From NCBI GenBank assembly GCA_034670405.1, contig JAXDDX010000047.1:2296001-2360000 (forward strand): DNA of 64,000 nt, given 5' to 3'. This stretch comes from Hoplostethus atlanticus. Taxonomy: Eukaryota > Chordata > Actinopteri > Trachichthyiformes > Trachichthyidae. The translations under genes and the position numbers were made by a program. The notes beneath the pieces were generated by a model. The model saw nothing but the letters and a program-made list of their open reading frames with translations. It had not been told where the DNA came from and searched no databases. Position 1 is the first letter of the stretch. Each line of letters opens with the position of its first letter. Shown here in pieces: positions 1 to 64,000 of the stretch.

Positions 1-321
1 GGTACGGACAGTGAACCTGCTAAACCAAGGCCAAAGCCAACTTGACACAGCTAAAACTACCTGACAGTAGAGAGGACAGAGTTTTGCACACAGCAAAATG
101 TAGACCTGCAAGTCCGAGATTGTCCCGAATGTTTTCTGTTAACCAAAATAAAAGTCATACAGATTCATTACCAAAAAAAAGTGTTGTTAGTGACTGCGGA
201 TCGAAATGCAAATCAACACGATTGGACTGCAGGATTTCCTATTAGCTCGAACAAAAATAACCCAGCACTGTTATAAAATCATTCACTGTCTATTGTTGTT
301 ATAGATTCAAAACTTGTCACT
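1..321 (+). other. 5' flank / 5' UTR of phkg2
   Basis: No coding exon is supported here. A splice acceptor (TTGTTATAG) ends at 304, so the start codon at 322 lies 17 bases into an exon. A non-coding first exon must therefore lie upstream, either in positions 1-285 or outside the window. The region is AT-rich. The 67-codon open frame at 42-245 shows no recognisable similarity. Confidence 0.5.
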
Positions 322-2618
<2,297 letters not shown>

Positions 2619-2990
2619 AAGGTCAACCTCATTCCTGACTGCCTTGTTGTTTCTGTTGTTGCATGTGTTCCCTATCAGTATATGTCAAGTCATTGTGTTT
2701 ACTGCAGATTATATACAAGATGAGGATTTCAGGGGTCAGAGTCATTTGTATGCCTTAAAGTTTACAGTGGCTCTGTTATTTATAGATAAGGGTACACAGC
2801 TTAATATCCCATATCTGTCTTTTGATCTGAACTGATGGGTCGAAGAGGCGGCTGTTTCAGACTCTCCAAGAGAGGTTGTGATGGTTGCAGGAAAAAAATA
2901 TTTGCAGTGCAACTTTAATGCAGTACTGAACACGTTGTACAATCTGTTGATAAAACACATGGGTAATAAAGGTGTATTACATATATGAAG
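2619..2990 (+). other. phkg2 3' UTR
   Basis: Non-coding sequence after the phkg2 stop. An AATAAA signal lies at 2965-2970. Beyond it, 2990-3400 is AT-rich spacer with no supported feature. Confidence 0.6.
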
Positions 2991-3406
2991 GGTTTTATTA
3001 AGTGTTGATCATCAGTCATAACTGAGGAAAGTTAATATTAATTCACTGTAATTCAGTAGATAACTATAGGTACGTATATTAAGGCTCGGTTTCCAAGAAG
3101 ATATGGCATATTAAACAAAGTGTTGCCCGTCAGTATCAAGGGACTCACTCAAGAATGTAAATGTAATATGAAACATATCCATGTTATTGGTAGAAACTTC
3201 ATGCAGACATTCCTTAATGGGGAATCCACTCAAAGAAACTGAAGAATGAAATGAGCCGTTTCTGTTACTGTATTTCCTTTTATAACTAACCAACATTCCC
3301 TACTCAACTAACTCTGCAGTTTACTAAGTGCTCCCTTTCCTGAAAGAACCTGCCTCTATGCTGGGAAAAGTACAATAATTGTACATGTATCTACGTCAAG
3401 AAAAGT

Positions 3407-3412
3407 TTTATT
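3407..3412 (-). terminator. Candidate cfap119 polyadenylation signal
   Basis: TTTATT on the + strand reads AATAAA on the minus strand, 180 bases after the cfap119 stop codon. A plus-strand AATAAA begins at about 3419, so the convergent 3' ends of phkg2 and cfap119 may be close here. Confidence 0.45.
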
Positions 3413-3591
3413 AAGGATAAATAAAACATATGTTTGACTACAATTTTCTCTTTTTGTGTGAGTGCTTATGGATTGACAGAGGCTGGTTGGTGATATTGTA
3501 GTAAAGAAATACTATAAATACTACAAACACTAAAATGGAAAACTTTACTGGGCTTTACTGAAGTCCAGTGTTTTAGTAAGTATTGTACCCA

Positions 3592-5890
3592 TTATTTTTT
3601 GCCTTGGAGGTTGGGCTGCAGAGAAGCTAGTGTGCTGTTGAGCTGATCTGCACTCTCTTTCAGTTGCTGCTCTAACTGGCCAAACACAAGCAGCATCTCC
3701 TCTCTGACTTCCTGCTGTATCATGGCCTTCAGCTCCGATTTGGAACCTGAAGCACAAGAAACACACCAATTGTAAATACCACCGGTGCCACACAATAAAA
3801 GGCATTTTGATTTAGAAATGTATTTCTGCGCAACTACTCTCATGAGTTGTGACCCTACCCAGTGTGGCTCCTTCTGGCCCTGTCGTGAATGTTTCCTGTG
3901 TGTCAGGAAACTGGTCTGCCTCTTGTGCTGCCTCTGATTCTTTTTCAGTCACGTTTTCTACACCTGGTGCAAGAAAAAAAATTGTAAGTATTAAGAATCT
4001 GATCTCAGTTTCTCAAAAGCATCAAAGGACTGACATCTGTGTCCGCTGACCTAAAATAGAACAAATATGATTAAGCGCAAGGATGCCGCAGGCCATTTCA
4101 TAAGTTAACAGAGGGTATCCACAGGTCTTTAAAAGTCTTAAATTATCAGTTAGAGGTCTTATTCTTTACACCATGCAATGGCAGGTTTCTTTTGCACTAC
4201 ATGTCCACTACAGAACAGGGTTAGTAGTACAATATGCATCCTATTGCCCATTTATAGTTTCAGAACTTTCATTAGCGATGTTCAATTGGAAATAGGCTGG
4301 TTTTAAATTCAATTTTAGATATCTTATCTATCGTTTGGCTTAATGAAACCTGCAGATTTCTTGTAATAATACTAATACCTGGAACAGCAGAGTCTTCCAA
4401 TGTAGGGTCTTCTTCCTCTGGCATCCCAGAGTAAGACAAAGACAGATCAAGTTGTACCTAAGATGAAATGGAGAAAAGAGAAGTACTTAGACAAATAGCT
4501 GCCATTTCCTAGAAAAACATTTAGTTGAAGGAGTCCCTATAAGCTCTTCACTATTACTCTCTCCTCTGACACATTTTGACAGTGGAAGTAAATAGAAAAT
4601 CAATGATGGCAAATGAGATGAGAATCAGTGAGATGCAAGTCATTACCTGCGGAGTGAAAATATATTTGTAGAGGTTGTAGTGTCTGATATAGGTGTTGTG
4701 GATGTACTTTAAGATATGGGTCACCTCCTCAGAGCTGAAGAGGTTGATGCTAAAGGGAGGTCGCTGTAGCGGGCAGGACAGAGAAATGTGAGTTAACATC
4801 AAGATGAAAAGCAGGAAAGCTTCAATATTTACAGGTGTTAAAATTATATTGCAAGTTGAAAATGAAAATAATCTGTTATTGGTTTACACACCCTGACGGC
4901 ATGACAGAGCAGAAGCTCACTGCAGTATTCAAAACACTGTTCCATGTTGTTGAGTGAGGTTTCTGTTGGGGAGGGGGGGGGTTCAAAGACAACCCAAATA
5001 AGATTAAAGAGTATTTAAATCACATACACTATAAGATGAATGTGAGTTAAACATAAGGATATTAATATAAGTATTAACTACCTCTACTATCGCATTCTGA
5101 TTGTAAAAGCCTTTCCTGTGATTTTCCACATTATCTTTGTTCAAAACCTGCCAACTCCATGGCAGTGAGACCTTCAAATGACTTCACCCTGCGTACCTAT
5201 ATTGGCCTGGTGGATGCACTTGATGATGGACAGGAGAGCAGAAGTTTGTTCTCTGTTGAAGCTGCTCTCTCTGCAGAAAAGCACAGTCTGGCCATACAAC
5301 TCCAGCAGAACTCCTCTCCTCGGCTCAGGGAGGTCAACACGGAATACACTGCATAAGGCACTATCACAGAGGAGACAAAGTGAGAAAAAGAGACGTGTGT
5401 GTGTGTGTGTGTGTGTGTAAATGGATTGGATGTGTTAGTAGTCATAATTTAGGATAGAAACCTCTCCAAATCCGGAATGGTCTGCATTTTGTCGATCTCA
5501 TCCATGTCTTTGTAGCTTACATCTGTCCTGAGGAAACCCATGGGAGGAATTCAGAGTTACATTATGTCTTGCAAATAGTAAAGGAGGCAGTGTGCAGTAA
5601 AAATCACATTTGGAGTGGAATGGATATGGGTCTCACCATAGCATCAATTTGGGTTTCAGGGAGTGTGGTAGCTACAAAACAAAATCATTCTTTAGAGAAA
5701 TATTTGAAGTTGGATCCAGCATTATAACTAGCTAAAGTTAGTTAGCTGGTAATCTTTCACTTGCTAAAACTCATCAGATTACATTAAACTGGCAGTTAAC
5801 TCAACCTCAACAGCTAACGTTAGCTAAATATATCAGCTATGGTCAGACTGAATTTGTTTCCTGTACCTTTATTTTCGCATCCAATTTCAT
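3592..5890 (-). CDS. cfap119: Cilia and flagella associated protein 119 (CCDC189, human C16orf93)
   Basis: Small coiled-coil protein of motile cilia and sperm flagella. Nine coding exons (minus strand, 5' to 3'): 5867-5890, 5637-5671, 5462-5527, 5197-5360, 4892-4962, 4647-4763, 4379-4457, 3859-3957, 3592-3746; 269 aa. Phases agree at every junction. The family core is clear: a segment with VDLPEPRRGVLLELYGQT, then a motif reading IRHYNLYKYIFTPQ, an acidic linker, and a C-terminal amphipathic helix (SELKAMIQQEVREEML...). The start is in a 24-nt exon (MKLDAKIK) that splices in frame to the next; an alternative Met lies in exon 2. Position next to phkg2 matches human 16p11.2. Confidence in the two smallest 5' exons is lower than in the rest. 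Confidence 0.85.
4117..4160. repeat. Fragment of a dispersed TTTAAGAC-type repeat
   Basis: An intronic stretch around 4120-4140 reads CAGGTCTTTAAAAGTCTTAA. It resembles the ends and internal TTTAAGAC units of the longer inverted-repeat element at 33465-33734, and probably derives from the same family. Confidence 0.35.
5393..5418. repeat. (GT)n microsatellite
   Basis: About 12 GT units in intron 3 of cfap119, between exons 5462-5527 and 5197-5360. Confidence 0.9.
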
Positions 5891-6088
5891 TTTCCCCTTG
5901 GCCTTACAATTCTATGCAGACTTCAGATGTGGCAGTTTATTCGAAAAAAAATGAATAAAATAAAAGAATAGTGACGTTTTTGTATTTAAAAAAACACATA
6001 AACTATCAATTACTTGGTTGGCAAAAAGTTTTCGAGTACGACCAAATAGCTTTAATGGACCTGGATCATTCCGTGTTTACCTTGCTCG

Positions 6089-6101
6089 GTATCCTAGCAA
6101 C
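6089..6101 (+). promoter_or_regulatory. RFX X-box-like motif
   Basis: GTATCCTAGCAAC fits the RFX consensus GTNRCC-N0-3-RGYAAC with one mismatch in the left half and a perfect right half (AGCAAC). It lies about 200 bp upstream of the cfap119 start codon. RFX factors drive ciliary genes, so the location is plausible; binding is inferred only. Confidence 0.45.
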
Positions 6102-6333
6102 GGTAACTCCACGCTTTCATCTTCTTCCGGTGTCGCCATTCATGCGCTCGCGCCACAGCAGTGCAGAATGTATGTTCGCTTGCCAGAGCCAAGAAACATA
6201 GGTAAAACTCTCTTTTCATTGGAGTACAGTACAAAAATAATGCAACTCATTCCACGTTTAACTGTGTGAAAATCTATTCGGAGATCATTTTGCAATCAAT
6301 GGTTTCGACCTGTTGGTGGATTCTAAAATCTCT

Positions 6334-6508
6334 GATCCCATCCAAACTGATAAATCTGTGTTTCTAACGTTTTCTGTTAGGATGTGCTAGAAGCCCATAT
6401 TGGTGTGTGCAGTTAAGTGGATCCCATCCAAACTGATAAATCTGTGTTTCTTCTGTTTTCTGTGTTGCTCTTGTGCTAGAAGCCCATATTGGTGTGTGCA
6501 GTTAAGTG
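6334..6508. repeat. 86-bp tandem duplication
   Basis: Two copies begin GATCCCATCCAAACTG at 6334 and 6420. They share this start and the end (AGAAGCCCATATTGGTGTG), with small differences between. The duplication lies in the cfap119/tubby spacer. Confidence 0.85.
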
Positions 6509-7168
6509 GGCTGCAGAGGATTCACAGGCCAGTCTCTCTGCAGGGTGGCGTACAGTCTCCTGGGTATAATAGGCATGCCAACAAAACTCCCACAGAGGCC
6601 CCACCGAGGGCCTTAAGATGGCGATCTGCACATACTACTTTGGACACAAGCCAGATCCGGGCCCGATCAACCAGGTTGATTAAACGATCTGAAACACCCA
6701 GTGAGCCCAGGTTATGTTGCCCGCTCACTTGCCATAAATACACTTTGGCGGGAGCAGAGCATTATCTTTCTGTGTATTCTTTCCTAAACCTGACAGAAAG
6801 CTTGCATGACATGTCCCTTTGTTGTTTATTCCCTGCTTGAGACTAGTCAGCTTCGTCTCTGGTGTCTGTCCATACTGCATGAGCTGTGCAGTGGAGTTTA
6901 AGAACATTATCCCCTTTTAATCCACTTTGCCTTCTGCTACATGCAGGTGGATGTAGACTGTGTCACATGAAGCCCGAGTGAAAGAATGAAACACTCAGTT
7001 CATATATAATTGATGAAAGTTTTTACTTTTGAACATTTTTTGACTTTGAATACTTTGATACTATATTTCTTCTTATTATTTTGAGGCACCTTTCTGTATC
7101 TTTATCATCTTTTAGGCCTACTCTGTGATTAAGGGATCTTACAAGTCTTATTTACTGTTAACTCAGAC

Positions 7169-10100
7169 ATGGAGGACCCTGATATCCGTCAACAGAAGCT
7201 GGACAACCAGGTAAAGAAATACGAATTATAATTATATTTAATGTAATTAAGATCTGAAATAAATATAGAGGTTTTCATTGATTTTAAAGTTTGGGTTATT
7301 ACAATTGTTGAAGTTGAAACACTGTGTGAATGGTAAGATTGTTGGATTGCATTGGATGTTGCATTTAAAAAGGCTCTCAGGGATAAATATAACAATTGTT
7401 CTACTCCATGCTTTTTGGAGTTATTCTTTTTGATGCCTAAGTGGCTAAAACTGAGGCATGATAGAGCCTTGCAAAGGAATATAAGCTACCTTGAGTTTCA
7501 TGATCTAGAGGGGTCATTGGCTAGCTGAGGCTGCTATTGCAAGTGCAATATAAGATCAGCTAGCATAAAAATCACCTGTTGGCTAGCTACAGCCATGCAG
7601 TGTGGGACGAACATAATTGCCAATGAACAGAAATGTCTCAACTCTTAATCACTGGTGTAATTTATATGTATCTCCAATTAGAACATTGTAGATGTTCAGG
7701 TTCAGCATTACAACTAAACCATGGTAGCAATGCCCATGACCTGGCTTAAATCTGCTCTTTCAAAAAAAGGGTGTATATGTAAACGGTAGCACTTTTAGGT
7801 TTAATGAGTGTGAGGATGAAGGAAAAATGGTGTATGGGCTACTGCATTTAAAATCTTTTTCAAATTTCAAATTCCATGAATTGGTACAATATAATTTTTA
7901 TAAATTATTAGATAATTATTGTATAAACAAAACTTCATCAAAGGGACTTTTGCAATCAAAAAGCTAACCTGACCCATTTTAGGAAAAATATTAGGGCCCC
8001 ATAAATGGCTCATAAAACCCATGTTGAGTCCCTTTCTTAGCTAATCTTTGTCAAGGGATCCATAATTCTCAAAAGTACTGTTTTATATCAACGTGATTAG
8101 AAATACATAATTCCTGGTGTACCTGGCTCTCGGCCCAGCTGTGAATGTTATGGAGAGACAGAGTTTGTATTAACATTAAGACTAAATCTCCCACAGCGAA
8201 CCCTTTTGATAAAAAAGCAGCAGAGGAGGAGGGCTGATACTCAAATGGTGACAGCCAATCGGGATACCCGGCCCAAGAACCGAAAACACAAGGCTGGAAG
8301 CTCAGATGACACGGCTCTGTTGATCAGCCAATCCCAGAGCAGCACTTCCTTGAATGGTTTGTAATAATGAGAAAACAAAGAATTTATTATTATTTTGTCA
8401 AATGGCAGACTGCATCTGCTGTAGTAGCTCAGTCTTTTAAAAATCAAATTCCACAGTATTGTGCAATTATTCTTAGCATCTTCTTATACAATAAAATAGT
8501 TGTATACTTTTTACTCCTATAGATTCTCACGTTGAGCATGCCCATGATAATCCACTGGAGGAGATCACTCTCTGTGACAACGGCATTACAACAACAATGA
8601 CGTCAGACGAGATGCCTCCTGAAAAGCCTGTCACTCCCAGGAAAATGGATTTGGAGATCGAGAAAGAGCCAGAGCTAAAGTATGAAGTGGAGAATGATGC
8701 CCAGGCAGAAGGAAAAACGACAAAGAAGAAAGGCGTGAAAAAGGAAAAAGCCAAGCGTAAGAAAATGGAGTAGCATATTTTATTTCTTATATGAATGTGT
8801 GTGTGGCGTGTGTGTGCATGCCTGGATTATGCTGCTAGTCAAGGGCCCACCAGATCACATTATGCAATTAAAATTGAAAAATTACTCAATGTACAACTAT
8901 TGAAGATAGCTGAGATAGTATGGAAATTTGTATGAGAGGGCAATTAAATTACAAATTATCTACACGGGGCCCCGGGGCTGTCAGGGCCCTTGGTGGTCTG
9001 GGGCCCCGGGGCTGTCAGGGCCCTTGGTGGTCTGGGGCCCTGCATGTCCAGTCAGTAATCCAGGCATGAGTGCGCATGCATGTGCTTTCATGCATGCGTG
9101 TGTTAAATCTAGAAGACACTTTCTTTTAATACATTATTCACCAGCAACTCACTGCTTCTTCAGAGCTGGAACAGAACGCCGGAGAGGAGGAAGAGAAGGA
9201 CAAAGACAAGGAGAAAAAGGAGAAAAAGACTAAGAAGAAGGACAAAGTGAAAGGATCAGAAGACGCAGAGAAGAAAAACAAGACACACGAAGAGCGTAAG
9301 AGTAACTTCAGTCTTAGTGAATTTATCCTCCACAGACAACAGCATAATACACTACACATCTAAAACATAATATTACTACACATATCTCAGTTGGTACATA
9401 TAGACCATATCATAATGCTAACTCAACTGTAACATGAAAATGCTTCTGCGGTGTTTGAATGTCTCTCCATTTGCAGAGAAGCGTTTCTTGGAGTCCCCAT
9501 CCATTCAGATAGACTCAATGGTGGAGTTGGCCAACTGTGATGATAGCGATGATGAAAAGGAAGACTGGTCCAAGAGACCTGTCCCTCAAACCCCTAAGAA
9601 GAAACAACAACTCAACACATGTGCGTTTTATCTTCCATGCCAATCCAATGTATGGTCAGTAATACTCTTAACAGTTGGAGTAACATTGTGTGTGTTTTCT
9701 CCACAGCCAAGTGCCAAATAAGTGACGAGAGCCAAGATGAGGAAATTCTCAAAGTGGAAAAAACCCCAAGAAAGACAAAGAAAGGAGAAAAGGCTGCGAC
9801 AAATCTGGCTTCTCTCAACTCTAATTACAGGGAGACGTCATCCTCAGACAGTGATTCTAATGAAAGAGTGAGAAATTAGAAGAAAAAACGACCATATTTC
9901 AAGCTACTTAGTGTATTGTGAAAAATGAGTCAGACACAGAAAAGCAGAAGGAAATGAGTTGTGGTGAAACCATTCTCGGTGACTCTCCCTTCTTCATTTC
10001 AGTCTACTTCTCCCGTCTCAGTGGAGGATCTGGAGAAGTTCGCTTTGCGTCCGGCCCCCAGAGACGTGACGATCCAGTGCAGGGTCACCAGGGACAGGAG

Positions 10101-11941
10101 AGGCGTGGAGAAGGGCATCTACCCCACTTACTACCTCCACATGGAGAAGGAGGACGGCAAGCGGGTTTGATCCCAATCGTTGTGCACGTTTTAGGGCTAT
10201 TAATGTTGTGTCCTGTAGGTGTCCTCTCAATCTGTCTCATTGTTTTCTACAATTTGTCCCCCTTAAGGTATTTCTAATGGCAGGCAGAAAAAGGAAGAAG
10301 TGCAAAACGTCCAACTATCTCATCTCCACTGACCCGACAGATCTGTCCAGAGATACAAACAGCTACATTGGAAAACTAAGGTATTCCTCTATTGCTTGTC
10401 CTATTCTTGCTTTGCTTCCATCTGTCATCTCGGCATCATTCAGCTGATAAGGCCCACTTGTTTCAGGTCCAATGTTCTGGGCACAAGGTTCACGGTCTAT
10501 GATGGAGGAGAAAACCCAGACAAAAAGCCCTTTATCAAAGAGTGTGAATCAGTCCGGCAAGAGCTGGCAGCAATTTGCTATGTGAGTCCAACATTATACT
10601 TCACTCTTACATTCCCTCTTTATACGTGAACAAATAAAACCTGTGACACAATCAACCATCATGTTCCAGGAGAAGAATGTCCTCGGTTTCAAAGGTCCCA
10701 GGAAGATGACCGTGATCATCCCTGGCATGCTGGAGAATGATGAAAGAGTGTGCATCCGTCCAAAAAGTGTACGTTCATGAAAACCCCCACAACGCACACA
10801 CAGTAAACATAATGTCATTGTGAAGATGTTTCAAATGGACCGCAACTTTGCCGCCCTTTCAGGATATTGAGACTCTACTGCTCCGCCACGAGAACGGCAA
10901 CACCAGCAACCTGGTGACGCTGGTGAACAAGTCGCCCAGCTGGAACGAACAGACCCAGTCCTACGTGCTCAACTTCCACGGGCGCGTCACCCAGGCCTCC
11001 GTCAAAAACTTCCAGATCATCCACCCTGACAACGGTAAGATGTGACTGAATAACTTTCTCCCACAACAAACACAGGAAAAGTGTTTTAGAGCAAGATACC
11101 GTCTTAGTAGACAAAGGTCGAACACTTAGTGCCAGTAGAGATTTTATAAAAAAAATACAATTTGAAATTGAATGCAGTGGCTTGAAAATTAATGTGATTA
11201 TTATTGAATTTAACTTTTAACTAATTTCTAATTCTGTTTTCTCAATTCAGATGATCTCTGAGACATTTGGAGACTTAGGAAAAGCAAACAAGCAAAGATT
11301 GAATCCAACAACATTGGAGAGTGTACTGCTACTACTACAAGTTTTCACTAGTTTCTGCACTTTCACCATCGACCTTTTGGTCCAGAACTTGTCAAAAAAT
11401 TGCACTAAAAGACCAGAACCCACGTCAGATAGTGTATATCCGAACTATCCGTACTACTATTGAAAACTACTATTGAAAATAGTGGTACCAGTACCCTCTC
11501 CGACATTGTCGGATTGAATCTTTGCTCCTTTGCTTTTCCTGTGGATGTGTCTCGCAGCGTGCAATCTGAATTGAGAACTGAATTTGAAATTATAGTTAAA
11601 AGTTGAAGTAAAACATTTTTTAATTAATCAATCAATTCAGTGGTTCAATATGAGGATGTTGGCACTAATCTCTTCATAACTGGTTGTAGTGTAGTGAATG
11701 TATCACTGAAATAGTGTGAAACAGGTCAAAACAGGAATGTTAAGGGAACAAAAGATCATCCCTCTTCTCTCTCTCCGTCTCTACCTACCCGTTGGTCTTC
11801 ATTCCAGAGGATTACATAGTGATGCAGTTTGGCCGTGTGGCGGAGGATGTGTTCTCCATGGACTACAGTTTCCCGATGTGTGCCCTGCAAGCTTTTGCCA
11901 TCACCCTCTCCTCCTTCGATGGCAAACTGGCCTGTGAGTGA
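7169..11941 (+). CDS. Tubby-family protein (TUB/TULP2-like)
   Basis: Membrane phosphoinositide-binding adaptor of the TUB/TULP family; relatives carry GPCRs into cilia through IFT-A. Twelve coding exons: 7169-7210, 8197-8356, 8523-8756, 9164-9295, 9477-9620, 9707-9867, 10003-10164, 10268-10380, 10467-10581, 10670-10768, 10863-11034, 11808-11941; 555 aa. The N-terminus ([16 protein letters not shown]) matches the IFT-A-binding helix of TUB/TULP3. Residues about 75-290 form a low-complexity linker with a Lys/Glu-rich block like TULP1. The tubby domain covers about 299-555, including [35 protein letters not shown] and FGRVAEDVF, and ends FDGKLACE. Several substitutions (YYL, RSNV, NPDK, SPSW) recall TULP2, others TUB, so no symbol is given. 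The cfap119 neighbour supports a ciliary role. Confidence 0.9.
8965..9046. repeat. 34-bp GC-rich tandem repeat
   Basis: In an intron of the tubby gene, a GC-rich 34-bp unit (GGGGCCCCGGGGCTGTCAGG and onward to TGGTGGTCT) is repeated twice, followed by a partial third copy. It contrasts sharply with the AT-rich flanks. Confidence 0.85.
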
Positions 11942-14900
11942 TCCGTGCTGGTACGCCTCAAGCGTACAACTTTACAGCTTAACACTCGACGCCCACCATG
12001 ATCAGATGTGTTGTTGATGTTGAGTATTTGTACATTTGGAGGGTCAGTGTTTATGGAATGACAATCATTTTGAGTGGACTGAAGTCTTTGAATTAAAGAA
12101 TCTGAAAGCAAAGGCATCTCATCTTCATCCATAGAAATGTTAAGTTTAAACTATGTCCACCATTTCCCACAAGGACATTTTTTCATGTCTTGTAATACGC
12201 TGGTGCATTGCAACGCATTGTAGAATAGTATGCAACCACACAAAACCATGTAAATGTGCAACTAGACTTCAAAAGACACTTTATTGCTTTGATGTTACAC
12301 TATCATCAGTGTTTTGTATTTAAGTGGAAGCAGAGGCATTACAATGTATCACATTTTATTTCATTTTTTATATATTTTGTTGAATCTCTACAAAGGTGCA
12401 ATATAATTATTGATAAATGTCTGAAGACAACTGATCTGAATCATTAAATGATAATAACACAATGTTTACAGATCCATGACTCTTCATTTCTGTTAAAATG
12501 ATAAACTTATATATTTCTACATACACTTAAAAATCTACTTGGTGATTTTATAGATCATTCTTTTCTTTTCTTTTTACTTTTTTTCTCTTTTCCATATAAT
12601 ATTTTTGACATTGTTTACTTGGAATGATTTTTTTTCTTCCAATAACAAGGCACCAGAACCATCAAAGAGCACTTTAAGCTTTAATTTTGACATTTGAGAC
12701 GTATACAACTTTACTTTTATGCTGCAGCAGTTCGTTTCAGTCCCCTCAGATCTTCATCAGGCAGAATAAATGTTATTTTGAGCTTTTGAGTCTTTATCAC
12801 ACAAGACGGAAGCACTTTAGTAAAAAAAAGTAGTAGTATCAGATGCTGAGGGACTGCAACACGATGCAGATAGAGTCAGACATATCGTGGTTTCTCCTCT
12901 TGCGCAATATAAACACTTAACAAGACTTCCCATCTCACAGGAGATTCATTGCTGATTACTAGCAGGTTTTTAAAACTAGCTTGTACCGCCTCACACAGAG
13001 CAGAGAAAGAGGTATTGAGGTTCCAAGATATAAAATAGGCCACAGTAATGCTCTGTGGGAGACTGAGTTGACCACTAAGTGTACAGATGTGTGTTTGAAT
13101 AACAAAACCCCCAACCAAACTCTCTGTCTGAGGCATAAAAAGACACCTGACTACCTGTATAGTTACATACATGTATACCCGTTTCCTGTTCAAATGCTCT
13201 GAAGTCTGAACAGACAATTTATGGTCTAAAGTTAGCTTTGAAAATGTAGAGCCACGCGAGCATCCTCTGCTATGCCTACACCTTTCACTTTTAACCTTTG
13301 CCGGTGCCCTGTCGCAACACCTTTCTCAAGTTCAGACCTGCTATCCTTCGTCAACAATTCACCCAGACATGGCTCACCCTTTGCAATCTCATGACCCCAA
13401 TCTAGCTGTCGTGTGTACTGCATGTAATTCAAACTTTTCTTTTTTCTCTTGCCACACAGAAAAAGCTTTAACAGTGTTTTGGCATTAAACTGGCGTGCAG
13501 CGGTATCTTAGTAGCGTTTTTTTATACACTGTTATGAATGAATGACATCCCAACATAGTGATATGGATTCTACTGATGTGCAATCTAGCATGTTTACAAA
13601 CTCAATATCAATAAAATGACACACGTTCACTCAGCACAGAGGAAAACCTCCAGTATCAGTTATCTTTTATAGAATCACACACAACCACGACTGATCTCCT
13701 TCTGCCACACGCCCACGCTACACATTGCCATTAACCTCTTAAAAGTGGTAATACATTCTCTAACCATTACTCCCATATTGCAATCCTCTCAAAAACACTC
13801 ACATTGTCCCACATTCTGGCATAGTAACAGTTTGGATACAATACAAATCATCCAGTAATCTTCAAAAAAAAGTACATCAGCATGGAGTGAATACTGGCTC
13901 GGCTGTCTAAGGTGCATACCATGTACCTAAAACACAATGTGTGCTGCTTACTGTCTTCTCTTTCCACTTGTTCCCATCCGTCACCACACAGAAATGCCAT
14001 AAAATAACCATAAAACTATCCATCAACATGAACTGAATGCTTCCATGTTTGTACAGCGCTCCAGCTACCCCAGCAGAACAGTCAACAACAACATTGAGCT
14101 CCAATAGATTTACTGATGGGGTTATTCTGATCATAAGTAGCACTGAAAAGGATATTTGTCAGTTTAATGAGTAAATTGTGAGATTGTGAGATCCTTACTG
14201 AGTTGTGAGAATGAAACCAGAGATCAGCCTTTTAGATAAACACAACGCACATGGCAGAGATAGACTCCTTCATATAGATATGTTATGGTTCTCCTGTTAT
14301 TTTAGAAACATACTTTGGATTAACGAATGTCATGGGTAAAAATATTTTTATGAAATATTTTTATGACAGGATCTCCTTTTGCAGCCACAGAACTCTGTAG
14401 TTCTGTCAAGCTGGTCCTTGGGTCCTTGGTCTCCTCCCTGACCAAGGTCCTTCTTGCCTGGTTGGTCAGTTTGGCCTGATGACCAACTACAGGAAGAGTG
14501 CAGGTACTTCCATATTTTTTCCATTTCTTAATGATGAAGCATTTGTGAACCTCCAACACTAGAAATTGTTTTATACCCTTCCCCGAGTCTACAGTTCCTC
14601 GGACGTCAGGGTAGAGTTTCTCACATGCACATGTCATCTGTGGAACCTGCATTTTCTTCTAAATCATCAGTTGAATTGGCCACAGGTGGACTCCAATCAA
14701 CTACTGACAGAACAAATTGACATGGTGGATCTGATTGTTGTCCTCCCAAATGGTCTGATGATTAATTTTTTATTTGTATTAAAAACACACTCTACAGTAC
14801 GAAATTGTTATATTGAGGAAAACATGGCCTGGTTATCTTCACTGTAACCTTAGCACTCGATCACAGGTTCTATTTACAATTGCTTTCTCAAAAAAGCTCA

Positions 14901-15048
14901 TGCTCAACCACCAATGACATCTCAGAGTGATAGCTATCAGTATGAATTTACTCTGTGCGACCTCCCTTTCTCAGTCCTAGTGAGAGCTTTTTGCAGCTGC
15001 CTCGGCAACATTATTTAATCTAGATCTGACAGCGCTGAGGTGAGGTGC
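11942..15048. other. tubby 3' UTR and spacer upstream of il21r
   Basis: A candidate poly(A) signal ATTAAA lies at 12092-12097 for the tubby gene. The rest, to 14300, is AT-rich and no gene is supported. A degraded Tc1-like transposon fragment occupies about 14370-14710. The il21r promoter must lie in 14800-15048; no TATA box stands out. Confidence 0.5.
14370..14710 (-). mobile_element. Degraded Tc1/mariner-like transposon fragment
   Basis: Minus-strand translation contains KLTNQARRTLVREETKDP followed by RTSLTELQ. This is the pattern of the N-terminal helix-turn-helix region of Tc1-like transposases common in fish (paired-like DNA-binding half). The flanking DNA (CACAGGTGGACTCCAATCAA at 14680-14699) matches the 5' region of such elements as I recall it. 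The reading frame is broken and the catalytic DDE part is absent, so this is a relic. Confidence 0.7.
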
Positions 15049-17620
15049 ATGTTGGCTGATCTGATGGATCAGGGTTCTCTACTGGGGTTGAAGTTGATGC
15101 TGCTGATTGCCTTTCTTCTCGTGTCTACCCACGTCGTCTATCTGCACGCAAATTCTGCAAGGACAGGTTACTGAATTACCACTACTCTTCTATATCAAGT
15201 CTGTCTGGTTAAAATCACACACTGTATAGTCTGTAGTGAGAGATATTCCGCTCTGTTAAAATAGATGACTTAAAATATTTTGTTAAATACAAAAAGCATT
15301 TTACGAAAATACATTTTGAACATTTAAAAGCATAGTGCTATAGTTGCAAAGTCCTTTACATATGGTGATAGCTATATTTTGGAGGTTAACAATTATCTTC
15401 AAGGGGAAAAGCTGATAATAGTACTACTACTACTACTACTACTAATAAATAAATTGATTAAACAGCATATTGGTATAGATAAATAAGTATCTTACTTTTT
15501 TTGTAGGTTTTGTAGGCATTTTTGGGATGCACACATATATACTTGTTACTTCTAGGTGTGGACCATGGCCTCCGCTGTGTGAATGACTACCTGTTGACCA
15601 TCAACTGTTCCCTGAGCTTCATGCCATCAGAAAACAACAGCGCCAACTGGCTCATATTCGCGAGGCCTCAATACAATGAAGCTGAGGAACCGGAAGAGTG
15701 AGATCCCACTTTTTACTGATCCATTTTAATAACACCTTTAGTGTGATAACACGTCGGTCGTCTCATTACTGCGCTGCCTCTCCTCACCGTGCAGGGAGAA
15801 GTATGTGTGTATGCTGACCAACACTGGCGGGTATTACTTCTGCTCGTTTCAAACATCAGAGAGGTTCGGGGATACAACCGACTTCAACATCTCTCTCTGC
15901 CACAACACAAGTGATGGTTCTGGAAGCTGCAAGTTGCTGGATGACTACTACATGCCTTGCCAAAACAGTAAGGAACACAATGATCCTGGTTTGTTCTCTG
16001 TCACACCACACACACAAACATATACAACACATTATGTACTAAGAAAATATTCATTTGAGGGTATGGACTGATTCAAAGACATTTCCCCCCCAAATTTCAT
16101 TGTTTTTTCAACAGTTTGCCATGGTTTGTTATCAGTGAAAACCCTCTTGAAAGACATGTCTCATTCTATTGTCAGTTACACCAAATACGCCATGCTGCCT
16201 CACGGTTACCTGGGATGCAAATCAATACCACTTCACCTGGAAAAGTAGTTATGAGAAATACCTACCTTACTTCTACCTGATCAACAACCTGATGTATGAA
16301 CTCCATTACTACAAACGAGGCCACGAAAAGAAAGTAAGACTCAATAATGAACAATCAAGCGTGAGATTCCCTTTGTTGATTGTAAATAAAAGGATCACAG
16401 ATGCTTTTTGGGGAAAAACTAGTTCCGGCCCTGTTGTCAAGTCTGATAAAAGCCTTGCTTTTTACCTTTTTTTCCCAGGGGAACCCACTTTACGCGGTCC
16501 AGATGAACCTCTCAGCGGGTGAACTACATTTTGAGCCAGACACCGAGTACACCGCCAGGGTACGGTCCAGTCCCAACCAGCATTACTTCATGGGACAATG
16601 GAGTGACTGGTCAACTGAAGTCCACTGGAGGACAGAGCACATCGTAAAAGGCAAGTCTCCCTTAAGATAGACTGCTCTTCTAGGCTTACTGATTTGCAGC
16701 AGCAACTCTAAATCAAACCTTTTGAATTTCCTATTCCCAATTTGCTTTTCTTAAATTTTTTCTACTTCATATTCCCAGATACACTTCCTTACCTGGATAA
16801 GAGGTTGTTCATTCCCATGTGTGCGCTGGGGCCACTCTTGTTACTTTTGTGCTATGCTTCTGTTAAAAAGTAAGGTCCTCCTTCAGCTTTTGACAATAAA
16901 TACCAAATCATAAGACAGAGAGAATGCAATTACCTGCAGTGCAATTTCATATATATATACAGAACATTACCATCATCATAACGTCATCACACTTGCAGGT
17001 GGAAGCAAAGTGCCTTCATCCCAACTCCAGCACCCTATTTCCAGTCCCTATACAGTGACTGCCAGGGAGATTTCAAGGTAGGTTTAACTGGCCTTGCCTC
17101 TCAGGTAACATACCAAAAAGTAATAAAAATGTCCCTGTAAATTAAATGATTGTGATTGTAGAGCTGGGTGGTGGCACCAAACAACAAAGTAGACCTGCTT
17201 ATGGCAGAAGAAACTCTCCAGATTGACACCATGACCAAGAGCGCGGACGTCCAGGAGGAAGATAGCCCTTCGCAGTTTCACCCGCAGCTGAGCACATCTG
17301 ACCCAGCGTCTGCCGCTTCTCTCCTGGGCGTCTCTCCTGCTGAAACCCCTGGACCTCAGGGCTCCATGAAGAGCCTGCGCCTCAGCTCTGAGCCAGAGAG
17401 CACCTTTGAGGGAGACTCGGGGTGTTGGCTCTGCAGTGCCACGTCACTCGAGAGGGACACTCCCTGGTACAACGAGTACTGCACCTTGTCCGACACCGTT
17501 AATGCTTTCCAGAAGTTCGGTTCCGTCGCGACAGAGCCCCGTGGTTCAGGGAGCTCCATCAGCAACGTTATGTCCGACAGGGATTATCAGAACGGATGCC
17601 AACAGGGCAGCGTAATTTGA
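15049..17620 (+). CDS. il21r: Interleukin-21 receptor
   Basis: Type I cytokine receptor; in mammals it pairs with the common gamma chain and signals through JAK1/3-STAT3. Eight coding exons: 15049-15166, 15556-15697, 15795-15967, 16176-16333, 16479-16650, 16779-16869, 16999-17077, 17162-17620; 463 aa (458 if the in-frame Met at 15064 is used). Signal peptide of about 35 residues; first FNIII domain with paired Cys; second domain containing the YELHYYKRG strand and the WSDWS motif; TM segment (CALGPLLLLLCYASV); box-1-like IPTPAP; then SLYSDCQGDFKSWVVAP, the IL-21R-specific membrane-proximal motif. The Ser/Glu-rich tail has tyrosines near NEYCTL and RDYQNG. The intron after 16650 has a GC-AG donor. 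IL-4R or IL-2R-beta is less likely because of the GDFKSWV block. Confidence 0.85.
15419..15443. repeat. (ACT)n microsatellite
   Basis: Run of eight ACT units in il21r intron 1. Confidence 0.9.
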
Positions 17621-18073
17621 TTAGCTCCGTAAACCTGACAAAACTAGTCCGTAACACATCGGTGGTATAGTTAAAACCTTGGGAAATTGAGGGCCACAAA
17701 CACATAATGCTTAATAGCGCAACACTCCCAATGTTTCAGCATGCCACTTTCATTACTTACACATTACTAAGGTTACTCATCATTCAAAAGTCATACAGTA
17801 ACAACCTGTAAATTCACCAAGGATTTGTATAAACTCAATAGTGTTTGCAAAATGTTTTTCCACACGCTGTTATACAGAATGTAGAATAGAGGAAATGCAT
17901 TTATTCATTGTACTGGCTGTTGCTTGCATCAAATGACTCAATTCTGATTGTGTGACAAGCTGTAAATATGCAATAAGTGAATGTTTTATTAAAATGTTGT
18001 CTTTTTATATGGGGCCCAGTCTGGTGAAAACAGACTCCTGGCCCCACAAACCACATTGTGTCCTGGCCAGTAG
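17621..18073 (+). other. il21r 3' UTR
   Basis: Non-coding. A candidate poly(A) signal ATTAAA lies at 17988-17993. An imperfect hairpin (GGGGCCCAGTCTG pairing with CAGACTCCTGGCCCC) lies just downstream at 18012-18044. Confidence 0.55.
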
Positions 18074-18312
18074 CTTAAAGACCCCATGAAATGGAAACCA
18101 CAGATCAGTTCAGAAGTTGTCTGATAAAAAGGAAATGTGGGTGGCAGTAGGAGGGCTCTCTTGTTTGTGGCACCATCTGATTATACAAAATTTGTGGAGC
18201 TTGCAGGAAATTTCTGTTAAGCACAATTTGAGATTTCTTTGGCCTCCATCATGTGCTTTGGGTGATGTAACATGAGGTACTCAAACAAAACAAAAAACAT
18301 GGGGTCTTTAAG
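18074..18312. mobile_element. Short TIR element (MITE candidate, TTAA-flanked)
   Basis: A 239-bp segment bounded by perfect 15-bp inverted repeats, CTTAAAGACCCCATG at 18074-18088 and CATGGGGTCTTTAAG at 18298-18312. TTAA occurs at both edges (18075-18078, 18308-18311), as expected for piggyBac-type target duplication. No ORF. It lies between the convergent il21r and ube2i genes. Confidence 0.65.
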
Positions 18313-18442
18313 AAACAGGGATTTTATCTTTTTGCTTGGTTTCTAAGACTTTATATTGTAATTAAATACCTTAATGTACATTTTAAGTTTATTTCATTTG
18401 TTAAAAGCAAATAATGCAAAAGAAAAGCTTTGTAGAAACAGT

Positions 18443-18448
18443 TTTATT
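18443..18448 (-). terminator. Candidate ube2i polyadenylation signal
   Basis: TTTATT (AATAAA on the minus strand) about 730 bases past the ube2i stop codon, defining a likely 3' UTR of 18430-19178. Confidence 0.5.
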
Positions 18449-19178
18449 TACTCCAACACATACATGAACAAAAGCACCATATAAACTTAAAGTCTGATAC
18501 AGAAGTAAGCCTACCTGCCTCAGTCAATGTGGCCATTTTCTTTATTCCATAGCAAACACTCTGAATAACAAAAAGACAGCCAAGGCAGCAGATTCTATCA
18601 TATATTACAGCATGCTGAATAGAAAACCTGCGAAAGAATTAGACAGAGCCATCTAGAGACACTAGTGAGATACGACAGTATAAAAGTGCCATTCATTATA
18701 CAGCAGTTGAAATACTGACAATGAAGTAATAAGCAAATTTTACATTAAATTCATGGAAAATACAGGGGGAACTTAAAGGAATAGACCCTGTGAGAGAGCA
18801 AAATAAAACAAAAGAAAAAGACAGACAGACATTTTCTTCCTCCAACAGTGATGACAATCAGCTTGCATGGAGTTGGTGGAACTGGTACCGAGCTGTGTCC
18901 CTTGCACCACATAAGACAAGTAATTAACGGCTAAAAAAGAAATGACCAGGGTGCTGGGGCACCCATCCCCTCTCAGCGTTACGCGCCAACCGGCATTTAA
19001 GAACAAAAAAACGGTGGGTCAGAGGAGAGCGGATGGCACAGAATGTGTGTGGAGTTTTAAATAGAAGTCTTTAAGCAAGTCCCGATGTGAGAGGAGCACA
19101 TTCATTGAGAGACTGAGCGGGGAGGTGATTCTTGTTTAACCCATTCCTTCTGTCGAAGAGGAGCGGCGTCTTCGCTCC

Positions 19179-26500
<7,322 letters not shown>

Positions 26501-27404
26501 TCTCATACATCGCCTGTAGATGTGCGCAGGTACGAGGGATCCCATTCTCGCGGACACTTAGACGTAATTTCATCTTCTCATATATACTATCTTTGTCTCT
26601 ACTACATAGGAAGACCATTAGCCCAAACAACCTCAAAACGCCTGCAAAATATTACACCAATTGGTAGTTCTATGAGAATGCACGAAACACAGTCGATTAC
26701 GCTAATTAAACAAATCAGTTGCAATTAACTTTTTTCTCGTACTCATTGTAGCTTTGGCAGAGATTTTTTTTTGTCTACAATTAAAGTGAAAGGTGACATT
26801 TATCCTCAAACGTATATTCTTTAACAACACACACCATTTCGCATATTCTTCGACATAGTTTTTATATTCGTCGAGTTGGAAATTAATTGTAATTTTATCA
26901 ACAACATTTAAACAGGCAATTCTTTAGGCAACTATGCAATAGGAGCGGGTTTTGAAGAAAATTACACAAGAGGTCGCCATTTATTTAAATTTCCAATTAG
27001 TATCTGTGCCAATAAATCTCTACAGGTGAATGGACCCTTCTGTAAGATGCAAAACAATAGTCGATTACTGCCGAACATAGAAAGTTTAGGACAGACCTGT
27101 GATGTAATGCAATAGTATTTGTATCAGGTGTTGTTTTTTGATAATTCTATGATCGTTTTGCCCTAAACGTCTTGAGGCTGCACAAGTAGTGAAGCCCCAT
27201 GTTGCGTCTTGTACTGTATTTATTACTGTGAAAACACAAGTGAACTGAGTATATGCCATCCAGTCAGATAGATCAACAGCATGAAGGAAGGTAGTCTACA
27301 AAACTGTATAGAGCACCTAATATTTAATTGACGTTTATATGACCTAAAATGTGTAAAGAGGAAAACATCCCTAAAAATAAATCTGCACACACAAATATGA
27401 ATGA
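26501..27404. other. Spacer between ube2i promoter and kctd5 3' end
   Basis: AT-rich, with no supported gene, RNA or repeat. Short open frames at 26480-26728 have no recognisable similarity. Confidence 0.4.
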
Positions 27405-30400
27405 CAATATTTTTATTGGGTTTACCTTATGCAAGACCATATAGATCTATCCCATTAACATCACACTTAGTTTGTACATTTTGAACATTGCATAAGATCA
27501 TATATTAGAAGTGATTTATGGAGTGATATGAGAACCTTATTCAGCAACATAATCCTTAGGTTGAGGAAAAATGACACATTCATTCCCTCTTGATTACAAG
27601 TATGACCATCTTCAATCATGCATTACGGTGGTATGTGGTTTATGAATTGAATGCATTATCAAAATAAACTGGGCACTTACAAGTATTAGGCTACAGATTT
27701 GATAAGTTTATCCAGCAGATGAAATGATTATCAAAGCCTAATGCTCAACCAGACAACCTATTTGGAAAGGACAATAAAAAGGTAAAGCAGCTGCTGAAAT
27801 AGAGGGGTTAAAAAGCTCAGACCAGAGTATATCAAATGATAAAGTTACAACAGAATCAAGCAAATAGCACTTGCTTTAAATCTCATTGCAACAAAGGCTC
27901 AAAAGGAGACCAAAATAAACCTTACCTCTGCTAAATTTCACCATATTAAAATGCGCTTCACTATCACAAGATTGTCTGCAACGCTCAAGCAAAAGGTTAT
28001 TGGAAATGGATTGAGTATCTTAATATCACTAATGACGTTTAGGTGAATTTCTGTTTATGTGGAGTGCTAGTTGCCATTTGTGCAGTCAAACAAGTCAGAC
28101 TATGTTAAGGTATGTGAGGGAGTGCAAGACACAGTATATAATTGGAAGGCTTCAGAATACTATAGCAAATGTAAACACAGCCTAGCTCTGACAGGAAATC
28201 CAGTCTATTTTGATTGAACCTCTTTGCAGATCTCAGATTTTGCACTTTAAAAGCCCTTGTGTGTATAATATATATATGTATATCAAAAAACATGCATCCA
28301 TACTTTTGTCCCTAACAATATAAAATTGTGTTTTAGTCAAGTGTATATGTGTACGCGTGAGTAAATGGAGGTTTGTGTGTCATTAACAAGTCTGTATATG
28401 TACAAAGTGTGCCAGCAATAAGAAAGGTTCACTCATCCCTGACACTAAGATCAATGTGTACAATACACATAAGACATTGGATTTTGGTCATTGGGAAAAA
28501 GGCAACACTAAATGATTATTTGTGAATGAAATATCCAACCAGTCAAAACCACACGTCAAACCTGAAACAACTTCCTATAAAAAAAAGAAAAAAAAAAAAA
28601 AAAGTGTTCTAAAATGCAGTATCTACATTTACAACATTACAGGCTTAAAAGCATTGTGCACAGTGCTCTTCCCACTGCAGTGCTTTGTAACGCTGTGTAT
28701 GAAATCTACACAATTCAAAATGCTTAGAAGAATCTATCACACTGCAGGAAAAATACATTTTTTTTAATGTAACAGTCAACTTCTTAGCCAGCCAAGGTAT
28801 AGCTTTGTTATTGAATATCAAAAGATGTTCCAGGCATGTTCTCAGTGAAAGAAACCATATTTAGCATCAACCATTTCAATCCTAATTTAGAAATCTCAAT
28901 AGGTCTAGAATCCTGTACAAACAATGCAAAACAGAAGTAAACATTGTCAAGATTTTCTAGCTTTAAAGATCCAGTATAAACAACTTCTATTTGAAGTTGT
29001 GCTTTCTCTACAGTGTACAAAACGTGCAGTTTTAAGAGTTAAATAGTAATATTGGACTTGGAGTATTTACATCAAAAAACAAAAACAAACCAATGGATAT
29101 GAACAGATATTCCTTCACCACCTTCAAATAGTTCCAATCCCCAAACCTCCCACACTAAAAATATGTCCCCTCAAAAAACCTTAATCAAACAAGATGTTCC
29201 CTCTAACTCACAAAATAAACTAGGTTAAGAAAACTCAGAAGTCAATGAGAAAACAAAGACAACATTGTTCCGGACTGCTTGATTTAACAGGAACAAGACA
29301 GGCCCTTGTCATAGGACACTGCGGTGTGAAAAGGAAAAATCACCCTGAAACAGAATTCACATTTGAAACACATTGATTTTAGACAGTTCACTCTAGATTT
29401 GTAAACATGAAGTTCCTCCCTAAAGTAGAAATCAGAGTGAAGACTAAACTGTATGTCATCAAGCGATAAACCTTGAACTATTCAAGTGACAATAAAGAAC
29501 AGACCAGATCGGCTACCAAGTCATTTTCACTGTCGACCTACACAGCTCCAGAAACTGTCTGTTGATGACGGATAAAAGCCTCAGTCCTCGTATACACTTG
29601 TGCTTTAAAACGTTTTGACAATTTCAGTTCCTTAAAAGACCACATGTCCAATTTTTGAACTTTGAACCTGGTTTCAGAAATATTTTGAAAACAATTGAAT
29701 CGTTTTTTTGGTTGCAGTGTGTATAAGGAATGCTTTTAAATATTATCCTCCATAATGTAGGCCGGACAACCTTGCATAAAGCCCATGTCAGAGAATTTAT
29801 TTAACTATACTATCAAATCACACACACATCATAGGTGACAACATTGTTAACATGATGTTTAATGTTTTCTTGCCCTTTGTGAATGTGTATAGTCACAGGA
29901 ACGTTGAAAAGTGTGTACAAAGCCTTAGTTTTAGTGTCCAGTCCATCATGTTTACAAATCTCACTTCAACTGTCCAAGATAAACTCATTTTTGGGGTGCA
30001 CTTCCCATTTAATGGCCCTACTCTTTACATGTGCTAAATAAATGCATAATTCCCTTCTTAACATCTCAATTGATCTAAATAATGAAGACTTTAAGTTTGA
30101 TACTTTGAGTTATAAAGACCATAATGATCCCTTACAAGACCCTTGAGTTGGAGGATATAAGAAGTACTCAACAGAAGACCCTGAGTGAATCATTGGCCTT
30201 GTATGATGATGGCCATATTTTGTAGCATAAAACATTTGAAGATTACAATTCCTTATTTTTACTTGGAAAATAAATCTTGCCGCTAATTCCAAAGGTCCAG
30301 TTTAACTATACAGGCACAAAAAAGTCAGTAAACAGACTTATGTACATCAAGAAATAAAAAAAATGGGAGGGAAAACACAAAACAAATGTATACCCCCCTT

Positions 30401-30474
30401 AAAATCTGCCAACGTTCTTGCACAAAGATGATATGTTTGCATCGTAACACCTGGAGCTCATAACACAGTCCTTT
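27405..30474 (-). other. Probable long kctd5 3' UTR
   Basis: About 3 kb without a coding exon downstream of the kctd5 stop. It ends at a minus-strand AATAAA (TTTATT at 27412-27417). Many AT-rich and TTTTA-type stretches suit a long 3' UTR. The extent is inferred. Confidence 0.4.
28569..28603. repeat. Poly(A)-rich tract
   Basis: Interrupted A run of about 33 bases within the putative kctd5 3' UTR. Confidence 0.8.
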
Positions 30475-33400
30475 TCACATCCGGGAACCCCTTTCCTGAA
30501 GAATCTGCAGAGACAAAAGAGACTTAATGGTATAACGAACAAAAACACAACTTTCCACATGCTCTGCAATGAGTCAGTCAATACCCATTGTACACGGTTC
30601 TCTGCATGTGAGTATTCACACTCACACTAAACTTACTTACTCCTGCAGCAGTGCTTAGGCTCTCAGCCAGTAGCACACACGCATTTAGTCTACAGGCTGA
30701 AGCAAACACACTAAATGGAGTGAAGGGGAAAAGAAAATGCAGGGAGGAAAATAAAGCAGCGTGCTAAAAACTAGGAGTCTGTTTGTAGAGCAACATTTGG
30801 GTCAGTTTACAAAGGGAACCTTGGCAGGTGCAGTCAACCTTGGTCATGAAAAGGCTTGGAGATAATGGGTGAAACACATCCGATTTGTTCAAGCCAAGGA
30901 TAAAAATGAGTCAAAGGGTTTCTCAATATGCGTTCTTGTGTCCTCCATGGCTTGTTTGACATAATATCTAATGGCTTATGTACGATTCCAAAACAAAAGA
31001 ACGCAAAAAGATCCAGAAGAGCCTGGAAATGTACAACCGAGGAGACTTGGCCGACGAGAATGAATGGCAAGCAAATGTTCATTGCGAGTTTGACGCATCA
31101 CGTCCAAAAAGCATAACAGTCTAAAGTACAGAGATGGTTGAAACAGATGGAAAATCTCGCACACGACACAGAGCACACATCCTGTCTCAAACTGTCAGTC
31201 AAAAAAGTGTGAACTTTTGACAGAAACAAGATAAACCTCATCCACTAACGGACTTCATCAGCCAGTGAGACTGCTTTAAAAAAAGGTTTCGAGACACAGC
31301 TACAACAACACAACCTGGTTTCAACGCATACTTGAAGTTGATGGATGCCAAATGTTCCATGTGGCTGCCGCCTTAGGATGCTTCTCTGCGCTTGCTTTTA
31401 TGAGAAGTTTGTTCTCTACAAGACAATTTGTGACACAAGCATCGACAAAAAATTGATTTGGTCTTCTTGGATTTCATCCAAAGTGTAGCAGCTCATCTGA
31501 GCTGATTAGTCTACAGATACACGATGCCCTCCACTGACCAAGGTTGTGAGCATGACAATAGTGACAATACTGAAACATGAAGCTTTTCCTATCAGCTTTC
31601 AAAGAGAGTTTTACCTGAAGAGAAATATTTTGACTGGTCTAAACAGGCACCATCAGGCTTTTGACCTAGCTTTGGCTTTTAACCTTTAAAAATGTCAGGC
31701 CAAAGTTTGAGTCAAACCCAGATTCTGCCCTTTTATACTAATAAAACATCTTTTCGGCTAGAGTTGTCTTTGAAAACAAATGTGAAAAAGCAGTATAAAG
31801 CATGAGGGAAGGTAGGGATAAACTAGTGAGGTATGGTGGAGGGCAGTTGAGCGCTCACCATTGAGTCACCAAGTGCTCAACCCTAATCAGAGTCATTCAT
31901 TTCATAATCCGTCTCTTCATCCTCGCTCTGAGCAACATGCAGCATGCAGACAGCACAGAAGAAGACAACAAAGGCATGTCTCAAAAGAATGGAAATGAAT
32001 GGGGGTGTAAATGTTAGGAAGGAGAATAAGAAGAAAAATAAAACTAATGGGTTATGTTCAGAGGGTGTTTACACAAACAGCCCAATGAAGACTTGGCTGA
32101 GTATCAAAAACACTCTTGCCAATATTACTACTCTTCATTGGACTTCACTGACAGGGGTTCAGTGAACATACATGTAAATAATTCCACAGAACACAAAAAC
32201 ATTAAAAAATAAAAATAAAAAAAGTACAAGAGATAAACAAGGGCACCTTTCTACCAAGCTCAATTCACCGTTCACAACAGTCATAATACACAGACACTTT
32301 AGAACACAGAACATTTTAGATCTCAACCCCTTCGTGTATAGTGAGACCCCTATCAGTCATCTCTAAGAACCAAATGTTGACATGGTGCCACTGAAATGTA
32401 TTACAACAAAGCCTCAAATCTCATCGGCATAATAACAACAATACTAATAATAATACTAATAATGTACAAAGGTAATGTGTGATCTACTTGAAAGACATGC
32501 AGTGTGTTTAAATCTTCATCTCAATAGGAGAGTGGCTCAAGGTTGGTCAGTGTGTTGCTGCCTATGAGGAGAGGGCCCACAAGGGGACTTGCTGATGGGA
32601 GTTTTTATTCATAAGGGCGCGCCTCCTGCTCTGCTCCCAAAGCCTCCTCGCTAATAGCCCCACTAATCCGCTGACCTGTACTCTCATGGTCCTCCAAACA
32701 CGGATTACAATGTTTAGACTTTTCCCCCCATTTCAGGTCAAATCTAACATGACATAAATCTTAAAGCTGGGCTAATGCTATTAGACGCGCAGTCTTTGAC
32801 AGTGAACGTCAAAATAACACTCGCTCTCTTCCGGATAAATCCGAATGGGAGGGTGTTAGCTGTGAAATGTCCTTGACTTGCTTTACTTATCAGATACTAC
32901 TTAACTAACAAATACTTTAGAGAGTTTAAAATATTTTTTTCTGATCACCGTTTATAAAAGGCAGTCTAGTTTAACAGCAGTAGTCACAATGCACTCCTTC
33001 ATGAAGGCTTCTCATCAATAAAACAGGGGTACTTATCAATGTCCCATGGGGACACGTTCATCAATGCAGTGCATTTAAAAACATCCAACACAGGCCATCA
33101 TTCACAGATGTTTGCTAAGGATGGCTTTTCAACCAGCCTCACCACTCATGTACACACACTCACCTTAGCCTTCTCACTGGGCTCACTGTTTGTCCCGTAT
33201 GATTGGTTGTGCAGTTCCTTGGAGACTACACACAGGAACTCGGCTTGGTCCTCATTTCCGTAGTTGTAAGAGGAGCCTATGCTGACCAGCTGGAGAGACG
33301 AGAGAGCAGAGCACAGAGAGAGAATCAGCCTTGGACAGACAAAATGAGGACAAAAATTGGGCTGCTCATGGTGGAAAACCGAAGTGGTGGTGGTGGTGGT

Positions 33401-36400
33401 GATGGGGTTAACAAAAATTCAAAGCAACGTGTACTAGGTTGACAACTAAACAAGAGATGCAAAGTGTCTGCAGGTCGCAGCAAGTCAAATCTTGACCCAG
33501 ACTTGATATATTTAATGGCATTTAAGATGAAATAAGAAATATGATGACCTATCCAAATATAGGTCTTTGTGACTCAAATTAGAAAAGCAGCACAGCGAGG
33601 AAACATATTTTAGGATATCTGAAACAGAATTTAAGACATAAAGGCTATATTTAACTGCATTTAAGACTTTCTAAGGCCTTAAATTTAGAAAATACAATTT
33701 AAGACATTGTACGTCTTTTCAGGACCTGCAGACATGCCAGGATGAAATTCAAAATGAAAGAGGGAATGTATTACATTCACCAAGATCAAAGTGAGGGGGG
33801 GGGGGAAGAAAAAAAAAGAAAAATCAGCAAAAGAGAGAACAGATGGGGTATTATGAAGGTAATTACTGAGAAATAGAAGATGGGAATCTGTGGTCCACAA
33901 TAAGAAATGAATGATTATTAGAAAGAAACAAGGCACAAGGAACAGCAAAAGGTATCAGTACTTCACTCTGAGAATACAAGTACATGGACTCAACCACAGG
34001 GAGCAAACATGCTAGTTGAAAAATCACATGGAACAGTGGGTTTGACTTGATGGAGCCAAGCTCATCGTCAGTGAATGTTGGTACCATTACTTCTAGAGAT
34101 AGCACGTGTAGGATTTTCTCCGATGCTACCATTGTCAAATTAGTCATGATAACCGCTACCTACGTCGTATTCTACCGTCCCTTTTTTAATCAGCTTATTT
34201 TATTATATCTGCTCCCTCCTGCTTATATTGCATAACGATTTTACAGGACAAGAAGGTGAGGATACCCAAATGAAAACATCAATTGGTGTTTTCCGGGTAT
34301 TAGAATGTAATACCAGGGATACAGCAATGAGAAAATCCTACACATAGTATTTTTAAATGGATCTCTAAGACAATCATAGTAACTTCAAATGTTCCTGTTC
34401 CCACTCAAATGTCTAATTTACAAAAGGACACAAAAAGGACATAAGAGGGAAAATTATAAAGGACTATCTTTTTAAAAAACAGCATGCACACAGGTGAATT
34501 TGTAGAATGTCATGCAAACATACAAAACACTGTGCCTTGGATAAACACTGTCAGAAAAACAGTCTCTCTTCCAGCCTTTTCCAGATCGACTGCTTTTAAC
34601 TGTGTGTTAAGTGTGTGTACACTGCAGGCTACATGTATACTCTCTGTACCCAGGTGTGCATGTTCAGACACGCACCGCCTCATTAGCCACTCCTGCCGAA
34701 GACTTGTTGTTGAGAGATCTCACATTAGGAGTCAATGCAGCAAAAAGGCCAAATAATGTCAACTAGCTAGCATGGATTCCTCTCCTCACAATGCTGATGA
34801 TTCAGCGCCACATCCGAAGACCCTCAATGTCTCATGTTGCTTATTTAAAATAACAACCTTCGAAGACCAATGACCATGACACACCTTCACAAGAAAGGGA
34901 CTGTAATTATGGAACCCTGGAAGTGCCATTTAAACCGAGGCAGTAGGTCAGCTAAGCCCGTCTCCCCAGATGACTCTCCTGGGCTGGATACTGAACTTTA
35001 AGCTTTGCATGAGGGAGTGTTTCTAGGGGGTTTCCCATCTGACCTGTGTAAGGAGATTAGAGAGGGTTCAGCTCTGATGGGAGATCCAGTGATCCCTCAA
35101 TCCCTGAGGGGAGATTCATTAACACGCACACACCAACACCCAAATGAGTGTACTTCCCCATCAGAGAAATAAGCCCTTGCTGGTTTTGGCTTAAGATAAA
35201 ACCTCATGTTGAACTGGGTGTCGTGAACTTTGATAATTCACACTTAATGTTCTATTTGAATTATTAGTCAACTTACCTCCTGGGTAGATAGAACAACTTA
35301 GGGTGCTTCTACGTTTCTTTAGCACTTTTACCTCTAATCAACCAGCAGCATAGCTGTAATGGTGTAGCACAGCTCCCAAAATGGACACCTGGCTACGTGC
35401 AAAATAAAGAAAGTTGCTGACAAGCACAAATTGTGAATGGGGTATGAAGAAAAGAAAAAGAAAAGAAAAGCAAAAAAAAAGATCACAGACGAGAAAAAGG
35501 TGTCATGTTCTCTTTGCCCCAAAGGTGAACAAGCAGTACACATGAACAGTCAAAAGAATCAACTCAAAAAACAGCCAACAGCTATATGTCAGGTTGGGAA
35601 ATACGATGGCCTACGGGGTGTGTGTGTATGGACAACATGGGGACCATGCAGTGACCAGCCCATGGACAGAAATTTGTGGGACACACCTCTCCGCTGTTGT
35701 TTGGCAAAGCAGACTCCTCTCCCTTCACCTCCCTTGACACAATCAGCAGAAACTCTGACTGGTGGGCCCGCCCGTAACCTATACTGACAAGCTGCAACAA
35801 CCAATCAGAGCACAGAAGGGATGCCCGGATCATGTATGCAGACATTCAGAAAGATGTGATTTGCTGTTTGGCTTTTTATTTTTATTTTTTTTTCATTTCC
35901 AATATTGAGGATTGGATTTTCTGGTCAATGTGAGCATAGCGGGATGGGTGAAGCACATGAAAGGAGGATTGCTGCTGTGACTCTGTGGGAAGAGCTTTAC
36001 CTGCTCAAACTTCCAGCCGTCAGACATGGTGGACACCATCTGTGTCAGCTCCTCTTCCTGGCACTGCAGGACCCGGTAGACATGCTTCACCGGAGCCTGG
36101 GAGGAGGAGGGAGGGAGGGATGGGAGGTAAGAGGGATGAAAAGCAGAGGATAAAATAATGTTAAATTTCATGAGAAACCTACACAAGTAGATTGCCACTG
36201 GAAGAACTGTACACACCTGTGATATTTTGCAGTCACGTTCCCTGATCTTGTCCTTGATGAGTTTTATTAATGATGTGATGTTGTAGAATTCTGCTTCTTC
36301 TAGCACACCTAAAAACAAAGAATCAAGCCTTTCAAGCTGAGCTCGTCTGTGCCTGCTAAAGATCAGGCTTGGCTGAACACCATGGCGTCCATATTCATCT

Positions 36401-39400
36401 CATATTCCACCGAGAATATTACCTTCCTCTGCCAAGTCCTTGTTGAGCACCAGTTTACCATGCCTCAAGTAGTTGAGCACTGGCCCAAAGTATGTGGGGT
36501 CTCTGTCTATGAGATAAGCACCAGTTTCATCCTGAAAAGCAGAGAAAAAGCAGGATAATATTAATATAACTCCTAACTATATATAGACAGATGAGGCAAG
36601 TTTGAATTTAGGCTAAGACAATTAATAGGCTTGGCCTATACCTTTATCAAACAAAATGTACAAAAACCAAACCGAGCATGTGAATAAAACCGGAAGGCAT
36701 ATGAATTATGAGGCCAGCCCCTGTGGTGATAACCTCTACATGGGCTGAGAAGACATGCACACACACAGCCACACCATGGCTTTGGAATATGGTTTCCCTA
36801 TCCCCACAGGCCTTGGGTTTGATCCTCATTCCTTCACAACCACTGGGTATTCCCCTATTTCTGCAAGTACTGTGATTAGAACGTCTTTGTCTCGTGGGGG
36901 GAAAAGGAGGTTGAAACAATTAGAGCAGAACAGAAAGAGATTTGGAACAGCAGGCTGAATCCACCGAGGGGACCAGGAGGAAGCACTGCTACCTTCGCTT
37001 ACAACGGACAATTAGCCCAGTCTGCTCCACGTTACAGAGTTAGCCTAGCCCACGTGTCAAACAACTTCAGTTAACACCAATCCACAAGAAAAAAAAATTG
37101 TCTTGAACTAAAGACTAAGATCAAAGTCGTTTCATGTGATGTCTGGAGGGCTATGTGTGGATCATATTTATCCACAGGCACATTTTGTGCAATCCACAAA
37201 TGCAACGGGACGTGCAGTTTATCATATGGCTTCAGGAGCAATCTAGACAAATTAAGAGCCCCACTGTTCATTGCAGCTTCCCCAGCATTATTTACACAAG
37301 AACACAAGCATTATTTTCATACTTTCCAGGCCATGACCACAATAAAACACGCAGCCAAGTTTTCACTGACAAACAGAAGTGCACATTCATAGCTAGCTAG
37401 CTCCCAATCACAAGTCCAGGGACTGATGGGCCTCCAACTCGGAAGCCATTAATCTTTCCAATAATGAGAAAAGGTCCCAGTGCATTTTCTTTTGTAATGA
37501 ATCTCTGAACCCTCTTGGCTGTCTGACCTCCTTTCCACGGCAAAAATACCCAACATGAACCCAATGGAGTTCTATTCTAGTCTTATTGCCATGTGGAAGT
37601 TCCTTACATTTCTGCAGTCATTGAAGTTTAACCACCAAGTACAGGTGGAACTACGACAAGGTCACCGCTAAGCAGTTCACTCCATCAAACCAAAGTCTAC
37701 ATACTGCTTAATTTGGCTGCTACCGTCTGCTTTTTCCGACTTTAACTTGAAAAATACAATTCATTCATTCATTCATGTTCCAACTAACACGTTTACTGTA
37801 TTTCTACAAGCATGAACAATTAAGTTAAGAAAAGCAAATTCTATTAAAATAATTCAATATCCCGATTTGATGTGGCATCACAAACATTTAGTCACAGAGT
37901 GATGATTTCCGATTGGCAGTTTCTCCTCTAACTCTGCCGACCACTAGTCAACTTTTCAATAGTTTTGGTTTCAACGGAGAGTTTTAGTGTCCCATGATTT
38001 TCTAAATGCTGTTTCAGAGGCTTTTGCACCCCAACAAGTATACAATTCTGGGATAAACATTGAAAGCTTGTAATTTCTTGGGGCATAAAAATGGCAAATT
38101 TAAAGAAATCAACACAAAATATCTGCAGCTTCAATACAAAAATACTGTCCTTCGAAAACCCATACCGGTCAAATCCTTATGTAAACATGTAGCCTAAATG
38201 TGCACTGAACATTTCTCTAAGCTTTAGAGCTGACATGCTGTGCTGAGGAGAACATTGCTAGACCGCCCTTGGTTCACTGGAGCTGGTCCTCTGGGTGTAC
38301 GTGGAGCTATTGGGGAGTCTCCCCACTTGGGGTGACTATGACCCAGTTTAGAGAGTGTTGGTTATAGGGGCACTGGCTTGTGATTGATGTGGACCCAAAT
38401 ACACAAAGGGGACAGTGTTTTAATTAAAAACAAGAGGCAGTGTCTCTGGGGGCCCAGGCTGCAGAGCACTGGGGAGCACTAGGCAACAAACAGAGGGGTG
38501 GGGACAGTGAGCGTGAGTGAGGGAATAGGACTACCGAGATACAGCAAGGCAGGGAAGGAGACAGCAGGCTCTGAGAATGAGAAAGGCTGAAGAATTGAAG
38601 AGGAAAGTTATTGAATTACGTAAACACAACTATGATAACACACTGTCTCTAAGTAACAGTATGATTATGAAGGGCGAGACCGATAGTGGTCCTGTTATTG
38701 TGGTGGGTGGGCATTAAGATTGTATTGGCTAAACTCAAAGACTATTGAATGACTTGGGCCGCTTGAGATCTGACCATGAACACTGCATTTTATGAGTTTA
38801 CGTGCACGTCCACACTTACAAATGCCTCTTATGCTCATCTTGTGAGTGTATTAGTCAAAGCTGTGTACACATTTAACCCCGCCCTCCAACCACCACCACA
38901 TACACTCATCCACTTTACATTGCTCCTATTGTGGATTACTGCTGGAGATTATGTAGACTGAATTTTGATCACATTTTCCCAATCTGGTTCAGATGATCCA
39001 ACAGCAGTGTGAGCGAAATCCCTCTTTTGTGTGTCCAGACCTAAATAAAACAAAATCCTATGAAACGCAGCAGCATACAATAACCACCAAATCAGGCCAG
39101 TTCAGGGAAGCACAGACGTGCAACCTTGTGTTATATGCTCCTCATTACAAATCCCCACGTACATGATAACTGGCGAATCTCAAATTTTGACTGTGGATCA
39201 AAGTACGGCCTAATCATTACTAGATTCCAAGACTTGAGATAACTGTAGACTGAGGATGAACGTAAACAAAGTCCAATTAGAAGGGTGGGCTTTCAGAGAG
39301 GAAAGCTTCTGTATAATCTCATCGTTCTTCTCCTACACACACACACACAATACATATCCTCCCACAGGAAATACCACAGTGGCCCACCCTTCAAGAACAT

Positions 39401-42400
39401 GGACACATGAACGTTGCAAGTCCATCCTATTATCAACAAATGGATGGATGTTGACTTCTGACTACCGTAAAGGGCGTACATAAATGTTTTTACATTCACG
39501 GTTTCATTCTTAGCAGAGGGCGGAAGTAGCTCTCGCCTACTAAAGCCACAAAACAAGTAGGCTGGCTTAAATGTATTCACTGCTAAATTTCATTTAGCCT
39601 CGCTAATAATAGGCTGGCATGAAACGAGGCCTAATTGTTTCCCACCATAAATTTCAACTGCACACGAGACAAAAACACCATTTATACTGTCATGTGAAAC
39701 CGTTCCAAATAGTGTGCTCAGGCCAAGGATAAAAAGAGCCTTATTAATGCTGGCCACCTTCACTTCAGCTGAGCTAGAATATAAGCACCCTGCGGAAACA
39801 GGGCTGAAAGATGTTGCAGTAGATCTTCAGAGTCACATGACTGTAGCTACTTAGTCTAGCCAAGTGGAAGTCTGATCCTTGTAGAGTAGGAGCCGAAGTC
39901 CCTCTGGAGTACAAGTAGTAATGGCATAGTCAAATCGGCCTTCATCCTCTAAATAATACACACATCACATCAAGGCTGCATTACAGGGAAATTCATATTT
40001 CAAAATATTTAACACTGTCATTTTAGTGCAGGTTTGAACATTTTCTGAGCACACATGATTTTGCAAGGCAACGCCACAAAGTGCATTTAGCTGAAAGATT
40101 TATGACAGAGGAATGTTTCAGGCACTAAATGGACAACTCCTTTTAGAAGACTCCTAAAAGCTTCCCTGTCATAATGAGAGGCAGTTAAGAGTTTCACGGC
40201 TAGGCTGGCCAGCAGGAAATCACTGGCACCCAGAGCTTTCTCTAGGTGGAGAGCAGCAATGTGAATCAGAGGCTTAATGTAAAATATTTACTCTGCTTAA
40301 AACTCAGTCATCAAGGAGGCCCAAGTTCAAGCTGGAGACATTTTGGTTCATTGCAACACAAGGCTAGGATCAATCTTACGTGTCCGGCTTTTATGAATGA
40401 AGTGGCCTTGGGCTGGTATGGGTAACCGGCTGGAGCGGTCTTGAGTGGCACCTGATTTGCCGACGGCACTCTGCAGTGTTGCGTTGAGCAGTGACTGTGT
40501 GGAGGCAGCGCAGGAGGAGATGATATCACCGTTAAATATTTACGTTGCCTCCCACGGTGTGCTCAGGCATGACATACAATGTGAACACAGCATTAAATGC
40601 GGCCATATTTCTTACACGCGGCACAGAGAGAACTCTCTCAGCCAGCAAATGGAGATGAATGTGAAAAGAATCAGATGTGAAAGGAACAAGAATCTTGTGT
40701 GATGGAATGCTTGAAAAATTGATGCCGCTCTCAAAACCAGAAAGCTGGATCTCCACTTGACTAGTCCCGAGTTGTGAGAGAGGAGTAGTCCGCCATTTCT
40801 CCTTCAAAAAGGATTGATCTCAGCATCTCTCAGCATCTCTCAGCTTGTTGACTGGACTATTGACAATTTTTTGACAACTATATCTGTTTAAAGACACTTG
40901 TGACATGAATTAGTCAATAGAGGCTAACAAACTACTTCATCAGCATTTCAGACTGACAACAATATCACACTAATGTGATAGTATAGAGGGGCATTTGTCA
41001 ACTTTGAGATAGACAATTAAAAAAAAACTAAAGAAAACTAAAAAAAGATACTTGTATAGATAAAATTGTCTGTCCGCTGTGGTGACTGGCTGTGCATGTG
41101 AGTGCACTTCCTCCACTTCCTCCCTGGTCCACCCCAATGTGCAAAACAGGTTCCAGTCAACAACATGAATAATGCAGTGCTCCTCAAGAGTCCAACTGAA
41201 GCACGTCAGCCTGCATGACTGAGAACTGAACCACTCGTTTCCTTGGCTGGGAAACACAACACTGCATTCGCCAAAAACAGAGCACTTCAGTTAGCCATCA
41301 ATCTTCTGAGCTTCCTGTTCATGTGCAGGGTTGTGTGAGGGGAAGGAAAAACAGGCCTTCTTAGCTGTCATTCGTGTGTGAGATGAAATCATGTAAACAT
41401 ATATAGATTAACTGCAAGTAGGGAGTAAAACGATACCTTGTTCTATAACAAGAGCTACCTCAACAATATGCACTTTAAGACAGGGGAGTGAGATAGCTGG
41501 GCTGAGATAGCTGATCATGGCTGGGTAAATTGACACAAAAAACAAGATGATTATTCAGAGATTAAGAGATTTGCATGAAAATACGAGTATGAGGGGGGTA
41601 GAGGTGTAGATTAAAATGTGTAAATGGGCAAAAACAATGAATAATAATGGACCACAGAAAAGGAGGGAGCAAAACATGGCACAATGCATTATACAGACAC
41701 TATTACATGGATACTTGACTGTGCTGGGAGGACTTCGGCCTAAAGCACAGTGCTGTTAGTGGCAGATGGACAAACAGAGAGGTGCCTGATTCTCACCCAA
41801 TGGAGCCATTCAGGGAGATGAGTGACATCATCCCTGGGCTCTTGGGTGTCAGCACCTCACCCCACTTGGCAATGACTCGTCCTCATTAGGAGAGGTTCTC
41901 CACAGAGCCTGCTTATTGCAGACCAACAAAGCGAGTGACAGACTAACCCCCCCCCCCCCCCCCCATCCCAAGACAAAAAAAAAGCACGGATAATAGGTTA
42001 GTTTTATCTATAGGTTATTTGATAAGTTTACAAGAAAAAACAAACTCTTGCATGTGAACATTGTACAGGGCGGATTACTTTGTTATCACTTAGCTGACGT
42101 TTGACACATTGACGAGTGCAACGCAATGCAGTGGCCGTGATGGGGAAAGTTGTCAACCACGGTGGCAAGTTGCTGTTTTCACTAGAAAAGCTGTGGATAA
42201 AATACTAGACTACTAAAGTTAGATAATTCCATTGAGCGAACATATTGGTAATTTACTTTGGTCATTGCAGGACTAGGTATAGTCACTTTTTAAGCGAGGT
42301 GACGTTAGTTATGCGAGCTCCAGCAACATTACACACAATCTAGCAAGCTCGCGTCATGTGGTGTGACTGTCGGAATCTAGCTAGTTTAGCGGGTTAATGC

Positions 42401-42841
42401 TAGCTAGAGAGCTACACATAATCTAAGCTAAGTAACTAAGACACACAGCACTAGGTTTTACAGAACTGAAAAGGTGACTACGCGATTGAGAAAGAGCAAC
42501 TGATACCCAACCCGCTCGGTGAACACTAGACCGAGGAAATTCTCTTAAGTTTGACAGAAAATTGGAGATACTTCGCTTCCAACTACCAAGCTAACTAGCT
42601 CGACTAGCTTAGCATTTACCTTGTCGGAGTCGAGCTCGGGGTCAGCTTGGCTCAGTCTGTACAGAAATGATTTTGGATCTCGGCACAGCGTCTGTCTTGT
42701 TGTTAAAAAATATGTTCCCCCGACGTTCAGGCGAATCCATTTTGATGCCCCGACACTAGATGAAGTATTTGTCTCTGCCGGAGAATGAGCCAAACATCTC
42801 CGATTAACGGAGCCGCTTGTTTCGGAGCTGTTTTCTGCCAT
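30475..42841 (-). CDS. kctd5: BTB/POZ domain protein KCTD5
   Basis: Pentameric substrate adaptor for CUL3 ubiquitin ligases; known targets include G-beta-gamma. Canonical coding exons (minus): 42620-42841, 36423-36531, 36217-36308, 36001-36096, 33164-33289, 30475-30504; 224 aa (human 234). The BTB domain starts at [20 protein letters not shown] (about 33-52) and continues through [31 protein letters not shown] and [14 protein letters not shown]. The C-terminal domain covers [20 protein letters not shown] to [11 protein letters not shown] and ends ILQERGSRM, identical to human KCTD5. An in-frame upstream Met at 42901 would add 20 residues, but the family start fits 42841. Intron 1 is 6.1 kb. 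Two further exons in phase 0 (35687-35791 and 31883-31927) point to alternative isoforms. Tandem with pdpk1, as in human 16p13.3. Confidence 0.93.
31883..31927 (-). CDS. kctd5: kctd5 alternative terminal exon (acidic tail)
   Basis: Preceded by a good acceptor (minus strand, TGTTGCTCAG) and in phase 0. It encodes [14 protein letters not shown] and a stop. It would replace the canonical tail ILQERGSRM (exon 30475-30504) after either version of exon 5. Not recalled from mammalian KCTD5. Expression is unproven. Confidence 0.45.
   Translation of the reverse strand, partial: SEDEETDYEMNDSD
33391..33411. repeat. (GGT)n microsatellite
   Basis: Seven GGT-type units just upstream of the kctd5 exon 33164-33289 on the minus strand, within the polypyrimidine side of that intron (CCA on the transcript). 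Confidence 0.7.
33465..33734. mobile_element. 270-bp TIR element (MITE candidate)
   Basis: Perfect 12-bp inverted ends: TGTCTGCAGGTC at 33465-33476 and GACCTGCAGACA at 33723-33734. The interior has several TTTAAGAC units. No ORF. It is in a kctd5 intron, 180 bp from exon 33164-33289. A fragment of the same family seems to occur at 4117-4160. Confidence 0.6.
35687..35791 (-). CDS. kctd5: kctd5 alternative exon 5 (exon-duplication copy)
   Basis: 105 nt, phase 0 at both ends, bounded by TTGTTGCAG and GTGTGT. It encodes [20 protein letters not shown] followed by [15 protein letters not shown]. It aligns with canonical exon 5 ([20 protein letters not shown], then VVSKELHN...): the LVSIG, Q-EFL, VS and E positions are shared, and the codons for LVSIG differ only at synonymous sites. 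Lies 209 nt downstream of exon 4 and 2.4 kb upstream of canonical exon 5. Skipping or including it keeps the frame. Confidence 0.75.
36532..42619 (-). other. kctd5 intron 1
   Basis: 6.1-kb intron. It contains a GGACCCAAATACACAAAGGG-type stretch near 38391 that may be an old repeat, a C-run at 41947-41964, and a short 11-bp direct repeat (CTCAGCATCT, 40819-40845). No coding exon, RNA gene or well-bounded element was found. Confidence 0.5.
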
Positions 42842-43359
42842 CCCTCTTCTCCGCCCTCGGCTCTGCCTGTGTGGCTGACAGGAAATATCTCCACGATTCA
42901 TGCAAAGCAGGGTGCCAGCTCCTCAGCCACTCCTACTCCCACTCCACCAGCAGGGACACACACACTAGCCGAGATTATTCTCCAGAAAAGAGGTCCCTTA
43001 ATGATGCTTAATCTACTGAGGTTTCAATACTGAGTAATGATTTTAGCTACCGTGGGCCTGCTCAATTAATTTGTAGTTAGTAATGTCATAGCATCTGAAA
43101 ATGTTATGGAAGTAAAATATGTCTCAGAATGCTGTCCAAGGGAGAGGGTGACATATCATTCATATTTCGTTTTATGTACAGCATTTCAGGATCATTACAT
43201 AGATAATTTGCTATGAAATATGCTATGTATAAGATCGGAGAGAGCTCATAATTGGTCGTCCATCACACACAGCAAGTCTCTCCTGCCACGTCTCAATTAA
43301 AACACTTTTTAAGTAAACTCCATATCACACAAAATAAGACATTCATGATGGGCCGGTAC
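42842..43359 (-). promoter_or_regulatory. kctd5 5' UTR and promoter region
   Basis: GC-rich near 42780-42990, suggesting the kctd5 5' UTR and promoter. AGCTAACTAGC-type motifs flank the start exon on the downstream side (42290-42612). The minus-strand open frame extends upstream to 42901. Confidence 0.4.
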
Positions 43360-45577
43360 TTTATTTACATGTTGCAGATGTGGAGATGCCATTGTCAGTG
43401 AATGCTGCTGCTTTTATTGTGTCATGACTGTGGTTATTAACAGAAGACAGGACACATGGCTTTATTTGTATGCCTAAATCCCTACATGCTTTAATTACTG
43501 GACTACCAAGCATTAAGTGGAAAATTCATCATTCAACATCTACTGACCTAGCGCACAAATAATCAGAGAGAGAATGAACAGATTCATTAAATTATCAGAA
43601 ATATGATTAAATCACTGAGCAAATAGAAAATGTATATGATATAGTAAGAAAAAAGCTGTAAAATATTATAGTTTACAATAATTATTCACATTCAAAGGCT
43701 TTACATCTCAATACATACACAACATGGCCCCTGAACATGACTTCAATCCAAATATGATTCATATATTAGAATTTAAATAACACAGAATGAACTAGAGGCA
43801 AAACAATAGCCATCAAATAACCTTATACAAGAATAAAAATACAAAAACTGTATCCTAATATCATTGCATTACTTGCTTCAGATTTCAATAATACATCGTC
43901 TGTACATCACAGTTCTAGTCAGTTACAAACCAGGTAGAGTATTTCATACACAATGTAACCGACTGCCACCAACTTGATTCGAACAATTTTCTAAGAGAGA
44001 AGCAAACACTTTTCTAGAGTGTTTCCTCAACTTTATAGACAGATACAGCAATTTCATCTGTTATTTGGATCAGATAGATATCCTTTAACTGACATCCAAC
44101 CACATTGAGCCCCTGGCCCCAGGGCCTGAGGTTCCTATTCATCTACTCCAGTCACACACTGCACACACAGACTCAGCTGGAGGAAGAGGACCTTTGGAGA
44201 GGACCTTAAGGTAATATGTCAAAATTAAAAGCATTACGATAATATATCTTTCTAAAACAAGAGCACAAGTTAAATCAATCGCTTAATTTCTATTGGGCCA
44301 GATGTCAGAAAGAAACAAAACAAACAAAAAAAATGTAGGGGCACTCCCAATGAATGTTGAGAACCCAATGAGGCAGTCCTGCCAACTTGTCCAGGGAACT
44401 ACAGCTTTACTGTGATTGCTTCCAAGAATGATAGTATGTGTATGTATCTCTCTGTTGATGAAGCTTTTCTGTTCAGCATGGGGTGGTCAGCACATTAGAT
44501 TTTGTTTTCAATGGGACATACTGAAGATGAGCCAACAAATCCCACCAAAAATAAATTTTAAGTATTCACACTACAAAGAAATAGCCAGTGAATGGTACAG
44601 AACAGCCAAATCATCCAATAATAATAGCCATGGTTGCCAATGCAGTCAAAAATACCCACCTTTTAACTTGAATAAACTATATCTCCAGTGCCCTAGGAGA
44701 GCGAAGCGGACAAGGCTAAGCTACAAAACTGGCCGTGCAGAAAAGCTAAGCAAGTTATGATTAGGGAGTACAAGCTAGTGGCATGTTCACCCGCCCCCTA
44801 TTAGCGATATATCCTCAGTAACTGTCTATGGAGAGCTCACACTAACACACAGAGACTGATTCAGACCCATGTCTCTATATAGATCAGCTCTCTGCTCTAT
44901 AATATCGGGGCCCAAAGTGGATTGCAATAAGCAAGTACCAAGAGACTAGAAAACAACTCAAATACCATGGGAACAAAAGGACTCTGACAATAAAATATAT
45001 AGGGTTTGAGTTTGGTTAGAGTATGAGACTGAATCAGGTTACAGTATGTGTTGCAACTATGGAGTATATGCACTAGAAGTGGGGCCTGAGTACACCTTGC
45101 ACATACAATGTAGGATTAGGATATGGTTTATGTAAGATACTGGTATCAGGATAGGCTCTGGTTCACAAAAGCTGGATTGTGTGTTATGGTGTCATAGAAG
45201 CAGGAAACCAGTCCTTGCACTTGAGATAGTCTTAGCGGTACCTAAGCCTGTGTTATTCTACAGACAAGCTTGCCCTTCTCTTTCCCCTGCAGAATGTACA
45301 AGAAGCAGATGTGCATGGTGGCAGTCTCATCATCCATACATGGAAAAATGCAATAGAAGCCTCACAGAGAGCACAAAGAACAAGCAAAGCAACCCTGAAT
45401 CCAAAGTTGTATTTTTTCCCATGGTTCTACTCAGGAAAACAAACAAGGTCTAGATGCCAGCGTCTCTAAGAGTTTGTTTACATTGCGGTGATGAAGGGCA
45501 CTAAAGAGGGTGTTACTCTGCTCAGTGATTGGCCTCAGAGCTAAGAAGGAGGAGTGGCCACAGGAGGAAATGCGTTC
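43360..45577 (-). other. Probable pdpk1 3' UTR
   Basis: 2.2 kb with no coding exon after the pdpk1 stop. The first strong minus-strand AATAAA near its end is TTTATT at 43360-43365. AT-rich. The exact 3' end is inferred. Confidence 0.4.
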
Positions 45578-48500
45578 CTATAGGCCAGGATTTTGGTGCC
45601 TTTGATAGATCTTTCTCCACACTTCATAGATCTTCTTACACCATTTGTCAGCATTTCCGCTGGGGTCCATCAAATAGTATGTTCGATTAGGCTACAAAGA
45701 TCATAGGGAGAAAAAAATAAATATAGTTACAAACCAGCCAAATATGAGGTGAGGTGCAAGTATCAACATTTTGCAAGAAGAAAATACGCTGGTCACAGCA
45801 AGTCATCATTTACCGTGTGAACGAAGAAGGTCTTGAAGTTCTTGGCTTCAGGGCGTAGCTCTAGGGACCAGGGAATCTCCCCTTTCAGGACCTTGTTGAC
45901 AGGGTCCACATAGTACAGGTGTGGTCCCTCGGTGAGGAGCAGCTGTCTCCTTCGAGCAAACAGGCCCTGAAATGGAGTACCAGACATGTTGAGACATTAG
46001 ATCACCAATAGAGGGGGCTAGTAGACAAATGAGACTTTCCCCACCAGAGCAGGGAATTCCCCTTAATTTCCCATACTTCCTAGTACACAGAGCAATACCA
46101 TAAAAAGTGACTGATCTTGAATCAACTTGCCTTTAACCGGATGACCTGGTTACTTTTTCACTTAAAAGCAAAACTATTACAAAACCCAGCTATAGATTAG
46201 GCAGCAAACTCTTGACATATGAGATATTTCAGTCCATAACTTGGCTATAAAATTCTGGATTAACAAAGTGAGAATTTTCAAATACATGGGCTGGAATCCA
46301 CACACCTTTCGTTTATCCACTGGGCCCATTTTCAGGATCAGGTTATTCTCAACAAACTGGTGCCTGTGTAAATAAAAAGTGGCCAATTAATGTGCACACA
46401 CACGCAAGTTTCATTCGCTTCTACATTTTTAGGACATGAGTGTTAATTCAATCAAAATATGAGTCAACTTGCCAGCACACTACAAGGCATACACACAAAC
46501 AGGGGCGAGGCATTTGGAGAGGGGCTTACCAGGGGTTTCCAGTGGTCTGTTTGTCCAGCAGTAGCTGTTTCTCCTCTTCCGAGAACTGCAGGTCCAGCTC
46601 AAAGGAGTTGTTGTCCAGATCGTGGATGTACTGTTCAATGTTGCTGCTGGATCTCTGGGGGGGGATGGACTCGGGTGCTGACAAGGAGTGTGACGAGCTG
46701 GACTGGGCCACCTGCATGCTGCTGAACTGGCTCAGGAGGTCATCGTACTGAGGTCGGAAAGGAAATCAGTAAGACAAGGTGGGTTGATGTTTGGCTGAAT
46801 AAATATTTGTTTGTACAAGGCTTGGCGGCATCTATGCAATTGAGCAGTGCATCTCAACCCCACCCACTGCCCATATGCCCTATTCTGTGTGCATCATTGG
46901 GCAAATGACAAACAAAAAAGACTTGGACATTTATAGTAAAGAGAAGTCCTTACATTTCCATAGCAGTCTTCATCATCCTCAGACATGGCTGGCAGGTAGG
47001 GGGTGAGCTTGGGGGGCGTCTGTATGTGTAGGTCACTCCAGGAGATGGTCTCGAAGAAGGGGTGTTGCCTCAGAGGGTCATAACCTCCCATTTCCTCACA
47101 ACCAATCCGCGTGGAAGGGTCCAGTGACTGAGGTGAATACAGATTATGTTACAGTGCATTCATTCAATCTAGTTCTGACCCCAATATAACCTTAACCCCA
47201 GTACACATACATAAATTACCCGTTTCCCCATGGGGATCAATAAAGCCTAGTTGTGTCTCATAAGTATGAAACTATAGCCTATGATAACCTTCTTCATTGT
47301 GGTACAAGGAAATTACAGAATGGTTATTGTTAAATTGCCTTATGGCTCTATTGATAAAAACATGACCTACCAAAAGCTGTTCGACAAGATCCTTGGCTTT
47401 GGGGAAGAATTTCTCTGGGAATTCATACTCCAGCTTTATTATCTTCTGGAATATTAGGTACTCATTTCTACAACAAAGCAGGTATACAACACAAGAGGAA
47501 AAGAGGAGGAAAAAAAAGAGTTATTGAAGCGTACCAAATTAAATGTTAGCTTAAGTAATATTCTTGGGGAAAGTTATCTAAAGCCAAACATTTATTGACC
47601 AATTTCCTTTACAAAAGATAATTTTGATGAGGTAAAAAAAAAAAAATAGTCTTCATGAAAGCATACATTTATGACAATCAAGTGAATTGTGAAAACACCA
47701 TGCCCTCAGTACTTACCCAGCTCTGAACGGTGGTAAACCAGCCACCAGCTGATAGATTATACATCCCAAGGCCCATAGGTCAGAGCTAAGAAGAAAAGGT
47801 ATAGAAGAAAAAAAAAAAAGAAAAAAAAGGTAAAGACATGTATAGAAAAAAACAACTATATTGATGTAATGTCACCCCCAAGTCAATAATATAAAAATGA
47901 AACAATGGCAGATCAGCAACTAAGTGAGTTGCCTTGTGGTCAAATCCCCCCTTACCTCTTGCAGGCGGATTTCTCAGTCAGCAGCTCTGGAGACACGTAC
48001 TGTGCTGTTCCAACAAAAGAGTTTGCTCTCGCTGCCAAACAATGCAGAAATTTGTAAGGAAACAGAGCAATACTGAATGTATGATACTAAGACACCCATA
48101 ATACTAAATAAAGACACTGAATACATGTTGAGAAGCACAGGTAGAGTTGTTGATGTACCTTGCTTACTGTCTGATGACAACTGCTTCGCTGTCCCAAAAT
48201 CTGTTATCTGGATGTGCATCTCTTCACTCAGAAGAATATTCTCTGGTTTTAGATCTCTGCAAAGACAGCAATATGGAGTGTGTTACAGAAAAGAAAGCTG
48301 TTTAGTTGGCTGAAATAAAAGTAAATATTTTTAATAAAAACTGCAGACAATAGACAATCTTACCTGTGTATTATCCCCTTATCATGTAAATATTCTAGAG
48401 CAGAAACTGTTTCAGCCGAGTAGAATCTAGTACAGGTCTCATCAAATGAACCAATTTTGCGAATGTATTTCAGAAGCTCTCCATTCTTAGCATAGCTAAG

Positions 48501-51294
48501 ACCAAAATCTGAGAGAAGATTGTTAAGGAAAACTGCCAGGACCAGAAACCAATTTTTAAAATTCATGTAAGGGACCTCAGGAGAAAAGAAAAAAAACAAA
48601 ACACTGTTCATAATGTTGTTAGGGGAAAAAAATCTGAAATGACTACCTTATTACACATGAATACAAGCAACTTTAGCTGCCAAGTTCTAGTACAGAAAAC
48701 AAAACTGCAACTGGCAATATAGTAATATACCCAATGCCATGACACAATGAACTTTTTTAAGGATACACAACTTCTCATCATCTTGAAACGTAAAGTAGAG
48801 CTTGACGAAGAATGGGTGATCTAGATTTGACATCAAATCTCTTTCTCTTTTCACGTACTGGGCTTTGTTCTCCTTCATAATATGCCTCTTCTCCAAAATC
48901 TTAACTGGGGGGGAGGATTTCCAGATAAAACAGTAAAAAAGCTCAAAGCACTTTCAACAACTTTTACAGCTTGAAATTACAGTGCACTGCATTGCAACAT
49001 GTATTCACCAAGTGCTAATGCATTGCTACTTACTTGCATACTCTTTCCCCGTTGACTGTTCTCTTGCCAGGACAACCTTAGAAAACAGGCAAGCAGAATA
49101 CACCACATGTCATTGCTATATCAGAGACTTGAGAGCATATCTAGTGACTCTTAAGCTCGTTCTCATCAATTCACCTCAAATGAACTGAAGATGAGTCACT
49201 GAAGTATCTTGACCACAAGAATGCTAGCATGTAGCAACATCTATCCAGGGATAATTCATAAGCTAAATGGAATGCAGGCTACATACGGTGGAGAAGGAGC
49301 CCTCTCCCAGTATCTTGCCGAATTTGAAGTCCTCTGGCCTCTTCTTGCGCGGCTGAGGGGCCTGGATGGCCGGCTGCGTCCGGAGCTCTGAACCCTGGCT
49401 GGCAGGCTTTCCCGTGGCACGGGCCTCTGAGGCTGGGCCCTCCATGCTGGGACAGTGGCTGCTACTTGCGCCTGGGATAGCAAGTGGCGAGCAGGAGTCG
49501 GGGTGATTTCTTACCATTGATGGATGTGGGCAGGAACAGATGACAACACTGGATTGAATGGGCACAACATCATACTGGAACAGGAAGAGAGGAGAGGGTG
49601 TAGTTAGATAATGTCACTCAGCAGGATGATGCAGTTGGAGTGCTTGTCAAAAAAACAATATAGCTCAAGTCATGTTGCCATTGCAATACTCGGCAGAAGA
49701 TTCTGGAATCTTGTGCATCCTCATCAAAAACTGTCTAACAGCACTTAAAGGGGAGAACAAAGCAGTAATCAAACCAATCCTAGAATATCCTTGCATGCCT
49801 GAGATAAATGGAGAGCATAAGAAAAATATATCTTGTGCAAGACTACAAAACTGACACCAATTTCAAGTCACTGCAGCCAGTATTGTGACCTTAGTGGGAT
49901 ACCTTAAGTTCAATGGACAGTTTAAAGTGGGCTTCATTTGGGAGAGAAGAGCAGAATTGACAAGAGAAGGGTATGGGTCGCCCATTGAAGGTGCTGCTTC
50001 GGTGTCTGACTGTCCCACCCTCCAATACTAAAGCTGAAAAAACTAAATTATGTAGCTAGTGTTTTTATGTGACAGTTATGATGAGTGACACCACTTAACT
50101 AATCAAACTTATATGTGCGTAATCAAATGGATATAGGAACGCAGACAAACAATATATTTCAAATGGTGCATCAAGATCTAAAGATGTGAAACACACCGCA
50201 GGTTAGCATGTTTACTGTCAAATTATTAGTGCACGTCCTAACGTTACTTACTGCACCTTCTTTGCTACATCTGCGAATTTTGGCAAATAATGTTAAGCAG
50301 TCATTCAATGCTAAGGTCGCATTATTGGCTAATGGCACTTAGCTTACAACCCAGTTAATGCTAGCTCAATTGGCCTGGCCTCTTTTCATTCAAATCCAAG
50401 GTGTGGCCATTTAGCTGCCTTATCCAGACATGATTGTATGATAGCTAACTGGCCATATGGTTGCCGGTCTATTTAATTAGTATTGGCAGACTACGTAATG
50501 GTTGTTTTAAAACTTAAGCTAACATTAACGTAATCGTGAGTACTCGAGTAACAGTGGGCCTGTGCAAACTTTCTTTGCTAACTAGAAACGTTTGCTAGCA
50601 AGCTAACGTTAGCTACTGCTGCCTTGTCAAATAATGCCGGCCATCATTGACAGTGAGTTAAAAACTTAACAGCGAAGCCAATTAGCTAGCTGGCCAGGTA
50701 AAAAGCTGACAAACAATCTGACATTTGAACGTCAGTTAATCGTATCTAACCTACGGGTAATAACGTTAGAAGCTAAACTGAAAAGCTATTAAGGTGGCAA
50801 ACGAACTATCCAACATTAACCCTAATTAGTTAACGTTGTGTAGCACGCAATACAGTTAGCTCACAAGCGAGCATCGTTAGAAAGCGCGAACCTGGCTAGC
50901 TAACGTACAACGTTAACGTCAGCTAGCGTTAGCCAACAGTTACTGGCCAACACGAATCGTTGAGGGAAACTGGTCAGACATCCTATAAAATATCGTAGCA
51001 GTGACAAATGTTATACCGGCACTACACAACTCGAAAAACTTGTAATACCGAATGAGGCCAGGTGCTCAATAAACGAGATTAACGTAACATTAGCTGCTAT
51101 GTTAGCTAGCTAACGTTGTTAGCAAGTCATAACGTTAGACAATCTTCTGTGGCTAGCATCGCTGTTCAAGTGAAGGCCCAACGTAACAATTTCTTGTCAA
51201 ACAGCCGCCACGCTGTATATCTTAAGCGCCGGCTTCGAGCTGTTGTTCGTATTAAAGTTCCAATACTTACCAATTGACTTGTGGCTCTTGCCAT
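45578..51294 (-). CDS. pdpk1: 3-phosphoinositide-dependent protein kinase 1
   Basis: Master kinase that phosphorylates the activation loops of AKT, S6K, SGK and other AGC kinases, recruited to PIP3 membranes by its PH domain. Fourteen coding exons (minus): 51271-51294, 49287-49574, 49034-49076, 48767-48904, 48364-48508, 48159-48256, 47956-48031, 47717-47785, 47371-47467, 46954-47127, 46530-46747, 46306-46363, 45814-45966, 45578-45691; 564 aa (human 556). Starts [19 protein letters not shown] like human. Kinase: GEGSFST, catalytic K120 (EYAIKILEKRH), [13 protein letters not shown], activation loop [14 protein letters not shown] with the autophosphorylated Ser. C-terminal PH domain of about 100 residues, with [20 protein letters not shown]. 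First intron 1.7 kb, rich in AACGTTA motifs. Confidence 0.96.
47814..47828. repeat. Poly(A)-rich tract
   Basis: A-rich run interrupted by G, in a pdpk1 intron near exon 47717-47785; on the transcript it is a pyrimidine tract upstream of that exon's acceptor. Confidence 0.6.
50239..51140. repeat. Cluster of AACGTT/GCTAGC palindromes in pdpk1 intron 1
   Basis: At least eight AACGTT cores in 0.9 kb, several extended to AGCTAACGTTAGCT (perfect 14-bp palindrome, 50601-50614), GTTAGCTAGCTAACGTTG (about 51101-51118) and TAACGTTAGA (50761, 51130). GC content and CpG rise towards the first exon at 51271. Confidence 0.75.
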
Positions 51295-52017
51295 GGAAGT
51301 TTTCCGCGAGTATTTATTTGGAACAAAATAATTACAGAACCTCCAGTAATGGCTGCCTCTGCGCCTTCATTTTCGAGCTGTGACGTCGTTCCACAACAAT
51401 GTTACCGCAAAGACAGGAGAGGATAGTCCCCCCCTGTATCCGCCCCCTCGCCACATTTACAACCTCACTGAACTTCATTTTATTGATATGGAGTCAGATG
51501 GCAACAGTTGCTGCTAATCAAATAGAGCAGTAGACGTGGCTTACCCACTCTCTGTCTTGTGCCCGTCTCCTGTTTGTGTTTTTGATCGAATAATGCTCTA
51601 CTGCTCGTTTCTGCCCCGGCCATACATTTTATAAAACTTCTGCTGCCAGCATGAATTCATACACCATACTGATGCAATTATATGTTTACGCCAAATGCAC
51701 TAATTTGCTTTCACTGGTCAGCTCATGAGCCATCGTAATATTCATCAAACCAACCATATCCAACAACAGAACAGAAGCTGAGACAACAACACTATTTCCC
51801 AATTTGTCCCAGTAAAATTTAATGAATAAAATAAAATCTTAATATTTATTTTGTCTGTGCTGACATACATAGAAAAACCATTTAGTCACACTTTTGTTTG
51901 ATACTTTATCAAAACTGGACAGTTAAATAGCCTTCAGTTTCTGTATAAATCCTGTGTTACAAAAAGTGTAAATTAGTTTTGCCACTCCTTGATCCATATT
52001 CACAATATACTTTAGTG
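51295..52017. promoter_or_regulatory. pdpk1 promoter and tsr3 3' UTR
   Basis: 51295-51480 is GC-rich and contains GAGCTGTGACGTCG (CRE-like TGACGTC). It probably holds the pdpk1 transcription start. A minus-strand AATAAA (TTTATT at 51845-51850) lies 168 bases past the tsr3 stop. The middle part (51480-51830) shows nothing else. Confidence 0.5.
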
Positions 52018-54021
52018 TCATGGCTTTGATGGATTCTCTTCTTCATCACTTGATACTTTTCTTGATTCATCGCGGGTTTCTGTTTTCTCGTCTTCCGCTT
52101 CATCTTCGTTATCATCCGAGACATCAGCTTCCTCACTAGAATCATCCTCATCTTCAGTGGCACTAAAAATTGAACTCAGAGTTAAATGATATAACATACA
52201 ATCAGATTAGCTCTATCTGCAAATAGAAACAGTGGGCCTGAGGGACTTCCTCACTTTGATAGCAGTCACATCAGCTATATCAAAAGTCTTACCATCGGGG
52301 TCTGTTGAGATTCATACATTCTCTTCCAGAGTCGACATCAAATGGATCTGCAAACAAGATAGATTAACTTGCATCAAAAGAAAATTGCCTTAACAGTAGA
52401 GGTCGCAACCTCAGCAATACAATATATCCCTCACAGAGAATGGGGTAATAGTCCAGAGATGTAAGAAGCTCCTGCCTACTCAATGCAACAGGTGTTAATA
52501 TCCATGTGTAACATTTCTGGAGAAAGTTGCCAAGAATTCTGGGTGTGACATCACATTTCATAGCTAGTTTTATCTTTTGGATGAATTAACTCTGAATAAT
52601 AAACAATTCATAGGACTTGTATTTGTGCGTCTCAAAATGAGCTATGTTCTAACGATCTTCATATCCCAAAAAGGAAAACAAGTGGTAAAATGAATAATCT
52701 GAGATTTTCATTTTACCAAACTCCTCCTCCTCTGGAACAGCACTGAGATACTCCTTCTCTACAGAGAGCAGCTCTTCCTCTGACTGGCATGATGCATAGC
52801 GCTCCAGTAGAAATTTATTGAGTTCCAAGAATACTCTTCCCCACTTGAATTTATTGAGCAGGATCACTGCCAGGTCCTCAAAACCTGCAAAATCAGATTT
52901 CATGGATTTTAACTGCCATAATTTAGCAGGATTTACCAAAATCACTTATTAAAATAACACCACATATTGTTAAGTAACTACAACAAACACATATCAGCTC
53001 AAGTCTTACCTACAATGCAGAAGGTGGCAGCAAAAGCTTCAACACAGGATAACTTGCAAGGCTTGCCGTAATTGACTGGGTTTGCAGCTACAAGGTAGGG
53101 CAGTAATCTAGGATGAGAGCCGACCATCTTATTGAAGGGAGTCTCCTCAAGTTTGGCCCAGGAACAATCAATGACTGCCAGTCCATTCTGGGCCACAATC
53201 TCTCTGTGCATAAAAGGGCCACATATCAGCGATTTAGCCACAAATTATTTCATTCCAATTTGTCACATCAGACACACACAAACCCACTGGGTACTTTCAG
53301 GATACAACTAATTGGCTAGGCATTACTACCTGACACTCTTTATGCCTGAATGACAAACCTATAAGTTCTTACCATTATACAGTCTACTGTAAATGGAGAC
53401 ACCCCAATGTGCTAAAAAATACATGGTCTTATATATCATGATTATTTATTACAATAATAAACAACAAATACGTTCTTTGCAGGCTAGTAATGACTTGAAT
53501 GGGTGCAGTATGGAAGTGGGTAACTCACAACACACCTGTCTGCTGGCGTTACATACTTTGTGCCCATAGGACTCAGTATGAGGCCATTAAATCTCTGGTT
53601 AAGACGCAGGCTGCGTACAAAGCCCTTGCGTACCAACTTTCTTCCAGTACAACGTTTAGGATCACAATGTCTTAGATCCCACATGGCAAGTGGGCAAGGT
53701 AGTTTCACCTGAAGAGCTTCTGCTCCCTCCTCTGGGTGAAGACTTGCTGAAAAACATAGTGGACAAAGTGAACGTGGATAACTGTAACAACCTACACAGC
53801 ATAATGTAAACACATACACACATCATGTACTCTGCTTTTGTTTGATAATAATAATAGCAAAAGCATAATTTTGTATTAACAACAGTGATGTCAGCTTTAC
53901 CTTCTAATGCAGTATGGACTTCTTCTGTGAAAGTCTCTAAAGATTTCCCCTTCATTTTGTGCCGTCTATCTTTTCCCTTGTTCTCAGGACGCATAGATTT
54001 GCCCTGTTTCTTTGGTCCCAT
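52018..54021 (-). CDS. tsr3: 18S rRNA aminocarboxypropyltransferase TSR3
   Basis: Transfers the 3-amino-3-carboxypropyl group of SAM to N1-methyl-pseudouridine of 18S rRNA, a late cytoplasmic step of 40S maturation. Six coding exons (minus): 53901-54021, 53536-53746, 53010-53203, 52717-52884, 52293-52347, 52018-52162; 297 aa. The basic N-terminus (MGPKKQGK...) is followed by the core: [73 protein letters not shown] and [15 protein letters not shown], all family signatures. The C-terminal exon is a Glu/Asp/Ser-rich tail, typical and variable in eukaryotes. Head to head with gnptg, as in human 16p13.3. Confidence 0.95.
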
Positions 54022-54520
54022 GTTGTACCCAGTGGATAGCTAGACAACTAGATTGCAGCTTGCATTAAAACTAACCATCAGCTGTTTAAAATGCTGCCTT
54101 CTCTACTTCGCTAACTACACTGACCACCATGTAATAGTGCCACAAACGTAAGTGTGTGAAATTTGTATCTTCTTTATGAAATGTGTAGTGTTTTAGCTAT
54201 TTAGGTAAATACACTTGGTTTACAAGTTTAAACACTTTACCACCATTTAGCTATTACTGTATCTGTTTCTTCTTATCTCGCACCGATGTTATGCTACATG
54301 ATCGACTCTAGCACCAGTATCTCAGGGAGCACGCAGTTGGAAGAGTGAACAACGCATGCGCATCATTGATCATGTGATCTATCACCTGACGTGCTTTTTC
54401 CTCGAGACGACCAACCGTCAGAGCAGGAGCAGAGCAGGAACTAGCAGAATGTTGGAAACCTAACTGTTGTCTAGGTCAGAGGAACCTAATAACAAATTTT
54501 AGTTTACCAAGAATTCAGTC
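54022..54520. promoter_or_regulatory. Bidirectional promoter tsr3/gnptg
   Basis: 500 bp between two divergent start codons. It holds an NRF1-like core GCATGCGC (54354-54361), a near-palindrome GATCATGTGATC (54369-54380) that differs from the TFEB/CLEAR core TCACGTGA by one base, and CACCTGACGTG (54383-54393). No TATA box. Confidence 0.55.
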
Positions 54521-57357
<2,837 letters not shown>

Positions 57358-57745
57358 AAACTATATCCTGTCATCTCCCAGGGTTGCTACACTTTTCCCA
57401 GCATTCCAAGATTTTGGTTGGTGTTCAGTTTGAGGTACGCTGACTGTGGCTGGACAATGTGACTATTGCCAATGATGTCAGCTATAGCACTATAGCTGAC
57501 ATCATTATAAACAATATCTCACTAAGAAATGACAGTAAGTCAACAATTTTAAAAATGTAAGTCATTCGTGGATCAGGAATGAGCAATCCGTTTCAGACTT
57601 TTCCAGACTGTTTGTCCAATTCCAAAACTTTTCCTGTATAGGAAGACCCCCAAACAGCTTTCTCCAGAAATGTCTTCAGATCAGATGACCATGTTACATG
57701 ATCAAAGACTGTAAATATGACATCATGTTGGGCAATAAATACATA
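57358..57745 (+). other. gnptg 3' UTR
   Basis: Non-coding; AATAAA at 57734-57739. Contains the 36-bp hairpin at 57471-57506. Confidence 0.7.
57471..57506. repeat. Near-perfect palindrome / RNA hairpin in gnptg 3' UTR
   Basis: Left arm AATGATGTCAGCTATAG (57471-57487), spacer CA, right arm CTATAGCTGACATCATT (57490-57506). 17 of 17 bases pair. As RNA, the terminal pairs would open to give a loop of about 4 nt. Confidence 0.9.
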
Positions 57746-59250
57746 TTGTGCTCTTAATTCAAGACAATGGGTCAGTACTCGTAAGAACTCTTTCTTTATT
57801 TGTAGAAAGTCCCATCTTCTCAGTCATCACTGCCCAAGCTAGGTCTGCATGATATTAGGAGTCTCCTTGGTCTGCTGGCTTAGTAATGACTAACAGGCAG
57901 GCCTTTGGTGGCGACATGGGCTGTGGTTGGTTTTTGCTTAAGTTGTCAGGGTAAAACACATTAATCATAATTATGAGTTGATGAGTTGACAGATCATGGG
58001 CCTTGACACGCAATTGTGTACTTCCTAACTACACAAAGAATTACAAATGTTCCAGAGGCTTGTATTTCCAGTGGACTCTCACCTTTATGTATTGTCTTTG
58101 GCAATGTACACTTTGAGTTTGCTCTGCCTCTTCATGTCTGTTCAGACTGGCAAAAGTGGATGTTGTCTTTTGAATGCTTTGTATTGTGAGTTCCGCAGGA
58201 AAAAGGTCATGAAGTCAAATCAGTTCTCGATCTCTTCGCCCCAGGTGAAATTTGTACAATGACCCAACTACAGAAATTCCCTGGTCGACAAATGGAGTAA
58301 TCCATTTGAGCAAGTTTTGCACTAAATTAACTCGTACAAAATGGTCACTTCAGAGTTCGTAGAGTTCAGAACAATGCATATTTATAACACCGATATGATG
58401 CTACAGATGCACACATGAAATAAGCAAGTAGCAAGATATTGCAAATATGAATGATATATGGTGTGAATGATATGAAAAATATATATATAAATGTCTTAGC
58501 TGTCATTTCAATGTGACTTATTTCATCATGTGTTAAGTGACAGGTCTGGATGCACAAAAATCTGATATTTCTCACATTGCTATTGGATCTTCATAACCAG
58601 CGCTGGAAATGGTTATACCTAAATTGTGATTGGAATTCGGCATAAACTGGTCGCTATCCAGCAGCAATGGACATGTGAGCAATGTAGAGACATGGAGAAG
58701 ACAAAGTAATGTAGACAGATATAAACAAACACAGGTGTGGGAGAAGCTTAACGGGCATTTTCAGGTGATTTCATAAAATCCAATATGTTTTCCAATGAAT
58801 CCATCTAGGCTAAATCACATTACTTATGATTAGATCCCCAAAATCCCATTTGTGTAATAAGTGTAATCGTAGCCTGGGACCAGAGTACCATCTAGTCGGC
58901 TGATCAACGAAGAGGGTGCAGTCCATTTCTGGTACACTTGACAACTTCCTGTCAGGGTTCCCACACTCACTCGGGCATCAAATGCGATGACTTTTAGGGT
59001 CATGTTTTACGCATTATCTTGTCAAGATGCCCTGGTGGAATCCTTCATTTTAAAACTGTTGCTTTATCTACACAAATCTCCATCACAGGGTTTTCCTCAG
59101 GATGTGAAGTGTTGAGCCTAAGACGGAGAGAGCTGAGGCATATTGACGAATTTGGCTTCTATATTGTAAATTTGTTGTTTTCAAGGACACCCATTCATTT
59201 AAAAAAAAAAAAAAAAGGCCTGTGGGAATGTTTCCTATGGTGGCGGTGGG
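57746..59250. other. Spacer between gnptg and the C7orf50 homolog
   Basis: AT-rich. No gene supported. The part nearest 59250 should be the C7orf50-homolog 3' UTR on the minus strand. An A-run lies at 59201-59216. GGGTTCCCACACTCACTCGG (58957-58976) resembles a common fish interspersed-repeat start but could not be delimited. Confidence 0.4.
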
Positions 59251-60617
59251 TCAGGTAAGCAGCTGGATGACTTCTCTGGCTCTGTGCGCCCTCTGCTGGG
59301 CATCTGTGTCCCCTGGCCCTTCTCCCAACTCTTTCACCAGGGCTAGAGCCTTTTGCACTGTGGTGTCCCGGGCCGCCCCACGAAGCCCTTCCATGTACAA
59401 CAGGAGCACAGAGAAGTTCTCATCAGGAACCTGAGGAGACAACAACAATATAAATGCCTCCATATTTTGTGATTGTATGTCTTACCTGTACGGAAGAGAA
59501 ATGGAGAGTATCCTATAAGATGGGCAGGAAAGTTAATTTCATGATCTACTACTGTGAGTTGATTCAAATAAGGGCTGTTAGTTTTCTTTCTCAATATCGA
59601 TATGCACAGTGAGTGTTTTTCAGGTCTGTAATCATTGTCGTGTTGTAAGGCCTCGAAGGAGTGAGCATCTCTCTCTATACGCAATACGCTTCCGTTCAGC
59701 TCAGCTTTATTCACAAAACACTAAATTTCACTAAAAAACTCAAACATGAATGTTTACAAAGTGACGTGACAATGTGGTTGGAGGTTAACCGTTGTAACTG
59801 TTGGTGGTCAACCAATCACACAGGAAGCTTGTTCTTTGACAGACAGTGGTGGGTCCAAGTTTGACTGAAACGCCTAGATGTGAATTTGTGGCTCGATTTA
59901 TGATGAAACATTGTCATGTTACCTTCTCAGAATGGAACATGTGCTGCAGGAGCCACGTCTGTCTGGTCTTCTGGAACCTCCACTCTTTACGGTTCTCAGC
60001 CCAGCTGCAAAGATAAAACCGGTGCAGACTACTTTAAAAAAACAGCTACTGAATGCATTAGTGCTGTGAAATAATATTCAGTCATCTTAAGTTCCATCAG
60101 CAATGGACCAAGAGAATCAAGATGGCTGCCTCCTGGATTGAACCCCTTTTTGGCCCTTTTGGTTCATACCAGGCGTCTGTGGCTGTGATCCTTGTAAATG
60201 GTTCTGGATTTATGTCAGATAAATGCTCGAAATGTAAATATATCCTGCAATATACACCCAATGTTGGCAGCATCTATTCCTCCCTGGTAAAGAGTGGAGG
60301 GTTTGCACCGATGTTATGGAAGGAAGATCAATCCGGAGGCCACCATGTTTATTCACTTGGTCCACATCAATTAAGAGCTACTCTTACCAGGTGAGGTAAA
60401 CTAAGGCCTGTTTGGGTGCAATGGGCATGGAAACTTCAGGTTTCTCCAGGGTCTTCCCCTCAGCTTTAATTATCTTCTTTTCTTCCTTTTTCAGGATCTT
60501 CTTCATCTTTCTCTCCATGGCCCGTTGCTCCTCTGGGCTCAAGTCCTCCTCTCCTTCCATCTCCTCCTTATCCTCCTGATCACATGTCACCTCAGGGTGA
60601 GTGGGTGGCTCTGCAAT
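59251..60617 (-). CDS. c7orf50: C7orf50 homolog (WKF-domain protein), 5' exon missing
   Basis: Small basic protein of unknown function; the human protein has been linked to nucleolar rRNA processing. Three exons seen (minus): 60388-60617, 59923-60004, 59251-59430; 163 codons, with no initiator. First an acidic/Lys-rich part with [20 protein letters not shown], matching human LSPEEQRVLERKLKKERKKE. Then the conserved core [53 protein letters not shown], ending VIQLLT. The first exon ends in phase 0 upstream of 60618 and was not recognised up to 64000, so it is probably outside the window. The 7TM gene at 61991-63662 would then lie in this gene's first intron on the opposite strand, as GPR146 does in human C7orf50. 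Confidence 0.88.
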
Positions 60618-61124
60618 CTGTCAAACAAAGCCAAACAAAGTTGGGTCAAGTTATCTACACCAACATCTACAACTCTATGGGCCAATATCATTGTGCATGC
60701 ATCATCAAACATCCTTCAGAATACCCACAGTTTGTTTACCACAGGTAAACACACACTAAAACTTCTTATTTGGGTGCATTGCCAGCAAAATCCCATTCCA
60801 TATGTCAGTATGAGTGTTTTAGTGTTCCCCTACTCAATGCAGGGCCAATTTTCCTATTACTGTTAGATGTACCAAGTTGGATTTCCACTGATTGCAGAAC
60901 AAATGTTAAGACTTCCTGTTGCATTGCAGTTCGGCGGGGTGTTTCCTGTGTCTGCAACCTGTGAGGTCAGTAACATATCTTCTCTGCGTATCTAAAGTTC
61001 ATTGTGGTTAGCAACATTACTTTTTTTAGTGCCTGTGCCTGCCTATTTACAGCACACTGGCCCTCTTGCATGCTCCCCCCCCCCCCCACACACACACACT
61101 GGCCCTCTTGCATGCTTCCCCCCC

Positions 61125-61193
<69 letters not shown>

Positions 61194-61870
61194 CCAGATT
61201 TTCCAATTCTATTTTCAAATGATAAAGAATTTGTAAGAACCTATTCAACAGTTCGTGTCTCTCACCCGTCCATTTTTTCCAAACCATACAGAGGAGCGAT
61301 TATGAACAGAGGTTCTTTGTGTGACTTTTTATCAAAACAAACTGAGATTTAATATTTATAATAGAATACCTAAACTAAACTATTTTACAGTGAGGGCTAG
61401 TTTGAGTGAAGGTAAGAGAGCCGTGGGACTTGGTGGAGGCTTTGGACGGAGAGAACACAAAGTCCCTTTATAGCAGCTCATTTCTGTGCGTTTGCAAGGG
61501 TGCAACTGTGTAAAATGTTAAATAAACCCAACAGAGATTTTTTTTTAACAAGTATGACTTCAGTTTGAAAGTTTGTATATTTCTCCTTTTGCTTGCAGAA
61601 GCATTGGATGTTCTAAAATTCAGTCTAAATGGAAATATTGCAAGAATAAAAAGTCAGCAGTGTTGGAACGCAGTACTACTTAAAAACTGCATTTGCCTCT
61701 CCGTGGAACTTAAACAAGGGACATATGTTCTCTGATTTCTAACGGTCCTTAGCCTGCTTGAAGATGAAAAAAAAAAAAAAAAGGGAGGGGAGGAAAAGAT
61801 TTTGATCACATGGCCACGAAGTCATTCTGAAAGTATGCTGGCTTGGTATTGCCGATGAAAATAAAAATAG
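60618..61870. other. Spacer / probable intron 1 of the C7orf50 homolog
   Basis: No exon recognised. Holds a duplicated unit and a long CA repeat (61064-61191), and a poly(A) tract (61768-61783). Confidence 0.45.
61064..61191. repeat. Duplicated C-run/(CA)n repeat
   Basis: The unit TGGCCCTCTTGCATGC + C-run + CA repeat occurs twice in tandem (from 61059 and 61099). The second copy has a CA tract of over 60 bp. Replication-slippage origin is likely. Confidence 0.9.
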
Positions 61871-61990
61871 CTTTTCACATTGAGCCGTCGTGTTCATGCA
61901 GCAGGCATCATTTTCAGAGCATACAGCTTTGAGTCAGTAAACAGTGCCGGGTTCATAGAAACAAATAGAAGACGGGTGACGAAAGCAAAA

Positions 61991-63662
61991 ATGGTAAGTG
62001 GAAACATATGTTTGTCTGAGCAGGCAGTTCCTCAAAAGGGAGCAGACAAAGACAGAGGCAACAGGGGGATGTGGTCATAAAAAACATTTAGTCTTGATAA
62101 ACTAAACATTTCATCACTTCTATTGAAAGGATATACATCTGTAGAGATTTGTAGATACTACTAGCTGTAAAGATTTGATGTGTGGGGTTGTATTGAGTTA
62201 GTTTCGGAAGGAAGTTTATAAAATAAAATGTTGCAAGAACACGTGTCTTCAAAGGAAAACGCGTCACATGAACCACAGGCTAACCAAGCATTGTGTAAAA
62301 CATGTTTCTAGTAGATGTTTGATAAATGATAACTGAAATGATTTTCACTACTCAAGAAAGGTTCCTATAAACAATATCTCTGTGTCTCATATGACTATAT
62401 ATACATATATATTTGTTCGCTAAGAGTATCTGGTTCACAGAAACAAAACGGATACAGATATTTGATTTATTTTGATATTTGGCTTCTGGTCAGCCCCTGA
62501 TGAGAGAAAATGAGTGCTTAGAATATGGTGACGCTGTAGTGGAAAGGATTAAATCAGTGGCTCTAAGTGGGTTTTCTCTTTTCATCTCCAGTCAAATCAA
62601 ACTGAGAATCTGTTCTCCACGGTGATGAGCAGCACACCAGCAATTTCCACCAGCACCAGCTCCCAGGCCCTGGACAACTCCACTTCAGGAGTGCCCCCTA
62701 CCTTCCCTTTAGACATCATTGCAGCCAATGACCTAACCTCCAGAGCCAACTATGCCTATGCGTTCTTTGCTGGGCTGGGCTTTGTCGCAGCCTGCTTCCT
62801 GCTGTACAGCTTCATCCTGACCTACAGAGCCCAGAGACGGCTGGCCTGGCTGGACTGCCTGCTCTGGGCCTTTTGTGGTTTCCAGCTGCTCCTCCTGCTC
62901 CTCTCCCTCTCCTCAGTGGCACACAGACCTCGCTACCTAGTCACCACACATTTGGGCTGTGCTGCTCTCTCCTTCACCATCAACACTGCCTCGCTCTGCG
63001 GCCTATTGCTCTTGGTGCTCATGGCCTATGTTTTAACCTTTGACCCGCCATCTCATGCCGTGCTGAGGAGGCCTTGGGTATGTGCGGGTCTAGTGGTGTT
63101 GGCCTCCGTTTTGTCCTCTCTGCTGCTGGCCGGGCTCCGTGGACCCAACCATAATCTGCAAATAAAGGACATCTGTGTCATAGACCCAGTCCAGGATGGC
63201 CTTTCATATGCAGTAGCTAAGTTTTGTCTGGCTTTTCTGATCCCCTACATTCTCCAACTGGGACTTCTGATTGGTGGCTGCGTCCGCCAATGGAAATCCA
63301 ATGGCCGATTCCTCTCCGGCTCTGAGGAGGGCCCCGTGTTCATAACAGTCACTGTGATCATTTTTGTCTGCCAGCTCTTCTACAGCGTGGTGCTGCTGAG
63401 GGGAGTAAAACTAGAGAAGGAAGGGCGGCTGAGCCATCATGAGAAGGCGTTCCTGAGTGTGGCGGAGTTTGTACTGTTCTCCGGGAGCTGGGCGAGTCTG
63501 CTGCTAGTGCTGCTAATCCACAGGCCGTGTCGAGAGACTCTCTGGGGAGTGATTAGGCAACTGAGGGACTGCTGTCGAAGCCCGGGGCGCACGCAGACCC
63601 ACAGACAAATCATAGCACCCCGGATTGAGATCGCAGAGACCCTGCAGGACTACGAGGAATAG
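61991..63662 (+). CDS. Orphan seven-transmembrane receptor-like protein, two exons
   Basis: Not recognised as a known receptor. Exon 1 contributes only the start codon (61991-61993, context AAAAATG, donor GTAAGT). Exon 2 starts at 62592 after TCATCTCCAG and is in frame: SNQTENLFSTV then MSSTPA..., 357 aa in total. N-glycosylation sites at N3 and N30 in a Ser/Thr-rich ectodomain. Seven hydrophobic segments from about residue 55 to 320. Cys at the top of TM3 (HLGCAAL) and in loop 2 (DICVID) could form the usual disulfide; TM5 keeps a Pro (FLIPY). The DRY, CWxP and NPxxY motifs are absent. Cytosolic Cys residues (HRPCRE, DCCRS) could be acylated. AATAAA at 63946-63951. Position matches human GPR146, but the sequence does not. 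Confidence 0.75.
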
Positions 63663-63945
63663 AGACCGGTAACAATCATAGACGTGATGGAAAATCCCAA
63701 AGGCCTCGTCAAAACGTATACACATCCATCAGGAGAAACTTTGGAGAAAAGTTTTGAGGTCTAATTTATTAGACACATTCCTAGGCCAACTTCAAAAATG
63801 CTTATGCTGGTTTATCCCATCTAACAAGACCATATAAATGTGTTTTGTAGTTACAGTGTCTTCTCCATTGTCTACGGTGACTTAAATCTTCAGTTTTTGT
63901 ACACCAATTGTAAATATCAACTTTCTGGAAGTTTAAAGAAGCGTT

Positions 63946-63951
63946 AATAAA
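63946..63951 (+). terminator. Polyadenylation signal of the 7TM gene
   Basis: AATAAA 284 bases after the stop codon, followed by a T-rich stretch. Confidence 0.6.
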
Positions 63952-64000
63952 TGTTTTTGCTGTAAATCATTAGAATTATATAATACCACGGTATGATTTT

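Follow-up and report, generated by a model that had tools for sequence, protein, structure and literature searches.

Tandem duplicated exon substitution events, in which neighbouring homologous exons are used in a mutually exclusive manner, are already known as a class (PMC9741552, PMC5740500), and the available portion of PMC9741552 reports that more than 90% of the human events have bony-fish orthologues. Within the KCTD2/5/17 subfamily, splicing is described in the accessible extracts of PMC5469494 for KCTD17, which occurs as KCTD17.2, KCTD17.3 and a trichoplein-binding isoform; the same extracts record a single KCTD5 transcript among cloned RT–PCR products from mouse brain. For KCTD5 itself, PMC12021292 reports binding of G-beta-gamma and a restraining effect on cAMP sensitization in neurons of the striatum. 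Here we describe a second, diverged exon 5 in a fish kctd5 gene and compare it with these systems.

The window, by which we mean the whole 64,000-nt stretch of Hoplostethus atlanticus DNA that was analysed, carries a complete kctd5 gene on its minus strand, in which six coding exons join to encode 224 residues (gene model). The features considered below are as follows.

42620..42841, minus strand: kctd5 exon 1, 74 codons from the ATG, start of the BTB domain (translation, gene model, Pfam BTB_2)
36423..36531, minus strand: kctd5 exon 2 (gene model; KCTD5 chains of the PDB)
36217..36308, minus strand: kctd5 exon 3 (gene model)
36001..36096, minus strand: kctd5 exon 4, encoding the beginning of the C-terminal domain (phmmer against KCTD5 chains, best E 7.4e-17; gene model)
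35687..35791, minus strand: alternative exon 5, 35 codons, phase 0/0 (homology, pS/pN, neutral simulations, genome-wide match to itself only)
35645..35650, minus strand: TGCATG starting 37 nt beyond the last base of the alternative exon, possible Rbfox site (motif scan)
33164..33289, minus strand: canonical exon 5, 42 codons, phase 0/0 (phmmer to residues 184-225 of the 234-residue KCTD5 chain, E 3.5e-20)
31859..31927, minus strand: candidate further exon, a 14-residue peptide plus stop, donor ATG/gtgagc (sequence reading)
30475..30504, minus strand: last coding exon, ILQERGSRM plus stop (gene model)

Both the canonical form (E 5.6e-24) and the form carrying the alternative exon (E 5.2e-24) match Pfam BTB_2, and the best solved relatives of the latter, at 217 residues, are the KCTD5 chains of the PDB (E 1e-101). 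With a BTB_2 domain followed by a KCTD5-type C-terminal domain, as judged by Pfam and the PDB chains, the gene belongs to the KCTD2/5/17 subfamily. The ILQERGSRM ending is also present in the kctd2-like locus of this genome and in one KCTD5 PDB chain. Two related loci lie in the same genome, separate from kctd5, at C86:1254963-1256622 and C47:180398-183884; we take them, by their sequence features, to be kctd2 and kctd17, respectively. Elsewhere in the window, just upstream of kctd5 and on the same strand, lie parts of a kinase gene whose end is pleckstrin-like (48234-45570, minus strand), presumably PDPK1 by its motifs, in what resembles the human PDPK1-KCTD5 neighbourhood. Two open reading frames with Ribo_biogen_C and RLI Fer4-like domains (52652-53819, minus strand) presumably form a TSR3-like gene, and a protein-kinase match at 1598-2026 (plus strand) falls slightly under the Pfam cut-off (29.7 against 31.7 bits).

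The alternative exon (35791-35687, minus strand) spans 105 nt and 35 stop-free codons, has both its borders in phase 0, and is flanked by an AG acceptor and a GAG/GTGTGT donor. It lies 209 nt past exon 4 and 2397 nt ahead of canonical exon 5. The original prediction of a 105-nt segment at 35687-35791 with canonical splice sites and phase 0/0 was borne out in its coordinates, length, translation and borders. By a basic matrix of general splice-site frequencies, its donor ranks in the 98.9th percentile of GTs on the minus strand and its acceptor in the 89.8th percentile of AGs on that strand, as compared with 96.4-100 for the acceptors of exons 2-6. Weak acceptors are common among regulated exons.

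Local alignment of the alternative and canonical exons gives a BLOSUM62 score of 59 over 25 residues with a single four-residue gap, and the homology begins at the first base following the AG acceptor. That intron sequence resembles exon 5 by chance might be argued from the fact that only these 25 residues align, and with a gap. Against this, the runner-up match to exon 5 scores 41 when all six frames of the window are compared, none of 1000 dinucleotide shuffles of intron 4 reaches 59 (maximum 49; scored in three frames, with splice sites not demanded), and the match starts exactly where an exon would; a chance match is therefore very unlikely and we reject it. As a control, the second matches of all other kctd5 exons score no more than 32 (minus strand, 30001-43000). 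The predicted homology to canonical exon 5 at 33164-33289 thus stands, as does the claim that the first five codons differ at synonymous sites only (three sites, all synonymous). The remainder of the tail, beyond the 25 aligned residues, has no convincing alignment to exon 5. The pair has the marks of tandem duplicated exons, namely homology of neighbouring exons, the same phase, intact splice sites and a frame that survives exchange. Taken together, these data identify 35687-35791 as a second and diverged version of kctd5 exon 5.

Divergence between the two exons is concentrated at synonymous sites. The 21 best-aligned codons contain 23 differences, of which 14 fall at third positions, with pS 0.86 and pN 0.21; pN rises to 0.39 over all 35 aligned codons because the tail is not convincingly alignable. 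Among the residues invariant in all three exon 5s of kctd5, kctd2 and kctd17, the alternative exon retains 11 of 16 (21 aligned columns, with the four deleted residues excluded). We modelled neutrality by letting the copy drift freely while the original changed silently only, with 20,000 runs per divergence. When success meant an open frame, a score of at least 59 and the observed third-position divergence for the whole exon, with intact splice sites not demanded, eight divergences gave 0, 0, 0, 9, 28, 75, 43 and 6 successes per 20,000. A narrower simulation on the 21 codons never succeeded at a rate above 0.0007 over the seven divergences used; judged by codon positions and with the open-frame condition dropped, the figure was 0.0032. 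Since these codons were picked post hoc, the whole-exon simulation is the fairer of the two. The duplicate thus carries the signature of selection on the protein that the original prediction had claimed, in comparisons made inside one genome.

These results bear directly on whether the segment is a pseudoexon, that is, a decayed duplicate that has lost its splicing and remains open by luck. Its weaker acceptor and its unalignable tail would fit such a history, but a neutral copy succeeded in at most 75 of 20,000 runs even without any demand on splice sites, and synonymous saturation implies long exposure to mutation; we regard decay of this kind as quite unlikely. A copy of exon 5 whose function was lost only recently is possible. 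The same saturation relative to canonical exon 5 led us to reject a recent duplication or an assembly artefact.

The duplication appears to be old, since its synonymous distance falls within the range seen among the exon 5s of kctd5, kctd2 and kctd17 over the same 21 columns (pairwise pS 0.95, 0.70 and 0.99). This age is loose, because only about 15 synonymous sites are involved and exon 4 of the three genes gives pairwise pS of 0.81, 0.45 and 0.76. Over 21 residues, the alternative exon shares 14 identities with kctd5 exon 5, 14 with kctd2 and 12 with kctd17. From sequence comparison, the likeliest origin of the alternative exon is an ancient tandem duplication of exon 5, with the copy retained under protein-level selection.

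A search of the 633-Mb genome (1161 contigs) with the alternative peptide and a 301-nt region found no match besides the query itself, in a loose first pass that weak relatives may escape; a repeat element as the source of the exon was rejected on this match to self only. Four loci (L022-L025) were also scanned for the alternative exon, with no match of at least 36 except exon 5 of L022 (kctd2) and of L023 (kctd17); L024 and L025 presumably represent KCTD9-like genes, a pair that would be in keeping with a teleost. In L023, an acidic stretch past exon 5 (about 2996-2886, minus strand; VTETQEEEAAKAEEEEE...) resembles the acidic kctd5 tail described below in character. Searching viral and prokaryote contig collections with kctd5 yielded no confirmed relative. 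An Rfam RNA was rejected, with 0 matches at gathering scores. A 116-residue open reading frame runs antisense to the exon (35437-35787, plus strand); it contains 0 Pfam families and was rejected as a gene, being probably due to chance.

We propose that kctd5 exon 5 was duplicated in tandem long ago and that the copy remains a functional coding exon, with exon 4 joined to either the alternative or the canonical exon 5. Either choice would run in frame to the last exon. Overall, we think it probable that the ancient duplicate is still functional and is chosen instead of the canonical exon, to give KCTD5 of 217 or 224 residues. The bony-fish orthologues of more than 90% of the human events of this class (PMC9741552) count in favour of this reading, whereas the single KCTD5 transcript cloned from mouse brain (PMC5469494), the alignment of only 25 of the 35 residues and the pN of 0.39 over the full exon count against it. 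Exclusive choice would not be enforced by the reading frame, because both exons are multiples of three in phase 0/0 and their double use keeps the frame. The alternative exon could therefore be a cassette added to canonical exon 5, yielding a 259-residue KCTD5 with the segment present twice; the 2397-nt gap between the two exons would likewise impose no steric exclusion. A doubled segment would, however, be hard to accommodate in a compact pentameric domain, and we judge such an addition unlikely.

Candidate signals for a choice between the exons lie nearby. The TGCATG at 35645..35650, which we read as a possible Rbfox site from the motif's usual meaning, is one of seven in the 12.4-kb kctd5 gene by motif scan. 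At that density any 100 nt would contain about 0.06 copies by chance, so a TGCATG near the alternative exon is suggestive only, as are UGC motifs. Control through long complementary intron arms was rejected: when three pairs of intervals were compared for exact intron complementarity over 12 nt, A/T runs alone were found.

A further kctd5 exon is possible at 31927-31859 (minus strand), judging from its sequence features. Its peptide would be an acidic 14-residue tail, and its stop lies 24 nt ahead of a gtgagc donor, so that nonsense-mediated decay would not be expected for a transcript including it. Its acceptor ranks in the 79th percentile and has two TGCATG motifs a short way upstream, and no AATAAA or ATTAAA was found between this exon and the last coding exon. 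In mouse, the available material of the ASCOT study (PMC6952364) lists RT–PCR validation primers for a novel Kctd5 exon, which resembles our finding in being an unannotated alternative exon of the same gene. The forward primer listed there translates to PYGTTS, inside exon 5 of a KCTD5 chain; the novel mouse exon should therefore sit downstream and should not be the alternative exon 5. As far as the listed primers indicate, it may correspond to the 31927 exon.

Canonical exon 5 makes up about half of the KCTD5 C-terminal region (residues 184-225 of the 234-residue chain). The alternative exon retains LVSIG and EFLxxVSxE. The loop between them reads YGRAHQS in place of 11 canonical residues, which makes it four shorter, and it lacks the canonical acidic residues, turning from acidic to basic; the tail sequence also differs. 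The original prediction had placed the swap in the C-terminal domain that contacts substrate, and this placement agrees with the literature as far as the accessible text extends: KCTD C-terminal domains are reported to impart substrate specificity (PMC5664961), and every KCTD5 C-terminal domain is described as touching blade 1 of G-beta (PMC13361646, a 2026 review). It is a reasonable inference from sequence that the alternative segment changes the partner surface. In the accessible text of PMC5664961, KCTD5 constructs with the C-terminal domain bound CUL3 about 50-fold better, so the exon swap could also alter CUL3 affinity.

In the proposed mechanism, both isoforms would have the BTB domain and the beginning of the C-terminal domain in common, and because of the shared BTB domain the two would presumably also share pentamer formation and the CUL3-binding surface. 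Downstream of the shared part, a shortened loop and a replaced tail would change the partner or substrate surface. We infer that the alternative form is used in transcripts, that it is used exclusively of the canonical one and that its partner or substrate surface differs. It might form pentamers together with canonical KCTD5, with KCTD2 or with KCTD17. In the portion of PMC10531988 available, the KCTD5 C-terminus matters in contacts with KCTD8, 12 and 16, and mixed oligomers are formed. One variant of the functional duplicate proposed here, compatible with it, is a dominant-negative isoform that enters pentamers and cannot bind G-beta-gamma. The size of exon 5 relative to the C-terminal domain, the capacity of KCTD5 for mixed oligomers (PMC10531988, same portion) and the change of the loop from acidic to basic all speak for this variant, which we hold only tentatively. 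A broader proposal, attractive but also doubtful at present, is an ancient KCTD5 splice switch: by swapping half of the C-terminal domain it would, in certain cells, either redirect the CUL3-dependent turnover of free G-beta-gamma or block it. Its effects would be graded, because the isoforms would mix within pentamers.

If the functional duplicate is real, splicing could set the specificity or activity of the KCTD5 E3 adaptor, and the alternative form would be a natural variant for mapping substrate-reading residues. If the age of the exon matches its synonymous divergence, other vertebrates should have retained or lost the alternative exon 5.

Among the literature matches listed by a full-text search that covered few subscription papers, no second KCTD5 exon 5 was reported. 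A full-text search for KCTD5 with a microexon gave no match, KCTD5 was absent from the matches listed for exon duplication, and the term KCTD (at a word start) is absent from the main text of both PMC9741552 and PMC5740500. The class of tandem duplicated exons is established, and a case in KCTD5 was not found among the matches listed. In its likeness to the events described in PMC9741552 and PMC5740500, the kctd5 pair consists of neighbouring homologous exons of the same phase, in which core residues are kept, a loop is changed, the duplication is old and selection acts at the protein level. It differs in that those exons are used exclusively, whereas exclusive use of the kctd5 pair, known so far from one genome, is part of the mechanism proposed above. 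Closest within the subfamily are the KCTD17 variants, which in the accessible extracts of PMC5469494 likewise have the C-terminus, and probably the partners, altered by splicing; those variants change C-terminal tails, whereas the homologous kctd5 exon would replace exon 5 inside the C-terminal domain.
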